In this document: positions 1 through 64,000 of the stretch, in pieces
Layout of the letters: every line of letters begins with the position of its first letter
Numbering within the stretch: the first letter of the stretch is position 1
Assembly (NCBI RefSeq): GCF_001458175.1
Contig: NZ_CYPW01000001.1
Location: 62,001-126,000 of the forward strand
Reading direction: 5' to 3'
Source: Shimia marina
GTDB taxonomy: Bacteria > Pseudomonadota > Alphaproteobacteria > Rhodobacterales > Rhodobacteraceae
Length of the DNA: 64,000 bases
The notes under the pieces: model-generated
Told to the model about the DNA's origin: nothing
Database searches by the model: none
The model's input: the letters and a program-made list of their open reading frames with translations, nothing else
Position numbers and translations under genes: made by a program

Positions 1-4
1 CAGA

Positions 5-223
5 TCAGACTTTGTCTTTGTCGGTTTCCGGAGTGACATCCTTGGCCGTATCCGCCGCTTCTTCTTCCAGTTCCTGCTGGCCTTCGTTGATGCCTTTCTT
101 AAACGAGGTGATGCCTTTGCCCACTTCACCCATCAGGCCGCTGATTTTGCCGCGGCCAAACAGCACCAGAACCACAACCGCAATCAGAAGAATGCCCGGC
201 AGACCAATGTTTCCAATACCCAT
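5..223 (-). CDS. tatA: Sec-independent protein translocase subunit TatA
   Basis: TatA forms the protein-conducting assembly of the twin-arginine pathway, which exports folded proteins across the inner membrane. The 72-residue product has the family layout: a short N-terminus, one transmembrane helix at about residues 8-22 ending in the conserved Phe-Gly pair (F22-G23), a basic amphipathic helix (GRGKISGLMGEVGKGI), and a charged, Glu/Asp-rich tail. Length is typical for alphaproteobacterial TatA. The stop lies 5 bases from the window edge, so tatB and tatC, which usually follow, would be outside the window. TatB is a paralogue but is longer, which makes TatA the better call. Confidence 0.95.
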   Translation of the reverse strand: MGIGNIGLPGILLIAVVVLVLFGRGKISGLMGEVGKGITSFKKGINEGQQELEEEAADTAKDVTPETDKDKV

Positions 224-354
224 GATGTCTCTCCCATGTCTCAGGCGTTTGCCTGCAAATTTAAACCTGTCTTGTACCTACCCCTTGGCAGAAAGGGGGA
301 AAAGGCACGCGCGGGACTGAATGGCGGGAAATTACAGGTTTTCACGGGCCATTT

Positions 355-388
355 TGACACTATTCTGTCAGGTGACATTATTTTGTCA
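355..388. promoter_or_regulatory. Twin palindromes upstream of the WYL regulator gene (candidate operator)
   Basis: Two near-identical inverted repeats, TGACACTATTCTGTCA (355-370) and TGACATTATTTTGTCA (373-388), start 18 bases apart. Each has the arms TGACA and TGTCA around a 6-base centre. A perfect TTGACA, possibly a -35 element, overlaps the first copy at 354-359. The pair ends 20 bases before the ATG of the HTH/WYL regulator, just ahead of its AAGGGGA ribosome binding site. This suggests autoregulation, which is inferred from position only. Confidence 0.55.
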
Positions 389-408
389 GTAATAAGGGGA
401 ATCGCCAG

Positions 409-1080
409 ATGGCCAGCTCGCAAAATCGCTCTGATCGGCTCTTTGCCCTGATGGAGATGCTCAAAGATGGGGAGTTGCATCGCGCAGAAGATCTGGCTGC
501 GGCTTTGGCGGTATCCCTGCGCACGATTTACCGGGATATGAAAACGCTGGCAGCCAGCGGTGTGGCCATTGAAGGCGCACGCGGCACCGGCTATCGCGCC
601 AAGGCCGCGCTGACCCTGCCGCCGCTCAACCTGACCGAAGAAGAGCTTGAGGCCCTGCATATCGGGCTGGCGGTGGTGGGCACGGGCATGGAAGGGCCGC
701 TGCGGGCGGCGGCGGAAAGCCTGAGCGCAAAAATTGATGAAGCGCTGCCGGAAGAGGTGGGCGGCTTGGCGCAGGGGTTTGGTTTTGCCAGCTACCCCTT
801 TGATCAGAACGTGCAGGCGCTGCGCCATCTTGAGCCGCTGCGCACCGCGATCCGGGCGAAACAGAAGCTCAGGATTGTCGACAGCCAACAGGACACTCGC
901 GATGTGCGGCCTCTGAAACTGGCCTATTGGGGGCGGGTCTGGTCCCTGGCGGTCTGGGATGAAACCGCCCATGGCTTTGCCAGCCTGCGGGTGGACCAGC
1001 TTGCCGAGGTCACCCCCCTGCCCGGCCTGTTTGTGGAAGAACCGGGCAAGAGCCTGAGAGATTTTGAAAAGCAGCGTTAG
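409..1080 (+). CDS. HTH/WYL-type transcriptional regulator (YafY-like)
   Basis: This 223-residue protein has an N-terminal winged helix-turn-helix of the HTH_11 (DeoR/YafY) type at about residues 7-60, with the recognition-helix segment VSLRTIYRDMKTL. A C-terminal WYL-like effector domain spans about residues 140-210. In YafY-family regulators the WYL domain senses a ligand and the HTH binds palindromic DNA. The signature triad is degenerate here: the strand reads VWSLAVWD, so WSL replaces WYL. The ATG at 409 follows AAGGGGA with suitable spacing. The gene is divergent from tatA and preceded by two palindromes at 355-388. The regulated genes cannot be told from context. Confidence 0.85.
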   Translation: MASSQNRSDRLFALMEMLKDGELHRAEDLAAALAVSLRTIYRDMKTLAASGVAIEGARGTGYRAKAALTLPPLNLTEEELEALHIGLAVVGTGMEGPLRAAAESLSAKIDEALPEEVGGLAQGFGFASYPFDQNVQALRHLEPLRTAIRAKQKLRIVDSQQDTRDVRPLKLAYWGRVWSLAVWDETAHGFASLRVDQLAEVTPLPGLFVEEPGKSLRDFEKQR

Positions 1081-1082
1081 GT

Positions 1083-2192
1083 TCAGGCCTGGGCCGGGAA
1101 CACAAAGCAGCGGTCGCGGCGGATGGTCAGCCAGAGCGCGGTGCCCTCTTTGGGCAGGAAGACATTGGGCACGGTCACCTTCAGATGTGAGGCGTCGTGA
1201 TCCATTTGAAATTCCACCAGACTTTCATTGCCCATAAAACGCGCGCGGGTCACGATGCCACGCGCCGCCACCCCATCGGAGGCTGTGGGCAGCGGGCCTT
1301 TGCCAGCGCGGTCAAAATCCAGCTTGAGATGCTGTGGACGGATCACGATCTCCACGGGGGCCCCATCGTCCAGACCCGGCGTGAGAAACTGACCAAACGG
1401 GGTTTCGGTCAGCGCCCCATGGCTGGTGGAGCGGATCACGTTGATGTCGCTGAAAAAGGCCACGGCCTGTTTGTCCACCGGGGCGTTGTAGATGTTATAT
1501 GGCGCGCCCTGCTGCACGATTCTCCCGTTGCGCATGAGCGCAATGTCATCAGCCATGCGCATGGCCTCTTCGGGCTCATGGGTCACCAGAAGGACGGCGG
1601 TGTCTTCCTCTTTGAGCACAGCGAGGGTTTCATCGCGGATGCCATCGCGCAGGCGGTTATCAAGGCCAGAGAACGGCTCATCCATCAACATGATGCGCGG
1701 GCGTGGTGCCAGCGCGCGGGCCAGCGCGATGCGCTGTTGTTCGCCGCCGGAGAGGACATGAGGGAATTTGTCGATGGCCCAGCCCAGATTGACCTTGGCA
1801 AGGAGTTCCTGAACGCGGGCGCGTTTGGCGTCTTTGCTGCCCTTGAGGCCAAAGGCGACATTGTCACAAACGCTCAGATGGGGGAACAGCGCGAAATCCT
1901 GAAACATCAGGCCGATCTGGCGGCGCTCTGGCGGGACACGAAAGACGGTGTCGCAGATCAGATTGCCGTCCACATAGATTTCACCGCTGTCCTGCATGTC
2001 CACACCGGCAATCATACGCAGCGTGGTGGATTTTCCGCAACCGGAGGGGCCAAGCAGGCAGGTGACCTTGCCAGACTGCAGAGACAGGGAGACATCATCC
2101 ACAACCTGGCGATTGCCAAAGCGGCGGCGCAGGTTGCGGATTTCAAGTCGGGGTGTGAGCGTGTTGGTTTGCGATTGCACCTGAAGCCTCAT
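1083..2192 (-). CDS. ABC transporter ATP-binding protein (FbpC/PotA-like)
   Basis: This is the nucleotide-binding subunit of an importer-type ABC transporter. It shows Walker A (GPSGCGKST), a Q-loop, the ABC signature (LSGGEQQRIALARAL), Walker B (IMLMDEPFSGLD), an H-loop (TVLLVTHEPEEAM) and a C-terminal TOBE-like regulatory domain (VEIVIRPQHLKLDF). That architecture fits the ferric-iron, polyamine, molybdate and sulfate branch. I chose ATG 2192 (369 residues) because GGGGA lies just upstream. ATG 2213 is also possible, and an even longer reading would run into the symporter gene. No permease or binding protein is next to it, so it is an orphan ATPase here and its substrate is unknown. Confidence 0.85.
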   Translation of the reverse strand: MRLQVQSQTNTLTPRLEIRNLRRRFGNRQVVDDVSLSLQSGKVTCLLGPSGCGKSTTLRMIAGVDMQDSGEIYVDGNLICDTVFRVPPERRQIGLMFQDFALFPHLSVCDNVAFGLKGSKDAKRARVQELLAKVNLGWAIDKFPHVLSGGEQQRIALARALAPRPRIMLMDEPFSGLDNRLRDGIRDETLAVLKEEDTAVLLVTHEPEEAMRMADDIALMRNGRIVQQGAPYNIYNAPVDKQAVAFFSDINVIRSTSHGALTETPFGQFLTPGLDDGAPVEIVIRPQHLKLDFDRAGKGPLPTASDGVAARGIVTRARFMGNESLVEFQMDHDASHLKVTVPNVFLPKEGTALWLTIRRDRCFVFPAQA

Positions 2193-2232
2193 GCGATCCC
2201 CGAGCGTTTCCATCGGGTTTCGCGCAGATGTA

Positions 2233-3618
2233 TCAGCCCCCCACGCGTGCATCAACCCTGCGACTGCCCAAGGCAACTGCGGCAAAACCGATGGCCAGAA
2301 CAATCACGCAGATCTGCAGAAGCTGTTCGTATTTATGGCCCTCATAGAGCAGCGCGGAAAACACAGGATTGTCGCGGAACATATAGGTGATGGCACCGGT
2401 GAAGGCGGCGGCGAAACTGACCATATAAGACCAGAGCGGCACGTCCCGCCCGGTCAGAAGCCCAACCACCAGAACCGGGGTGAGGAACATGGACGCCGTG
2501 CCAGAAACAGCCACCGCATCAAACAGGGTCTGATTGCCCCAAAGCGTCAAGGCCCCACCCGCCAGAGCAAAGACCACCATGGCGATGCGCCCACCGGCAA
2601 GCGAGCGTGGCGCGAGCCGCAGTTCCTCAACCACCAGACGCGCGGCAGAGCTGAGAGCGGAATCCAGCGTCGACAGGGCGGAGACCAGAAGGGAGACAAT
2701 CAACAGGGTGAAGACCCAGCCCGGCAACATGGTGGCCCATGTGCCAATCAACTGGCCTTCATAAGCGGCCCCTTCCAGAGAGGCTTGAATGCCAAAAAAT
2801 CCAAAGGCCAGAATGCAGAGGGTGGAGAGCCAGAAGGCGTGGAAGAAGCTCTTACGCGTGGTGGCGCGATCGGTGAGGAAGCCGCGATCCATCATCACCG
2901 GGTCATGCACGGGATAGGAAAACACCTGCAGCGCGGCAACCAGCAAGAGCACCCAGCCGTTGTGCGGGCCTGACGCGCCCGGCGCGGTCATGACGGCGGC
3001 AAAGTTGAATTCCGGGCGCAGCACAAGAGCAACAAAGGCAGCACCGAAAACCACAAGGAAGAGGCTCATCTGCACCACATCAGTGCGCAGCGCCGCAGAG
3101 AGCCCGCCCCAGGCCGAATAGGCCAGCGCCAGCACCCCGACTGTGAGAATGGCGATGGTGCCGATATTGGCCACATCCGGCAAGGCAGCGCTGAAAATCA
3201 ACCCCACCACCAGCAGGTTGGCAAAGACCTCAGACAGCAGGCGCAGGGCGATCACGATGTTATAGGCGCTGGTGCCGGTGGTGCCAAAACGCTCTGATAG
3301 CCAAGATTGCACCGACCCCGCCCCCTGTGCGCGCATGCGGTCGACAATATACCCACCGGTGAGGAAGGAGCCGTAATAGGCGGCATAGGCCAGTGTGCCG
3401 GCAATGCCGTAGTAAAAGCCAAGAATGGCGGCATTCATCAGCGAGCGGGCAAAGATCCATGTGGTCACCTGAGAGAGCACCAGCGTCCAGAGCGATGGGG
3501 CCTGTCCGGCCTCTGATTGACCACCAAAAAAGCTGGCCACCGAGGCGCGTCTGGGGGCGAACAGCAGACTGAGAAGGATGATGGCGGCAAAAATGGAAAT
3601 GATGGCGGTGGCCTGCAT
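2233..3618 (-). CDS. Sodium:solute symporter family (SSS) protein
   Basis: This 461-residue inner-membrane protein has about 12-13 hydrophobic helices spread over its whole length. Early segments such as SFFGGQSEAGQAPSLWTLVL and YYGIAGTLAYAAYYGSFLTG have the SSS (PutP/SGLT fold) character, in which solute uptake is driven by the sodium gradient. The substrate cannot be assigned; amino acids, carboxylates and urea are all precedented in the family. The stop lies 40 bases before the ABC ATPase start on the same strand, so the two may be co-transcribed, although they do not obviously form one transport system. Confidence 0.85.
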   Translation of the reverse strand: MQATAIISIFAAIILLSLLFAPRRASVASFFGGQSEAGQAPSLWTLVLSQVTTWIFARSLMNAAILGFYYGIAGTLAYAAYYGSFLTGGYIVDRMRAQGAGSVQSWLSERFGTTGTSAYNIVIALRLLSEVFANLLVVGLIFSAALPDVANIGTIAILTVGVLALAYSAWGGLSAALRTDVVQMSLFLVVFGAAFVALVLRPEFNFAAVMTAPGASGPHNGWVLLLVAALQVFSYPVHDPVMMDRGFLTDRATTRKSFFHAFWLSTLCILAFGFFGIQASLEGAAYEGQLIGTWATMLPGWVFTLLIVSLLVSALSTLDSALSSAARLVVEELRLAPRSLAGGRIAMVVFALAGGALTLWGNQTLFDAVAVSGTASMFLTPVLVVGLLTGRDVPLWSYMVSFAAAFTGAITYMFRDNPVFSALLYEGHKYEQLLQICVIVLAIGFAAVALGSRRVDARVGG

Positions 3619-3711
3619 GGTCTTGTCCCCAGGTTGGTGAGACCTTTCGCCTAGCAGCCCGACATGTTGCGCACCAGCCGCCCCACAAAAATGTGAAAGC
3701 CTGTCAGGGAA

Positions 3712-4866
3712 TTACCCGGCGTCCACCAGATCAAATGCCACTTCGGCGTGCTTCTGGCCGTTGACCTGCACCGCAAGCCTATGTGGGCCGGGGTGCAGTT
3801 TGAAGGTGGAGGCGTTTGCCTTGAGTGGATGTTTCTTGGTCAGGTCCAGACGGCCGCCTGCGGGCAGTTTGCCCTGTTTGAGCTTAAACACTTTCTGGCC
3901 GGTTTTGCCGTCTGGGCGGTGGAAGGTGAGCAGGTAATCCACCAGCACCGGGACGGGCTGTTTGGCATCGGTTTGCAGCGTCACCGCCACGTTCAGCGCA
4001 TCCCCAATGGCGATCTGATCACCGCCCACTGAGAGAGACACAACGCTGACCGGCGCGTCTGCGGCAAAGCCCAGCAGAGCCAGCGCATCGGGATGTCCGG
4101 CTTTCACAGCGGTGCGCAGGGCATGGCGGGTCATCCAATCGAGCTCTTTGGCGGCCTGCGCGCCTTTGACCTGCCACGCGGTGAGATGCTGCACGACAAG
4201 ATCGGTGTCGATCTTGGAAATGTCGTTGAGGTGATTGGCAACCGAGCGCGTGACATAGCGGGTTGGATCGCTGTGCAGCTGCGCGAGCAGCGGCAGGGGA
4301 GCAAGCGGATCAATGTCGATCTTTTTGGCCCATGGCAATTTGGGACGGGTGCCTTCGCTGACCAGACGGCGCACATGGTAGTTTTCATCCTGCGCCCAGT
4401 CCGCCAGACGGGCGAAGGTTTCCTCAGGCCAGCGGTTCAGGAAGGGGCGGATGTAGAACTCCATCGAGAAGCGCTGTGTTGCGGCGTGCAGCAGATCAAA
4501 GCTGCGGTCGCGATGGTCTTCCAACCCGTGGCGCACCGCAAGAATGCCGGGCACCGCATGAATGAAACGCCCGAAATCATCGTCTTTGCGTGTGGGATCA
4601 AGCGCGGGGGGCATGGCGGCCTCCAGCTGATCCGCCATAGTGGGGAAATCTGGCGCGAGGCGTTTTTCGACACAGTCAGCAATCCATTCCATGCGCTCCA
4701 TGAACTCACGCTCAGGGAAGCCAGCAACAGCGTCCGCCTGAAAGGCCTCCGCGTCAAAACCGGGAATCCCGGCAGCATATTCTGCCGCCAGATCCGCCAT
4801 GCTTTCTGCGTTAAAAATATGGTCTTTCAGTGAAAACCCCTGTGTCACGCCTGTACCTCGCGCCAT
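3712..4866 (-). CDS. alkC: AlkC-type DNA glycosylase (alkylation repair, HEAT-like plus Ig-like domain)
   Basis: The AlkC/AlkD superfamily removes N-alkylated bases such as 3-methyladenine without base flipping, using a solenoid of HEAT-like repeats. The N-terminal two-thirds (about residues 1-265) contains motifs I recognise from AlkC, including EFYIRPFLNRWPEET, HVRRLVSEGTRPKLPWA and RYVTRSVANHLNDISK. The C-terminal roughly 110 residues are beta-rich, as expected for the Ig-like domain that distinguishes AlkC from AlkD. I chose ATG 4866 (384 residues) because it follows AAAGGAA and avoids overlap with the upstream SDR gene, whose stop is at 4877. The pair probably forms an operon. No SOS or Ada box was noticed. 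Confidence 0.85.
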   Translation of the reverse strand: MARGTGVTQGFSLKDHIFNAESMADLAAEYAAGIPGFDAEAFQADAVAGFPEREFMERMEWIADCVEKRLAPDFPTMADQLEAAMPPALDPTRKDDDFGRFIHAVPGILAVRHGLEDHRDRSFDLLHAATQRFSMEFYIRPFLNRWPEETFARLADWAQDENYHVRRLVSEGTRPKLPWAKKIDIDPLAPLPLLAQLHSDPTRYVTRSVANHLNDISKIDTDLVVQHLTAWQVKGAQAAKELDWMTRHALRTAVKAGHPDALALLGFAADAPVSVVSLSVGGDQIAIGDALNVAVTLQTDAKQPVPVLVDYLLTFHRPDGKTGQKVFKLKQGKLPAGGRLDLTKKHPLKANASTFKLHPGPHRLAVQVNGQKHAEVAFDLVDAG

Positions 4867-4876
4867 AAAAATTCCT

Positions 4877-5656
4877 TTAGCTGGCAGAGGCGAAAGCGCC
4901 ACCGTCCAGCAACACGTTTTGCCCTACAATGAAGCCTGCATGATGTGAGCAGAGGAAGGCGCAGGTTGCACCAAATTCATCCGCGGTGCCATAGCGACCC
5001 GCGGGGATGGTGGCGGCGCGCTGTGCCTGTGCCTCTTCCATGGTGATGCCCTGCTGCTGTGTCACGGCAGTGTCCAGCGCCACGGCGCGGTCGGTGGCAT
5101 GGATACCGGGCAGCAGGTTGTTGATGGTCACGCCTGCGCCTGCCACCTGACGGGCGGTGCCTGCCACATAGCCAGTGAGACCCGCACGTGCGGCGTTGGA
5201 GAGTCCCAAGACCGGGATCGGAGACTTCACGGATACGGAGGTGATGTTCACCACCCGGCCCCAGCCACGTTCCATCATGCCGGGCACCAGCGCTTTGATC
5301 AGCGCGATGGGCGCGAGCATATTGGCATCCAGCGCGGCAATGAAATCGTCGCGCTCCCAGTCTGTCCACATGCCGGGAGGCGGGCCACCTGCGTTGTTGA
5401 CCAGAATATCCACACCCTGTGCAGCCTCAATCAGACGGGCCTGCCCGTCCTCGGTGGTCACATCACAGGCGATGGCCGTGACCTCTACCCCAAACTCCGC
5501 ACGAATGGCCGCCGCCGCCGCCTCAAGCGCCTCTGCGCCACGGGCATTCATGATCAGATCGACGCCTTCTGCGGCCAAAGCACGCGCGCAGCCCAGCCCC
5601 AAACCCTTGGATGAGGCGCATACCAGCGCCCGTTTACCTTTGATTCCCAATTCCAT
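4877..5656 (-). CDS. Short-chain dehydrogenase/reductase lacking the usual YxxxK
   Basis: This 259-residue Rossmann-fold protein has a glycine-rich cofactor loop (CASSKGLGLG, residues 13-22), the NNAGG motif and a C-terminal FIVGQNVLLDGG typical of classical SDRs. The segment that should carry Tyr-x-x-x-Lys reads VLGLSNAARAGLTG. The tyrosine is absent and Arg takes the region of the lysine, as in a known atypical SDR subgroup annotated as FabG-like. Ordinary oxidoreductase activity therefore cannot be assumed. The start at 5656 is preceded by GGGGAGA; the frame stays open upstream but has no better start. It is 10 bases upstream of alkC on the same strand and preceded by two tandem 19-base repeats. 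Confidence 0.85.
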   Translation of the reverse strand: MELGIKGKRALVCASSKGLGLGCARALAAEGVDLIMNARGAEALEAAAAAIRAEFGVEVTAIACDVTTEDGQARLIEAAQGVDILVNNAGGPPPGMWTDWERDDFIAALDANMLAPIALIKALVPGMMERGWGRVVNITSVSVKSPIPVLGLSNAARAGLTGYVAGTARQVAGAGVTINNLLPGIHATDRAVALDTAVTQQQGITMEEAQAQRAATIPAGRYGTADEFGATCAFLCSHHAGFIVGQNVLLDGGAFASAS

Positions 5657-5696
5657 GCGATTCTCCCCACTGTTATGAGCACAAGAAATACCCAAA

Positions 5697-5734
5697 TCTT
5701 TCTGGATGCCAGTATTCTTTCTGGATGCCAGTAT
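5697..5734. repeat. Two perfect tandem 19-bp repeats with a palindromic core (candidate operator)
   Basis: The 19-base unit TCTTTCTGGATGCCAGTAT occurs twice head to tail with no gap (5697-5715 and 5716-5734). Each contains CTGG-ATG-CCAG, an inverted repeat with 4-base arms of the kind bound by GntR-family repressors. They lie 41-79 bases upstream of the SDR start and between the divergent SDR-alkC and Hint genes, so control of either promoter is plausible. Function is inferred. Confidence 0.5.
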
Positions 5735-5828
5735 AATGCCGACGCTAGGGCATGCTGCTGCCATATTTGTCCAAGAGGAAAGATGCGTGTAAAGGCCGTC
5801 TCAGGTTTGAAGTAGAAAGTAGAGTACA

Positions 5829-6851
5829 GTGTCAGAGGTTCACAATTCTTCGCTGCCGTCCCAGAGGCTGCCCGTTTATCGGGCTGAAGCTCTGACCGTG
5901 ACGGATGGGGCAAATCTGGGAGATGCGCTCTCCTTTGCCGAAGAACTGGTGCCCGATGATATCTATACGCTGAGCGCGGATGCGCAGGAGCAGAGTCTGG
6001 CTCTGCGTACGGATGGCGAAGGCCAGAATTATGTTGCGGGTGGCGCGGGGCTGGGCACGGCGGATGCCCGTATTTTTCTGGATTGTGTGGCAACTTTCAT
6101 GCCCCCCAGCGGAGACACCATCGAGGTACTCGTGCTGGTGGAAGTGGATGATGACGGCGGCGTGGTGCAGATTTACGGCGCGCCTCTGGCCCCCCTCACC
6201 CCCAAGATGGCCTATGTGCTTGTGGGGATAGACCGAGCAGCGGCCTCTACCCGTCTGGCACAGCTGGCCTGTGTGAGTTTCACCAAAGGCACCCGGATCA
6301 CCATGGCCACCGGGGAACAGAAAGCAGTGGAAGATCTGCAAGTGGGGGATCGGGTGCTGACGCGTGACGATGGGCCCCAAGAGCTGCGCTGGATGGGGCA
6401 TACCGTTCAGCGGGCCACTGGCGAATTTGCACCGATCGTGATCACAGCCGGAACGCTCAACAACACCGGGGATCTGCGGGTAAGTCCCGATCACCGGCTG
6501 TTTGTGTATCAACGACAGGACCATATCGGTGTGGGGCGCAGCGAGCTTCTGGTCAAGGCGCGTCATCTGGTGAATGGTGACACCGTCTATGCCGCCGAAG
6601 GTGGGTTCGTGGACTATTACCAGATCATGTTTGACACCCATCAGATCATTTTTGCCGAAGGAATTTCGGCGGAGACCATACAGATGGACATGCGCACGAA
6701 GGCGGCGCTACCCAAAGAGGTCACCGAAAAAATCCACCAGCACAGCGGCCACAATGGTCGGCGCAGCGCGCCTGCCCATCTTGAGGTGCATGAAAGCCTG
6801 CTGGATCGCCCGGATGCGGTTGAGTTGCTGCGCCGCGCCTCTTCCAAGTAG
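5829..6851 (+). CDS. Hint-domain (Hedgehog/intein-type) protein, Hint_2 family
   Basis: This 340-residue protein has a poorly characterised N-terminal region (about 1-145) followed by a Hint_2-type domain (about 148-290). The domain begins at CVSFTKGTRI and continues with VEDLQVGDRVLTRDDGPQ, VSPDHRLFV and a late FDTHQIIFAEGI. Hint domains in inteins and Hedgehog proteins catalyse self-splicing or self-cleavage. Family members I recall begin Cys-Phe-Thr; here the aligned residue is Ser150, with Cys148 two positions earlier. The start is GTG at 5829 with only a weak purine-rich leader. It is monocistronic and divergent from the SDR gene. Its biological role is unknown. Confidence 0.8.
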   Translation: MSEVHNSSLPSQRLPVYRAEALTVTDGANLGDALSFAEELVPDDIYTLSADAQEQSLALRTDGEGQNYVAGGAGLGTADARIFLDCVATFMPPSGDTIEVLVLVEVDDDGGVVQIYGAPLAPLTPKMAYVLVGIDRAAASTRLAQLACVSFTKGTRITMATGEQKAVEDLQVGDRVLTRDDGPQELRWMGHTVQRATGEFAPIVITAGTLNNTGDLRVSPDHRLFVYQRQDHIGVGRSELLVKARHLVNGDTVYAAEGGFVDYYQIMFDTHQIIFAEGISAETIQMDMRTKAALPKEVTEKIHQHSGHNGRRSAPAHLEVHESLLDRPDAVELLRRASSK

Positions 6852-6904
6852 GATTGAGCCGCTTTTCCTTGCGAAAAGACGCTGTGGGACCTATACGCGC
6901 GACC

Positions 6905-8512
6905 ATGTTGGACACGAGCACAAACCGCCCCGAATTGCCGCCCGAGATTGCGCGCCGTCGCACCTTTGCGATCATTTCGCACCCGGACGCCGGTAAGACC
7001 ACGCTGACAGAAAAGTTTCTTCTGTATGGTGGTGCCATTCAGATGGCGGGTCAGGTGCGCGCCAAAGGGGAAGCCCGGCGCACGCGCTCGGACTTCATGC
7101 AGATGGAAAAGGATCGCGGGATTTCCGTATCCGCCTCGGCCATGTCGTTTGATTTTGGCAATTTCCGCTTCAATCTGGTGGATACGCCGGGCCACAGTGA
7201 CTTCTCTGAAGACACCTATCGCACGCTGACCGCTGTGGACGCGGCAGTGATGGTGATTGACGGTGCCAAAGGTGTGGAAAGCCAGACGCAGAAGCTTTTT
7301 GAAGTCTGCCGTCTGCGGGACCTGCCGATCCTGACCTTCTGTAACAAGATGGACCGCGAAAGCCGCGACACTTTCGACATTATTGACGAAATTCAGGAAA
7401 ACCTCGCGATTGACGTGACCCCGGCCAGTTGGCCGATCGGTGTCGGGCGCGATTTCCTTGGCTGCTATGACATGCTCAACGACCGGTTGGAGCTGATGGA
7501 TCGCGCCGACCGGAATGTGGTCGCAGAAACGGTGCAGATCGCAGGTCTGGATGATCCGAAACTGGCCGACCATGTGCCGGAGCATCTGCTGGAACAGCTG
7601 CGCGAAGAGGTGGAAATGGCCAAGGAGCTGCTGCCGCAGCTGGATCCGCAGGCGGTGCTGGAAGGGCATATGACTCCGATATGGTTTGGCTCTGCGATCA
7701 ACTCCTTTGGCGTGAAAGAGCTGATGGATGGCATTGGCACCTATGGGCCTGAGCCGCAGGTGCAGACCGCAGAGCCACGTAAGATTGCCCCCGAAGAGAA
7801 GAAAGTTGCAGGCTTTGTGTTCAAGGTGCAGGCCAATATGGACCCCAAGCACCGCGACCGTGTGGCCTTTGTGCGCATGGCCTCTGGGCATTTCAAACGT
7901 GGCATGAAGCTCACCCATGTGCGCACCAAGAAGCCCATGGCGATTTCCAACCCGGTGCTGTTCCTCGCTTCTGACCGGGAGCTGGCAGAAGAGGCCTGGG
8001 CGGGGGATATCATTGGTATTCCCAACCACGGCCAACTGCGCATTGGGGACACGCTGACCGAAGGGGAAGCGCTGCGGGTTTCGGGCATTCCGAGCTTTGC
8101 GCCGGAATTGCTGCAAGGCATCCGCGCAGGCGATCCGATGAAGGCCAAACACCTTGAAAAGGCGCTGATGCAGTTTGCCGAAGAAGGGGCGGCCAAAGTG
8201 TTTAAGCCGATGATTGGCGCGGGCTTCATCGTGGGGGTTGTGGGCCAGCTTCAGTTTGAGGTGCTCGCCAGCCGGATCGAGATGGAATACGGTCTGCCGG
8301 TGCGGTTTGAACAGAGCCAGTTCACCTCTGCGCGCTGGGTGCATGGCACCCGCCAAGCGGTTGAAAAATTTGCGGATATGAACAAGCAACACATCAGCTA
8401 TGATCATGATGGCGATGTGGTGTTCTTGACCCGTCTGCAGTGGGACATCGACCGTGTGGCCCGCGATTATCCTGATGTCACGCTGAGCGCGACCAAGGAA
8501 ATGATGGTCTGA
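6905..8512 (+). CDS. prfC: Peptide chain release factor 3 (RF3)
   Basis: RF3 is the GTPase that recycles RF1/RF2 from the ribosome after peptide release. The 535-residue product carries the translational GTPase motifs: G1 (SHPDAGKTTLTEK), switch region with the DRGISV segment, G3 (DTPGHSDFSEDTYR), and G4 (CNKMDRE). It then has the RF3-specific domain II and C-terminal region (ASRIEMEYGLPVRFE). RF3 is separated from EF-G and TypA by these motifs and by its length, close to the 529 residues of the E. coli protein. I chose ATG 6905 because homology starts here; an upstream in-frame TTG at 6854 would add a non-conserved leader. Confidence 0.97.
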   Translation: MLDTSTNRPELPPEIARRRTFAIISHPDAGKTTLTEKFLLYGGAIQMAGQVRAKGEARRTRSDFMQMEKDRGISVSASAMSFDFGNFRFNLVDTPGHSDFSEDTYRTLTAVDAAVMVIDGAKGVESQTQKLFEVCRLRDLPILTFCNKMDRESRDTFDIIDEIQENLAIDVTPASWPIGVGRDFLGCYDMLNDRLELMDRADRNVVAETVQIAGLDDPKLADHVPEHLLEQLREEVEMAKELLPQLDPQAVLEGHMTPIWFGSAINSFGVKELMDGIGTYGPEPQVQTAEPRKIAPEEKKVAGFVFKVQANMDPKHRDRVAFVRMASGHFKRGMKLTHVRTKKPMAISNPVLFLASDRELAEEAWAGDIIGIPNHGQLRIGDTLTEGEALRVSGIPSFAPELLQGIRAGDPMKAKHLEKALMQFAEEGAAKVFKPMIGAGFIVGVVGQLQFEVLASRIEMEYGLPVRFEQSQFTSARWVHGTRQAVEKFADMNKQHISYDHDGDVVFLTRLQWDIDRVARDYPDVTLSATKEMMV

Positions 8513-8526
8513 CACAGGTTGCGATT

Positions 8527-8547
8527 GCACGGGGATTTTCCCCGTGC
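8527..8547. other. Perfect hairpin between prfC and the next gene
   Basis: GCACGGGGA, a TTT loop and TCCCCGTGC form a perfect 9-bp stem in the 47-base gap after prfC. No T-tract follows, so it is a weak terminator at best. It could be an attenuator, an mRNA-stabilising stem, or a structure limiting translation of the gene that starts 12 bases later. Confidence 0.5.
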
Positions 8548-8559
8548 GAACATCGCCCC

Positions 8560-9315
8560 ATGACTGAGACATCCCTCACCTACCCCGGCGGTTTCGCCTA
8601 TATGATGGAGCGCTACGAAGGCCGGCGCGATCCGTTTGACTTTGGGCCTGAAGACCTGCCTGCAGTGGACGTCAATCTGGGAGTGCTGCGGGAGGCGATT
8701 GTGCCGGAACGCGCCGCACAGAAAGGCCCGGCGGATCCCAATACAAGCTGGGTCCGCAAACGGCGCCAGATTGCGGAGGAGTTTGTCGGCCTTAGCGAGC
8801 TGGCCTTTTTGAATGCGCAGCTGATTTCCAACCTGCGCAAGCGCGCCTATCCGGCGCAGGCTCCGGCGCTGTTTCGCCGGATCTGGGCGGAAGAGGCCGA
8901 TCACCTGTTGGGCACACTCAATCTGCGCTGGCTGGTGAGCTCGGTGCAGACTTTTGCCGATCATGGGGAAACCGCCGCACAGCGGGAGGCCGGACAGGGG
9001 CTGCGCATGCTGTTTGGCATGATGAAGCTTTATGAATTTGAGCGCAGTTTTGGTGGGCTGGACCCCAGCAAGGAGCATGGGTTTGGCAAACGTGTCAAAA
9101 CTCGTCTGCCGCTGGATATGGAGCCGTTTTCACTGCTACATGGCGGGCTGGATATCAATGTGATCGCCCCCGTGTGGGAGCTGTCGCAAAAAGACCCGGT
9201 GATTGCGCCCTTGGCGGAGCATCTTTTGCAGGAGTTGATTGCAGAGCGCGGTGGCGTGTTTCGACGGCTGGCGCAGATGCGCGCCAAGAAGGCACGGCAG
9301 CAGGCGCGCAAATGA
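8560..9315 (+). CDS. Conserved-looking hypothetical protein coupled to a glycosyltransferase
   Basis: I do not recognise this 251-residue protein. It is soluble (no signal peptide or membrane segment) and mostly helical by composition, with a very basic tail (RAKKARQQARK). One segment, FRRIWAEEADHLLGTL, has an acidic pair next to His, reminiscent of metal or ferritin-like helices, but that is speculation. Its stop overlaps the start of the following glycosyltransferase in an ATGA, so the two are probably translationally coupled and may act on the same surface or cytoplasmic glycan. No good Shine-Dalgarno precedes ATG 8560; the hairpin at 8527-8547 sits there instead. Confidence 0.75.
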   Translation: MTETSLTYPGGFAYMMERYEGRRDPFDFGPEDLPAVDVNLGVLREAIVPERAAQKGPADPNTSWVRKRRQIAEEFVGLSELAFLNAQLISNLRKRAYPAQAPALFRRIWAEEADHLLGTLNLRWLVSSVQTFADHGETAAQREAGQGLRMLFGMMKLYEFERSFGGLDPSKEHGFGKRVKTRLPLDMEPFSLLHGGLDINVIAPVWELSQKDPVIAPLAEHLLQELIAERGGVFRRLAQMRAKKARQQARK

Positions 9316-10280
9316 CCAGACCCGCAGCCAGCTGGGGCGTGGTGGCCACCATCAAAGCCCCCGCGCAGGAGATCCTCAATTTTGCGGCCCATCATCTGGA
9401 GCTGGGCGCGCAGCATATCTGGATTTATCTGGATGCCCCCAACCCGGAGGTGAAGCCCTTTCTGAAGGCGCATCCACAGGTCACACCGGTGAGCACCGGC
9501 GAAAACTATTGGATCAAGGCGCGCGGGAAGACACCGCCGATGCATCAGGTGCGTCAGTCTTTCAACGCCCGACATGCCTATCAACGGGCGCAGCATGTGG
9601 ACTGGCTGCTGCATTGTGATGTGGATGAATTCCTCTTCTCCGAGCGCGCGATTGGCGATCAGCTTGCCGCGCTGCCTGCGACCTGTTTGAGCGCCCGCGT
9701 GCGCCCGGCAGAAGCCTTGAGCAACCCCGATGGCAGCGCCGATCCGCTGTATTTCAAATCCTTCATCGAAGACAAAGCCGCGCGGCGGCGGATTGTGGCA
9801 GAGGTGTACCCCACCTTTGCGCCCTATCTTAAAAACGGCTTTGTCAGCCATGTGGCCGGAAAGATGTTTGTGCGCACCGGACAAGAGGACATGCGGCTGA
9901 AGATTCACAATGTCTTTCAGGGGGAGCAGCAAAACCCCGGTCAGCAGGCGCTGACGGACATGACACTCCTGCATGTGCACACCGCCGGTTGGGCCCATTG
10001 GGAACAGAGCTTTGTCTATCGCCATGCCAAAGGCTCTTATCGCGATGAACTGGGCGCGGCACAGGCGGAGGGCAAGGGTGGGCTTAATCTGCACAAGCTT
10101 TTTGCCCATCTGGCACAGGAGCCCGATGGGCTGCGCGATTTTTATGAGGCGGTCTGTGTGGCGCATCCAATGTTGCTGGAAAAACTGGCCGCGCATGGTG
10201 TTTTGCAAGAGCACCGGCTGGCTTTGGCGGTAAAACGGCGGAAACACTTCGCAGATTTTGAGCCAAGTGTTTCCCAGTAA
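9312..10280 (+). CDS. Glycosyltransferase family 2-like protein (Glyco_tranf_2_4 type)
   Basis: The 322-residue product begins with a GT-A nucleotide-binding fold (WGVVATIKAPAQEILNFAAH, then HIWIYLDAP). It has the metal and sugar-nucleotide binding motif in HCDVDEFLF, where DVD is the DxD. This is the layout of the soluble Glyco_tranf_2_4 group common in roseobacters. A late His/Trp-rich stretch (LLHVHTAGWAHWEQSF) is typical of that group. Acceptor and donor are unknown. I set the start at ATG 9312, which overlaps the upstream stop; the frame is open further upstream, but only as a shadow of the preceding gene. Confidence 0.85.
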   Translation: MTRPAASWGVVATIKAPAQEILNFAAHHLELGAQHIWIYLDAPNPEVKPFLKAHPQVTPVSTGENYWIKARGKTPPMHQVRQSFNARHAYQRAQHVDWLLHCDVDEFLFSERAIGDQLAALPATCLSARVRPAEALSNPDGSADPLYFKSFIEDKAARRRIVAEVYPTFAPYLKNGFVSHVAGKMFVRTGQEDMRLKIHNVFQGEQQNPGQQALTDMTLLHVHTAGWAHWEQSFVYRHAKGSYRDELGAAQAEGKGGLNLHKLFAHLAQEPDGLRDFYEAVCVAHPMLLEKLAAHGVLQEHRLALAVKRRKHFADFEPSVSQ

Positions 10281-10289
10281 ACGTCAATT

Positions 10290-10308
10290 CCGACGGTAAT
10301 GTCGGTTT
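10290..10308 (+). terminator. Weak hairpin after the glycosyltransferase gene
   Basis: CCGAC and GTCGG (10290-10294 and 10301-10305) form a 5-bp stem with a 6-base loop, followed by TTTCGTT. It lies 10 bases after the stop. The stem is short, so it is a marginal terminator. Confidence 0.3.
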
Positions 10309-10436
10309 CGTTGACCTGAGGCCCTGGGTGTTATAGAAGGCGTCGTGGATCGAATTCACCGCGTGTTGCGGGGCCATACGGGCCTGATCCTGAAAGCCGC
10401 TACGGGCCAAAGAGTGTCCGTAAATCACGGATACAT

Positions 10437-11846
10437 ATGACAAAATTCTCTGATCTGAATCTGAACCCGAAGGTGATGAAAGCCATCACCGAAGCTGGTT
10501 ATGAAAGCCCAACCCCCATCCAGGCAGGCGCGATTCCTTCTGCGCTGGAAGGTCGGGATGTTTTGGGCATCGCGCAAACCGGCACAGGCAAGACCGCCAG
10601 TTTCACTTTGCCCATGCTCTCACTATTGGCCCGTGGACGCGCCCGCGCCCGGATGCCGCGCAGTCTTGTGCTGTGCCCAACGCGGGAACTGGCCGCGCAG
10701 GTGGCAGAGAACTTTGACACCTATTCCAAACATCTGAAGCTGACCAAAGCGCTGTTGATTGGCGGGGTGAGCTTTAAGGAACAAGAGCTGATCATCGACA
10801 AGGGCGTGGACGTGCTGATCGCCACCCCCGGTCGCCTGCTGGACCATTTTGAGCGTGGCAAGCTGATCCTGTCTGACGTGAAAGTCATGGTGGTGGATGA
10901 AGCGGACCGCATGCTGGATATGGGCTTCATTCCCGATATTGAGCGCATCTTTGGCCTGACACCTTTCACCCGTCAGACGCTGTTCTTCTCGGCCACGATG
11001 GCACCAGAGATTGAGCGCATCACCAACACTTTCCTGTCCAACCCGGAACGCGTGGAAGTGGCCCGTCAGGCCACAGCCAGCGAAACCATTGAGCAGAATG
11101 TTGTGATGTTCAAAGCCTCTCGCCGGGATCGTGAAGGCAGCGAAAAGCGGCGGGTGCTGCGCGCGCTTCTGGATGCGGAAGGCGACACGTGCACCAATGC
11201 GGTGATCTTCTGCAACCGCAAGACGGATGTGGACATCTGTGCCAAGTCTCTGAAGAAATATGGCTATGATGCCGCGCCAATCCATGGCGATCTGGATCAA
11301 TCGCAGCGCACCAAGACACTGGATGCCTTCCGGGGTGGCGAACTGCGCCTTCTGGTGGCCTCTGATGTGGCCGCGCGCGGCCTTGATGTGCCCAGCGTGA
11401 GCCATGTGTTCAACTTTGACGTGCCGGGCCATGCGGAAGACTATGTGCACCGGATCGGGCGTACCGGCCGTGCCGGGCGTGAGGGCAAGGCGATCACCAT
11501 TTGCAGCCCGCGCGACGAAAAGCAGTTTGAAGCGGTGGAAGCGCTGATCCAGAAAGAGATCCCGCGCATTGAAAACCCGGTGAAGGTTGAGCCCCGCAAG
11601 CCGCGCAAACCCAAGGAAGAGGCCCCCAAAGCGGAGGCCAAGCCTGAGGTGCAAGAGGCAGCAGCAGAGCCGCGCAAAGCGCCCGCGCAGGGCGGACGCG
11701 ATGACACCCGTGGTCGCAGCAACAGCAACACGCGCGGACGTGGCCGTGGTCGCTATGACCGTCGCGACGACAATCAGGTTGTTGGCATGGGCGATCACAT
11801 GCCCAGCTTCATCGCGCTTAGCTTTGAAGAACGCCGCAGCCAGTAA
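10437..11846 (+). CDS. DEAD-box ATP-dependent RNA helicase (RhlE-like)
   Basis: This 469-residue RNA helicase probably remodels RNA in ribosome assembly or mRNA decay. The motifs run in order: Q motif (YESPTPIQAGAIP), I (AQTGTGKT), Ia (PTRELAAQ), Ib (TPGRLLDH), II (VDEADRMLDMGF, the DEAD box), III (FSAT), then the C-terminal helicase domain with VASDVAARGLDVP and HRIGRTGRAGREG. A low-complexity Lys/Glu/Pro-rich and Arg/Gly-rich tail from about residue 375 probably contacts RNA. A 156-base leader separates it from the glycosyltransferase, and it ends at a strong terminator, so it is probably monocistronic. RNase J follows in convergent orientation. Confidence 0.93.
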   Translation: MTKFSDLNLNPKVMKAITEAGYESPTPIQAGAIPSALEGRDVLGIAQTGTGKTASFTLPMLSLLARGRARARMPRSLVLCPTRELAAQVAENFDTYSKHLKLTKALLIGGVSFKEQELIIDKGVDVLIATPGRLLDHFERGKLILSDVKVMVVDEADRMLDMGFIPDIERIFGLTPFTRQTLFFSATMAPEIERITNTFLSNPERVEVARQATASETIEQNVVMFKASRRDREGSEKRRVLRALLDAEGDTCTNAVIFCNRKTDVDICAKSLKKYGYDAAPIHGDLDQSQRTKTLDAFRGGELRLLVASDVAARGLDVPSVSHVFNFDVPGHAEDYVHRIGRTGRAGREGKAITICSPRDEKQFEAVEALIQKEIPRIENPVKVEPRKPRKPKEEAPKAEAKPEVQEAAAEPRKAPAQGGRDDTRGRSNSNTRGRGRGRYDRRDDNQVVGMGDHMPSFIALSFEERRSQ

Positions 11847-11903
11847 GGCGCCCCGCACCAACAGAGGGGCGGCGCTGAATACAAACATCTGATGCCAAGC
11901 ATC

Positions 11904-11936
11904 AAAAAAGGGCCCTTTTGAGGGCCCTTTTCTTTT
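11904..11936. terminator. Rho-independent terminator, convergent helicase and rnj genes
   Basis: AAAAGGGCCC (11906-11915), a TTTTGA loop and GGGCCCTTTT (11922-11931) form a 10-bp stem followed by CTTTT on the plus strand and preceded by an A-run. It can therefore serve the minus strand as well. It sits between the helicase stop (11846) and the RNase J stop (11971). Confidence 0.85.
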
Positions 11937-11970
11937 GTGCGGGTGCTGTTTTTGCTCGGATGGTGGGATG

Positions 11971-13635
11971 TCAGCTCAGGCGGCTGACAATCACGGTCAC
12001 TTCGGGCTTTTTGCCAATTTCATCGCGCGCGCTGTTGCGGACGATGCGGCGGATGTCACCTTCGAGTTTGTCGTCATCAGAAAGCGTTTTCTCTTTCGCG
12101 CGGCCCAGATATTGGGTGACGTCCTCTTCGAGCACATCCACCAGCGGTGCCTGAGAGCGGCCGATTTCTGGCAGACCCATCAGTTCGCACCAGGCCTCGC
12201 CCAGTGGCTCATCATCTTCATCCAGCAGGATGGTCACGATCACATGACCATTCATCGCCATGCGCAGTCGATCACGCACGATGCCGTCCAGCGCGCCGAT
12301 TTGCGCACTGCCGTCCAGATAGGTGCGACCGGTTTCCACATAGCCCGCAATAGAAGGCTGATCCCCGGTGAGGTCCAGCATGGTGCCGTTGACCGCGACA
12401 ATAGAGGCGCGGCCGCTGGCGTTTGCGAGCTTGGCATGCTCCCGCAGGTGGCGGTGTTCGCCGTGGTTCGGGATCACCATGGTCGGGTTCACGATCTCAT
12501 GCATGCGCGCCAGATCCGGGCGGTTGGCATGGCCGGAAACGTGATATTTGCCAGAGCTGTCATCGACCACATCCACGCCCATTTCAGAGAATTGGTTGAT
12601 GATGCGGATCACGCCTTTTTCGTTGCCCGGAATGGTCTTGGAGCTGAAGAGGAAGAGATCGCCTTCTTTGAGCTTGATGCCATTGTATTTGCCGCGGGCG
12701 AGCTGCGCGCTGGCGGCGCGGTGTTCCCCCTGAGAGCCGGTCACCAGCAACATCAGGTTTTCGCGCGGGATGGTGGCGGCATCTTCGGGGCTCACCACCT
12801 TGGGGAAACTGTCGAGCACGCCGGTTTGAATGGCGGCTTCGATCATGCGGCGCATGGCGCGGCCCATCAGGCAGATGGAGCGCCCGGCCCGGTCGCCAGC
12901 CTCTGCCAGCGTTTTCACGCGGGCCACGTTGGAGGCAAAGGTGGTGGCCACAACCATATTGGGGGCCGCAGATACCAGCGCCTCAATCTCTGGCCCCACA
13001 GAGGCTTCAGAGCGGCCTGCATGGGGGGAGAAGACATTGGTGCTGTCACAGATCAGCGCCTTGACCCCATCTTTGGAGACTTCGGCCCAGAGCGCGGGAT
13101 CAAAAGGTTCGCCAACCAGCGGGGTTTCATCCAGTTTGAAATCGCCAGAGTGGATCACGCGGCCTGCCGGGCTGTCGATGACCAAAGCTGCGCTTTCGGG
13201 AATGGAGTGGCTGACCGGCAGGAAGCCCACTTTGAACGGCCCCACTTCGGTGACCTCAGGCCATGGGGAGACGGTGCGCACCATCTCTTCGGGCTGTCCC
13301 CGATCCGTCATCTTGTGACGGGCCAGATGGGCGGTGAAGGCGCGCGCATAGACCGGCACCTCCAGTTTGCTCCAGTAGTGCCCCACAGCGCCGATGTGGT
13401 CTTCGTGGCCATGGGTGATGAACACGGCCTCAAGCCGGTGTTTGTTTTCTTCCAGCCAGCGGATGTCGGCAAAGATCAGGTCAACACCCGGGCTGGTTTC
13501 CATGTCGGAAAAGGCCACGCCAATGTCGACGAGGATGAGACGCTCATTGTCTGCTGGCCCGTAGCCGTAGACATAGGCATTCATGCCAATTTCGCCGGAG
13601 CCGCCGAGCGGCAAATAGATTAAGCGGTCGCTCAT
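11971..13635 (-). CDS. rnj: Ribonuclease J
   Basis: RNase J is a metallo-beta-lactamase/beta-CASP nuclease with endo- and 5'-3' exoribonuclease activity, acting in rRNA and mRNA maturation. The 554-residue protein shows the metal site (THGHEDHIGAVGHYW), later metal ligands in VIHSGDFKLDET, and the beta-CASP HGEHRHLREHAKLA motif. The start overlaps the coaX stop (13632-13635, ATGA), so the two are translationally coupled. It lies at the end of the nuoN-birA-coaX-rnj series and terminates at 11904-11936. Confidence 0.93.
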   Translation of the reverse strand: MSDRLIYLPLGGSGEIGMNAYVYGYGPADNERLILVDIGVAFSDMETSPGVDLIFADIRWLEENKHRLEAVFITHGHEDHIGAVGHYWSKLEVPVYARAFTAHLARHKMTDRGQPEEMVRTVSPWPEVTEVGPFKVGFLPVSHSIPESAALVIDSPAGRVIHSGDFKLDETPLVGEPFDPALWAEVSKDGVKALICDSTNVFSPHAGRSEASVGPEIEALVSAAPNMVVATTFASNVARVKTLAEAGDRAGRSICLMGRAMRRMIEAAIQTGVLDSFPKVVSPEDAATIPRENLMLLVTGSQGEHRAASAQLARGKYNGIKLKEGDLFLFSSKTIPGNEKGVIRIINQFSEMGVDVVDDSSGKYHVSGHANRPDLARMHEIVNPTMVIPNHGEHRHLREHAKLANASGRASIVAVNGTMLDLTGDQPSIAGYVETGRTYLDGSAQIGALDGIVRDRLRMAMNGHVIVTILLDEDDEPLGEAWCELMGLPEIGRSQAPLVDVLEEDVTQYLGRAKEKTLSDDDKLEGDIRRIVRNSARDEIGKKPEVTVIVSRLS

Positions 13636-14408
13636 GCGCCCTGCTCCTTGTTAAAGTCGTGGATGACGGTCAAGCCGTGCATCGTTAAATCATCTTCGAT
13701 GGAGTCAAACAGATGGTCGCCCTGCTCAAAGAGCGGTGCGAGCCCACCTGTGCCCACCACTTTCATCGGGGCGCCGTATTCGGCCTTGATCCGGGCAATG
13801 ATGCCTTCGATCAGGCCGGTGTAGCCCCAGAACACCCCAGACTGAATACAGCCCACGGTGTTGGTTCCGATCACTTTTTCCGGCTGGCTGACATCGACGT
13901 GGGGCAAGGCCGCTGCGCCGGAGTGCAGCGCTTCCAGACTGAGGTTCACCCCCGGTGCAATCACGCCGCCCACATAAGCGCCATCCGCTGCCACAACATC
14001 AAAGTTGGTGGCGGTGCCAAAATCCACCACAACCACATTGCCGCCGTGACGGTCATAGGCCGCCACCGCATTGGCCAGACGATCCGGCCCCGGCTGCGCC
14101 CCCTGATCCACGCGCGGGGTATGGGGCAGTTTGCAATCGGGTTTGCCAACCACCAGCGGGCGGCAGTTGAAGAACCGATCCGCAAAGACCCGCAGGTTCC
14201 AGACCACACGTGGCACGGTAGAGGAGATAATCACATCGGTGATGTCCGCATCGATCCCATAGTGATTGATCAATGTGGAGTACCACGTGAAATAGGCATC
14301 TGCCGTGCGCGCGTGGTGCGTGGAGGTGCGCAGTGTGCAGAGAAATTTTTCACCATCCCAAATGGAGAACACGGTGTTGGTGTTGCCACAGTCAATGGTC
14401 AGAAGCAT
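13632..14408 (-). CDS. coaX: Type III pantothenate kinase
   Basis: CoaX phosphorylates pantothenate, the first step of coenzyme A synthesis. It belongs to the ASKHA fold and is insensitive to CoA feedback. The 258-residue protein starts with the phosphate-binding motif DCGNTNTVFSIWDGE and carries a second motif (VVVDFGTATNFDVV) plus PGVNLSLEAL, all diagnostic of type III enzymes. It is 26 bases downstream of birA and overlaps rnj by 4 bases, indicating a birA-coaX-rnj operon. CoA supply also fits the many CoA-thioester enzymes elsewhere in the window, although that is context only. Confidence 0.95.
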   Translation of the reverse strand: MLLTIDCGNTNTVFSIWDGEKFLCTLRTSTHHARTADAYFTWYSTLINHYGIDADITDVIISSTVPRVVWNLRVFADRFFNCRPLVVGKPDCKLPHTPRVDQGAQPGPDRLANAVAAYDRHGGNVVVVDFGTATNFDVVAADGAYVGGVIAPGVNLSLEALHSGAAALPHVDVSQPEKVIGTNTVGCIQSGVFWGYTGLIEGIIARIKAEYGAPMKVVGTGGLAPLFEQGDHLFDSIEDDLTMHGLTVIHDFNKEQGA

Positions 14409-14434
14409 GGGTGGAGATCCCCCTTAAGTGCGGA

Positions 14435-15187
14435 TCAGAAAAAAATGTCTGCCGCGGGGATGGCCACGCGGCCCTTCGCGGTCTTCAACACCAGATTGCC
14501 TGCGCTGTCCACTGTTTCAAAGGTTCCTGTCGTTTCGTCACGTGTGGTGCGTGCTGTGATCACCTCACCGATACGCGCAGCCCGGGCCAGCCAGGCGGTA
14601 CGGATGGGCTCAAACCCATAGGTGGCAAACTGTGCTTCCCACTGTGCATAGGCCGGGGCCAGCGCATCCAAGAACTCTTCGGGACTGACCGCAGCGCCGG
14701 TTTCAGACAGGAGCGACACCGGGCGCGTGGCCTGTGTCTCGACCGCGCCTGTATCTGGTGCCTGTGCCAGATTGACGCCAATGCCGATGGCGATATGGCT
14801 GACTGCGCCGCCCGCCATGCCCGCGCTTTCCAACAAAATGCCCGCCACTTTGCCACCATTGAGCAGCACATCATTGGGCCATTTCAGAGACAGCCCGTCG
14901 CTGCGGCCGGTGACGGCGACAAAGGCATCATAGAGTGCCAGCGAGGCCACAAACGACCGCAGGGCCACCTGATCGGGGCTTTCGGCGGGACGCATGACCA
15001 GCGTGCCGGCAAAATTGCCATTTGGGTCCACCCATGCGCGCCCACGGCGCCCACGCCCCTGCGTCTGGCGCAGGCCGAGGATCCATTCCGGCCCGGCAAG
15101 CTGGGGCGCAATCCGTGCGGCTTCGGCGTTGGTGCTGTCCACTTCCGCCAAAACACGGCGACCATAGTCCTGAGGCCAGTTGCTCAT
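14435..15187 (-). CDS. birA: Biotin--[acetyl-CoA-carboxylase] ligase
   Basis: BirA activates biotin as biotinyl-AMP and attaches it to the carrier lysine of carboxylases; the methylcrotonyl-CoA carboxylase encoded at 35.2-38.9 kb is one likely client. The 250-residue product has the adenylate loop GRGRRGRAWVDPNGNFAGT and KWPNDVLLNGGKVAGILLE. It lacks the N-terminal helix-turn-helix of E. coli BirA, so it is a group I ligase with no repressor role. I used ATG 15187, where homology begins; the 28-residue upstream extension is non-conserved. It follows the nuo terminator by about 70 bases. Confidence 0.93.
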   Translation of the reverse strand: MSNWPQDYGRRVLAEVDSTNAEAARIAPQLAGPEWILGLRQTQGRGRRGRAWVDPNGNFAGTLVMRPAESPDQVALRSFVASLALYDAFVAVTGRSDGLSLKWPNDVLLNGGKVAGILLESAGMAGGAVSHIAIGIGVNLAQAPDTGAVETQATRPVSLLSETGAAVSPEEFLDALAPAYAQWEAQFATYGFEPIRTAWLARAARIGEVITARTTRDETTGTFETVDSAGNLVLKTAKGRVAIPAADIFF

Positions 15188-15255
15188 CGTTTGTGTCTTC
15201 TCACCAGATTTGTTTGCTTGGTCGAAACGACCCGTCCCAATGCCCCTATCAAATG

Positions 15256-15281
15256 AAACGGCGCGCCCCAAGGGGCGCGCC
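15256..15281 (-). terminator. Terminator-like hairpin at the end of the nuo operon
   Basis: GGCGCGCCCC (15260-15269) and GGGGCGCGCC (15272-15281) form a near-perfect palindromic stem 27 bases after the nuoN stop. Read on the minus strand it is followed by GTTTCATTT, a moderate U-tract. It separates nuo from birA-coaX-rnj, although read-through is possible. Confidence 0.65.
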
Positions 15282-15307
15282 TCATTCTTTTACCGATCCT
15301 CTACAGA

Positions 15308-16753
15308 TCAGTGATGTGGCATCAACGCGGCAGCGGCGGTCTGTGCTGCGCTGTCAACGCCAAAGAAATTCACAATCCCCAGAAGCATCACCGCAGCGCT
15401 GGCGGCAAGCAGGATGTTCTGTACCGGGGAGCGCGCCTGATCAAGGCCGTCCGTCTCTTCACCGAAATACATGAAGTACACGATGCGCAGATAGTAGAAG
15501 GCCCCAATCACAGAGGCAATCACACCGGCAATCGCCAGCCATGCCAGCCCGCCTTCGAAAGCGGCGCGCAGCACATAGAGCTTACCAAAAAAGCCGAGGA
15601 ATGGTGGCACACCTGCCAGCGAGAACAGCAGGAACAGCATGGCCAGTGCGCGGCCTGAGGACTGTTTGGAATACATGTTCAGGGAGGCAATGTCGGTGAC
15701 CGGACGTCCGTCTTTTTCCATGGAGAGAATGAAGGCAAAGGTACCGATGTTCATCGCCATGTAGATCGCCATGTAGACCAGCATCGCTTCGATCCCAAGC
15801 GCGGTGCCCGCCGCAAGGCCCATGAGGGCGTAGCCCATATGCGCAATGGAGGAATAGGCCATCAGGCGTTTGATGTTGGTCTGACCAATGGCCGCGATGG
15901 CGCCAAGGAACATGGACAGCACAGAAAGCAAGGCCAGGATTTGTTGCCAGTCGCCAATCACACCGCCAAAGGCATCAAAGAGCACCCGTGCAAAAAGCCC
16001 CATAGCGGCCAGTTTTGGCGCGGTGGCAAAGAAAGCCGTGATCGGGGTTGGTGCACCTTCGTAGACATCCGGGGTCCACATGTGGAACGGCACGGCAGAC
16101 ACTTTGAACGCCAGACCAGAGACCACAAAGGTCAGGCCAAACAGAAGACCCAGCGGCGCATGGCCATGGCCGACCGCTTCGATGATGCCCGCAAACTGCG
16201 TGGTGCCTGAGAACCCATAGACCAGCGAAGAGCCATAAAGCAGAAGACCAGAGGACAGCGCCCCGAGCAGGAAATATTTCATCCCCGCTTCGGTGGATTT
16301 GACGCCGTCACGACGCAGGGACGCGACCACGTAGAGCGCCAGAGACTGAAGCTCCAGTCCCATGTAGAGCACAATCAGGTCGCCTGCGGAGACCATGGTC
16401 ATCATGCCCACCATCGCCAGTGAGACGAGGATGGGATACTCAAACCGTAGCATGCCACGGCGGGACATGTGATCTTGTCCCATCACCAGAACTGCCGCCC
16501 CGGACAGCAGCATCGCCACTTTGGCAAAGCGGGAGAAGGCATCGTCGTTGAAGGTGCCATTGAACGCTGCATTGTCGCCGTTGCCGGACACACCAATCCA
16601 GACCCCAAGCAGGATGAACACCCCGGCCGTGACCCATGTGAGCAACGGTGCGAGCTTGTCCTTCCCGGTATAAACCACGGTCACCAGCGCCAGCATGGCA
16701 TAGAGAGCCAGAAGGATCTCTGGGAGAATGATATTCAGATCAGCCTGAAGCAT
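15308..16753 (-). CDS. nuoN: NADH-quinone oxidoreductase subunit N
   Basis: NuoN is one of three antiporter-like proton-pumping subunits in the complex I membrane arm. The 481-residue protein has about 14 hydrophobic helices. It carries the conserved Lys/His-containing segments of the Mrp-antiporter fold, including [20 protein letters not shown] and [16 protein letters not shown]. Length matches the family. It starts 14 bases after the nuoM stop and is the last nuo gene, followed by a hairpin at 15256-15281. Confidence 0.97.
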
Positions 16754-16767
16754 ATCTCAAGCGCTCC

Positions 16768-18312
16768 TTAGTGCGACGCGGCTTGGTCAACGGACGCGCC
16801 GTGAGCCAATGCGGTTTCATAGTTAGAAATCAGGTTTTCAACCGATGTGTGGATGATGTCCGTGATCAGTGAGGGGTAGACCCCCAGGATCAGGGTCATG
16901 GCCACCAGCGGAGCAAAGATCATCTTTTCACGGCTGGTCATGTCGGTGATCGATTTCAGGCTTTCCTTGATCAGATCGCCAAAGACCACGCGGCGGTAGA
17001 GATACAGCGCATAGGCCGCCGAGAAGATCACCCCAGCCGTGGCCACCAGTGCCACCCATGTGTTGACCTGGAACACGCCCATCAGCGTCAGGAACTCCCC
17101 AACAAAGCCGGAAGTGCCCGGCAGGCCGACATTGGCCATGGTGAAGAACATGAAGATGGTTGCATAGGCTGGCATGCGGGTCACAAGGCCGCCATAGGCG
17201 TCGATGTCACGGGTGTGCATCCGGTCATAGATCACACCCACACAGAGGAAGAGCGCGCCGGAAATGAAGCCGTGGCTCAGCATCTGGAAGATCGCGCCAT
17301 CAATGCCCTGTTGGTTGGCGGCAAAGATGCCCATGGTCACATAGCCCATATGCGCCACCGAAGAATAAGCAATCAGCTTTTTCATGTCTTCCTGCACCAG
17401 TGCCACCAGCGAGGTGTAGACAATAGCGATTGCAGACATCCACAGGATCAGCGGCGTCATGACCTCTGATCCAATTGGGAACATGGGCAGGCTGAAGCGC
17501 AGGAAGCCATAGCCGCCCATCTTCAGCAAAATCGAGGCCAGAACCACCGAGCCCGCAGTTGGGGCCTGAACGTGGGCATCGGGCAACCATGTGTGCACCG
17601 GCCACATCGGCATTTTCACCGCAAAAGAGGCGAAGAAGGCCAGGAACATCAGGGTCTGCACGCCACCAATCACCGTGAAGCCCAGAACATGCATGGTGTC
17701 GGATGCAAATTCATGGGTCATGAGTGTTGGAATGTCGGTGGTCCCCGCCTGAACAAACATCGCGACCATCGCCACCAGCATCAGCACCGAGCCAAGGAAG
17801 GTATAAAGAAAGAATTTGAAGGAGGCATAGATGCGGTTTGCGCCGCCCCAGATGCCGATGATCAGGAACATCGGGATCAGGCCTGCCTCAAAGAACAGGT
17901 AGAACAGCACCAGATCCAGCGCCATGAACACGCCCAGCATCAGGGTTTCCAGAAGCAGGAAGGCAATCATATATTCTTTGACGCGCTTGGTGACGCCCCA
18001 AGAGCCCCAGATCACCAAAGGCATGATGAAGGTGGTCAGCATCACAAAGAGCACCGAGATGCCATCAACCCCCATTTTATAGGTCATGCCCATGACCCAT
18101 TCGCGTTCTTCCACAAACTGGAAGCCCGGATTGGAGGGATCAAAGCCCGCAAGAATAAACAGCGACACAAGGAATGTGATCACTGTGGTGGTCAGAGCGA
18201 CGCGTTTGGCATTGCGCTGTGCCATCTCATCTTCGCCGCGCAGGAAGATCACAAGGATCAGCGCTGCAAACGTCGGCAAGAAGGTGACAAGGGAGAGCAA
18301 GCTGTCGTTCAT
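16768..18312 (-). CDS. nuoM: NADH-quinone oxidoreductase subunit M
   Basis: NuoM is the second antiporter-like membrane subunit. The 514-residue product has about 14 transmembrane segments and the characteristic [20 protein letters not shown] and [20 protein letters not shown] regions around the proton-channel lysines. I set the start at ATG 18312, which overlaps the nuoL stop in a TAATG arrangement; the 10-residue upstream extension in the same frame is unlikely. An acidic residue conserved in the fifth helix of the family probably lies in [20 protein letters not shown]. Confidence 0.97.
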
Positions 18313-20462
18313 TAGTGCGCTCCTCCGCTGAGCGTCATCCATGTGATCAGCACAACGATGCCGAGGACCATGGCCAGTGCATAGGTAAAGATGTAGCCGG
18401 ACTGTGCGCGGCCCGCCAATTTGGTGACCCAGGGCACAATGCCCATGGCGAGACCGTTGATGCCGCCGTCAATGACGTCACCATCGCCGCGCTTCCAAAG
18501 GAAACGTCCCAAAGCCTGCGCCGGGCGGACAAAGATGAAATTGTAGATCTCGTCAAAGTACCATTTGTTGAGCAGGAAGAGGTACAGCGGACGCTGGCTC
18601 TCTGCCCATTTGGCCGGCATGGACGGGTTCCAGATGTAGAACCACAGCGCCATCACAAGGCCTGAGAGCATTGCGATGAACGGGCTGACCTTGACCCATG
18701 TTGGCACGTAATGCGCATCGTGCATGACGTGGTTGTCCGGGTGGGTGAAGATCGCCCCTTTGGGGGCCTCGCCGTGATGTGCCATGGCCACAGCCGCATG
18801 CGCCGGATCGTCATGTTTGGCCGCGTGATCCTCATCCCAATGCGCGTCATGAGAATGATCGTCTTGCTTGGCCTCGGCATGATCGTCTTTGTGACCCTCC
18901 GCATGGTCTTCGCTGTGCTCTGCATGATGCGCAGGCACGCCGTAGAACTTGTTGACCTGATCATGATCACCAAAGAAGGAGCCATACCAGATCATGCCTG
19001 CAAAGATCGCCCCAAGTGAGAGCACCCCCAGCGGGATCAGCATGACCATCGGGCTTTCATGGGCGTGATCATGGGTGTGTTTGTTGCCACGTGGCTCGCC
19101 ATAGAAGGTGAGGAAGATCAAACGCCAGCTGTAGAAGCTGGTGAGCGCGGCCGCCACAACCAGCATCCAGAAGCCATAGCCTCCGGCAGTGCCCGCATAG
19201 GCGCTTTCGATCACGGCGTCTTTGGACAGGAAACCGGCAAAGCCAATATGCGTGAGCGGGATACCCACACCGGTGATGGCCAGGGTGCCGATCATCATCG
19301 CCCAGAAGGTATAGGGGATCTTCTTACGCAGACCGCCGTAGTTGCGCATGTCCTGCTCGTGGTGCATCGCGTGGATCACAGAGCCTGCGCCAAGGAAGAG
19401 CATCGCTTTGAAGAAGGCGTGCGTGAAGAGGTGGAACATCGCCACGGAATAAACGCCGACACCTGCCGCCACAAACATGTAGCCCAGCTGAGACATGGTT
19501 GAATAGGCGATCACACGTTTGATGTCGTTTTGCACCAGACCGATGGTGGCGGCCACAAAGGCCGTGGAGGCACCAAGGAAAACGATGAAGGCTTTGGTGT
19601 CGCCAGCATATTCCATCAGCGGCGACATGCGCGACACAAGGAAGACACCGGCGGTCACCATGGTTGCCGCGTGGATCAGAGCGGAGACCGGGGTCGGGCC
19701 TTCCATCGCGTCCGGCAACCATGTGTGCAGGAAGAGTTGGGCCGATTTGCCCATCGCGCCAATGAAGAGCAGGAAGGCCAGCAGGTTGGCCGCATTCCAA
19801 TCACGCCACAGGAAGGTGATGGTCATATCCGCCAGCGCCGGGGCGGCAGCAAAGATGTCATCGAACTTGATGCTGTCGGTCAGCATATAGATGCCAAAGA
19901 TGCCCAGCAGGAAACCAAAATCGCCCACACGGTTGACCACGAATGCTTTCATCGCGGCCGCATTGGCCGAAGGTTTCTTGTAGTAAAAGCCAATCAGCAG
20001 GTAGGAGGCCACACCCACACCTTCCCAGCCAAAGAACATCTGAAGCAGGTTGTCGGCCGTCACCAGCATCAGCATGGTAAAGGTGAAGAAAGAGAGATAG
20101 GCGAAGAAGCGCGCCTTGTAGTGCTCGCCCTCTTTCCAGTTCTCATCATGGGCCATGTAGCCCATGGAATAGAGATGCACGAGGGCGGAGACCGATGTCA
20201 CAACGATCAGCATGATCGCGGTCAGACGGTCCACGCGAATGGACCAGGCGGTGTCCAGGTGGCCGGATTGGATGAAGTCCAGAACATGCACCTGTTTGAC
20301 CTGTTCGGCATCCAGACCGATGAAGACGATCCAGCTCAGGAAACAGGACCAGAACAACAGACCGGTGGTGAGCCATTGTGCGCCTTTTTCGCCAATCACC
20401 CGCCAGCCGAAGCCTGCGACCAGAGCGCCGAAAAGCGGCGCGAAGAGGATGAAGCTTTCCAT
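18312..20462 (-). CDS. nuoL: NADH-quinone oxidoreductase subunit L with a His/Asp-rich loop
   Basis: NuoL is the distal antiporter-like subunit with the long lateral helix along the membrane arm. The 716-residue protein shows the conserved [39 protein letters not shown] and [18 protein letters not shown]. It is roughly 100 residues longer than E. coli NuoL. Much of the difference is a hydrophilic stretch at about residues 511-585 containing 18 histidines interspersed with Asp and Glu, between late transmembrane helices. This loop is not needed for the core fold and might bind metal. The gene starts 7 bases after the nuoK stop. Confidence 0.97.
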
Positions 20463-20468
20463 GATCGC

Positions 20469-20774
20469 TTAGCCTTTCATCACGTTGACATCTTCCACCG
20501 CGATGGTGCCGCGGTTGCGGAAGAAGGAGACGAGGATGGCCAGACCGATGGCAGCTTCTGCGGCGGCCACAGTCATCACGAAGAGCGCGAAGACCTGCCC
20601 GACCAGATCGTCGAGGAATGCCGAGAAGGCCACAAGGTTGATGTTCACAGACAGCAGAATAAGTTCAATCGACATCAACAGAATGATGATGTTCTTCCGG
20701 TTCAGGAAGAGGCCGAAAATGCCGATGACGAAAAGCGCTGCCGCCACGCCTAGGTAGTGTTCCAAACCAATCAT
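20469..20774 (-). CDS. nuoK: NADH-quinone oxidoreductase subunit K
   Basis: This 101-residue, three-helix subunit (the ND4L counterpart) has the two conserved membrane glutamates of the quinone-to-proton coupling axis, in [10 protein letters not shown] and [13 protein letters not shown] chose ATG 20774 ([15 protein letters not shown]) because it gives the normal family length; the open frame upstream encodes a polar extension that overlaps nuoJ. It sits between nuoJ and nuoL. Confidence 0.96.
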
Positions 20775-20812
20775 ATTTGGTCCCTCGGTTCTTTTTATCT
20801 CTTCCGGGGGGC

Positions 20813-21421
20813 TTACAGCCCCTGCCCCGGTTTTACGTCTTTCAGTTCCATCGCGTCTTTGGGATCGCGCCACATTTGCTGCAGCACGTCCTGACGTTTG
20901 ATGTCTTTGCGGTGGCGCAGGGTCAGCACGATCGCCCCGATCATCGCAACCAGCAGGATCAGACCCGCCAGTTGGAAGAGCAGGAAGTATTGATCATAGA
21001 GGATCAGACCCAGAGCCTGCGTGTTGTGGGCATCGGTGGGGGTGACAGCACCGCGCAGGGCCTGCGCCTCATCGGCAAATTGCCAGACGCCAAAGGCCAT
21101 GCCCAGTTGCATGAGCAGGATCACCCCGATCAGCAGCGCGAGCGGCATATATTGTGCCATACCTGCCTTAAGTTCGGCGAAGTCCACATCCAGCATCATC
21201 ACCACAAAAAGGAAGAGCACGGCCACGGCCCCGACATAGACGATGATCAGAAGCATCGCCACAAACTCTGCCCCCAACAGTACAAAAAGCCCCGCCGCGC
21301 TCAGGAACGCGAGAATAAGCCAGAGCACCGAGTGCACCGGGTTGCGGCTGATGACGGTGAAAAACCCGCCGGTGATCACGCAGATCGAAAACAGCCAGAA
21401 CGCAAGAGCTGCGATGGTCAT
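20813..21421 (-). CDS. nuoJ: NADH-quinone oxidoreductase subunit J
   Basis: The ND6 counterpart, with five membrane helices and, in the third, the pi-bulge region linked to proton coupling ([19 protein letters not shown]). The 202-residue length is typical of alphaproteobacteria, with a polar C-terminal tail. Its ATG overlaps the TGA of the carboxymuconolactone-decarboxylase-like gene upstream (21418-21421), so translation of the two is probably coupled. Confidence 0.97.
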
Positions 21422-21825
21422 GTGTCACTTCCCTCTTTTTCCGCCAGAACCTCCTGCACAATTTCCATTGCGCGGGTGGTGGCGGGGATACCTGCGAACA
21501 TCGACATCTGTCCGATGGTTTCCACGATTTCTTGTTTTGTGGCTTCCACTTCGATCAGGTGCCGAATGGTGAGCCGAATTTGAGAATCTGCCTGAGCGCC
21601 CAGCATGGTCAGCGCGCCCAAGGTCAGCAGCAGGCGGGTCTTGGCATCAAGCCCACCCTGATTGATGGTGTTGCCAAAGAACATCTCCATGACGTCTTTG
21701 GGCATGGTGGGCCAGAGCGCCTCAAACCCTTTGGGCGTGAAGGATTCCAGCGCAGGATTGAAGGCTTTGGCCATCTCCTGATACTGGGCGAACATCGCCT
21801 GATAGGGATTTTTGCTGTCGCTCAT
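21418..21825 (-). CDS. Carboxymuconolactone decarboxylase/AhpD-fold protein without cysteines, inside the nuo operon
   Basis: This 135-residue protein has the helical CMD fold signature in its C-terminal half ([20 protein letters not shown], then [17 protein letters not shown]). AhpD-type members use a CxxC pair for peroxidase activity, but this sequence contains no cysteine at all. It is therefore more like the decarboxylase or non-redox branch, or a structural protein. It lies between nuoI (25 bases away) and nuoJ (4-base overlap), so it is co-expressed with complex I. A role in assembly or in handling a small lactone or quinone-like substrate is only inference. Confidence 0.85.
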
Positions 21826-21849
21826 CGGGTCTCACTCTTTACTGAGGCA

Positions 21850-22344
21850 TCAACGGTACGGGGCGTCGATTTCCAGGTTGCGTGCGATCTCTGCTTCCCA
21901 ACGTGCGCCATTCTCCAAGAGCTTGGCCTTGTCATAGAACAGTTCTTCGCGGGTTTCGGTCGCAAATTCGAAATTTGGGCCTTCGACAATCGCATCCACC
22001 GGGCAGGCCTCCTGGCAGAAGCCGCAATAGATGCATTTGGTCATGTCGATGTCATAACGCGTGGTGCGGCGGGAGCCATCTTCGCGGGGTTCTGCATCAA
22101 TGGTGATGGCTTGCGCCGGGCAGATCGCCTCACAGAGCTTACAGGCAATGCAGCGCTCTTCGCCGTTTGGGTAACGGCGCAGGGCATGTTCACCACGGAA
22201 GCGCGGCGACAGCGGGCCTTTTTCATGTGGGTAGTTCACAGTGGCCTTGGGTTTAAAGAAATACTTCATGCCCAGTTTGAAGCCACCGATGAAATCCTTC
22301 AGCAGGAAGTAGCCGGCGGCACGTTTGTAGTCGATTGCCGTCAT
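21850..22344 (-). CDS. nuoI: NADH-quinone oxidoreductase subunit I
   Basis: NuoI carries the two [4Fe-4S] clusters N6a and N6b that pass electrons towards NuoB. Both ferredoxin motifs are intact: [12 protein letters not shown] and [12 protein letters not shown]. The protein is 164 residues from ATG 22344, the normal alphaproteobacterial size. The frame is open further upstream, but only within nuoH. The nuoH stop is at 22346, so the junction is nearly overlapping. Confidence 0.97.
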
Positions 22345-22345
22345 A

Positions 22346-23386
22346 TCAGCCTCCAATCGCCCAGCGGGCATATGCGCCGCCGAAGAGTTCGAATTTTGCA
22401 AGGAAAGACACCAGCACAACCCAGATCAGGGACATGGGCAGGAAGACTTTCCAGCCAATGCGCATCAGTTGGTCGTAGCGGTAGCGCGGGGTGATTGCCT
22501 TCACCATCGAGAAGATGAAGAAGACAAAGCAGATCTTAGCCAGCATCCAGAAAATGCCATCAGGCAAGAAGTTCACCGGGGACAGCCAGCCACCAAGGAA
22601 CAGCAGGGACACCAGCGCGCACATCAGCACGATGGCCACATATTCGCCGATCATGAACAGCAGGAAGGGCGTGGAACTGTATTCCACCTGATAGCCGGCC
22701 ACCAGTTCGGATTCCGCTTCGGGCAAGTCAAACGGGGGGCGGTTGGTCTCGGCCATGGCGGAAATCAGGAAGAGGAACAGCATTGGGAAATGCGGCAGCC
22801 AGTACCAGCTCAACGCACCATAGTTGCCATCCTGTGCGTTGACGATGTCACCAAAGTTCATCGAGCCGGTGGTGATGATCACACCGATGATGATCAGGCC
22901 CAGCGAGACCTCATAAGAGATCATCTGTGCCGCAGAGCGCAGCGAGCCAAGAAAGGGGTATTTGGAGTTGGAGGCCCAGCCGCCCATGATCACGCCATAG
23001 ACTTCAAGCGAGCTGATCGCCATGACATAGAGAATGGCCACGTTGAGATCAGAGACCACCCAGCCATCGTTGAAAGGAATCACCGCCCAAGCGATCAGAG
23101 CCATCACGAGGCTCACCATTGGGGCGAGCAGGAAGACCACTTTGTCAGAGCCCGCCGGATACACGATCTCTTTCACCGCATATTTCACGAAGTCGGCGAA
23201 ACTCTGTAGCAGGCCAAAGGTGCCCACGACGTTGGGGCCACGGCGCAGCTGCACGGCGGCCCAGATCTTACGGTCGGCATAAAGCAGGAAAGCCAGCGCG
23301 ACCAGAAGCGGCACGACAACCAGCAGCACCTGCCCAAGTGTCAGGAGGAAGATGCCGAGGTATGTGGTGGTAAAGAATTCAGTCAT
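22346..23386 (-). CDS. nuoH: NADH-quinone oxidoreductase subunit H
   Basis: The ND1 counterpart forms part of the quinone chamber at the base of the peripheral arm. The 346-residue, eight-helix protein has the conserved acidic loop [20 protein letters not shown] and the C-terminal [17 protein letters not shown]. It is preceded by GTGAGGAC and starts 7 bases after the stop of the small lipoprotein gene. Confidence 0.97.
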
Positions 23387-23392
23387 GGGTCC

Positions 23393-23809
23393 TCACACCG
23401 TGGGTATTCCGTTGTCTTCGCAGTCTGCGACAACGACTTCTGCGTCAATTGTCTTCAGACCACGCGGCAGCGCGGGGGAGATGGTATAGACCGCATCTCC
23501 ACTCCAGAGGCCACCTTGATTATCTGTTGTTGTGCGCACATGGCGCGCAAAACCGAAGCCGCGGATCAGCGCGTATTGCGCCGCGGCACATTCAGCGTAG
23601 TCATGCACATCTTCTGCATCCCGCGCGCCGCTCATGGCGACGCGGAAATTCACCAAATCCCCTTCCAAAAGGCGGGTTTCCACGCCTTCGTAGATGGGAT
23701 CAAACGCGACTTCGCCGCGCGCCACCTCCCCGCCGGTCTGCGCCGTGCAGGCCGAGAGCCCGGCCAGAGCGACTGGAGCAAGCAGGATATGACGGAAAGA
23801 CAGAGACAT
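23393..23809 (-). CDS. Putative lipoprotein encoded between nuoG and nuoH
   Basis: I do not recognise this 138-residue protein. It has an N-terminal hydrophobic signal and a good lipobox (LAGLSAC, cleavage before C21), so it is probably a periplasm-facing lipoprotein. The mature part has further cysteines (about C74 and the one near the C-terminus, in VVADCEDNG) that could form a disulfide. It sits 9 bases after nuoG and 7 bases before nuoH, so it must be co-transcribed with complex I. A role in respiratory-chain assembly is possible but unsupported beyond position. Confidence 0.8.
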   Translation of the reverse strand: MSLSFRHILLAPVALAGLSACTAQTGGEVARGEVAFDPIYEGVETRLLEGDLVNFRVAMSGARDAEDVHDYAECAAAQYALIRGFGFARHVRTTTDNQGGLWSGDAVYTISPALPRGLKTIDAEVVVADCEDNGIPTV

Positions 23810-23817
23810 GTTCTTGA

Positions 23818-25830
23818 TTATTCCGCCGCCATCTTGGTTTCGGACCGCGCTTTGGCCGCTGCGGCGAGCTCTGCCATCAGCGCGCTGGCGCGTGCGATTG
23901 GATTGGTCAGATAGAAGTCGGAGACCGCAGATTTGAAATCACCGTTTTTCAGCTTGGCAGGTTCCAGCGGCTGCCATTCATTTTCCACAACCTGATCGAT
24001 CTGTTTGAGGTGCGGCACCTCTTTCACCAGCGCCTGACGCAGCTGCGCCAGCGAGTCATAAGCCAACGTGGCACCCAGCTCTGCGCTCAATGCGCGCAGG
24101 ATGGCCCAGTTTTCTTTGGCCTGCCCCGGTGCGAAGCCTGCGCGCATGGCCAACTGTGGGCGTCCTTCTGTATTTACGAACAGTCCGTTTTCTTCGGTAT
24201 AAGCTGCGGCTGGCAGGATCACATCGGCGCGGTTTGCGCCACGATCGCCATGGCTGCCTTGGTAGATCACAAACGGCCCTTTGGCGATGTCCACTTCATC
24301 CGCGCCAAGGTTGAAGATCACCTCAGCCCCCTCGGTGGCGACGTCCAGACCACCAGAGGTCACCGCGCCCAGATCAAGCGCACCAACACGGGACGCCGCG
24401 GTGTGCAGCACCAGCATTTTGCCGCCCATCTTTTCGGTGGCCGCCATGGCGTTGCTCAGCACGGCCACGCCGTCCCCTTCGCCAATCGCGCCCTGCCCCA
24501 CGATCACGATGACACCCTCTTTGGTGGCGGAATCATCAACCAGCGCGCCAAGGGCTGCGCGATCTGCGCCAGCGTGCGTGTAGTCATAGGTCAGATCCAT
24601 GGTGCCATCACCAATCACGGTGACATTGGCCCCTTTGCTCCAGGCCTTGCGAATGCGCGCGTTCAGAACCGGCGCTTCGTTGCGCGGATTGGTGCCAATC
24701 AGGATGATCTCTTTGGCACCCTCAATGTCTTCGATGGAGGCGTTGCCCACATAAGCAGAGCGGTTGTCCGCCGGAATAGGCGCGCCATTGGTGCGGCTTT
24801 CAATGGCCCCACCGAGCCCTTCGACAATCTGTTTCAGCGCAAAGATCGCTTCGACTGGCGCAAGATCCCCGACCAACGCGGCCAGTTTCTTGCCTTTCAT
24901 GGCTGTGGCAGCAGCAGAGAGCGCCTCGCCCCAGGTTGCGGGCTTCAGCTTGCCATCGACACGCACATAAGGCGTGTCCAGACGCTGACGGCGCAGGCCG
25001 TCCCAGACAAAACGGGTTTTGTCCGAAATCCACTCTTCGTTCACGCCGTCATGGTTGCGCGGCAGAATGCGCATAACTTCGCGGCCCTTGGTGTCCACGC
25101 GGATGTTGGAGCCAAGCGCATCCATCACGTCGATGGTTTCCGTCTTGGTCAACTCCCAAGGACGGGCGGTGAAGCTGTAAGGCTTGGAGGTCAGCGCGCC
25201 CACCGGGCAGAGATCAATGATGTTGCCCTGCAGGTTGCTGTCCAGAGTCTGGTTCAGGTAGCTGGTGATCTCCGCATCTTCGCCACGACCGGTTTGCCCC
25301 ATCTGAGTGATGCCGGCCACCTCGGTGGTGAAACGCACACAGCGGGTGCAGGAAATGCAGCGGGTCATGGTTGTGGCCACCAGCGGGCCGAGGTTGAGAT
25401 CATCCACCGCACGTTTGGGCTCTTTGAAGCGGTTTTCGCTTATGCCATAGGCCATGGCCTGATCCTGAAGATCACACTCGCCACCCTGATCGCAGATCGG
25501 GCAATCCAGCGGGTGGTTGATCAGCATGAATTCCATCACACCTTCGCGTGCTTTTTTGACCATGGGGGAGCTGGTTTTCACCACCGGCGGTTGACCCTCT
25601 GGCCCCGGGCGCAGATCGCGCACCTGCATGGCGCAGGAGGCGGCGGGCTTGGGCGGCCCGCCGACAACTTCCACAAGACACATCCGGCAGTTGCCTGCGA
25701 TCGACAGGCGCTCGTGGTAGCAGAAACGCGGGATTTCGACCCCGGCCTGTTCGCAGGCCTGGATCAAGGTCATTGCGCCCTCTACCTCGACTTCTTGCTC
25801 GTCGATGATGATTTTGCGGAGGTCAGACAT
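23818..25830 (-). CDS. nuoG: NADH-quinone oxidoreductase subunit G
   Basis: NuoG is the large iron-sulfur subunit of the NADH-dehydrogenase module. The 670-residue protein begins with a [2Fe-2S] domain ([19 protein letters not shown], with an additional cysteine after it). Next come the His-liganded cluster region ([18 protein letters not shown]) and the pair [10 protein letters not shown]...CPVGAL. A molybdopterin-oxidoreductase-like domain without cofactor fills the rest. I used ATG 25830; a GTG two codons earlier is an alternative. It follows the DUF5333-like gene with a near-overlap (stop at 25833). Confidence 0.97.
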
Positions 25831-25832
25831 GC

Positions 25833-26237
25833 TCACTTCGCCCTCAAATACACGCCGATCTGGCTGTTTCGTTCGATTTCTATCCGCCCGAGCGCACAGA
25901 ATGTTTCGGGATCGTCGTAAGACGCGCCCTTATGCTTGAAATAGGCCTCACCACGGGCACGCATACGCGCCTTTTCGGTGTCAGACCTCATATAGCTTTT
26001 GATTTCTTCGTCGCTGTAGCCCAACTGACGGGCCTTGCGGATCAAGCCCCAGCCATCAGAGAGCCCCTTGACGGTGCGCGCATCAATACTGTCGCAGACT
26101 TCGGAAATTTCAAAAGCGACCAGCGCCCAGTAAAGCGGATCGTCAATCTCTTTGACCTCCCGCAGAGGGGGATTGGCCAGCGCCATGCTGCCAGTCAAAA
26201 TGGCGGATACCAGAACGGCAGACATCAACGGTTTCAT
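25833..26237 (-). CDS. DUF5333-like exported protein inside the nuo operon
   Basis: The 134-residue product starts with a signal peptide ([21 protein letters not shown]). The mature part, beginning [12 protein letters not shown], contains [41 protein letters not shown] and [16 protein letters not shown]. From memory this matches DUF5333, a Rhodobacteraceae family found in nuo operons; I could not run a search. I set the start at ATG 26237 because AAGGAG precedes it and the signal peptide begins there; the frame is open further upstream without support. The paired cysteines (CDS and CAL) may form a disulfide. Function unknown. Confidence 0.8.
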
Positions 26238-26340
26238 GCGGACACTCCTTTTGCATTGGCAAAGCAAGTCTTTGCCGCGCTCAGGTGGGACGCAGGACGC
26301 GCTGATAGGCAATAACAACCGGGGTATGTCAGATAACAGG

Positions 26341-26724
26341 TCACGGACGACAGAACCCCTCGAGTTGAATTTTGTCATCCACAGGAATGAGCCCTTCGCT
26401 TTCAGGGCCAACAACCCACTCCACATTGGAGGTGCCATATTCACTGATGCAGTATTTGACCGCCTCATGGGCCCCGGCCTGACGCGCACCGTTCAGGCTT
26501 TGGTTGACGCGAGACACAGAGACCGTGAAGTGATCACGCGCATCCTTGCTGACTTCTTTGGCCTTGGCCTTGAAGACAAAACCGTCGAAAGCGACGGAGG
26601 TGCGCTTGTTGCGGAAACTATCGCGGAAGCCCTCACCGCATGCCGAAAGCGCTGTGGCTGCGACAAGCAGCACCGCGATAGAGGCTGGCGACAAACGCTG
26701 GCTGTTTACGATAGTTCTGATCAT
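26341..26724 (-). CDS. Putative lipoprotein encoded downstream of nuoF
   Basis: The 127-residue protein has a hydrophobic signal segment (about residues 12-28) ending in a lipobox, TALSAC, so it is probably a lipoprotein with its first mature residue at C29. The mature region is polar and beta-rich (TSVAFDGFVFKAKAKEV) with an Asn-Val-Glu-Trp-Val-Val stretch and two later cysteines. It lies 9 bases after nuoF and about 100 bases before the DUF5333-like gene. I know of no function. It joins the other small exported proteins of this operon. Confidence 0.78.
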   Translation of the reverse strand: MIRTIVNSQRLSPASIAVLLVAATALSACGEGFRDSFRNKRTSVAFDGFVFKAKAKEVSKDARDHFTVSVSRVNQSLNGARQAGAHEAVKYCISEYGTSNVEWVVGPESEGLIPVDDKIQLEGFCRP

Positions 26725-26733
26725 GGTCTTGGA

Positions 26734-28032
26734 TTACTCCGCTGCAATGGCGCTTTTGCGCCCGGTTTTATTGGCTTTGATCCGGTCCTCGATCTCATCG
26801 CGGAAGTTGCGGATCAGGCCCTGAATTGGCCAGGCCGCCGCATCGCCAAGCGCGCAGATCGTGTGGCCTTCAACCTGTTTGGTCACATCCCAAAGCATGT
26901 CGATCTCTTCGATCTCTGCTTCGCCTTTCACCAGACGATCCATCACGCGCATCATCCAACCGGTGCCTTCGCGACACGGGGTACACTGACCACAGCTTTC
27001 GTGTTTGTAGAATTTGGACAGACGCCAGATCGCTTTGACGATGTCGGTCTGCTTGTCCATGACAATCACCGCAGCCGTTCCCAGGCCAGAGCCAAGGTCG
27101 TTGCGCAGATAGTCAAAATCCATGATCGCATCGCGCATGTTTTCGCCACGCACACAAGGCACGGAGGAGCCACCGGGGATCACCGCCAGCAGATTGTCCC
27201 AGCCGCCGCGAATGCCGCCGCAGTGCTTCTCTATCAGTTCCTCAAAGGAGATCGACATCTCCTCTTCGACCACACAGGGATTGTTCACATGGCCGGAAAT
27301 ACCGAAGAGTTTGGTGCCTGCATTGTTGGGGCGACCAAAGCTTGCAAACCACTCGCCGCCGCGCCGCAGGATGGTCGGCACGACTGCGATGGATTCCACA
27401 TTGTTCACCGTGGTCGGGCAGCCATAAAGACCTGCGCCCGCCGGGAAGGGTGGCTTCATGCGGGGCATGCCTTTTTTGCCCTCAAGGCTTTCCAGCAGAG
27501 CGGTTTCTTCACCACAGATATAGGCCCCTGCCCCGTGGTGCAGGAACAGGTCAAAATCCCAGCCGGAGCCCGCTGCGTTTTTGCCCAGAAGACCCGCATC
27601 ATAAGCTTCATCAATGGCTGCCTGCAGCGCCTCGCGTTCGCGGATGTACTCGCCGCGGATGTAGATGTAGCAGGTATGCGCATTCATCGCGAAAGAGGCA
27701 ATCAACGCCCCTTCGATCAGCGTATGCGGATCGTGGCGCATGATTTCGCGGTCTTTACAGGTGCCGGGCTCGGATTCATCGGCGTTGATCACCAGATAGG
27801 CCGGACGGCCATCGCTTTCCTTGGGCATGAAGGACCACTTCAGGCCGGTCGGGAAGCCCGCACCACCGCGCCCACGCAGGCCAGAGGCCTTCATGGTGTC
27901 GATGATCTTGTCACGCCCCTCTTGGATCAGCTTTGCGGTGCCATCCCAATGACCACGCGCCTTTGCACCTGCCAATGTACGGTCATGCATGCCGTAGAGG
28001 TTGGTAAAGATACGGTCTTGATCTTGGAGCAT
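26734..28032 (-). CDS. nuoF: NADH-quinone oxidoreductase subunit F
   Basis: NuoF binds FMN and NADH and carries the N3 [4Fe-4S] cluster, the electron entry point of complex I. The 432-residue protein shows the flavin and NADH-binding glycine-rich motif ([19 protein letters not shown]), [15 protein letters not shown], and the N3 ligands in [16 protein letters not shown] with a later cysteine in [14 protein letters not shown]. It starts 4 bases after the DUF5337-like gene. Confidence 0.98.
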
Positions 28033-28036
28033 CCCG

Positions 28037-28264
28037 TTACCCTTTGTCTTCCTGACGCGCGCGCCAAATTCTGAATATCAACACCAAGGCGAAGACAAAC
28101 CCCGCCAAAGCGATCAGATCGAGCAGGGCCCGCGTGCGCTCTGGCAGCGCAAGCCATTCCCCGATCACAATGGCTGCAATCCAGAACAACCCCGTGCCTG
28201 CGATCACCAGAGCCGCAAAGCGCCCCTGTTTGGCAGTGGGAGAGTTCTGAAAATCAGCCGCCAT
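28037..28264 (-). CDS. DUF5337-like two-helix membrane protein between nuoE and nuoF
   Basis: This 75-residue protein has a polar N-terminus followed by two hydrophobic segments (about residues 18-36 and 47-65: [20 protein letters not shown] and [20 protein letters not shown]) and a charged tail. From memory it matches DUF5337, a short family I associate with Rhodobacteraceae nuo operons; this is unchecked. It is only a few bases from both neighbours (4 and 3), which ties its expression to complex I. An accessory or assembly role is inference. Confidence 0.8.
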
Positions 28265-28267
28265 GGA

Positions 28268-29368
28268 TTAATCCTCGTACACGTCGCCCTTGGCGACTTT
28301 CTTTGAGAATTCGGTCTCTTCGCCAGCGGCAAGGAGTTTGGCCTGTTCGACCCAGCCGTCCCGTTCAATGCGGCCCTTGAAGGAGAGCTTGTCATCCATT
28401 TCTGCAATGTCGTCAGCCCCCCATGCTGCGATCTGTGCAAAAGATGTCACGCCAGCATCGTGGAGTTTCTTCTCCAATGCAGGGCCAACACCTTTCAGCT
28501 TTTTCAGATCATCAGAGCCTTCAGAGACCTCTGGCGCAGATTTTGCCGCCTTTGGCGCATCCGCTTTTTTGGCTTCTTCCGCCTGTTTCACAGCCGGTTT
28601 GGGCGCGGGCGCAGGTTTGGGTGGCTGGCCTTCGGCGGCACGGCCTGCAACCACACCGTCCTTGCCCACCCATGGGGTCAGGATTGGCACTTCGGTGCCG
28701 TCAATGCGCTTGATGCTGTCGCCAATGTCGGTCGCCAGTTGCACGGAGGCATTGTATTGCGTCTTGCCGCTGTCATGGTCCGTCAGGCTGGTCAGGCCGG
28801 CAAGCGGCTCGGAGGCGTAACGGCCATTCTGTGGACCCGGCGTGGGCACCTTGCCTGCGGCCATCTCATCCAGCATCTTGGCAAAGCCTTCGGCGGTCAG
28901 ATCCTCAAAATAGTCTTTGCCGATCTGTGCCATGGGGGCGTTGGTGCAGGCCCCGAGACATTCGACCTCTTCCCAAGAGAATTTGCCATCTGCCGAAAGT
29001 TCATGCGGCTTGGCAGCGATTTTATCTTTGCAGACCGCGATCAGATCTTCTGCGCCGCAGATCATGCAGGAGGTGGTGCCGCAGATCTGAATATGGGCCA
29101 CAGAGCCCACTGGCTGCAGCTGGAACATGAAGTAGAAGGATGCCACCTCAAGCACGCGCATATAGGCCATGCCAAGCATGTCGGCGACGGCCTCAATCGC
29201 GGGCTTGGACAGCCAGCCTTCCTGTTCCTGCGCGCGCCACAAAAGCGGGATCACGGCAGAGGCCTGACGGCCTTCGGGATATTTGGTGATCTGGCCTTCC
29301 GCCCAAGTCTGGTTGGCGGCGGTGAAAGCAAAGCTTTCGGGCTGTTCGTGATACAAACGGCGCAGCAT
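28268..29368 (-). CDS. nuoE: NADH-quinone oxidoreductase subunit E with a C-terminal helix-hairpin-helix-like extension
   Basis: NuoE carries the N1a [2Fe-2S] cluster. The first ~170 residues are the usual thioredoxin-like subunit, with ligands in [17 protein letters not shown] and [12 protein letters not shown]. The protein is 366 residues, about twice the E. coli length. After a Pro/Ala/Lys-rich linker (about 235-284) comes a folded-looking domain at about 285-347. It begins [20 protein letters not shown], a helix-hairpin-helix-type motif as in ribosomal and nuclease H3TH domains. I recall such extensions in Rhodobacteraceae NuoE. The ATG overlaps the nuoD stop by one base. Confidence 0.96.
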
Positions 29369-30594
29369 TAGCGGTCGATCTCCCCAAACACGATGTCCAT
29401 GGTGCCAATGATGGCGGCAACGTCAGCAAGCTGGTGGCCGGTGGCGATGTGATCCATCGCCTGCAGGTGCAGATAGCCCGGCGCGCGCAGCTTGGCGCGG
29501 TAGGGTTTGTTGGTGCCATCCGCCACCATATAGACGCCAAATTCGCCTTTGGGCGCTTCGACAGCGGCGTAGACTTCACCGGCAGGCACGTGGAAGCCTT
29601 CGGTGTAAAGCTTGAAGTGGTGGATCAGGCTTTCCATCGAGGTTTTCATATCGCCGCGTTTGGGCGGGGTCAGCTTGCCGCGCGACAGCACATCGCCGGT
29701 GGCTTCGCGCAGTTTCACGATGGCCTGACGCATGATGCTGACCGACTGGCGCATCTCTTCCATGCGCATCAGGTAGCGGTCATAACAGTCGCCGTTTTTG
29801 CCAACCGGAATCTGGAATTCAAACTCGTTGTAGCACTCATAAGGCTGCGCGCGGCGCAGATCCCATGCCATGCCCACAGAGCGCGCCATCACACCGGACA
29901 TGCCATAATCAAGCACGTCTTTTTCGGTGACCACACCAATGTCCACATTGCGCTGTTTGAAAATCCGGTTTTCGGTCAGCAGGTCATCAATGTCCTGGAT
30001 GACCTCTGGGAACTCGATGGCCCATTCTTCGATATCATCCACCAGCTTGTCCGGCAGATCCTGATGGACACCACCGGGGCGGAAATAGTTGGCGTGCAGA
30101 CGCGCACCACAGGCGCGCTCATAGAACACCATGAGCTTTTCACGCTCTTCAAACCCCCAGAGCGGCGGGGTCAGCGCGCCGACGTCCATCGCCTGTGTGG
30201 TGATGTTCATCAGGTGGTTCAGCACACGGCCAATTTCGCAGAACAGCACGCGAATGAGCTGGGCGCGGCGCGGCACCTCTGTGCCGGTCAGTTTTTCAAT
30301 CGCCAGACACCATGCATGTTCCTGGTTCATCGGCGCCACATAATCGAGGCGGTCGAGATAGGGCAGGTTTTGCAGATAAGTGCGGCTTTCCATCAGCTTT
30401 TCGGTGCCACGGTGCAACAGGCCGACGTGCGGGTCGCAACGCTCAACGATCTCGCCATCCAGCTCCAGCACCAGACGCAGCACGCCGTGGGCCGCTGGGT
30501 GCTGCGGGCCGAAGTTGATGTTGAAGTTGCGGATCTTCTGTTCGCCGCTCAGCGCATCCACGCTGCCGTCGTCAAATTTGGAGCCGTCCATCAT
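29368..30594 (-). CDS. nuoD: NADH-quinone oxidoreductase subunit D
   Basis: The 49-kDa-subunit counterpart of complex I, related to NiFe-hydrogenase large subunits, forms the quinone site with NuoB. The 408-residue protein has [18 protein letters not shown] with the quinone-headgroup His, [12 protein letters not shown], and the C-terminal [20 protein letters not shown]. It is separate from nuoC, as usual in alphaproteobacteria. A small membrane-protein gene lies between the two. Confidence 0.98.
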
Positions 30595-30598
30595 TTGT

Positions 30599-30859
30599 CT
30601 ACTCCCTGTGTCCCTTTGGCCGGAAACCGATGATCCACAGCCACACGATCACTGCTGGCGGAAAGGCTGCGCTGAGCGCCCACCACTTTGAATATCCGAC
30701 GCGCGGCAAAATCCGCCAAAGAGGTATGGCGGCCAATACCAATGCTACGGAAGCCAGTTGCGTAATTTGTATCGAAATTTCTAGCCACAGCATTGCCAGT
30801 TGGGCAGCAGACATGCGCATTGGAGTCACCACAAACTGATCTAATGGCTGAATTTCCAA
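30599..30859 (-). CDS. Small membrane protein between nuoC and nuoD, TTG start
   Basis: This 86-residue protein has two predicted membrane helices (about residues 21-45, and 58-77 with [16 protein letters not shown]) and a short basic tail. I do not recognise the family. The start is TTG at 30859: it follows GGGAG at a good distance, whereas the first in-frame ATG (30820) has no ribosome binding site and would trim only polar residues. It begins 12 bases after the nuoC stop and ends 4 bases before nuoD, so it is part of the operon. A different reading of the same stretch from 30875 gives a Cys-rich polypeptide that looks spurious. Confidence 0.65.
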
Positions 30860-30871
30860 TTGATACTCCCA

Positions 30872-31480
30872 TCACTTGTCTACACCGGTTTTCTCGTCAC
30901 CGGGCAGGATATAGTTGGCCCCTTCCCATGGCGACATGAAATCAAACTGGCGATAGTCCTGTGTGAGCTGCACAGGCTCATAGACCACGCGCTTCTGCAC
31001 TTCGTCATAGCGCACTTCGGTGTAGCCGGTGGTCGGGAAATCCTTGCGCAGCGGGTGGCCACGGAAGCCATAATCGGTCAGCAGGCGGCGCAGGTCCGGG
31101 TGATCGGAGAAGATGATGCCGAACATGTCAAAGACTTCGCGCTCAAACCAGTTGGCAGAGGGGTGCACCGGCACAATCGAGGGCACCATTTCATCTTCGC
31201 GCACAGACACACGCAGGCGCACGCGCTGGTTCTGGAACATGCTGAGGAAGTGATAGACCACATCAAACCGTTTCGCACGCTCTGGGTAGTCTACAGCCGT
31301 CACATCCACCAGAGTGGAAAACCGGCAGGTTGCATCGGTTTTCAGGAAGGACACAAACGGCGCGATGTTGGCCGGGGCCACATCAATTGTCAGCTCGTCA
31401 AACGCCACATCCCAGCCAATGACACAATCCGGACGCTTGAGTTCAATGTAAGCGCCAAGTTCTTTGAGGTCTTCGCTCAT
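30872..31480 (-). CDS. nuoC: NADH-quinone oxidoreductase subunit C
   Basis: The 30-kDa-subunit counterpart, a structural part of the peripheral arm beside NuoD. The 202-residue protein has the family signature [20 protein letters not shown] in the form [12 protein letters not shown], then [19 protein letters not shown]. The start overlaps the nuoB stop by 4 bases. Length is normal for a stand-alone NuoC. Confidence 0.97.
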
Positions 31481-32010
31481 CTTTCAATGGTCCCCGTGCG
31501 GCGAATTTTGCGTTGCAGCTGCAACAGACCATAAAGCAGGGCTTCGGCGGTCGGAGGGCAACCGGGCACGTAGATGTCGACAGGCACAATACGGTCACAA
31601 CCGCGCACCACAGAATAGCTGTAGTGATAATAGCCGCCGCCATTGGCACAAGAGCCCATCGAGATCACATAGCGTGGCTCTGGCATCTGGTCATAGACCT
31701 TGCGCAATGCAGGTGCCATTTTGTTGGTGAGCGTACCTGCCACGATCATCACATCAGACTGACGTGGGGAAGCGCGTGGAGCGATGCCAAAACGCTCTGC
31801 ATCATAGCGCGGCATGGAGGTGTGCATCATCTCAACCGCGCAGCAGGCCAGACCAAAGGTCATCCAGTGCAGAGAGCCGGTACGGCCCCAGTTGATCAGA
31901 TCTTCGGCATTGGTCAGCAGGAACCCTTTGTCCTGCAACTCAGTATTCAGCGCCTGAGTGACAACTTCCTTGTCCACACCAGCGGTATTTGCGCCCGTCA
32001 TCACTCCCAT
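31477..32010 (-). CDS. nuoB: NADH-quinone oxidoreductase subunit B
   Basis: NuoB holds the terminal N2 [4Fe-4S] cluster that reduces quinone. The ligand pattern is intact: tandem cysteines in [11 protein letters not shown], then [14 protein letters not shown] and [18 protein letters not shown] chose ATG 32010 (177 residues), preceded by AAAGGGG at 8 bases. ATG 32001, which overlaps the nuoA stop, and ATG 32031 are alternatives, so the N-terminus is uncertain by a few residues. Confidence 0.97.
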
Positions 32011-32366
32011 TCCAAGGCCCCTTTCTTCCATTCATAGGCAAAGCCAATGGTCAGGACAGCGAGGAACACCATCATGGACCAGAAGCCGATCATCGAGACA
32101 TCTTTGAAGGCCACCGCCCAGGGGAACAGGAAGGCAATTTCGAGATCGAAGATGATGAAAAGGATGGAAACGAGGTAGAACCGGACGTCAAATTTCATAC
32201 GCGCGTCATCAAATGCGTTGAAACCACATTCGTAGGCAGACACTTTTTCCGGATCAGGATGGCGAACGGCCAGAACCACGGCTGCGAGGATGAAGACCAG
32301 TCCAAGACCTATGGCGACGGCCATGAAGACGAGAATGGGGAAATATTCCCTGAGTATCTCTTCCAA
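32001..32366 (-). CDS. nuoA: NADH-quinone oxidoreductase subunit A
   Basis: The ND3 counterpart, first gene of the operon. It is 121 residues with three membrane helices and the conserved cytoplasmic loop [20 protein letters not shown], whose cysteine reports the active/deactive state in mitochondrial complex [21 protein letters not shown] is the second conserved helix (here [13 protein letters not shown]). An AGGAGCT-type ribosome binding site lies upstream, and a candidate promoter is at 32428-32456. Confidence 0.97.
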
Positions 32367-32427
32367 AGGTAGCTCCTTTCATGCCCGCATCTGCGGCGCA
32401 GTCAAATGGCTGTAAAGGCTCTCTGCG

Positions 32428-32456
32428 GGTTTACTCCCGCCCCTTGCCGGGGTCAA
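32428..32456 (-). promoter_or_regulatory. Candidate nuo operon promoter
   Basis: Read on the minus strand, TTGACC (32456-32451), a 17-base spacer and TAAACC (32433-32428) form a moderate sigma70-type promoter, about 60 bases upstream of nuoA. The roughly 60 bases further upstream are strongly A/T-rich, like an UP element. The -10 is weak, so this is tentative. Confidence 0.4.
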
Positions 32457-32508
32457 TAATTCCCGCGATATTTTAGATGGGTATAAAATTGGTTAATATT
32501 GTTTATTT

Positions 32509-32640
32509 TCAAAGCATTAAGCCAATTTCACAAAGACGTGCGTCAATCGGCCAACCAGTTTTTTTGTACCGTCCCCCTTGAATACTGGACATTATGTCTT
32601 TGATTCCACGTCCTGCGCTTTTTCCGACTAAAATAGTCAT
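32509..32640 (-). CDS. Possible small protein, 43 residues
   Basis: A short reading frame starts at ATG 32640, 8 bases after GGGAGAG, and encodes a basic 43-residue peptide (MTILVGKSAGRGIKDIMSSI at its start). Its composition is more A/T-rich than nearby genes and it matches nothing I know. The same frame stays open upstream, which weakens the case. It may be a chance frame in the nuo leader region. Confidence 0.22.
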   Translation of the reverse strand: MTILVGKSAGRGIKDIMSSIQGGRYKKTGWPIDARLCEIGLML

Positions 32641-32773
32641 ATTAGCGACTCTCCCGATGCATTTCTGCAATGCCTCTCCCGACAGAAACGCGGCAACGCT
32701 CAATTTCCGCTCTGCGCATTGTCGCGCGACCACCACCACAGGATGAAAGCAGCTTACTCGCAATAGCTTACCC

Positions 32774-32813
32774 CATAAAGAAACCGCGACCACCCAGTGT
32801 AGGGTGATCGCGG
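32774..32813 (-). terminator. Rho-independent terminator of the liu operon
   Basis: On the minus strand CCGCGATCACCC, a 6-base loop and GGGTGGTCGCGG form a 12-bp stem (one G-T-type mismatch) followed by TTTCTTTAT. It lies about 75 bases after the liuC stop. Confidence 0.8.
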
Positions 32814-32887
32814 CGGGAAGACCTAACATCGCATTGCAGCTCAGTTGAGCGCAGCAGGGTCCGCGCAGTTTCTTGCAAAAATGCGGC

Positions 32888-33673
32888 CTATCGCGCCCAG
32901 GACGGCTTTTCCTTATTGAAAAACGCCTGAATGCCATCTTGGGCCTCCTGCCCTTCCCAACAGGCCACCAATTCCCCAATGGTGTGATCAATCACCGCAT
33001 CATCGATGCGCGGGCCCAGCGTGCGCGCAAGGGTTTTGGCGCGCGCCACAGCCTGTGGCGCGCAGGACAGATAAGGCTGCACTTCCGCCTCAACGGCCGC
33101 GTCCAGCGTCTCGGAAGAGACGGCTTTGGCCAAAAGCCCCAAAGTCACCGCTTCGGCGGCACCAAACAGGCGCGCAGACATAAACACGCGCCGCGCCATG
33201 GCCTCTCCCATACGCGACAGAACATAAGGACCGATGGTGGCCGGGATGAGACCCAGTCTGGTTTCGGTCAATCCCATGGTCAAACTGTCCATGCCAATGG
33301 CCACGTCACAGACGCTGGCCAGCCCAACACCGCCGCCAAACGCATTGCCCTGCAGCCGGCCGATCAACGGCTTTGGCAAGGTGTTCAGAGCCTGCAAGGC
33401 CTCCGCCAGTTTGCGCGCCTCTATAAAGCGCGTTTTTGCATCGGCGGCCATCTGAGCTTGCATCCAGCCCAGATCCCCGCCTGCACAAAAGCTCTTGCCC
33501 GCGCCAGTCAGTACAACCACACGCACAGTCTCATCCGCGCCCAGCGCCTGTGCTGCTGCTTTCAACTCCACGATCATCTGGCCGGACATGGCATTGTGCT
33601 TTTCGGGACGGTTCAGGGTGAGAGTGGCAACACCCCGGTCATCCATGTCAATCAAAAGTGTCTCATAAGTCAC
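32888..33673 (-). CDS. liuC: Methylglutaconyl-CoA hydratase (enoyl-CoA hydratase family)
   Basis: This 261-residue crotonase-fold protein has the oxyanion-hole segment SFCAGGDLGWMQAQ and the second conserved stretch KPLIGRLQGNAFGGGVGLAS...CDVAIG. In this position it most likely hydrates 3-methylglutaconyl-CoA to HMG-CoA, the third step after isovaleryl-CoA. The family alone cannot distinguish this from other enoyl-CoA hydratases; the assignment rests on the adjacent HMG-CoA lyase and methylcrotonyl-CoA carboxylase genes. It is the last gene of the operon, 18 bases after liuE. Confidence 0.9.
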   Translation of the reverse strand: MTYETLLIDMDDRGVATLTLNRPEKHNAMSGQMIVELKAAAQALGADETVRVVVLTGAGKSFCAGGDLGWMQAQMAADAKTRFIEARKLAEALQALNTLPKPLIGRLQGNAFGGGVGLASVCDVAIGMDSLTMGLTETRLGLIPATIGPYVLSRMGEAMARRVFMSARLFGAAEAVTLGLLAKAVSSETLDAAVEAEVQPYLSCAPQAVARAKTLARTLGPRIDDAVIDHTIGELVACWEGQEAQDGIQAFFNKEKPSWAR

Positions 33674-33691
33674 TGGTGGTGTTCCTTATCT

Positions 33692-34555
33692 TTAAAGAGT
33701 GGGCAAACTGCGCATGTTGCGTGCCAGATCTGCGGCCTGTGCGAGGACATCGCCATCAAGCCCGGTACTATAGCCCAAGGTCGTCAGCCGCCCATGCACC
33801 GCTTCTGTGGCAACATTGCCCGCAGCTCCCGGCGCATAGGGGCATCCCCCTAGCCCGCCGACAGCCGCATCAAACACCCGCAGCCCGTGATCAAGGGAGG
33901 CTTCGATATTGGCCAGCGCCCGTCCAGACGTGTCGTGATAATGCCCGGCCAACCGGTCTGCTGGAACGTGATCCAGTACCGCTTCAAGCATTGCGGTGAT
34001 GGTTTCAGGTGTCCCCTGCCCGATGGTGTCTCCAAGGCTGACTTCATAGCAGCCCACCTCATGCAGATGCTGTGCCACCTTTGCCACCGCCTGTGGGGGG
34101 GTTGGCCCATCGTAGGGGCAATCGGTGACACAGCTGACGTAGCCGCGCACCGGGAGGCCAATCTCTTTGGCCGCCGCGACAATGGGAGCAAAACGCTCAA
34201 AACTCTCTGCGATTGTTGCGTTGATATTGGCCTTGGAAAACCCTTCAGAGGCGGAGCCGAAGATCGCAATTTCATCCGCCTTGGCGGCAACGGCTCCCTC
34301 AAAACCACGCATATTGGGCGTCAGCGCCGCATAGTGCACCCCGTCATGTCGACAGATGCCTGCAAGGACGTCGGCACTGTCCGCCATCTGCGGCACCCAT
34401 TTCGGGCTGACAAAGCTGGCGACCTCAATACGGCGAAACCCGGCGCGGCTGAGACAGTCGACCAGTGCGATTTTCTCCGCCGTGGGGATCTGACGTTTTT
34501 CATTCTGTAACCCATCACGCGGGCCCATTTCAAAAATCTCAACGCGGGATGCCAT
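33692..34555 (-). CDS. liuE: Hydroxymethylglutaryl-CoA lyase
   Basis: It cleaves HMG-CoA to acetoacetate and acetyl-CoA, the final step of leucine degradation. The 287-residue TIM-barrel protein has the N-terminal GPRDGLQNEK with the catalytic Arg and Asp, a metal-binding His pair in GHYHDTSGRALAN, and the active-site loop VGGLGGCPYAPGAAGNVATE with its reactive Cys. The start is 3 bases after the stop of the GST gene upstream, indicating tight coupling. Confidence 0.95.
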   Translation of the reverse strand: MASRVEIFEMGPRDGLQNEKRQIPTAEKIALVDCLSRAGFRRIEVASFVSPKWVPQMADSADVLAGICRHDGVHYAALTPNMRGFEGAVAAKADEIAIFGSASEGFSKANINATIAESFERFAPIVAAAKEIGLPVRGYVSCVTDCPYDGPTPPQAVAKVAQHLHEVGCYEVSLGDTIGQGTPETITAMLEAVLDHVPADRLAGHYHDTSGRALANIEASLDHGLRVFDAAVGGLGGCPYAPGAAGNVATEAVHGRLTTLGYSTGLDGDVLAQAADLARNMRSLPTL

Positions 34556-34558
34556 GGG

Positions 34559-35224
34559 TCAGGCTCCTTCCGGCACGGGGTAAAAATCCTGCGTGTAGAA
34601 CTCCTGTTCGCCATCTTTGGCACGGGCCGCCACATAGGCTGGACGCGCAGCAATGCGGTCGCGATAGGCACATAGCTTTGGAAACTCTGCGAGATCCACA
34701 TAGTAAGGTGCAGCAAAGAGATTGAACCCCATCATGATGTCCGCTGCCGAAAATCCTTGCGCCAAAAGGAACTCCTGATCGCCGAGCAGGCTTTCCAGCG
34801 CGCCCAGCGTGGCGTGCAACCGCATGGTGGTGAGCTTGATGACCGTTGGGGAGGCCTGCGCCGGGTCACGCAGAAACACATGCGACATGTTCAACTGTTC
34901 CAGCAGAGACGCCTGAGTTTCGGCAAAATGCACCATTTGCAAATACCGCGCGCGGTCGGGCGTGCCGGGCAAAGCGGCCAAGCCAGCCTCTGGATGGGTT
35001 TCGGCAAGATATTCAACGATTGCGCCGCTTTCAAAGAGGCACATCCCGTCAATTTCCAGCGCAGGCACACGCCCTGCGGGACTGAGTGCGCGCATGTCCG
35101 GCTGGCGCATGGTGCCTGCGCGGATGCTGTGCATGACAATCTGTGCAGAAAGCCCCAGCTCTTCTAACAGCCAGAGCACCCGAAAGGAGCGTGAAAAGGG
35201 GACGTGATGCAGCGTGATGCTCAT
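34559..35224 (-). CDS. Glutathione S-transferase family protein in the liu operon
   Basis: This 221-residue protein has an N-terminal thioredoxin-fold domain (residues 1-80: HHVPFSRSFRVLWLLEELGL, then the cis-Pro segment GRVPALEID and FESGAIVEYL) and an all-helical C-terminal domain. It probably conjugates or reduces electrophiles with glutathione. Its location between liuD (overlap of 4 bases) and liuE suggests it detoxifies reactive enoyl-CoA intermediates such as methylcrotonyl or methylglutaconyl species; that is inference. Confidence 0.88.
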   Translation of the reverse strand: MSITLHHVPFSRSFRVLWLLEELGLSAQIVMHSIRAGTMRQPDMRALSPAGRVPALEIDGMCLFESGAIVEYLAETHPEAGLAALPGTPDRARYLQMVHFAETQASLLEQLNMSHVFLRDPAQASPTVIKLTTMRLHATLGALESLLGDQEFLLAQGFSAADIMMGFNLFAAPYYVDLAEFPKLCAYRDRIAARPAYVAARAKDGEQEFYTQDFYPVPEGA

Positions 35225-37173
35225 GCGTCTTCCTCTTCTTCCAGCAGGATCAGCGCCGTGCCATCTTCCACTTGCGCCCCTTCAGCAACCACAACATCCG
35301 CCACGACACCATCGCGGGGAGCCAGCATGGCGTGTTCCATCTTCATGGCTTCCAAAATGGCAAGACGATCCCCCTGGGTCACCTCTTGCCCCGCAACGGC
35401 GAAGACCGCCTTCACAAGCCCCGGCATCGGCGCAACAATCGTGTTGCCACCGGCCCCGACATCCTCTTCTCGCTCAAGCGGATCCACCACCACAAAGCGG
35501 TATCCATTGCCCCAGAACACCGTCAGTTCTGCACCGTCGCGAGCCGTACGGGCGGTGACCTTGGTGCCCTCCACCCACCAGCTCCCGCCCCGGAACGTGA
35601 CGCGATGTGTCGCATCCTCAAGGGCAACCAGATACTCTGCGGTGTCGGTCACCGTGACATCCACCGAAAAGGGCACATCATTGTGGATCAGGGACAGGCT
35701 ATGGGTCAGAGAAGACCACAGAACCAGCGTCTCGGCCGGCGCAGATCCATCCAGTGGCCGCAACCCCAAAGCTGTCAGCGCCGCCACCGCACGGGCTTTG
35801 GAACAGGCCGTTGGCTGGGTTGCGAGTGCGTCCATGTGGCGCTCGATCAAGCCGGTGTCCACGCGCCCGGCGGCAAAATCTTCCTGCGCGGCCAAAAGCG
35901 CCAGAAAGCTGACGTTGGTGACCGTGCCGCCCACATCCGTGTGGCGCAGCGCATGTTCGAGCTGTTTGAGCGCCATAGCCCGGGTTGGCCCATGCACCAC
36001 AAGCTTGGCAATCATCGGATCGTACCATGGGCTGATCGTGTCGGCGGCGCGCACACCACTGTCGATGCGCGCATCCTGTGGGAACGCAAGGTGGGACAGG
36101 GTGCCGGTTGCGGGCAAAAAGCCCTTGGGCACATCTTCGGCATAGATCCGGGCCTCAAAGGCATGCCCTGTGATGCTGAGCGCCTCTTGCGTTTTGGGCA
36201 GAGGCTCGCCTGCGGCCACCCGCAATTGCCACTCGACAAGATCCACACCGGTGATCATCTCGGTCACGGGATGTTCGACCTGAAGGCGGGTGTTCATTTC
36301 CATGAACCAGAACCCATCGGGCCGCAGACCATCGCTGCCATCCACGATAAACTCAATGGTGCCTGCCCCTTTGTAGCCAATGGCCTCGGCCGCCCGCACT
36401 GCTGCTTCCCCCATGGCGGCGCGCATCGCCTCTGTCATGCCCGGTGCGGGCGCTTCCTCGATCACCTTCTGGTGCCGACGCTGCAAAGAGCAGTCGCGTT
36501 CAAACAGATGCACCGCCTCTGTGCCATCGCCAAACACCTGCACCTCAATATGGCGGGGGCTGGTGACAAATTTCTCGATCAGCACATCGGGATTGCCGAA
36601 GGCTGTGGTGGCCTCCCCCTGCGCGCTGGCCAGCGCATCCGCAAATTCAGCAGGCTCTTGCACAAGCCGCATGCCTTTGCCGCCGCCGCCCGCAACCGCC
36701 TTGATCAGAACAGGGTAGCCGATTTCTGCAGCCTGCTCTGCCAGAAACGCACCGTCCTGATTGGTGCCGTGATAGCCAGGCACCACCGGCACATTGGCCT
36801 CTTCCATCAAGGCTTTGGCCGCATCTTTGAGGCCCATCGCACGGATCGCGCTGGCGGAAGGGCCAATGAACGTAAGCCCTGCGGCCTCAACAGCCTCCAC
36901 AAACTCAGGGTTTTCCGACAGGAAACCATAGCCCGGGTGGATGCCCTGCGCGCCGGTATCCAGCGCCGCCTGAATGATCACATCCCCTTTGAGATAGCTC
37001 TCTGCCGGTGCTGCACCGCCGATGTGCACGGCCTGATCGGCCAGCGCCACATGTTTGGCGGTGGCATCCGCATCAGAGTAGACGGCGACGGTTTTCACGC
37101 CCATGGCACGGGCGGTCTCCATCACGCGGCAGGCGATTTCGCCGCGATTGGCAATCAGAATTTTATCAAACAT
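35221..37173 (-). CDS. liuD: Methylcrotonyl-CoA carboxylase, biotin-carboxylase/BCCP (alpha) subunit
   Basis: The alpha subunit carboxylates biotin and carries the biotinyl domain. The 650-residue protein begins with a biotin-carboxylase domain (ILIANRGEIACRVMETA), an ATP-grasp loop (KAVAGGGGKGMRLVQ), and MNTRLQVEHPVTEMITG. A linker region follows, then a C-terminal biotinyl domain with ILEAMKMEHAMLAPRDGVV, where the Lys of AMKM is biotinylated. ATG 37173 follows AAAGGA; ATG 37182 is nearby. Propionyl-CoA carboxylase alpha has the same layout; the liu context favours methylcrotonyl-CoA. Confidence 0.95.
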   Translation of the reverse strand: MFDKILIANRGEIACRVMETARAMGVKTVAVYSDADATAKHVALADQAVHIGGAAPAESYLKGDVIIQAALDTGAQGIHPGYGFLSENPEFVEAVEAAGLTFIGPSASAIRAMGLKDAAKALMEEANVPVVPGYHGTNQDGAFLAEQAAEIGYPVLIKAVAGGGGKGMRLVQEPAEFADALASAQGEATTAFGNPDVLIEKFVTSPRHIEVQVFGDGTEAVHLFERDCSLQRRHQKVIEEAPAPGMTEAMRAAMGEAAVRAAEAIGYKGAGTIEFIVDGSDGLRPDGFWFMEMNTRLQVEHPVTEMITGVDLVEWQLRVAAGEPLPKTQEALSITGHAFEARIYAEDVPKGFLPATGTLSHLAFPQDARIDSGVRAADTISPWYDPMIAKLVVHGPTRAMALKQLEHALRHTDVGGTVTNVSFLALLAAQEDFAAGRVDTGLIERHMDALATQPTACSKARAVAALTALGLRPLDGSAPAETLVLWSSLTHSLSLIHNDVPFSVDVTVTDTAEYLVALEDATHRVTFRGGSWWVEGTKVTARTARDGAELTVFWGNGYRFVVVDPLEREEDVGAGGNTIVAPMPGLVKAVFAVAGQEVTQGDRLAILEAMKMEHAMLAPRDGVVADVVVAEGAQVEDGTALILLEEEEDA

Positions 37174-37200
37174 CGGGCGCATCCTTTGTGTTGAGACGTC

Positions 37201-37253
37201 GGACCGGGGGCTGCCTGCCCCCGGACCCCCGGGGATATTTTAGGGTCAAGAGA
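37201..37253 (+). repeat. GC-rich extragenic element between liuB and liuD
   Basis: The 83-base gap contains CCGGGGGC (37204-37211) and GCCCCCGG (37217-37224), a perfect 8-bp stem, followed by ACCCCCGGGGATATTTTAGG. From memory, this arrangement of a stem, a CCCGGGG block and ATATTT recurs in intergenic regions of Rhodobacteraceae genomes, so I mark it as a likely copy of that dispersed element. Whether it terminates, attenuates or stabilises the transcript is unknown. Confidence 0.45.
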
Positions 37254-37256
37254 AGA

Positions 37257-38861
37257 TCACATGCGGAAGACGCCAAATTTGGTCTCTTCAATTGGGGCAT
37301 TCAAAGACGCCGACAGGCTCAGATGCAGCACGTCGCGGGTTTTGCGCGGGTCCACAATGCCATCGTCCCACAGGCGTGCAGAGGCGTAGAGCGGGTGGCT
37401 TTGCTCTTCGAACATATCAAGCGTTGGCTGTTTGAAGGCCGCTTCTTCTTCCGCTGACCATTCCCCCCCCTGACGCTCGATGGCATCGCGTTTGACCGTC
37501 GCCAGCACACCTGCGGCCTGCTCGCCGCCCATCACAGAGATGCGGGAGTTGGGCCATGACCACAAGAAACGCGGCGAATAGGCCCGACCCGCCATGCCGT
37601 AATTGCCCGCCCCAAAGGAGCCGCCCACCAGCATGGTGATTTTCGGCACTTTGGTGGTGGCCACGGCGGTCACCATTTTGGCGCCATGGCGGGCGATGCC
37701 TTCGGCTTCATATTTCTGCCCGACCATAAAGCCGGTGATGTTTTGCAAGAACACCAGAGGAATGCCTCGCTGGGAACAGAGCTCCACAAAATGCGCCCCT
37801 TTGGCCGCGCTTTCAGAATAGAGCACCCCATTGTTGGCGATGATCCCGACGGGGCAGCCTTTGACATGGGCAAAACCGCACACCAGCGTTTCGCCAAAGC
37901 GCTTTTTAAATTCGTCAAACCGCGAGCCATCGACGACGCGGGCAATTACCTCACGGATGTCATAAGGCGTGCGCAATCCGCCCGGCACCACACCGAGAAT
38001 ATCCTCAGGGTCATAGGCTGGCTCTTCTGGCGACTGCCACGCGACGGTCTGCGGTTTGCTGCGGTTGAGATGTTTGAGCGCATCGCGCGCCAGGGCCAGC
38101 GCATGGGCATCATCATCTGCGAGATAATCCGCCACACCGGAGAGACGCGTGTGCACATCCCCGCCGCCCAAATCTTCGGCGCTGACCACCTCCCCTGTGG
38201 CCGCCTTCACCAATGGCGGGCCTGCCAGAAAAATGGTGCCCTGCTCTTTGACGATGATGGTCACATCAGACATGGCCGGAACATAGGCGCCGCCGGCGGT
38301 GCAGGAGCCCATCACCACAGCGATCTGGGGGATGCCCTTCGCGCTCATGTTGGCCTGATTGAAGAAGATGCGGCCAAAGTGATCGCGATCCGGGAAGACT
38401 TCATCCTGCTGGGGCAGATTGGCCCCGCCACTGTCCACCAGATAAACGCAGGGGAGATTGTTCTGCTCTGCAATTTCCTGCGCGCGCAGATGTTTTTTCA
38501 CGGTCATCGGATAATAGGTGCCGCCCTTTACGGTCGCATCATTGCAGACAACCATGACCTCCTGACCATGCACGCGCCCGATGCCTGCCACCACGCCAGC
38601 ACAGGGGGCTGCGCCCTCATACATGCCATGCGCTGCGGTCGCCCCCACCTCCAGAAACGGCGACCCCGGATCCAGCAACCCGGCCACGCGGCGGCGCGGC
38701 AGCATTTTGCCCCGGCTTTCATGACGGGCGCGGGATTTTTCACCGCCCCCCATTCGGGCAGCCTCAGCCACCTCACGCACGGTGGCGAGCATCTCCAGAT
38801 GTGCCGCGCGGTTGGCGGCAAACTCTTCGGATCCTGTGATGATTTTGGATTGCAGCTTCAT
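37257..38861 (-). CDS. liuB: Methylcrotonyl-CoA carboxylase, carboxyltransferase (beta) subunit
   Basis: It transfers the carboxyl group from biotin to 3-methylcrotonyl-CoA. The 534-residue protein has the carboxyltransferase halves of the crotonase fold: [20 protein letters not shown] near the start, [20 protein letters not shown], and the late [20 protein letters not shown], as in characterised MCC beta subunits. Propionyl-CoA carboxylase beta is similar, but [13 protein letters not shown] and the neighbouring genes favour MCC. It is the first gene of the liuB-liuD-GST-liuE-liuC unit. Confidence 0.95.
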
Positions 38862-38956
38862 AGGCCCCCCATCTTGGATTGTGGCGCTGAGCTATGGCGT
38901 CTGTGCTGGACTGCGCGCAAAGTTCCAGCGGCCCGAAGGTCGACGCCGCGCGGTAT

Positions 38957-38970
38957 TTGACGCAGCTCAA
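38957..38970. promoter_or_regulatory. Near-match to an FNR/CRP-family box (distal)
   Basis: TTGACGCAGCTCAA fits the consensus TTGAYNNNNRTCAA with one mismatch. It lies 103 bases upstream of the ompW start and 95 bases from the divergent liuB start. Confidence 0.35.
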
Positions 38971-38989
38971 ACGGGTTTGTTTTTCGTTT

Positions 38990-39003
38990 TTGACTCATAT
39001 CAG
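38990..39003. promoter_or_regulatory. Near-match to an FNR/FnrL box (proximal)
   Basis: TTGACTCATATCAG fits TTGAYNNNNRTCAA with a single mismatch at the last base. It lies 70 bases upstream of the OmpW gene. ompW is oxygen/FNR regulated in enterobacteria, which makes FnrL control plausible here, though it is not shown. Confidence 0.4.
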
Positions 39004-39073
39004 AGTTGCGACTCGGCAAATCCCCTACGCGGGACTCACGACATGGAATAACAATGAAAGAATGGGTCTCACC

Positions 39074-39685
39074 ATGAAACGTATCAGTACTGTTTTGGCT
39101 CTTAGCACAGCAATCGCGACAGTGGCGGGTGGCGCAGCCTATGCGCAGTCTGCGGGGGATTGGACCTTGGGGATCGGTCTTGGCTACCTGAACCCGAAAT
39201 CCGACAACGGCACCGTGGGCGGCGCAGCGGCCACCATCGACAGCGACGTGCGCCCGATCTTCACCGCAGAATATTTTGTCTGGGACAATATCGGCATCGA
39301 ATTGCTGGCGGCGACGCAGTTCAAACATGAAATTTCTTTGGACGGCAACGCAGCGGCCACCACCAAGCACCTGCCGCCCACCCTCTCGATCAACTACCAC
39401 TTTGACACCGGGTCCAAATGGTCGCCCTACGCCGGGATCGGTCTGAACTACACCGCTTTCTCCGATGAAAAGCTGATCGGTTCCAACACGTCCATCGAAC
39501 TGGACGACAGCTGGGGCGTGGCCGTGCAGGCCGGTCTGGACTATCAGATCTCTGAAAAAGGCGCAGTGCGTCTGAACGTGCGCTGGTTTGACATCGACAC
39601 AGACGTCACCATTGGCGGTAACGCAGCGGGCACCGCTGAGATTGACCCAATTCTGGTTGGCATGTCCTACGTGCATAAATTCTGA
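39074..39685 (+). CDS. ompW: OmpW family outer-membrane protein
   Basis: OmpW proteins are 8-stranded beta-barrels that let small hydrophobic molecules cross the outer membrane. The 203-residue product has a signal peptide (MKRISTVLALSTAIATVAGG, cleavage after YAQS or AYA). Alternating beta-strand patterns follow, with IELLAATQFKHEISL, WSPYAGIGLNYTAFSDEKL and the C-terminal GMSYVHKF ending in Phe, an outer-membrane insertion signal. I used ATG 39074 at the signal peptide; ATG 39062 four codons earlier is possible. It is divergent from liuB and followed by a strong terminator. Confidence 0.9.
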   Translation: MKRISTVLALSTAIATVAGGAAYAQSAGDWTLGIGLGYLNPKSDNGTVGGAAATIDSDVRPIFTAEYFVWDNIGIELLAATQFKHEISLDGNAAATTKHLPPTLSINYHFDTGSKWSPYAGIGLNYTAFSDEKLIGSNTSIELDDSWGVAVQAGLDYQISEKGAVRLNVRWFDIDTDVTIGGNAAGTAEIDPILVGMSYVHKF

Positions 39686-39718
39686 TCCTGATGGGTCAGG
39701 GCACCCTGCCCTTGCATG

Positions 39719-39754
39719 TGACCGGCCTTTCACAAGGCCGGTCATTTTGTTTTT
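39719..39754 (+). terminator. Rho-independent terminator after ompW
   Basis: TGACCGGCCTT (39719-39729), a 4-base loop and AAGGCCGGTCA (39734-39744) form an 11-bp perfect stem followed by TTTTGTTTTT. It ends 15 bases before the convergent liuA stop. Confidence 0.88.
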
Positions 39755-39768
39755 AAACAGCCCAGCTG

Positions 39769-40932
39769 TCAGGCCTGTGCGCTCATTAGTTCACGACCAA
39801 TCAGCATGCGGCGGATTTCGCTGGTGCCTGCGCCGATTTCCATCAGCTTGGCATCACGGAAGATGCGCCCCACCGGATTGTCAGACAAATAGCCCGCGCC
39901 CCCCATGGCCTGCACCGCCTGATGGGCCTGCGTCATCGCCACTTCGGAGGCATAGAGGCAGCAGGCCGCCGCATCCTGACGCGTGATACGGCCCTCATCA
40001 CAGGCTTTCGCACATTCATACACATAGGCGCGCGCGGAGTTCATCGCGGTGTACATATCCGCAATTTTGCCCTGCATCAGTTGGAAGTTGCCAATCGACT
40101 GACCAAACTGTTTGCGCTCCACCATATAAGGCATGATCTCATCCAGACAGGCCGCCATGATACCGGTGCCAATGCCTGCCAAAACAACCCGCTCATAGTC
40201 CAACCCCGACATGAGTACAGCGACGCCCTTGCCCTCTTCGCCAAGGACATTTTCAAACGGCACTTCGACATCTTCAAAGATCAGTTCAGCCGTATTGGAG
40301 CCACGCATGCCCAGTTTGTCAAAATGCGGGCTGGTGGAGAAGCCTTTCATCTCTTTCTCGATTAGGAAAGCGGTGATGCCGCGCGGGCCTGCATCTGGGT
40401 CGGTCTTGGCATAGACCACAAGCGTATCCGCATCCGGGCCATTGGTGATCCAATACTTGTTGCCGTTGAGCACATAGCGATCATTGCGCTTCTCAGCACG
40501 CAGCTTCATCGACACCACATCAGAGCCGGCTGAGGGTTCGGACATGGCCAAAGCGCCGACATGTTCGCCCGAAATCAGGCGAGGAAGGAACTTGGCCTTT
40601 TGCTCTTCACTTCCGTTGAGCTTGATCTGATTGACGCAGAGGTTGGAGTGCGCGCCGTAAGACAGGGACACAGAGGCGGACGCCCGTGCGATTTCTTCGA
40701 CCGCGATCACATGCGCCAGATAGGACATGCCTGCACCGCCATATTCCTCAGACACGGTCACACCAAGCAGCCCCAAATCGCCAAACTCTTTCCAGAGCTC
40801 GTTTGGAAATGCGTTCTTCAGATCGATCTCCGCCGCCATGGGCTTGATACGCTCCTGAGCGAAGCGATGCACCATCTCACGCAGCGCGTTGACGTCCTCA
40901 CCCAAGTCGAACTTCATCGTGTGCATGAACAT
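39769..40932 (-). CDS. liuA: Isovaleryl-CoA dehydrogenase
   Basis: This FAD enzyme oxidises isovaleryl-CoA to 3-methylcrotonyl-CoA, the step that feeds LiuB/LiuD. The 387-residue acyl-CoA dehydrogenase has [36 protein letters not shown], and a C-terminal [20 protein letters not shown]. An acidic residue in the helix near residue 250 is the likely base of this subgroup. GGAGGAGGG precedes the start. It is separated from liuB-E by the oppositely oriented ompW gene and is probably its own unit, controlled from the palindrome at 40955-40968. Confidence 0.93.
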
Positions 40933-40954
40933 TGGGACCCTCCTCCGAATTATT

Positions 40955-40968
40955 TGAACACTTGTTCA
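40955..40968. promoter_or_regulatory. Perfect palindrome upstream of liuA (candidate TetR-type operator)
   Basis: TGAACACTTGTTCA has 6-base inverted arms (TGAACA/TGTTCA) around CT. It lies 22 bases upstream of the liuA start, next to its ribosome binding site. TetR-family regulators of acyl-CoA metabolism bind sites of this shape. No TetR gene is in the window. Confidence 0.5.
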
Positions 40969-41030
40969 TATAACTAGTCTGACTCGCTTTTTGGATCAAG
41001 AAAAATTCCCAACACGTACGCAAACAGCAC

Positions 41031-41054
41031 AAGGCAGGCCACGCGACCTGCCTT
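41031..41054 (-). terminator. Hairpin downstream of the MATE gene
   Basis: AAGGCAGG and CCTGCCTT (41031-41038 and 41047-41054) form an 8-bp stem 38 bases past the stop of the MATE gene. Read on the minus strand, GTGCTGTTTG follows, a poor U-tract, so termination may be partial. Confidence 0.4.
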
Positions 41055-41091
41055 TGGCGGACCCTATTTTGAACAAACGTAAGGATCGCCC

Positions 41092-42426
41092 TTAAGAGGT
41101 TTTTGCCTCAAGCGCGGGATAGCGCAGAGCGAGGGAGAGCCCCCGCGCCACGAAGCTGACCATCAATGCGGCCCAGAGGCCGTGATTGCCCCAAAGCGGC
41201 ACCATCACCAGCACGCACAGGAAGTAAATGATCGCAGAAACGGCCATCATGTTGCGCATATCGCGGGTCTGAGTGGCGCCGATAAAGATGCCGTCCAACA
41301 TGAACGGCGCAATGCCCAGTACAGGTGACAAGATCACCCATGGCAGAAAATCGCGCGCCAAGTCCCGCAAGTTGAGCGACGTGGTCATGGCGTCAATGAT
41401 GAGCCCACCCAATCCCCCATACACCACACCCAGCAGAACGCCGCCAACTGCGGCCCAGATCCCTGTCATTTTGGCCGCACGACGCAAAGCTGAGCGATTG
41501 CGCGCGCCAACAGCCTTGCCGGAAAAGGTTTCCACAGCAAAGGCAAAGCCATCCAGAGTATGAGCCGTAATATAGAGAAACTGCATCAAGATCTGATTGG
41601 CCGCCAAAGTATCATCTCCGAAATCGGCACCAAACAGCAGAAAAGACATAAAAATCGACTGCAACATCAGAGATCGCAACAAAATATCTCCGTTCACGCG
41701 CGCCATTTCTCCAAGCGCCGCGCGATCCAGAATGCGGGCAACCGACTTCCATTCAGGGCTTTCGAAGACCTCTCGGCACATCCAAAGCGCCAATGCACAG
41801 CCGGAGACTTCTGCGATGAGCGTGGCAAAAGCCACCCCTTCAACGCCTAAGTTGAGCCCCAGCACAAACCAGAGATCCAGCAGGATATTGAGGCCGTTCA
41901 TCCAAAGCTGCACCACCAGCACGGCCTTGGTGCGCTCCTGTGCGATCAGCCAACCGGTCACCCCATAAAGCGCAATTGCGGCGGGCGCAGACCAGATACG
42001 GATCTGCAGATATTGCGCGGCCAGTGCCTCAACTTCGGGCGAGGCGGGAGACAGCCAGAATGCAGCTTTGAATAGCCCCACCTGCGTGAGGATCAGCAGG
42101 ACACCCGCAAAGAGGCCGATCACCACGGCACGCGTCAGCATAGCGGCAACTTCACCGTGACGGCCTGCTCCAAGTGCTTTGGCCGTCAGGCCGGTGGTGC
42201 CCATCCGCAGGAACCCAAAAATCCAGTAGAGTCCCGCCAGTACCACTGCGCCAATACCGACGGCGCCAATCGGCGCAGCCTCCCCCATCTGTCCAACAAC
42301 ACCCGTATCCACCGCGCCCAGAATCGGCACAGTGGCATTTGAGATCACAATCGGAAGCGCGACATGCAAAATTCGCCGATGGGATATATCCCCTAGCTCA
42401 CCGGTGGCCGCCTTAAGGTCATTCAT
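41092..42426 (-). CDS. MATE family efflux transporter
   Basis: This 444-residue inner-membrane protein has about 12 transmembrane helices in two halves, as in the MATE (DinF/NorM) family, which exports cationic drugs or metabolites using sodium or proton gradients. Typical sequences include ILGAVDTGVVGQMGEAAPIG and the mirrored second half (LSPVLGIAPFMLDGIFIGAT). Its start overlaps the stop of the upstream thioesterase gene by 8 bases, so the two thioesterases and the transporter are a unit. The substrate is unknown; the DinF-like branch is the nearest fit. Confidence 0.88.
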   Translation of the reverse strand: MNDLKAATGELGDISHRRILHVALPIVISNATVPILGAVDTGVVGQMGEAAPIGAVGIGAVVLAGLYWIFGFLRMGTTGLTAKALGAGRHGEVAAMLTRAVVIGLFAGVLLILTQVGLFKAAFWLSPASPEVEALAAQYLQIRIWSAPAAIALYGVTGWLIAQERTKAVLVVQLWMNGLNILLDLWFVLGLNLGVEGVAFATLIAEVSGCALALWMCREVFESPEWKSVARILDRAALGEMARVNGDILLRSLMLQSIFMSFLLFGADFGDDTLAANQILMQFLYITAHTLDGFAFAVETFSGKAVGARNRSALRRAAKMTGIWAAVGGVLLGVVYGGLGGLIIDAMTTSLNLRDLARDFLPWVILSPVLGIAPFMLDGIFIGATQTRDMRNMMAVSAIIYFLCVLVMVPLWGNHGLWAALMVSFVARGLSLALRYPALEAKTS

Positions 42427-42928
42427 CCCGTGTTGGCATCAAGAAATGGCCGGTGGCCTGTGCATAGAGCACGTCGCGCTGATCTTGCCAGGCCTCCACA
42501 TGCACAGAAGCATAGCGGCGCCCAGAGCGGTTGACCCGCGCGCGGGCATAGGCATCACGCGGCAGTCCGGACCGCAGATAATCGACCGTAAAATCAATGG
42601 TCTTGGGCAGACGTGGCAGATGCCCTGCGGTCAGGCTTTCCATTGTGATGCGCCCGCTTTCGATATCATCCCACAAGCCGGACCACGCCAAGCCGATCAC
42701 GGCAGTGGTTTCCAAAAAACCTGCGGTGACGCCCCCATGGATGGCGGGCAACATAGGATTGCCAATCAGCTTGTCATCAAATGGCAGGATGGCGGTGAGT
42801 TCATCGCCGCGGCGCTCAAACTCGATGCCGAGGAAATTGATATAGGGAACACCGTGCACAAGCGCGCTCATCGCCGCATCGCGGCGTTGCTTCACGACCT
42901 GTACAGGTTCGGGACGGGACCGGGCCAT
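42419..42928 (-). CDS. PaaI-type thioesterase (hotdog fold)
   Basis: The 169-residue hotdog-fold protein has the core HGGVTAGFLETTAVIGLAWS and TIDFTVDYLRSGLPRD, typical of PaaI/YbgC-like acyl-CoA thioesterases. An N-terminal extension of about 30 residues (VKQRRDAAMSAL) is present. AAGGAG precedes ATG 42928. It starts 3 bases after the second thioesterase gene, which suggests a heterodimer or related substrates; the acyl group is unknown. Confidence 0.85.
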   Translation of the reverse strand: MARSRPEPVQVVKQRRDAAMSALVHGVPYINFLGIEFERRGDELTAILPFDDKLIGNPMLPAIHGGVTAGFLETTAVIGLAWSGLWDDIESGRITMESLTAGHLPRLPKTIDFTVDYLRSGLPRDAYARARVNRSGRRYASVHVEAWQDQRDVLYAQATGHFLMPTRDE

Positions 42929-42931
42929 GGA

Positions 42932-43354
42932 TCAGCTCCTTTGCACAGTGAAAGTACCGGTGGCGGTCGCCACTGGCAGCGCGTCATCGTCATCCACTGC
43001 GGTGGCACGAACAAAAGCAACAGAACGCGTGATATGATAGCATTCAGCCTTGGTGCGGATGCTTTGCCCCGGCGTGGCGGCGCGCATGTAGTCAATACGA
43101 AGATCGATTGTTGCCGTGCTGGAGGGCGACGACGGGTGGCACATGGCAGCCGCTCCGCAGCAGGTGTCCATCAAAGCGAACACAGCTCCGCCATGCAGAA
43201 CGCCTGTTTCTGGATCCCCAACAATATTATCATTGTAGGGCAGAACCATCTCCGCCTTACCGTCCCCGATATTGGTCAACTTCATGTCCAACGCTTTGCA
43301 ATGCGGAATCGCATTTATGAAGTGTTCCGCCATTTTTGCTTTCTGGGTATCCAT
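42932..43354 (-). CDS. PaaI-type thioesterase (hotdog fold), second copy
   Basis: This 140-residue single-hotdog protein has VLHGGAVFALMDTCCGAAAM and IDLRIDYMRAATPGQSI, matching acyl-CoA thioesterases of the PaaI group. I chose ATG 43354 because GGAGAG precedes it, rather than the longer frame to 43381. It is the first gene of the thioesterase-thioesterase-MATE operon and is divergent from a MerR regulator. Confidence 0.85.
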   Translation of the reverse strand: MDTQKAKMAEHFINAIPHCKALDMKLTNIGDGKAEMVLPYNDNIVGDPETGVLHGGAVFALMDTCCGAAAMCHPSSPSSTATIDLRIDYMRAATPGQSIRTKAECYHITRSVAFVRATAVDDDDALPVATATGTFTVQRS

Positions 43355-43470
43355 TCGCTCTCTCCGCCCGCAATCCGTCATTTATGAGCGTCAATTGTCG
43401 CGGTGTTCAAGGGGGCGGTTGCTCTTGCTGCAGATGCAAACTAAGTTTCGCTTTCAAGGAGGCCCTGCAA

Positions 43471-43851
43471 ATGTCTGATACTCGCCTGAGCTTTAAGGAA
43501 ATGTGCGCACGATTCGACGTGACCCCACGAACCCTGCGTTATTATGAGTATATTGAACTGCTTCAGCCCGAACGCGAAGGACGCAGCCGGTACTTCGGCC
43601 CCCGCGAAGTCGCACGCATGACGCTGATCATGCGCGGTCGCCGGTTTGGCATCAAACTCGAAGACATTCGTCAATGGCTCCTCATCTATGAACACGAAGG
43701 CACTTCAGCACAGATGCAGGCCTTTGTGGATATGGCCGATCGCCAAATGGAAGAGCTCGAAGAGCAGCGGCAACAGCTTGAGGAAGCGATGCGTGAACTC
43801 AAAGAACTGCGCGACGAAACTGCGGGCTTCTTAACGAAAGCGACCAGCTGA
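43471..43851 (+). CDS. MerR family transcriptional regulator (first of two)
   Basis: This 126-residue protein has an N-terminal winged HTH ([31 protein letters not shown]) and a coiled-coil dimerisation helix rich in Gln/Glu/Leu (LEEQRQQLEEAMRELKELR). No cysteine pair of a metal sensor is present, so it is probably a metabolite-type regulator. AAGGAGG precedes ATG 43471. It resembles the second MerR protein 285 bases further on and is divergent from the thioesterase operon, which it could control. It ends at a terminator, so it is a separate unit. Confidence 0.88.
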   Translation: MSDTRLSFKEMCARFDVTPRTLRYYEYIELLQPEREGRSRYFGPREVARMTLIMRGRRFGIKLEDIRQWLLIYEHEGTSAQMQAFVDMADRQMEELEEQRQQLEEAMRELKELRDETAGFLTKATS

Positions 43852-43925
43852 CCTTCTTTTTAAGACGAAAGCCGCCATCGGCATCGTCGCCATGACGTCG
43901 AGGTCTACAGCTTAAACTTATGCAG

Positions 43926-43957
43926 AAAGCTCCCGCATTTCGGGGGCTTTTTCTTTT
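43926..43957 (+). terminator. Rho-independent terminator after the first merR gene
   Basis: AAAGCTCCCG (43926-43935), a 5-base loop and CGGGGGCTTT (43941-43950) form a 10-bp stem with one G-T pair, followed by TTCTTTT. Confidence 0.78.
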
Positions 43958-44026
43958 GCCTGCGCTCGCCTGCAGCGCGGTTTTTTCCGGGAAAGTCCGC
44001 CTGATCTTACTTAAAAAAATGATCCT

Positions 44027-44070
44027 ACGTCACATAGAATTGTGACGTGACGTCCTACTTACGTTAACGT
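44027..44070. promoter_or_regulatory. Two dyads upstream of the second merR gene
   Basis: ACGTCAC (44027-44033) and GTGACGT (44042-44048) form a 7-bp dyad with an 8-base centre, and 12 bases later comes the 10-base palindrome ACGTTAACGT (44061-44070). ACGT-N2-ACGT resembles, from memory, the LiuR site of branched-chain and fatty-acid regulators. The dyads lie 66-110 bases before the MerR/fad unit, so autoregulation is plausible. Confidence 0.5.
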
Positions 44071-44136
44071 CAAGCACTATAGTAAATCAATTCCCGAAGC
44101 CCATTTTGTAACCACCTTCCGACACGAAAGGACGCA

Positions 44137-44541
44137 ATGATGAGCGAAGACACGATGACCATCCGCGAGATGTGTGACGCTTATGACGTCACACCTCGGA
44201 CTCTTCGGTTCTATGAATCCAAGGAACTTTTGTTCCCAATTCGCGAAGGCCAAAAACGTTTGTTCACCAAACGTGACCGCGCCCGCCTCAAGCTGATTTT
44301 GCGCGGCAAACGGTTTGGGTTCTCGCTTGAAGAGATCCGCCAGCTTCTCGACCTTTATGACATGGGCGACCAACAGGCGACCCAGATGCAGCGCACCTAT
44401 CAAGTGGCGCAGCACCGTCTCAAGGACATGGAAGAACAGCGCGATGAACTCAACGAGGCGATCCATGACCTTCGTGAACAGTTGAAGTGGGGCGAGCAAT
44501 TCATTGCTGATCTCCAAGATCATAAAGACGCCGCGCAGTAA
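44137..44541 (+). CDS. MerR family transcriptional regulator, LiuR-like (second of two)
   Basis: This 134-residue protein has a winged HTH ([20 protein letters not shown]), an alpha-alpha segment with [21 protein letters not shown], and a C-terminal coiled coil. It lacks metal-binding cysteines. The [14 protein letters not shown] stretch and the downstream acyl-CoA genes suggest a LiuR-like regulator of branched-chain or fatty-acid catabolism, probably acting at the ACGTTAACGT site upstream. It is 47 bases upstream of the acyl-CoA dehydrogenase gene and may be co-transcribed with it. Confidence 0.87.
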
Positions 44542-44588
44542 GCGCTGCACAGACATTCCGTAACGGATCATCCAAAGGGAAGAGGCCA

Positions 44589-46364
44589 ATGCCAACATAT
44601 ACCGCACCCGTCAAAGACATGCAGTTTGTCCTTCACGAAATGCTGAAAGTTTCGAGCTCTGACATTCCGGGCTACGACGAGCTGGAAGCTGAATTCACCA
44701 ATGCCGTTCTGGAGGAAGCCGGCAAACTGACAGCAGATGTGCTGGCACCGCTGAACGTGGTGGGTGATCAGGAAGGCTGCCGTTTTGAAAATGGCATCGT
44801 TTACACTCCGACTGGCTTCAAGGCTGCATTTGAGCAGGTCAAAGAAGGCGGCTGGACCGGGCTGGATATGCCCGAAGAGTATGGCGGTCAAAACATGCCG
44901 TACCTGCTGGGCACCGCCGTTGGCGAGATGTTCTCTGCCTCCAACCAAGCTTTCACCATGTATCAGGGCCTGACCCACGGGGCCGCAGCTGCGATCCTTG
45001 CGCACGGCACAGACGAGCAGAAAAACAAGTGGCTGCCCAAGATGGTCTCCTGTGAGTGGACCGGCACCATGAACCTGACAGAGCCACATTGCGGCACTGA
45101 TCTGGGCCTGATGCGCACCAAAGCCGAGCCACAGGACAATGGCACCTACAAAATCTCCGGCCAGAAGATCTTCATCTCCGCCGGCGACCATGACATGGCC
45201 GACAACATCGTGCATCTGGTTCTGGCAAAAGTGCCCGGTGGCCCAGAAGGCATCAAAGGCGTGTCCCTCTTTATCGTGCCGAAATTCCTCGTGGATGACG
45301 AAGGCAACATCGGCGCGCGCAATGGCGTTTCTGTTGGCAACATCGAAAAGAAGATGGGCATCCACGGCAACTCCACATGTGTGCTGAACTACGACGAAGC
45401 CGAAGGCTATCTGATTGGCGATCTGAACAAAGGCATGCGCGCCATGTTCACCATGATGAACGAAGCGCGTCTGGGTGTGGGCATGCAGGGTCTGGCTCAG
45501 GCGGAAGCCGCCTATCAAAACGCTCTGGCATATGCCAAGGATCGCCTGCAGGGCCGTGATGTGACCGGTGTCAAGAATCCGGATGGTCCAGCCGATCCAC
45601 TGATCGTGCATCCTGATATCCGCCGCTCGCTGATGGATCAGAAATCCTTCGTGGAAGGCGCACGTGCGTTCATCCTTTGGGGCGCGACCATGATCGACAA
45701 AGCACATCGCAGCGAAGACAAAGATGCTGATGGTCTGGTCTCCCTGCTGACGCCGGTCATCAAAGGCTTCCTGACCGATGAAGGCTATGACATGACCGTG
45801 AAGGCACAGCAGGTCTACGGTGGTCACGGCTATATCGAAGAATGGGGCATGAGCCAGTTCACCCGTGATGCGCGTATTGCGATGATCTATGAAGGGGCCA
45901 ACGGCGTTCAGGCGCTGGATCTGGTCGGTCGTAAGCTGGCTGTCGATGGTGGCAAGCACGTGATGGCCTTCTTTGATCTTGTGAAGACCTTCTGCAAAGA
46001 AAACGGGGAAGACGAGGCTCTGAAAGACTTCGTGGAACCGCTGAAAGCAGCCTCCAAGGATCTGCAGGCCGCGGGTATGTATTTCATGCAGGCTGGCATG
46101 AAGAACCCAAATGACGCGCTGTCTGGCTCCAACGACTTCATGCATCTCTTTGGTCACGTCTGCCTCGGCCTGATGTGGGCACAGATGGCCAAGGCGGCGA
46201 ATGCTGCGCTGGCATCTGGCGCAGGCGACGCAGCGTTCTATGAGACGAAACTGGCAACAGGTCGTTACTATATGGCACGACGCCTGCCTGCGACTGGCAT
46301 GCATCTGGCACGCATCCAAAGCGGTGGCGACACCGTGATGGCTCTGACTGCCGATCAGTTTTAA
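44589..46364 (+). CDS. Acyl-CoA dehydrogenase with extended C-terminus (FadE/DmdC-like)
   Basis: The 591-residue flavoprotein is about 200 residues longer than standard acyl-CoA dehydrogenases. It has the family signatures [20 protein letters not shown] and [17 protein letters not shown], a late [20 protein letters not shown], and a C-terminal helical extension. This is the architecture of long-type bacterial FadE and of DmdC, the methylmercaptopropionyl-CoA dehydrogenase of DMSP demethylation; sequence alone does not separate them. The operon with FadA and FadB favours beta-oxidation. AAGGGAAG precedes the start. Confidence 0.9.
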
Positions 46365-46424
46365 TCAGGCTGGGCGGGGTCTCCCCCGCCCTCCTCTCGT
46401 TTCTGGCGTCACTGTGGAGGACAG

Positions 46425-46637
46425 ATGCCCAAGCGTTTCAGACTGACCCGTCGGTTCCCAGTTGCCATGACTGAGGACGGCTACCGCAAGCTCAGAAGCT
46501 TTGCGGCACAGGCAGGTCTGGATGAAGGCGAAGCGCTTTCGTTTCTGTTTGAGAACTTTGACACTGTCACGGACCACGAACAACTGGCGCAGCGCCTGCG
46601 CCAGTTCAACGCGACTTTGGACGCACGAAAACGCTGA
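46425..46637 (+). CDS. Small hypothetical protein within the fad operon
   Basis: This 70-residue basic, helical protein (MPKRFRLTRRFPVAMTEDGY at the start, then ALSFLFENFDTVTDHEQL) has no membrane segment. The arrangement of a short strand followed by two helices resembles a ribbon-helix-helix or Arc-like DNA binder, but that is weak. It lies 60 bases after the acyl-CoA dehydrogenase gene and 37 before the GST gene. It could be a regulator of the operon or a structural helper. Not recognised by name. Confidence 0.65.
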   Translation: MPKRFRLTRRFPVAMTEDGYRKLRSFAAQAGLDEGEALSFLFENFDTVTDHEQLAQRLRQFNATLDARKR

Positions 46638-46674
46638 CAATGGCCGCGCATCACATTGCCAAGGGGAGGACGGC

Positions 46675-47313
46675 ATGACAATCAAACTCTACTGCTTTGG
46701 GGAAAGCGGACATTCCTACAAGGCCGCTCTGGCGCTGGAGCTTTCCGGCCTCGACTGGGCCCCAGTGAAAGTTGATTTCTTTGCCGGAGAAACCCGATCC
46801 GACGCCTATCGTGAGACGGTCAACGAAATGGGAGAAGCCCCTGTTCTGGTGGATGGGGACGTGAAACTGTCTCAGGCCTCCGTGATTCAGGACTACATCT
46901 CTGAAAAAACCGGTAAATTTTCCGGCAAGGATGACGCGGAGCGTCGCGAGATCCTGCGCTGGCAATTCTGGGACAACCACAAGTTCAGCTCTGTTGCTGG
47001 CGTGACCCGTTTCCTGATCCACTTCCTGCCTGCTGATAAGCAGCCCAAAGAAGTGATCGCATTCAATCAAGGCCGTCTGAAAGCGGCCTATGATATTTTG
47101 AACAAACACCTTGAAGGCCGCGATTGGATTGTGGGGGAAAGCCTGAGCAATGCCGATCTGACCTGCTGTTCGTATCTTTACTACCCTGAACCCTTTGGTT
47201 TTGACCGCAGCCAGTGGCCCAATGTTGATCGCTGGCTGAGCAATATTTCCGAAACACCGGGGTGGAAACACCCCTATGACCTGATGCCCGGCTCCCCCGC
47301 GGACCGTGCCTAA
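46675..47313 (+). CDS. Glutathione S-transferase family protein in the fad operon
   Basis: This 212-residue protein has a thioredoxin-fold N-terminus (KLYCFGESGHSYKAALALEL) with the cis-Pro segment EAPVLVDGDVKLSQAS, and a helical C-terminal domain (SLSNADLTCCSYLYYPEPFG). Its ATG 46675 follows AAGGGGAGG. It sits between the fad acyl-CoA dehydrogenase and thiolase genes. As with the GST in the liu operon, it may protect against reactive enoyl intermediates; that is inference. Confidence 0.88.
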   Translation: MTIKLYCFGESGHSYKAALALELSGLDWAPVKVDFFAGETRSDAYRETVNEMGEAPVLVDGDVKLSQASVIQDYISEKTGKFSGKDDAERREILRWQFWDNHKFSSVAGVTRFLIHFLPADKQPKEVIAFNQGRLKAAYDILNKHLEGRDWIVGESLSNADLTCCSYLYYPEPFGFDRSQWPNVDRWLSNISETPGWKHPYDLMPGSPADRA

Positions 47314-47338
47314 AATCGCCTGATAATAGGAGACCACA

Positions 47339-48550
47339 ATGACCGAAGCCTATATCTATGACGCCGTGCGCACCCCGCGCGGCAAAGGCCGCAAGGACGG
47401 CAGCCTGCACGAGGTGACTTCTGTTGCCTTGTCAAAGACTGTTCTGAACAGCCTGAAAGAACGCAACGGCCTCGAAGGCCACGCCGTGGAAGATGTGATC
47501 TGGGGCAATGTGACCCAAGTCAAAGAGCAAGGCGGCTGCCTCGCACGGACGGCCGTGCTCGCCTCCGATCTGGATGAGCGCATCCCCGGCCTGGCCATCA
47601 ACCGTTTCTGCGCCTCCGGCATGGAAGCCGTGAACCTCGCCGCCAACCAAGTCAAAGGCGGCGCGGGCGATGCCTATATCGCTGGCGGTGTTGAGATGAT
47701 GGGCCGCGTGCCAATGGGGTCGGATGGCGCGGCCATCGCCGTTGACCCATCCGTGGCCATGGACATGTATTTTGTCCCACAGGGCATCTCTGCTGACATC
47801 ATCGCAACGGAATATGGGTTCACCCGTGATCAGGCGGACCAACTGGCCATGGAATCTCAGCGCCGGGCGGCAATGGCTTGGGAAGAAGGTCGTTTTGACA
47901 AATCCATCGTGGCAGTCAAAGACATCAACGGGCTGACCATTCTGGACAAAGACGAATACATGCGTCCGGGCACAGACATGCAGTCACTGGGCGGTCTGAA
48001 GCCAGCGTTTAAAGAACAGGGCGAAGTGATGCCCGGTTTTGATAAACTGGCGCTGATGAAGTACCCGCATCTGGAGAAGATCAACCACATCCACCACGCC
48101 GGGAACTCCTCTGGCATCGTGGACGGCTCTGCTGGTGTTCTGATCGGCAACAAGGAATTTGGTGAGAAATACGGCATCAAGCCCCGCGCGGTGATCAAGC
48201 AGACCTGCAAGATCGGTCTGGACCCAACCATCATGCTGACCGGTCCTGTCCCTGCGACTCAGAAGATCCTGAAAGACGCAGGCATGGCGATCAGCGACAT
48301 TGATCTGTTTGAAGTGAACGAAGCCTTCGCTTCTGTTGTGATGCGCTTCCAGCAGGCCTTTGAGGTGGATCCTGAACTGATCAACGTGAACGGCGGCTCG
48401 ATTGCCATGGGTCACCCGCTGGGCGCGACCGGTGCGATCATCATTGGCACGCTGCTCGACGAGCTTGAGCGTCAGGACAAAGAAACAGGTCTGGCCACGC
48501 TCTGCATCGCATCCGGCATGGGTGCTGCCACCATCATCGAACGCGTGTAA
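47339..48550 (+). CDS. fadA: Acetyl-CoA acyltransferase (3-ketoacyl-CoA thiolase)
   Basis: It cleaves 3-ketoacyl-CoA to acetyl-CoA and a shortened acyl-CoA. The 403-residue thiolase has the acyl-accepting cysteine in INRFCASGMEAVNLAANQ, the oxyanion and active-site GHPLGATGAIIIGTL, and the second cysteine in TLCIASGMGAAT. EVNEAFASVVMRF is also present. It lies 25 bases upstream of fadB, the usual partner in the multifunctional beta-oxidation complex. Confidence 0.95.
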   Translation: MTEAYIYDAVRTPRGKGRKDGSLHEVTSVALSKTVLNSLKERNGLEGHAVEDVIWGNVTQVKEQGGCLARTAVLASDLDERIPGLAINRFCASGMEAVNLAANQVKGGAGDAYIAGGVEMMGRVPMGSDGAAIAVDPSVAMDMYFVPQGISADIIATEYGFTRDQADQLAMESQRRAAMAWEEGRFDKSIVAVKDINGLTILDKDEYMRPGTDMQSLGGLKPAFKEQGEVMPGFDKLALMKYPHLEKINHIHHAGNSSGIVDGSAGVLIGNKEFGEKYGIKPRAVIKQTCKIGLDPTIMLTGPVPATQKILKDAGMAISDIDLFEVNEAFASVVMRFQQAFEVDPELINVNGGSIAMGHPLGATGAIIIGTLLDELERQDKETGLATLCIASGMGAATIIERV

Positions 48551-48574
48551 TCCGCCGACAACAGGATAAGAGAC

Positions 48575-50776
48575 ATGACTGATTTCACAATGAACGTCGG
48601 CGACAACGGTGTCGCCATCATCACCTGGGACGTGGCTGACAAATCCATGAACGTCCTGCGCAGCGAGTCTTTTGGTGAGCTGAACGCGCTGATCGACGAA
48701 GTGCTGTCCAATGACGACATCAAAGGCGCTGTGATCACTTCCGGCAAAAAAGGCACCTTTGCGGGGGGTATGGATCTCAACGTTCTGGGTTCCATCCGTG
48801 AGGAAGCGGGTGATGAGCCTGCGCAGGCGCTGTTTGATTTCACGATGCAGGGCCACCAGTTCCTGCGCAAAATCGAACGCGCGGGCATGGACCCGAAAAC
48901 CAACAAGGGCGGCAAGCCAATTGCCTCCGCGCTGCCGGGCACCGCACTGGGTATTGGTCTGGAGCTGCCGCTGGCAACGCACCGGATCTTCTGCGCCGAC
49001 AATCCAAAAGCCAAAATTGGCCTGCCTGAAATCATGGTTGGCATTTTCCCAGGCATGGGTGGCACCACGCGTTTTGTGCGCATGATGGGCGCGATGGCGG
49101 CCTCCCCCTTCCTGCTGCAGGGCAAGATGGTCGACCCGAAGAAAGCCAAAGCGGCTGGCATCATTCATGAAGTGGTGGACGATCCTGTCGCCGCAGCGAC
49201 CGAATGGGTGCTGAACGCCACAGATGCGGACATCGTGAAACCATGGGATGCCAAAGGCTACAAAATGCCGGGCGGCGATCCGTATCACCCCGCAGGCTTC
49301 ATGACCTTCGTGGGTGCCTCTGCTATGGTCAACGGCAATACCTGGGGCGTGTACCCAGCGGCCAAAGCCATGCTTTCTGCGATCTATGAAGGGGCGCAGG
49401 TGCCATTTGACACAGCTCTGAAGATCGAAGCGCGCTGGTTTGTGAACGTTCTGATGAACCCGTCGTCTTCTGCCATGATCCAGTCCCTGTTCATCAACAA
49501 GGAAGCACTGGAAAAAGGCGCAAACCGTCCCGACGTTCCAGATCAATCCGTCAAGAAAGTTGGCGTTCTGGGCGCAGGCATGATGGGCGCAGGCATCGCG
49601 CTGGTATCTGCACAGGCGGGCATGGATGTTGTGCTGATTGACACCTCTCAGGAAGCGGCGGATCGCGGTAAAGCCTACACAGAGACATATCTGGACAAGG
49701 GCATGAAGCGCGGCAAGGTGACGGCCGAGAAGAAAGAGGCCATGTTGGGCCGCATCAATGCGACCACAGATCTCAACACCCTCTCTGACGTCGACCTGAT
49801 CATCGAAGCCGTATTCGAAGACGTGGGTGTGAAGGCGGAAATGACCAAGAAGGTCGAAGCCATCATTCCTGAAGACGCGATCTTTGCCTCCAACACCTCG
49901 ACCCTGCCAATCACCGGTCTGGCCGAAGCCTCTGTGCGCAAGGAGCAGTTCATCGGCATTCACTTCTTCTCCCCGGTGGAGAAGATGGCCCTGGTGGAAA
50001 TCATCAAGGGCGGTGAAACCGGCGATCGTGCGGTTGCCAAGGCGCTGGACTATGTGCGTCAGATCAAGAAGACCCCAATCGTTGTGAACGATGAGCGCTT
50101 CTTCTACGCCAACCGCTGCATCATTCCTTACATCAACGAAGGCGTGATGATGGCTGGCGAAGGCGTTGGCCGTCCGCTTCTGGATCACGCTGCACAGCTG
50201 CTGGGCTTCCCAGTGGGTCCGGTTCAGCTGGTGGATGAAACATCCTTTGATCTTGGCGCGAAAATTGCCAAGGCGACCATGGAAGCCATGGGCGATGCCT
50301 ATCCGAAATCCGTTGCAGATGACGTGACCTTCTGGATGGTGGAAGAAGGCCGACTGGGCCGCAAATCCAAAGGCGGCTTCTTTGACTACGATGAAAAGGG
50401 CAAGCGCCTTGGCTATTGGGAAGGCTTCAACGAGAAATTCCCTCTGCTGGAAGAACAGCCTGATGTTGTCGAAGTTCAGCACCGCCTGATCTTTGCGCAG
50501 GTTCTGGAAGCTGTGCGCGCATTGGAAGCCGGTGTTCTGGAAGACATCCGCGAAGGCGACGTTGGCGCGATCTTGGGTTGGGGCTTCATGCCATGGTCCG
50601 GTGGCCCCTTCAGCTGGCTCGACATTGTAGGTGCCGCTTGGGCTGCGGAGCGTTGCGACGAGTTGGCCGCAAAATTCGGCGACCGTTTTGCGTGCCCACC
50701 GCTGCTGCGTGAAATGGCGGACAAAGGTCAAACCTTCTACGGCCGCTTTGGCCCAGCTGCAAAAGCTGCCGCCTAA
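48575..50776 (+). CDS. fadB: Fatty-acid oxidation complex alpha subunit (enoyl-CoA hydratase/3-hydroxyacyl-CoA dehydrogenase)
   Basis: The 733-residue bifunctional protein has an N-terminal crotonase domain (about 1-190, with GTFAGGMDLNVLG and ASALPGTALGIGLELPLATH). The 3-hydroxyacyl-CoA dehydrogenase region (about 330-720) begins with the NAD-binding VGVLGAGMMGAGIALVSAQA. The HFFSPVEKMALVEII and FYANRCIIPYINEG segments carry catalytic and substrate-binding residues. It is the last gene of the fad operon and is followed by a 15-bp terminator. Confidence 0.95.
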   Translation: MTDFTMNVGDNGVAIITWDVADKSMNVLRSESFGELNALIDEVLSNDDIKGAVITSGKKGTFAGGMDLNVLGSIREEAGDEPAQALFDFTMQGHQFLRKIERAGMDPKTNKGGKPIASALPGTALGIGLELPLATHRIFCADNPKAKIGLPEIMVGIFPGMGGTTRFVRMMGAMAASPFLLQGKMVDPKKAKAAGIIHEVVDDPVAAATEWVLNATDADIVKPWDAKGYKMPGGDPYHPAGFMTFVGASAMVNGNTWGVYPAAKAMLSAIYEGAQVPFDTALKIEARWFVNVLMNPSSSAMIQSLFINKEALEKGANRPDVPDQSVKKVGVLGAGMMGAGIALVSAQAGMDVVLIDTSQEAADRGKAYTETYLDKGMKRGKVTAEKKEAMLGRINATTDLNTLSDVDLIIEAVFEDVGVKAEMTKKVEAIIPEDAIFASNTSTLPITGLAEASVRKEQFIGIHFFSPVEKMALVEIIKGGETGDRAVAKALDYVRQIKKTPIVVNDERFFYANRCIIPYINEGVMMAGEGVGRPLLDHAAQLLGFPVGPVQLVDETSFDLGAKIAKATMEAMGDAYPKSVADDVTFWMVEEGRLGRKSKGGFFDYDEKGKRLGYWEGFNEKFPLLEEQPDVVEVQHRLIFAQVLEAVRALEAGVLEDIREGDVGAILGWGFMPWSGGPFSWLDIVGAAWAAERCDELAAKFGDRFACPPLLREMADKGQTFYGRFGPAAKAAA

Positions 50777-50795
50777 GTCACTCTTCAAAAAAATG

Positions 50796-50836
50796 AAAAC
50801 GCCCGGACCTTTTTCAGGTCCGGGCGTTTTGTGTTT
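50796..50836. terminator. Bidirectional terminator between fadB and a Hint gene
   Basis: AAAACGCCCGGACCT (50796-50810), a 5-base loop and AGGTCCGGGCGTTTT (50816-50830) form a perfect 15-bp stem. On the plus strand it ends in TTTTGTGTTT; on the minus strand TTTTCATTTTTTT follows. It serves fadB and the convergent Hint-domain gene. Confidence 0.92.
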
Positions 50837-50862
50837 ACCCGTAAGCTTTGCTTGATGTGGCG

Positions 50863-51543
50863 TCAGGCCGCCTGCCTGAGCTCTGGAACCGGCACTCCCA
50901 ACGTTTTGACGCGGCCAGTTTCCAGCAACGCCTGCGCCGCGTTCACAGGTAGCATTTTATAGTTAGGCGCTCTACCAAAGCGCGGCCGCACCCCTGCACG
51001 CAATCCCCAGAAGCATTGGGAAAACGCAAGTGTGCCCCCGTTCACAAACACCATCTGATCCTCCGCAAAGACCGGGAGCACCGCAGACAGGCTGCCCTGT
51101 GGCTCAATACGCTCGACACCTTCGACAATCTCCAACGCAGCGGCAGGGAGCAAGGCATAGGGATCGCCCCAAGCATCCCGCACGTCAGGGCTTTCCACAA
51201 GAATACCCTGATGCGGAGGTACAATCAGATCCTGTCTGTTTTCCAAAGTGCCCTTTGGCACATGCAGAGGCCACAGAGGGCGTGGCGTCAATTGTTCAGA
51301 GGTAAAAACAACCTCAGGAACCAGCGCTGTGATGCGCTGAAATCCTGCGTCAAATGTGAGAACCTCGTCGCCTATACAAAGCCGCTCTACAAGCGCCCAT
51401 CCCCCGGGCGTCGCCACGCGGCTTCCGGCAACAAGACCACAGCCAACTGTTAATAAGACGGGTTTCTCTCCCGTTGTTTGTTTGCGCGCTGCCAAAGCAA
51501 GACGCGCCCTTTCTCTCAGTGTGCCCACCATTCCATCCACCAA
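50863..51543 (-). CDS. Small Hint-domain (Hedgehog/intein-type) protein
   Basis: The 226-residue protein is almost entirely a Hint domain. It has a cysteine entry motif in TVGCGLVAGSRVATPGGWAL, an IGDEVLTFDAGFQRI strand pair, the His-containing IVPPHQGILVESPDVRDAWG, and a late VFAEDQMVFVNGGTLAFSQC. Compared with the larger Hint protein at 5829-6851 it lacks an N-terminal passenger domain and retains the Cys at the nucleophile position (C35). Either ATG 51543 or ATG 51531 could be the start. It is isolated between two plus-strand transcription units. Function unknown. Confidence 0.75.
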   Translation of the reverse strand: MVDGMVGTLRERARLALAARKQTTGEKPVLLTVGCGLVAGSRVATPGGWALVERLCIGDEVLTFDAGFQRITALVPEVVFTSEQLTPRPLWPLHVPKGTLENRQDLIVPPHQGILVESPDVRDAWGDPYALLPAAALEIVEGVERIEPQGSLSAVLPVFAEDQMVFVNGGTLAFSQCFWGLRAGVRPRFGRAPNYKMLPVNAAQALLETGRVKTLGVPVPELRQAA

Positions 51544-51885
51544 ATTCTAGAGGGTTTTCCATCCGAGTGCTTGCCACTGCACGTTTTCAATGTGCGCGCA
51601 GTTGGCCGCAATTGGGATTATTTTGTGTCGGCATCTAGAATTGGTAAACAATTCCAATTGGATAGCGGGCATTCGATCGAAAATTTCAACAAAATCACTT
51701 CTAACTTTTGCAACCCAAACGTCAGTTCAGCCTCTATGACTGCACACCCCACAAACAGAGAAACCGCCGATCGCGCACATTAATTTCCAGAAAACCCCTC
51801 AACCCGTGCGTATTATTACCGACTTTTCATTTCCCACGACAGATAGCAATGTGCCCGCAAAATTTTTATTCGGGAGGAATCGCCC
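51544..51885. other. 342-base intergenic region upstream of the acyl-CoA ligase gene
   Basis: I find no convincing gene. Short frames here are in the antisense or upstream of the ligase with no ribosome binding site. The region holds an inverted repeat AATTGG...CCAATT (51639-51659) and A/T-rich blocks, and the GGGAGGA ribosome binding site of the ligase just before 51886. A promoter for the divergent pair of genes must lie here, but I could not place it. Confidence 0.5.
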
Positions 51886-53514
51886 ATGGGTTGGATGGCT
51901 GACGAAACAGGATTGGAAAAATGCGCGGCGAACTATGTGCCGCTGACCCCGTTGTCCAGTCTCAAACGCGCTGCACAAGTCTTTCCTGAGCGGCTTGCAC
52001 TGGTGCATGGTACAACACGTCTATCTTACCGGGCCTACTATGAGCGGTGCAGTCGACTGGCATCTGCCCTCAAGCAGCGCGGCGTTGCACCCGGAGATGT
52101 GGTGGCCACGCTGTTGCCCAATGTGCCAGAAGCCGCCGAAGCGCATTTTGGCGTGCCCGCCTGTGGTGGGGTTCTGAACGCGATCAACATCCGTTTGGAC
52201 GTGGCCACTGTGGCCTACATCTTTGAGCATGGGGAAGCCAAAGTTGTTTTGGTGGACAGCGCCTTTGTGTCTTTGGCCGAAGCGGTCGTGGCGGAAATGT
52301 CGGGAACGCCGCCTCAGATCATTGAGGTGGCGGCGCCAGAGTTTGGACATCCCGCAAGTGGCCGGCATCCCACATATGAGCAGTTGATCGAGGAAGGCGC
52401 GCCCGATTTCGAATGGATCATGCCCGAAGATGAATGGGAGAGCATTGCGCTGAACTATACCTCGGGGACCACGGGCAAACCAAAGGGCGTGGTTTATCAC
52501 CACCGGGGGGCCTATCTCAACGCCATGGGGCAGGTCCTGAGCTGGCGGATGACGCTGCACCCCGTGTATCTGACAATCGTGCCGTTGTTTCACTGCAACG
52601 GATGGTGCCACACTTGGATGATGCCCATGGTGGGCGGCACCATTGTCTGTTGTCGCGACATCACCGCGAAGAACATCTTTGATGCCATCGCCGATGAGGG
52701 CGTCACCCATTTTGGCGGCGCGCCTATTGTGTTGAACACTTTGGTAAATGCCCCCGAAGCAGAACGGCGCGGCTTTGAGCATGTGGTGGAGGTCTTCACC
52801 GCGGGGGCTCCCCCTGCCCCGGCCACTTTGGCAAAGATTGAACCGATGGGCTTTCATGTCACCCAGGTCTACGGGCTGACCGAAGTCTATGGGCCAGCGA
52901 CGGAATGCCTTTGGGACACAACGCGTTGGAACGACCTTGAAGGCACGGAACGGGCGGCCATCAAAGCACGTCAGGGCGTGCCGATGCCCTTTATGGATGA
53001 CATCACCGTCATGGACGAAAAAATGGAGCAAATTCCGATGGATGGTGCCGCGGATGGTGAGATCATGATCCGTGGCAATGCGGTGATGAAAGGCTATCTG
53101 AAAAACCCGGAAGCGACCAAAGAGGCCTTTGCTGGTGGATATTTCCACTCTGGGGACATCGCGGTACAGCACCCCGACAGCTATGTGCAGATCACGGATC
53201 GCGCCAAGGACATCATCATTTCCGGCGGTGAAAATATAAGCTCCGTCGAAGTGGAAGGCGTGCTGATGCATCACCCCGCCGTGAGCCTCGCCGCAGTTGT
53301 GGCAAAGCCCGATGAAAAATGGGGCGAAGTGCCCTGCGCCTTTATCGAGCTTCTGGACGGACAGAGCGCAGACGAAGCCGAGATCATCGCTTTTGCCCGC
53401 AAAGAACTGGCCGGGTTCAAGACACCCAAGAAGGTGGTTTTTGGCGAGTTGCCCAAAACCTCAACCGGGAAAATTCAGAAGTTTGCCCTGCGCGAAGCCG
53501 CCAAAAACTTCTGA
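51886..53514 (+). CDS. Acyl-CoA ligase (AMP-binding), DmdB-like
   Basis: The 542-residue ANL-superfamily enzyme activates a carboxylate to its CoA thioester via an acyl-adenylate. It shows the P-loop NYTSGTTGKPKGVVYHHRG, the A5 region QVYGLTEVYGPA, and the C-terminal hinge DRAKDIIISGGENISSVEV with the catalytic lysine in KTSTGKIQKFALRE. The start MGWMADETGLEKCAANYVPL resembles, from memory, the Ruegeria methylmercaptopropionate-CoA ligase DmdB family, which also takes medium-chain fatty acids. Substrate is therefore open. GGGAGGA precedes the start; the gene is monocistronic. Confidence 0.88.
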   Translation: MGWMADETGLEKCAANYVPLTPLSSLKRAAQVFPERLALVHGTTRLSYRAYYERCSRLASALKQRGVAPGDVVATLLPNVPEAAEAHFGVPACGGVLNAINIRLDVATVAYIFEHGEAKVVLVDSAFVSLAEAVVAEMSGTPPQIIEVAAPEFGHPASGRHPTYEQLIEEGAPDFEWIMPEDEWESIALNYTSGTTGKPKGVVYHHRGAYLNAMGQVLSWRMTLHPVYLTIVPLFHCNGWCHTWMMPMVGGTIVCCRDITAKNIFDAIADEGVTHFGGAPIVLNTLVNAPEAERRGFEHVVEVFTAGAPPAPATLAKIEPMGFHVTQVYGLTEVYGPATECLWDTTRWNDLEGTERAAIKARQGVPMPFMDDITVMDEKMEQIPMDGAADGEIMIRGNAVMKGYLKNPEATKEAFAGGYFHSGDIAVQHPDSYVQITDRAKDIIISGGENISSVEVEGVLMHHPAVSLAAVVAKPDEKWGEVPCAFIELLDGQSADEAEIIAFARKELAGFKTPKKVVFGELPKTSTGKIQKFALREAAKNF

Positions 53515-53639
53515 GCACGCGGACCTGCACTGGCATAAATTAGCACAGGTTTGCCAGTTGGCGGGCCTGACACAAAAAGTTGCGGCAATTGCGAAACCGC
53601 TCTGATAAGATTGCTGCAACGACCCAAAATGGCACGGAT

Positions 53640-54350
53640 ATGAGCAGTAACCCAAAAATCGAAGATGATCTGCGTGAAAAGATCATCTCTGCGCCCGATG
53701 TGATTCTCGAAGACCGCGATCTGATGCGCGCGCTGATTGCAGAAAATGAAAAAACCATGGGCGGCAATATTGTCGATCTGCGCGGCATTGCGATGGAACG
53801 TCTCGAAGCGCGGCTTGATCGTCTGGAAGACACCCACCGCAGTGTCATTGCCGCCGCATATGACAATCTGGCTGGCACAAATCAGGTGCATCGGGCGATT
53901 CTGCGGATGCTGGATCCGGTTGAGTTTGAGCGCTTCCTGCATGATCTGGGCGGCGAAGTTGCCGATATTTTACGCGTAGATGCCATCCGGCTTGTGCTTG
54001 AAACGGAACAAGAGACCGATGGCGACCACGCCTTGGCGCGTTTGGGCGATGTTTTGTCCACAGCCGCGCCGGGCTTTATCGAAGACTATCTGACCGGTGG
54101 ACGCAATATACCACAGCGTCAGGTCACGTTGCGCCAAGTGCAAAGGGGCCGCGCGCTGGTCTATGGAGAGGATGCGGACTGGATCCGCTCTGAAGCCTGT
54201 CTCAAGCTGGATTTCGGTGCGGGCAAACTGCCCGGTCTTCTGGTGATGGGAGCGGAAGATCCACATCAGTTCACACCGCAACAAGGCACTGATCTTCTGG
54301 CCTTTTTTGCCGGTGTCTTTGAGCGCGCGATGCGCCGCTGGCTGGCGTGA
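53640..54350 (+). CDS. DUF484 family protein
   Basis: This 236-residue protein begins with a helical segment (DLREKIISAPDVILEDRDLM) followed by DLRGIAMERLEARLDRLED, a coiled-coil-like linker. Then comes a GAF-like domain (VEFERFLHDLGGEVADILRV...RLVLETEQETDGDH, LPGLLVMGAEDPHQFTPQQG). That layout matches DUF484, which is often encoded just upstream of xerC. Its biochemical role is unclear in the literature I know. ATG 53640 is chosen because homology starts there. Its stop overlaps the GTG start of xerC by 4 bases. Confidence 0.85.
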   Translation: MSSNPKIEDDLREKIISAPDVILEDRDLMRALIAENEKTMGGNIVDLRGIAMERLEARLDRLEDTHRSVIAAAYDNLAGTNQVHRAILRMLDPVEFERFLHDLGGEVADILRVDAIRLVLETEQETDGDHALARLGDVLSTAAPGFIEDYLTGGRNIPQRQVTLRQVQRGRALVYGEDADWIRSEACLKLDFGAGKLPGLLVMGAEDPHQFTPQQGTDLLAFFAGVFERAMRRWLA

Positions 54351-55261
54351 TCAGCCCGGCCGCGCAGGAGGCTCTGGAGCGCTTTCTGGCGCATAAGGTG
54401 GCGCTGGAAAATGTTTCAGATAACACCGTGGCGGCCTATCGGCGCGATGTGTCTGATTTCATTACGTTTATGACAATGCACAGGGGAGAGCCGCAAGGGC
54501 TGGCCCCGCTGAAAGACATTGACGTTCCGGATATGCGCAGCTGGATGGCGCAGGCCAGAAGCAGCGGTATTGCGCCTCGGTCTTTGGCGCGTAAGCTCTC
54601 GGCAGTAAAGAGTTTTTACCGCTGGCTGGCAGAACGCGAGGGCTTTGAACCAACGGCGGTGCTGGCCATGCGAGCGCCGAAATTTCAGGCCAAGCTGCCA
54701 CGTCCGTTGGCGGAAGATGCCGCGCTGCAAGTGCTTGAAACTGTTGAACTTCAATCACAGGAAGACTGGGTCGGGGCGCGCGATGTCGCCGTGATCACCC
54801 TGCTGTATGGTTGCGGATTGCGGATTTCAGAAGCCCTTGATTTAAAAGGCAAAGACGTCCCCCTTCCTGAAACCCTGCGGATTGTTGGTAAAGGCGGTAA
54901 GGAACGGCTTGTGCCCGTGTTGGATGCGGCGCGCGCGGCGATGGAACACTATATTTCCCTTTCACCTCATATGGTTACAGAAGATGGCGCCGTATTTCGT
55001 GGCGTAAGAGGTGGCCCATTGAGTGCGCGCGTGGTGCAGAAAACCATGCAGCAGACACGGCAACAGCTGGGGTTGCCCGCAAGCGCGACACCACATGCAC
55101 TGCGCCACAGCTTTGCAACGCATTTGTTGAGTGCTGGCGGGGACTTGCGAGCTATTCAGGAGCTTTTGGGCCATGCCTCTCTGTCCACGACACAGGCCTA
55201 CACGCAGGTGGATACGGCCCGTTTGATGGAAGTCTACAACCGCACCCACCCCAAAGCGTGA
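54347..55261 (+). CDS. xerC: Tyrosine recombinase XerC
   Basis: XerC acts with XerD at dif to resolve chromosome dimers. The 304-residue protein has an N-terminal SAM-like core-binding domain (ERFLAHKVALENVSDNTVAA). Its catalytic domain carries the expected residues: Arg in GCGLRISEALDLKG, Lys in VGKGGKERLVPV, His/Arg in TPHALRHSFATHLL, His in LLGHASLSTTQAYTQVD, and the nucleophilic Tyr in that last stretch. The start is GTG 54347, overlapping the DUF484 stop. No cognate att sites or cargo are next to it, so this is the housekeeping recombinase, not a mobile-element integrase. Confidence 0.93.
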   Translation: MISPAAQEALERFLAHKVALENVSDNTVAAYRRDVSDFITFMTMHRGEPQGLAPLKDIDVPDMRSWMAQARSSGIAPRSLARKLSAVKSFYRWLAEREGFEPTAVLAMRAPKFQAKLPRPLAEDAALQVLETVELQSQEDWVGARDVAVITLLYGCGLRISEALDLKGKDVPLPETLRIVGKGGKERLVPVLDAARAAMEHYISLSPHMVTEDGAVFRGVRGGPLSARVVQKTMQQTRQQLGLPASATPHALRHSFATHLLSAGGDLRAIQELLGHASLSTTQAYTQVDTARLMEVYNRTHPKA

Positions 55262-55370
55262 TCTGAACGCCTGCAGGGGTGTTAACACTTTGGAGGTCGG
55301 CGAAAGTCACGTCTGTATTGCGTCGGTATTCCAACAGCAACGCGGCGGTGGATTTTGCGCGATCAACATC

Positions 55371-56333
55371 TTAACCGACCGCGCGTTGCGCCCCTTTGGG
55401 GATCACTTCATAGCCCGGCTCCTCGGGCTCATCATCCACCATCTCTGACGGGAAGCCCGGAGCCTGCACGCAAAGCCCCGTGGCCTCCTCCAGCCGTTTG
55501 ATGATGTTGGGGCTGAGTTCTCTTTCCCCATAGCGGGCAATGGCGTCGTCAAACATCGCAATCATCAGCGGATTGAGTTCAAGCGGCACACCGGCGCGGT
55601 CGGCCACATCCTGAAACAGGCCGATGTCCTTTTTGACCAGATCCATGGTGAAAGAGATGTCGCGCGAGCCATTAAGGATGACCTGACTTTCGGTTTCATG
55701 ACTGAAGGAATTGCCAGAGCTGATACGGATGGCCTCATAAGCGGTGTTGAGATCCATGCCTGCAGCGGCGCAAGTGGTGAGCGCCTCGGCACTGGCCACC
55801 AGATGCGCGGTGGCAAGATAGTTTGTGACCACTTTGAGCACGGAAGCCGAGCCGAGATCGCCGGTGTGCAACACACGCCGCCCCATGGTGGTGAGCAGCG
55901 GCAGGACGCGTTCAAAGGTGGCGCGATCACAGCCCGCGAAGATGGCGATATTGCCGGTATCTGCCCGGTGACAGCCGCCCGAGACCGGACAATCCACCGC
56001 CGCACCCCCTGCGGCGATGACCAGCGCGCCAAGGCGTTTGACCTCGGCCTCATCAGTGGTGGACATTTCCATCCAGATCTTGCCGGGACGGACCTCTGGC
56101 AGCATCTCCTGCATCACAGCATCTGAGGCGGCGGGGGACGGCAGGCAGGTGATGACCACATCACAAAGGCGCATCATCTCCGCCGGGCCAGAAACCGCCT
56201 TGGCCCCATCCGCCAGTTTGTCCGCCACAAGATCAACGTTGAGATCATGGACATAAAGCTCCTTGCCGTTTCTGAGCAGGCTGCCGCTGAGTTTGCCGCC
56301 CACGTTGCCCAATCCGATAAATCCAATTTTCAC
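55371..56333 (-). CDS. Beta-hydroxyacid dehydrogenase (NAD(P)-binding, 3-hydroxyisobutyrate/tartronate-semialdehyde reductase type)
   Basis: The 320-residue protein has the Rossmann motif KIGFIGLGNVGGKLSGSLLR, the substrate-binding DCPVSGGCHRADTGNIAIF and the catalytic lysine in VLKVVTNYLATAHLVASAEA, all diagnostic of the beta-HAD family. The likely reaction is oxidation or reduction of a small hydroxyacid. The start is GTG 56333, which follows GGGGGAGAGAG; the open frame upstream is not supported. It lies 88 bases from the racemase-like gene, the fourth gene of a probable operon. Confidence 0.85.
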   Translation of the reverse strand: MKIGFIGLGNVGGKLSGSLLRNGKELYVHDLNVDLVADKLADGAKAVSGPAEMMRLCDVVITCLPSPAASDAVMQEMLPEVRPGKIWMEMSTTDEAEVKRLGALVIAAGGAAVDCPVSGGCHRADTGNIAIFAGCDRATFERVLPLLTTMGRRVLHTGDLGSASVLKVVTNYLATAHLVASAEALTTCAAAGMDLNTAYEAIRISSGNSFSHETESQVILNGSRDISFTMDLVKKDIGLFQDVADRAGVPLELNPLMIAMFDDAIARYGERELSPNIIKRLEEATGLCVQAPGFPSEMVDDEPEEPGYEVIPKGAQRAVG

Positions 56334-56421
56334 AGGCTCTCTCCCCCTATCCTCCATTGCAGCCTGACGCGGGATGAGATGCGCGGCAGGTCGGGGCGCG
56401 ACACATCTGGCGTTTTTGTAC

Positions 56422-57168
56422 CTATTGCTTGCCAAAGAGATGGCCCGGTGCATCGGCGGCAAGCGGCGCGCCGGAAAGCTGGGCCATGTGCCAGGCCAGC
56501 GCGGTGTTGGAGCTGAATACCGGCTTGTTAAGCGTGGCCTCTAGATCGGCAATCAGATCCAGCGTTTGCAGGTTGGTACAGCTGAGAAACACCGCCTCCA
56601 CATCTTGCAGACCCACTTGGGTTGCGGCGGCTTTGACGGAGGTGGCGGTGATACGAGCGACGTTCTCCTCCCCCGCTTCGCCAAAAGACACCAGTGCAGG
56701 CACCGAAATGCCTGCGGCCTCAAAGGCGTGTTGCACAGGCAGGGAGACCTCGGACACATAAGGTGTGACCATGCCGAGGCGACGGATATCGAGCGCGCGG
56801 CAGGCGGCGATGGCGGCGGTGAGCGGGTCGGTCACGGCGGGGGTTTTCACACCCTGCCCAACAAGCGCGGCGACTTTGGCGGCCCCGATCATGGTGGTGC
56901 CGGAGGTGCAGCCGTAGCCAACCACATCAAAGCGCGCGGCGGGTGGGAAGAGCGCAGCACTGGCAGGCAGCGTTTGGGACATTTCCTGCAAAGTGTCGGT
57001 GGTGACTTCGGCGCCTGAGGCCACACGGGAGGTGTAAAGCGCGAGGTTGCGGGAGGGGAAGAGGCGGCGGAAATCCTGCTCCAGCGTTTCGTCGTATTTG
57101 AGCACGATGAGGCCCAGCGTGTGTTGGCCAGAGGCGGGGGGGCCGAGCGTGAAAGGGATGGTCTCCAT
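56422..57168 (-). CDS. Asp/Glu racemase-superfamily protein (maleate isomerase/EutA-like)
   Basis: The 248-residue protein has the two reactive cysteines of the racemase fold, in VVGYGCTSGTTMIGA and VFLSCTNLQTLDL, one in each half. The overall sequence (YDETLEQDFRRLFPSRNLAL, VASGAEVTTDTLQEMSQ) resembles maleate isomerases and the ectoine-utilisation protein EutA rather than glutamate racemase. The product may isomerise or racemise an amino- or dicarboxylic acid. It starts 5 bases after the M24 peptidase-like gene, so it is co-transcribed. Confidence 0.82.
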   Translation of the reverse strand: METIPFTLGPPASGQHTLGLIVLKYDETLEQDFRRLFPSRNLALYTSRVASGAEVTTDTLQEMSQTLPASAALFPPAARFDVVGYGCTSGTTMIGAAKVAALVGQGVKTPAVTDPLTAAIAACRALDIRRLGMVTPYVSEVSLPVQHAFEAAGISVPALVSFGEAGEENVARITATSVKAAATQVGLQDVEAVFLSCTNLQTLDLIADLEATLNKPVFSSNTALAWHMAQLSGAPLAADAPGHLFGKQ

Positions 57169-57172
57169 CAGG

Positions 57173-58342
57173 TTACCTCAGGATCGGGAGGGCTGCGGGG
57201 GCGCGGGTGGAAAGGAGTTCGCAGCCATGCGCGCGCAGGACGATGTTTTCTTCGTGCACCTGAAAGCGGCCCGGGGCGATTTCCACGCCCGGCTCCAGTG
57301 TGAGCACCATGCCGGCGCGCAACTCGGTGGTGTCATGTGGGGTGAAGCTCGGCCATTCGGTGAGCGTGACACCAAGGCCATGGCCGAGACGCCCGGCGCC
57401 GGGGGTGGCACCCTGCGCGGTGAGGCTTTGGGCAAACATGGCGTGCACATCACAGGCGCGGTGGCCGGGGCGCAGGGTGGCAAGCACGTGGTCGGTGGCT
57501 TGGTAGAGTTGGTCGTAGGCGCGTTTGGCGGCGTCATCGGCGCGGGTGATGGCGAAGTTGCGGTCAAAATCGCAGAAATAGCCATCGAGCACTGCGCCGG
57601 TGTCCAGCATAAGGATGTCGCCTGCGATGAGTTTCTGATCGCCAGCGGGGGAGATGACATCGCCGTAGCCGCCCTGCCCTGCGCCGCCAGCGGTATAGCT
57701 GACCCAATCGGCGCCTTCCTCCAGCAGCACACGCTGGAAATCGCGGAAGACCTGCGCGTGGCTGCGGCCTTCGGCGGCGTAGTCAGAGATGCGGGCGAAG
57801 GCGCGATCGGCCACGGCGCAGGTGGCACGGATTTTGCGGATTTCGACCTCTGATTTGATTTCGCGGGTGCGTTGGACTGTGTCGGTGGCGTCGACAAAGC
57901 GGCGCGGCGCGAGGGTTTGGGTAATTTTTGTGTAATCGGCCAGCGGCATGCGCAGCTGGGTTTCAAGGCCCATAGGCAGGCCGATGGTGCCTGTTTCAGG
58001 GACGATTTCGGCAAGGGTGTCGCTGAGCAGGCTCAGGCCGTCGTCCTCCGGAAAGGGCGCGTCCCATGTGCGGATGTCGGTGATCCATGTTTTGCCCATG
58101 AGGTCGGCGCCGATGGCGGGGATCACGGCGATGGGTGTGCCGGTGGCTGGGATGAGGACAAACCACGGGCGGGCGGGGCTTTCCCAGAAGCGGGTGAGGA
58201 AGCCGGTGGTGTAGAAGATGTCGGCGGATGAGGTGAGCAGCAGGGCGGAGTGGCCTGCGTGGGCCATGGCGGTTTGAAGCCGGGTGATACGGGTCTGGAA
58301 TTCCGCAGGAGGGAAACCGCGGGCAGGCATCGGCTCAGACAT
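57173..58342 (-). CDS. M24-family aminopeptidase-like protein (Xaa-Pro dipeptidase fold)
   Basis: The 389-residue protein has an N-terminal creatinase-like domain and a C-terminal pita-bread catalytic domain. All five metal ligands are seen: Asp/Asp in DTGAVLDGYFCDFDRNF, His in GHGLGVTLTEWPS, and two Glu in LTLEPGVEIAPG and VHEENIVL. In this operon it may hydrolyse an amide or peptide-like substrate instead of a Pro-peptide, as DoeA does with ectoine. It lacks the WLTGYDGWSFYVHQ-type stretch I remember from DoeA, so I do not assign that. The start overlaps the upstream gene's stop by 8 bases. Confidence 0.85.
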   Translation of the reverse strand: MSEPMPARGFPPAEFQTRITRLQTAMAHAGHSALLLTSSADIFYTTGFLTRFWESPARPWFVLIPATGTPIAVIPAIGADLMGKTWITDIRTWDAPFPEDDGLSLLSDTLAEIVPETGTIGLPMGLETQLRMPLADYTKITQTLAPRRFVDATDTVQRTREIKSEVEIRKIRATCAVADRAFARISDYAAEGRSHAQVFRDFQRVLLEEGADWVSYTAGGAGQGGYGDVISPAGDQKLIAGDILMLDTGAVLDGYFCDFDRNFAITRADDAAKRAYDQLYQATDHVLATLRPGHRACDVHAMFAQSLTAQGATPGAGRLGHGLGVTLTEWPSFTPHDTTELRAGMVLTLEPGVEIAPGRFQVHEENIVLRAHGCELLSTRAPAALPILR

Positions 58343-59387
58343 CTTCGGGTCCTTCGCTGACGATCGTCAGAATGCGGGCGTCTGGACCAAGGTTTGGACG
58401 TTTGAGCAGCGCGGCGGCGACACCTGCCACCCCAGAAGGCGTGCTGGCGATGCCGTGGGCTGTGAGGATCTCGACAGCCGCGCGGGCCTCCTGCTCTGAA
58501 ATGGTCACGAAGGTGTCGGCATCCATCGCCAGCCCATTGAGCGCCACCATGGAGGCGGTTTTGCAATCCAGCCGCCCCATCTCAGAAACCGGGCCGCTGG
58601 TGTCCACAAGCTGACCCGCGCGGATGGACTCGATCAGCGCAGGGGCCGCTTCGGGTTCGACCACGATGATCTGCGGCGCATCGCCCCAAGTGGCGCGTGC
58701 AAAGGCCGCGACGGCGGCGGCGAGCCCGCCAACACCGGCCTGCAGAAAGATATGCGTGGGCGGCGCGGGGATTTGCGCGGCGGCCTCTGACGCCATTTGC
58801 AGATAGCCTTCCATGACGCGGTAACCCGACGCCTCACTGCCAGCCCATGTGCTGTCAGAAAGCAGCGTCCAGCCTTTGTCCTCTGCTGCGGCTGCGGCGG
58901 CGGCCATGCTGGCTTCATAATCCTCTCCCGCCCAAGCGACCTCGGCCCCCTGCGCCTCAAGACGCGCACCAAAGGCGGCTGGCACGGTGTGGGAGAGATA
59001 GATCACCGCCTTGGCACCAAACAGCCGTGCGCCAGCTGCGACGGACAGGCCATGGTTGCCGGCCGACGCGGTGACATAGGTGCGGCCCGTCAGCGCCCGC
59101 GCCCAGTCTTGCGGCTGTGCGCGGGCCGCATCATGGGCGATGGCGTAGGCGGCACCCAGCGCTTTGAAGGACCCCAGCCCCATGCGCGCGCGTTCATCCT
59201 TGATGTGAAACCGCGCAATCTGCAGCATCTCCGCCAGTGCTGACATGTCATGCAGAGGTGTTGCGGCATGCGCAGGACAGAGCGCCAGCAAACGCGCCAC
59301 TGCGGCGGCATCGCGGCTTGGCAGGGTGTCGGATTGGCGGCGGGGCAACCCATGGCTGCGGTGGGGATTGGTGAGGGTGTCACACAT
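58335..59387 (-). CDS. Diaminopropionate ammonia-lyase-like PLP enzyme (fold type II)
   Basis: The 350-residue protein has the PLP lysine in the sequence GLGSFKALGAAYA (K75 from the chosen start), the phosphate/glycine loop GVGGLAAAVAAF and AGNHGLSVAAGARLFGAKAV. The FKALGAAYA stretch and HIKDERARMGLGSF resemble 2,3-diaminopropionate ammonia-lyase (DpaL/YgeX) more than threonine dehydratase. It probably removes ammonia from a beta-substituted amino acid. I chose ATG 59387; a longer start at 59474 would add a low-complexity leader. First gene of the operon, 172 bases from a divergent Lrp gene. Confidence 0.83.
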   Translation of the reverse strand: MCDTLTNPHRSHGLPRRQSDTLPSRDAAAVARLLALCPAHAATPLHDMSALAEMLQIARFHIKDERARMGLGSFKALGAAYAIAHDAARAQPQDWARALTGRTYVTASAGNHGLSVAAGARLFGAKAVIYLSHTVPAAFGARLEAQGAEVAWAGEDYEASMAAAAAAAEDKGWTLLSDSTWAGSEASGYRVMEGYLQMASEAAAQIPAPPTHIFLQAGVGGLAAAVAAFARATWGDAPQIIVVEPEAAPALIESIRAGQLVDTSGPVSEMGRLDCKTASMVALNGLAMDADTFVTISEQEARAAVEILTAHGIASTPSGVAGVAAALLKRPNLGPDARILTIVSEGPEDV

Positions 59388-59559
59388 GGTCTGAGCTGGC
59401 TTTCCAGAGGGCGGGCAAGTGGACTGCGCTCTCCTGAGAGAGCGAAGGGTTGACAGCAGCGGACTGCTCGACACAGGCTACCGCAGGATTTTGGGCAGTT
59501 TGCCTGATTTACCTCAAAATTCGCCCGATCTGCCCTCAGTTCTGAAATAAGAGCCTCAA

Positions 59560-60027
59560 ATGCCCGATACCCTGGATGATATCGACCGACGCCTGCTCTC
59601 CGCCGTGCAGAAGAACACCCGTCTGACGGCTGATGAACTCGGAGAGATCGCGGGCATCTCCCGCTCCGCGGTGCAGCGCCGTCTGGCAGGCTATCGGGCG
59701 GAGGGCATCATAGAGGCGGAGATCGCGGTGGTCAGCGCCAAGGCCGTGGGGCGGCCGATGACCTTTCTTGTGGAGGTGGAAATGGAACGCGAGCGCACGG
59801 ATCTACTGGATGAATTCCGCCGATCCATGCTCACATTGGATGATGTGCAACAGTGTTATTACGTGACCGGACAGGCGGATTTCATCCTCGTGGTCACCGC
59901 TCAGGATATGGGCGCCTATGAGGAGTTCAGCCGCCGGGTCTTCAATGACAATCCCAACATCCGGCGCTTTCATAGCAATGTGGTGATCGATCGCGTCAAG
60001 GCCGGGTTACAGGTGCCACTGAGCTGA
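59560..60027 (+). CDS. Lrp/AsnC family transcriptional regulator
   Basis: The 155-residue protein has an N-terminal HTH (RLTADELGEIAGISRSAVQR) and a C-terminal RAM (ligand-binding) domain (EVEMERERTDLLDEFRRSML, then YYVTGQADFILVVTAQDM). Such regulators bind amino acids. It is divergent from the diaminopropionate ammonia-lyase-like gene across 172 bases, the usual arrangement for an Lrp regulator and the catabolic operon it controls. An imperfect inverted repeat ATTTTG...CAAAAT lies just upstream (about 59490-59520). Confidence 0.9.
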   Translation: MPDTLDDIDRRLLSAVQKNTRLTADELGEIAGISRSAVQRRLAGYRAEGIIEAEIAVVSAKAVGRPMTFLVEVEMERERTDLLDEFRRSMLTLDDVQQCYYVTGQADFILVVTAQDMGAYEEFSRRVFNDNPNIRRFHSNVVIDRVKAGLQVPLS

Positions 60028-60087
60028 CCGCGCGCGGCGCTTATGACGCTGGCCAGAGGCGCGCCAGCGGACGCCGCGCTGTCTTGC

Positions 60088-60372
60088 TCAGCCGCAGCAG
60101 CTACAGGAGGAGCTGTGCGCAATGGGCTGCACTGGCTCCAAGTTACCCTCGCCCAGTGGCAGCTCCCCGGTGAGTGCAGGCGCTGGGATCTGCAGCACAG
60201 TGGCGATGCGGATCAAAGTGGCTTCTGGCAGCGTCGCGCTTGCGGAAGCGGTTTCCAGCTTGGTCAGTTGCCGCTCTGTCAGGCCCACGAGCTTGGCGAG
60301 CTTCGGCCGACCGATTTTACGTGCCTTGCGCACAGTGTTGAGACGCTGGGGATCAATCGTAAGCGCAGTCAT
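60088..60372 (-). CDS. XRE family HTH protein with a C-terminal Cys cluster
   Basis: The 94-residue protein has an XRE-type HTH (RPKLAKLVGLTERQLTKLE, then ATLPEATLIRIATVLQIP) typical of small transcription factors or antitoxins. The last seven residues are SSCSCCG, a tight cysteine cluster that could bind a metal or act as a redox or thiol switch. I set the start at ATG 60372, preceded by AAGGGC. There is no obvious toxin gene; a very small membrane-protein gene lies about 110 bases upstream on the same strand. Confidence 0.7.
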   Translation of the reverse strand: MTALTIDPQRLNTVRKARKIGRPKLAKLVGLTERQLTKLETASASATLPEATLIRIATVLQIPAPALTGELPLGEGNLEPVQPIAHSSSCSCCG

Positions 60373-60479
60373 AACAGGGCCCTTGAGTACAGTTTTCGGG
60401 ACCATTGCATAGGCTGCAGGCGGGCTGCTGCCAAGCAGGAAAAGACTTTGCTCTTTGTCCTGCTGCCGATGGCACGGCC

Positions 60480-60617
60480 TTATGGCGCAGGCAGCTCAAA
60501 TGGCACGGTATAGAGCACCAGCAACGCCAGAGTGACGGCAAGTGTCATGAGCATGATCACCACACACAGATCGCGGCACCAGGCGTTGTGTTTTAAAAAG
60601 GATCGAATGGCTTTCAT
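60480..60617 (-). CDS. Small single-pass membrane protein, 45 residues
   Basis: A 45-codon reading frame starts at ATG 60617, with GAGG 5 bases upstream, and encodes a basic N-terminus (MKAIRSFLKHNAWCRDL) followed by one hydrophobic helix (about residues 18-38: VVIMLMTLAVTLALLVLYTV) and a short polar tail. The translation was made by hand from the sequence. Small membrane proteins of this type are often toxins or accessory subunits. Upstream of an XRE regulator on the same strand, a toxin-antitoxin relation is possible but not shown. Confidence 0.5.
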   Translation of the reverse strand: MKAIRSFLKHNAWCRDLCVVIMLMTLAVTLALLVLYTVPFELPAP

Positions 60618-60856
60618 CGCACCTCACAGCAAGTTGGCTGAGAGACAGATAGGCATGGCGCAGGACGGCTTCTTTAGAAAGTCGGACAGTTGTTGTGGAA
60701 GAAACGCCAAAGCGCGGAGCAGAGACCCGCTAATAAAGTAGGACAGAAAGGGTGCATGGAGGGGCACAAACAGCGGCATTTAAAGGCACCGCCCTTGCAC
60801 CTTTATATTGCATGCAATTACTTAAAATCAATCAAAGGCGATAAAGAGACTTGCTC

Positions 60857-61843
60857 ATGCACAAGGCATATGTTGGATTTTCTGCACCAGTTGGATACGA
60901 CTACGAGTATCCAGCTGAAAAAACGGCTCAGGATACGCGCAGTTCACCGAATCCTATTTTGGTTGGCGTTACAGGTCTTCTCATTCTGTTTGATGAAATC
61001 TGGTTCCCATGTCGCAGTATTTGTCCTCAGTCAATGCGGAGCCTTGATTACGTCAAATTCGTCAACGAAGAATTTGACAGCCTTCACCTAGATGACAAAC
61101 AGGTGGCCCCCCTTCTGGAGGAAATGCCGCAACATATACCTCTTAAGGAGCTGCACCCTGAGGGGTATTCACGCTTTATGGAGCTTCACTACGGGTCAGG
61201 ACGTCCTGACAATCATACGCACGCCCTTTCGGTCTTTGGGGCTACGTTGGGCGGCGACCCAAGTCCGCGCAATCTCATCCGTGATATGCTGCTGCTGGAT
61301 ATGATTTCAGAAGATTTGACTCCAGTATTTAATGGTCTCACTCGTAAGATTCCCTATCCAGACGAATTCCTATGGCAAAAGAGAGATGATGAGGATCACT
61401 CCCTGCGTATCGCCGACCGGGCGCTGACCATTGCCGGACTATATGATCTGACCGGACATGCCGGCCCATATCACCCGGTGTTTGAAGAGCTTCGTGAACA
61501 TGAGTTCATCCAGTCTTTCCGGAAATGGATTCGTGGCGAAGCCTCTTCGCTGCACAACAGATCGATAGACGATGTGGTGGCTGAGATCGAGGAAACGACA
61601 ACTGAGTTTGGCCACCGTGCGCGCCGCACATCAATTGGCAAAGATGGTCTAAAGGATGTGACCGTAACATTTACAAAAGACCTTGTATTGAGTGCCATCC
61701 CTGGTGCCTCGGCTGTTGAAAAAGCCCTAGGGATATCGAAGCAACGCAGGCAGGCAGAGAAACACAAGATGAACACGTTTGTGGCTGAAGGTCAGGCAGC
61801 TCTGTGGAGAGAGAAAGTCTCAGTTACCCCATATTTTGACTGA
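60857..61843 (+). CDS. Orphan hypothetical protein, 328 residues, A/T-richer
   Basis: I do not recognise this protein. It is soluble, with a short hydrophobic stretch near residues 32-48 (VGVTGLLILFDEIWFPCRS), then mixed alpha/beta sequence and a basic C-terminal third (EKALGISKQRRQAEKHKMNT). There is no known motif. The gene looks more A/T-rich than its neighbours and is flanked by unrelated genes, which suggests recent acquisition. I chose ATG 60857 (MHKAYVGFSAPVGYDYEY); a TTG at 60851 is upstream in frame. It ends at a strong terminator. Possible roles include defence, but nothing in the sequence supports one in particular. Confidence 0.7.
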   Translation: MHKAYVGFSAPVGYDYEYPAEKTAQDTRSSPNPILVGVTGLLILFDEIWFPCRSICPQSMRSLDYVKFVNEEFDSLHLDDKQVAPLLEEMPQHIPLKELHPEGYSRFMELHYGSGRPDNHTHALSVFGATLGGDPSPRNLIRDMLLLDMISEDLTPVFNGLTRKIPYPDEFLWQKRDDEDHSLRIADRALTIAGLYDLTGHAGPYHPVFEELREHEFIQSFRKWIRGEASSLHNRSIDDVVAEIEETTTEFGHRARRTSIGKDGLKDVTVTFTKDLVLSAIPGASAVEKALGISKQRRQAEKHKMNTFVAEGQAALWREKVSVTPYFD

Positions 61844-61898
61844 TCATGTGCCTCAACCTTCCGTTTTGGGACAGATCTATCTTTTTTGGCTCACTACG

Positions 61899-61938
61899 CA
61901 CAAAGCCGCCCAGTATCTGGGCGGCTTTGTGTTGTTTT
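61899..61938 (+). terminator. Rho-independent terminator after the orphan gene
   Basis: CACAAAGCCGCCCAG (61899-61913), a TAT loop and CTGGGCGGCTTTGTG (61917-61931) form a perfect 15-bp stem followed by TTGTTTT. The convergent icd gene ends 32 bases further on, so it could act for both directions. Confidence 0.88.
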
Positions 61939-61970
61939 CGCGAGGCCCCGGATCATGTCCGGGGCGGGGT

Positions 61971-64000
61971 TTAGCCGATGATTGCGTTCAGTGTGGCCGA
62001 AGGGCGCATCACTTTGGCTTTCAGCTCAACAGAGGGGCGGAAGTAGCCGCCGATGTCTGCGGCTGGGCCTTGGGCGGCTGCGAGCTCGGATAGGATGGCC
62101 GCTTCGCCTTCTGCCAGCGCTTTGGCAACAGCGGCGAACTCTGCCGCCAGATCGGCGTCGTCAGACTGTGCCGCCAGTGCTTCGGCCCAGTAGCGCGCAA
62201 ACCAGTAGTGGCTGTCGCGGTTGTCAGGCTGACCCACTTTGCGGGATGGGGAGCGGTTGTCGTCCAGAATGCCCTGGGTTGCGGCCTCGGCTGCGACGCC
62301 CAGAACACCCGCTTTGGCGTTGCCTTTGACATCCGCGAGGAAGTTCAGGCTTTCGCCAAGAGCACAGAATTCGCCCATGGAGTCCCAGCGCAGGTGGTTT
62401 TCTTCGACCAGCTGTTGAACGTGCTTTGGTGCGGAACCGCCAGCACCCGTTTCAAACAGACCACCACCCTGCATCAGCTTCACGATGGAGAGCATTTTGG
62501 CGGAGGTGCCAAGCTCAAGGATCGGGAACAGATCGGTCAGGTAATCGCGCAGCACGTTGCCGGTGATGGCGATGCTGTCGGCACCGGACGTGATGGTTTT
62601 CAGGGACTGTGCGGTTGCCTCACGTGGCGCGAGGATCTGGAACAGGTCCGCCTTGCCCGCCGCTTCCAGTGCCGGGGTGACGTATTTGATCAGCTCAGCA
62701 TCATGGGCGCGGTTTGCGTCCAGCCAGAAGATCGCCTCGGACCCGGTCAGACGCTGACGGTCCAGAGCCAGTTCGATCCAGTTCTCAATCGGGGCTTTCT
62801 TCACGGTGCAGGAGCGCCAGATGTCACCCGCCTCAACGTTGTGGCTGTGCAGCGTGTCACCGTTGGCCAGAACAACGCGGATGGTGCCGTCTGCTGGGGC
62901 TTCAAAGGTGGTTGGGTGGGAGCCGTATTCTTCCGCCTTTTGTGCCATCAGGCCCACGTTTGCGACGGAGCCTGCGGTGGTCACATCCAGCGCGCCGTTG
63001 GCTTTGAAGAAGTTGACGGTTTCATCATAGACGGTGGCATAGCAGCGGTCCGGGATCACGCAGTTGGTGTCACCCTTGTTGCCAGCCTCATCCCAGCCTT
63101 TGCCGCCAGCGCGGATCACGGCAGGCATGGAAGCGTCGATGATCACGTCAGATGGCACGTGCAGGTTGGTGATGCCTTTGTCGCTGTCCACCATATACAT
63201 GGAGGGACGCTCCAGCGCGGCGATCTCTGCTTTGATGGCGTCGGCGTTGTCAAGCGTGTCGATGGCGGCCAGAACCGCGCCCAGACCGGAGTTCGCAGAA
63301 CCGCCAGCTGCTGCGATGGCTGCGCCGTGGGCGTCCCAGACCGGGCCAAGCCATGCTTTGACCGCGTGGCCAAAGATGATCGGGTCGGAGACCTTCATCA
63401 TGGTGGCTTTCATGTGCAGGGAGAACATGGTGCCGTCGGATTTGGTGTCTTCAATGGCCTCGGCCAGGAAGGCACCCAGTGCTTTGGCGGACATGAAGGT
63501 TGCGTCAGCCACAGTGCCTTCTTCCAGCGGCCAGCCGTCTTTCAGAACGGTCACGGCGCCGTCTTTGGCGACAAATTCGATTTTCGCATCACCGGCCTGA
63601 TCCGCAGAAATGGTGGCAGAGACTTCGTTTGCATAGAAGTCATTGCCCGGCATGGAGGAGACTTTGGTTTTGCTGTCAGAGGCCCAAGCGCCCATGGAGT
63701 GTGGGTTGTTCTGAGCAAAGTTTTTGACCGCACGTGCGGAGCGGCGGTCGGAGTTGCCTTCGCGCAGCACTGGGTTCACAGCGGAGCCTTTGATGCCGTC
63801 GTAACGGGCGCGGATCGCCTTTTCTTCGTCCGTCTGTGGTGCCTCTGGATAGGACGGGATGTTGTAGCCCTGCCCCTGCAGCTCTTCAATCGCGGCCACC
63901 AGCTGTGGCACAGAGGCGGAGATGTTTGGCAGCTTGATGACGTTAGCGTCAGGGGTTTTCACCAGTTCGCCCAGCGCGGCCAGATCATCAGACTGGCGCT
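61971..64000 (-). CDS. icd: NADP-dependent isocitrate dehydrogenase, monomeric type (partial, runs off the window)
   Basis: It converts isocitrate to 2-oxoglutarate and NADPH in the TCA cycle. This is the large monomeric enzyme (IDH-II): 676 residues are present of a family length near 740, and the frame stays open to the window edge, where the N-terminal part is missing. Motifs include [20 protein letters not shown] at the start of what is visible, [14 protein letters not shown], and [20 protein letters not shown]. Plain homodimeric IDH is about 410 residues and unrelated at the sequence level, so the type call is firm. A GTG at 63962 is internal to the gene, not its start. Confidence 0.95.

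What the first reader, a model, noticed from the sequence alone, without database searches (positions are those of the whole stretch)
60857..61843. A/T-richer orphan gene with its own terminator
The 328-residue protein has no known domain, looks different in base use from neighbouring genes and is bracketed by unrelated genes. It follows a 240-base gap with A/T-rich sequence. Such single orphans are often newly acquired and can be defence or stress genes.
Basis: partly seen in the sequence, partly recalled or inferred. Interest (0 to 1): 0.5.

Follow-up and report, generated by a model that had tools for sequence, protein, structure and literature searches.

The report
Recently acquired orphan gene beside idh
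A real but very rare bacterial gene of unknown biochemistry, which looks acquired by lateral transfer into a spot where related species carry other genes; one distant copy lies near an anti-virus system, so a defence role is plausible but unproven.

Summary
The 328-residue gene (60857-61843, +) is real. Its G+C (0.497), third-position G+C and codon fit are the lowest of 50 long ORFs in the window. No Pfam, NCBIfam, PADLOC, PHROG or PDB entry matches it better than chance. None was found in 24 other same-genus genomes. In the genus, the site between Lrp/XRE genes and idh holds different cargo in different species, so lateral acquisition into a variable spot is the best account. The terminator is not the gene's own: relatives that lack the gene have a hairpin behind idh. 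In Devosia the homologue lies 239 bp past a tRNA-Gly and about 1 kb from CBASS type II genes; the other three copies have no clear defence neighbour among the genes seen. Best reading (about 0.4): an accessory soluble effector in host-versus-mobile-element conflict. PIN-nuclease, XRE toxin-antitoxin and CBASS-component readings were tested and not supported. AlphaFold models were too poor to use (pLDDT 34 and 37).

The parts
60857..61843 (+). orphan gene, 328 aa, about 37 kDa, pI 5.5, no strongly hydrophobic membrane-like stretch (highest 19-residue mean 1.8)
   Evidence: ORF list; aligns from its first Met with three homologues; third codon positions diverge most (identity 0.33 against 0.61 and 0.72) between it and the G252 copy
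60618..60856 (.). A/T-richer upstream gap, GC 0.494, last 77 bases 0.39; presumed promoter region (no sigma-70 consensus match on the + strand)
60480..60617 (-). 45-codon ORF for a small hydrophobic protein; weak homologues (29-35% over 42-46 residues) in five of 19 same-genus loci; probable left border of the acquired segment
   Evidence: translation and tblastn
60088..60405 (-). XRE-type HTH gene, present in 5 of 19 same-genus loci without the orphan, so unlikely to be its partner
61898..61932 (+). hairpin terminator, read as shared with convergent idh; probable right border of the acquired segment
61971..63998 (-). monomeric NADP isocitrate dehydrogenase (idh), conserved right flank, runs off the window
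   Evidence: Pfam IDH 1038 bits, TIGR00178 973 bits over its cut-off

Best explanation
A single accessory gene acquired laterally into a variable spot between the Lrp/XRE/small-hydrophobic-protein genes and idh. It encodes a protein of about 37 kDa from a very rare family that spans alphaproteobacteria and a haloarchaeon. Shown: anomalous composition, patchy distribution, protein-level conservation, and 49 residues invariant in four copies, among them D15, D46-E47, D118-N119-H120, D143, D153, N159, R213 and R222. Inferred: the protein is soluble; the N-terminal half, which carries most invariant residues, is a catalytic (perhaps metal-dependent) domain; the C-terminal half is helical; and the protein acts as a stand-alone effector in conflict with phages or other mobile DNA, with ties to the host loose enough for it to come and go as one gene.
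For: Lowest GC, GC3 and codon fit of 50 window ORFs. Each homologue also has lower GC than the rest of its locus: 0.554 against 0.633, 0.464 against 0.639, 0.556 against 0.616. 0 of 24 same-genus and 0 of 35 same-family genomes have it; a wider family sample adds only G252 (1 of 393 others); class 0 of 384 others, phylum 0 of 397 others, Devosia's order 0 of 296 others. The same spot carries different genes in relatives, for example an AAA_16 ATPase in G012. In Devosia the gene starts 239 bp after a tRNA-Gly and about 1 kb from genes that match CBASS models for JAB, E1-E2, cyclase and phospholipase effector. 35 of the 49 invariant columns lie in residues 1-164.
Against: Defence genes near only 1 of 4 copies. 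Of 19 flank proteins scanned with PADLOC around the other three (seven window, nine G252, three Halorussus), the only matches were HTH proteins (window XRE gene to RmrA, E 5.9e-8; Lrp and a Halorussus HTH protein to Csa3/CARF-type models at about 1e-5) and one double-cassette ABC ATPase in G252 (mads_3, E 3.8e-50), which I read as a housekeeping ABC-F protein (recalled). PADLOC has no model for the gene itself. No relative in phages or viral contigs. No usable model, so no fold assigned. No catalytic motif is recognised; the enzyme reading rests on conservation alone, in only four sequences.
Confidence: 0.4

Rival explanations
1. Laterally acquired gene with an ordinary metabolic, stress or signalling role unrelated to phages.
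For: 3 of 4 copies have no clear defence neighbour among the genes seen; other cargo at the same spot in relatives includes a glyoxalase and a methyltransferase (G014, both over Pfam's cut-off) and a protein with a sub-threshold SnoaL match (G007).
Against: By reading the gene lists I saw no neighbour shared by two copies, so no pathway travels with it (not tested by all-against-all comparison). Rarity and single-gene mobility fit conflict genes better. Devosia copy near CBASS genes.
Confidence: 0.33
2. Selfish or leftover cargo of a mobile element (plasmid, island) that serves the element or nothing in the host.
For: One copy on a Halorussus plasmid, about 9 kb from a TnpB-family gene; one directly behind a tRNA gene.
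Against: Beside the window copy I saw no transposase or phage integrase; the nearest recombinase-like ORF is one I read as housekeeping XerC (54347-55261, name recalled), kept in 9 of 19 same-genus loci without the orphan. No match in phages or viral contigs, and only the one plasmid record. Four intact frames conserved at protein level.
Confidence: 0.17
3. Toxin of a toxin-antitoxin pair with the upstream XRE gene as antitoxin.
For: XRE HTH gene about 450 bp upstream on the other strand.
Against: XRE gene in 5 of 19 same-genus loci without the orphan. I saw no HTH gene directly beside the Devosia or G252 copy in lists of ORFs of at least 90 and 100 aa, which would miss smaller ones; in Halorussus the listed HTH gene is beyond MmgE/PrpD.
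Confidence: 0.04
4. PIN-like nuclease (spaced conserved acids, then a helix and a D-L-T-P-V-x-N stretch, resemble the end of a PIN domain).
For: Resemblance by eye only (recalled).
Against: No Pfam PIN match at E up to 1 in 4 of 4 members; profile-profile comparison with 20 PIN proteins gives probability 0.1%, though a profile of four sequences (Neff 2.2) has little power.
Confidence: 0.05
5. Old vertical gene lost nearly everywhere.
For: Present in two genera of one family.
Against: Different genomic sites and lower GC than the rest of the locus in each host; none in 24 of 24 other genus members.
Confidence: 0.01

Closest known systems
CBASS type II genes (patatin-like effector) of the Devosia MAG (L003)
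   Same: A homologue of the gene lies in the same tRNA-Gly-adjacent stretch, about 1 kb from these genes
   Different: The gene itself matches no CBASS model; I saw no CBASS genes near its other three copies; it is on the opposite strand to them
Single-gene anti-phage effectors in variable chromosomal spots (general kind; recalled)
   Same: One gene, aberrant composition, sporadic distribution, spot with exchangeable cargo
   Different: No recognised effector or nuclease domain; no phenotype known
Uncharacterised Halorussus plasmid protein WP_158059364.1
   Same: Homologue over 94% of the query, E 1e-12, 28% identical in the four-row alignment
   Different: Archaeal host, plasmid, gaps in the C-terminal half; annotated only as hypothetical protein

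Membership tests
Laterally acquired orphan gene | Composition unlike host genes | tested here: met
   Lowest of 50 window ORFs for GC, GC3 and codon fit; the whole genome was not available as a file
Laterally acquired orphan gene | Absent from close relatives, whose same site is empty or differently filled | tested here: met
   0 of 24 other genus genomes; no homologue in 19 of 19 idh flanks examined, of which 9 keep the PALP-side neighbours and 7 of these also Lrp, with other cargo or short spacers
Laterally acquired orphan gene | Homologues in distant lineages | tested here: met
   Devosia, another genus of the family, Halorussus
Anti-phage defence gene | Matches a known defence model | tested here: not met
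   PADLOC: only DrmE at E 0.044 for the window copy, none for the other three at E up to 1
Anti-phage defence gene | Repeated association with defence genes | tested here: inconclusive
   1 of 4 copies near CBASS genes; around the other three only HTH and one ABC-ATPase match among 19 flank proteins
Anti-phage defence gene | Protects cells from phage | not testable with these tools
   needs a bench test
PIN nuclease | PIN profile match | tested here: not met
   (low power, four sequences)
CBASS component | Encoded in the cyclase operon and recognised as effector or accessory | tested here: not met
   Opposite strand to the operon in Devosia, no PADLOC match; no CBASS genes seen near the other copies
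Type II toxin-antitoxin pair with XRE antitoxin | Partner gene conserved beside it | tested here: not met
   XRE gene in 5 of 19 loci without the orphan; no HTH gene seen directly beside the Devosia and G252 copies

The most novel reading that the evidence does not exclude
A new, undescribed single-gene defence family with its own fold, shared by alphaproteobacteria and haloarchaea, that moves as one gene into variable spots such as the one beside idh or behind tRNA-Gly next to CBASS.
Probability: 0.25. Interest if true: 0.6.

Novelty: new member of a known kind. Interest (0 to 1): 0.3.

Why it matters
If it is a defence gene it would be an unnamed family that curated libraries miss because it is so rare (four copies found here), and the idh-side spot would be a place to look for other unknown accessory genes in this genus. 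As it stands it is a documented lateral acquisition without a known function.

Tried and rejected
Hit in G067 (E 0.001): lies in a 316-aa ORF that I read as an alpha/beta hydrolase (recalled; not scanned), and the profile does not recover it; dropped as chance. AlphaFold2 with two sequences: whole protein pLDDT 34, first 176 residues pLDDT 37; not used, so no fold search was run. PIN reading: not supported. XRE antitoxin partner: not supported. Direct repeat of the Devosia tRNA-Gly as an island end: no exact repeat of 12 bases or more in the 15.2 kb held. PDB by sequence and by profile: only one match each, E 1.8 and 1.9, taken as chance. Three paper searches (40, 31 and 33 papers; 8, 10 and 8 listed) were seen as listings with the start of abstracts only; no paper was opened, and I saw nothing in them about this gene. 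An earlier count said the Devosia gene is about 500 bp from the CBASS genes; the right figure is about 1 kb (9002 to 10043). A DNA search with the G252 copy in 21 family genomes found only itself.

Full report
Observation. The ORF 60857-61843 (+) encodes 328 residues. Over 50 non-overlapping window ORFs of at least 140 aa, its GC (0.497), GC3 (0.489) and codon log-likelihood (-0.079) are each the lowest. The eight 987-bp windows (0.6%) that are as A/T-rich all overlap this place. The gap before it is 239 bases with GC 0.494, a value reached by 2.8% of such windows. The 50 ORFs were chosen by length, so a few may be spurious frames.

Terminator. The hairpin at 61898-61932 is strong, though the consensus scan alone does not find more sites than in shuffles (1 against 1.7). 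I fetched 19 idh flanks out of 23 other genus genomes with a long idh match; none of the 19 has the gene. In 14 of 19 the 90 bases behind idh fold into an unbroken stem of 6 or more pairs, and 10 of 19 share the AAGCCGCCC...GGGCGGCTT core; in the other five I see only imperfect repeats. The hairpin is best read as idh's, serving both convergent genes.

It is a protein gene. Three homologues were found and all align from the first Met: Devosia MAG L003:8001-9002 (42% in the four-row alignment), G252 L033:9653-10639 (49%) and the Halorussus halophilus plasmid NZ_CP044524 (28%). Between the window and G252 copies, identity at codon positions 1, 2 and 3 is 0.61, 0.72 and 0.33, and 100 of 154 sites with the same residue (Met and Trp left out) use different codons. 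This points to purifying selection on protein. 49 columns are invariant in the four, 35 of them in residues 1-164: GxSxPxxYDY at the start, PNP, DExWF, CPxxM, DNH (118-120), D143, D153, N159; later GPY (203-205), R213, FR (221-222), PGA (282-284).

Distribution. 0 of 24 same-genus, 0 of 35 same-family and one chance hit in 40 other class genomes (the chance hit is discussed under). With profiles: 1 of 393 other family genomes, which is G252; 0 of 384 others of the class; 0 of 397 others of the phylum; 0 of 296 others of Devosia's order. These samples overlap, are draws from larger groups, and in many genomes not every first-look candidate was scored. A scan of genome contigs (84,980 species genomes, as the tool states) with six 8-residue peptides gave 30 candidate stretches and one relative, Devosia; it reaches close relatives only. 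Plasmids gave one record, also with the Devosia and Halorussus queries; phages none; viral contigs none of 14 and none of 35 candidates. Archaeal genomes as a group were not searched.

Site. In G012 (idh 97% identical) Lrp and XRE are kept, and a 414-aa AAA_16 ATPase takes the place of the orphan. Of the 19 flanks, 9 keep the PALP gene and 7 of these also Lrp; in these the interval to idh ranges from about 150 bp (G002) and 610 bp (G024, from PALP) to about 2.7 kb (G019, from Lrp), with different contents: glyoxalase plus methyltransferase in G014, a protein with a sub-threshold SnoaL match in G007 and a like one in G010, ORFs without family in G011 (ten gap proteins were scanned, not all gap ORFs). 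The other 10 flanks lack PALP and Lrp within the 8-9 kb fetched and say only that the gene is not beside idh there. The XRE gene is found without the orphan in 5 of 19. A 45-codon ORF (60480-60617, -) has weak homologues in five of 19, so the acquired part is probably within 60618 to about 61897 (inference).

Context elsewhere. In Devosia the gene begins 239 bp after tRNA-Gly. About 1 kb beyond it, on the other strand and after a 206-aa ORF without a family, lie JAB, E1-E2, a DncV-like cyclase and a patatin phospholipase, the four gene kinds of CBASS type II by PADLOC and Pfam models. In G252 and Halorussus the gene stands among genes I read as ordinary. PADLOC scans of nine G252, three Halorussus and seven window flank proteins gave only HTH matches (best: window XRE gene to RmrA, E 5.9e-8) and one ABC-type ATPase in G252 that matches mads_3 at E 3.8e-50; I take this for a housekeeping ABC-F protein (recalled), but it is a result against a flat 'no defence neighbour'. 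All four copies have lower GC than the rest of their locus or window.

Mechanism. No domain is found. PIN was tested because the conserved acids recalled it, and was not supported. AlphaFold2 failed, presumably for lack of relatives. The most hydrophobic 19-residue stretch averages 1.8 or less in the four copies, so I take the protein to be soluble. I commit, at 0.4, to an accessory effector in conflict with mobile DNA. The enzymatic nature is inferred from invariant D, E, N, H and R residues, and the defence role from mobility, rarity and the single CBASS neighbourhood. An unrelated acquired function is nearly as likely (0.33).

Verdict. The acquisition is solid and the function is open. Interest 0.3.

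Noticed in passing
L003:9413-10033 (-): 206-aa ORF between the Devosia homologue and the CBASS genes, no Pfam or PADLOC match, with an R-C-G-L-I-H stretch like the RxxxxH motif of HEPN RNases (motif recalled); possible CBASS accessory.
   Followed up: partly
window 60480-60617 (-): 45-codon ORF for a small hydrophobic protein with weak homologues, in some loci two of them, in five of 19 same-genus idh flanks.
   Followed up: partly
L034:6664-7908 (-): 414-aa AAA_16 ATPase at the corresponding spot in same-genus genome G012 (PADLOC mad8 at E 1.9e-4).
   Followed up: partly
L031 (G004): A second, broken piece of an idh-like gene (69% over 61 residues, two stop codons) about 1.2 kb past the end of the intact idh.
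   Followed up: no
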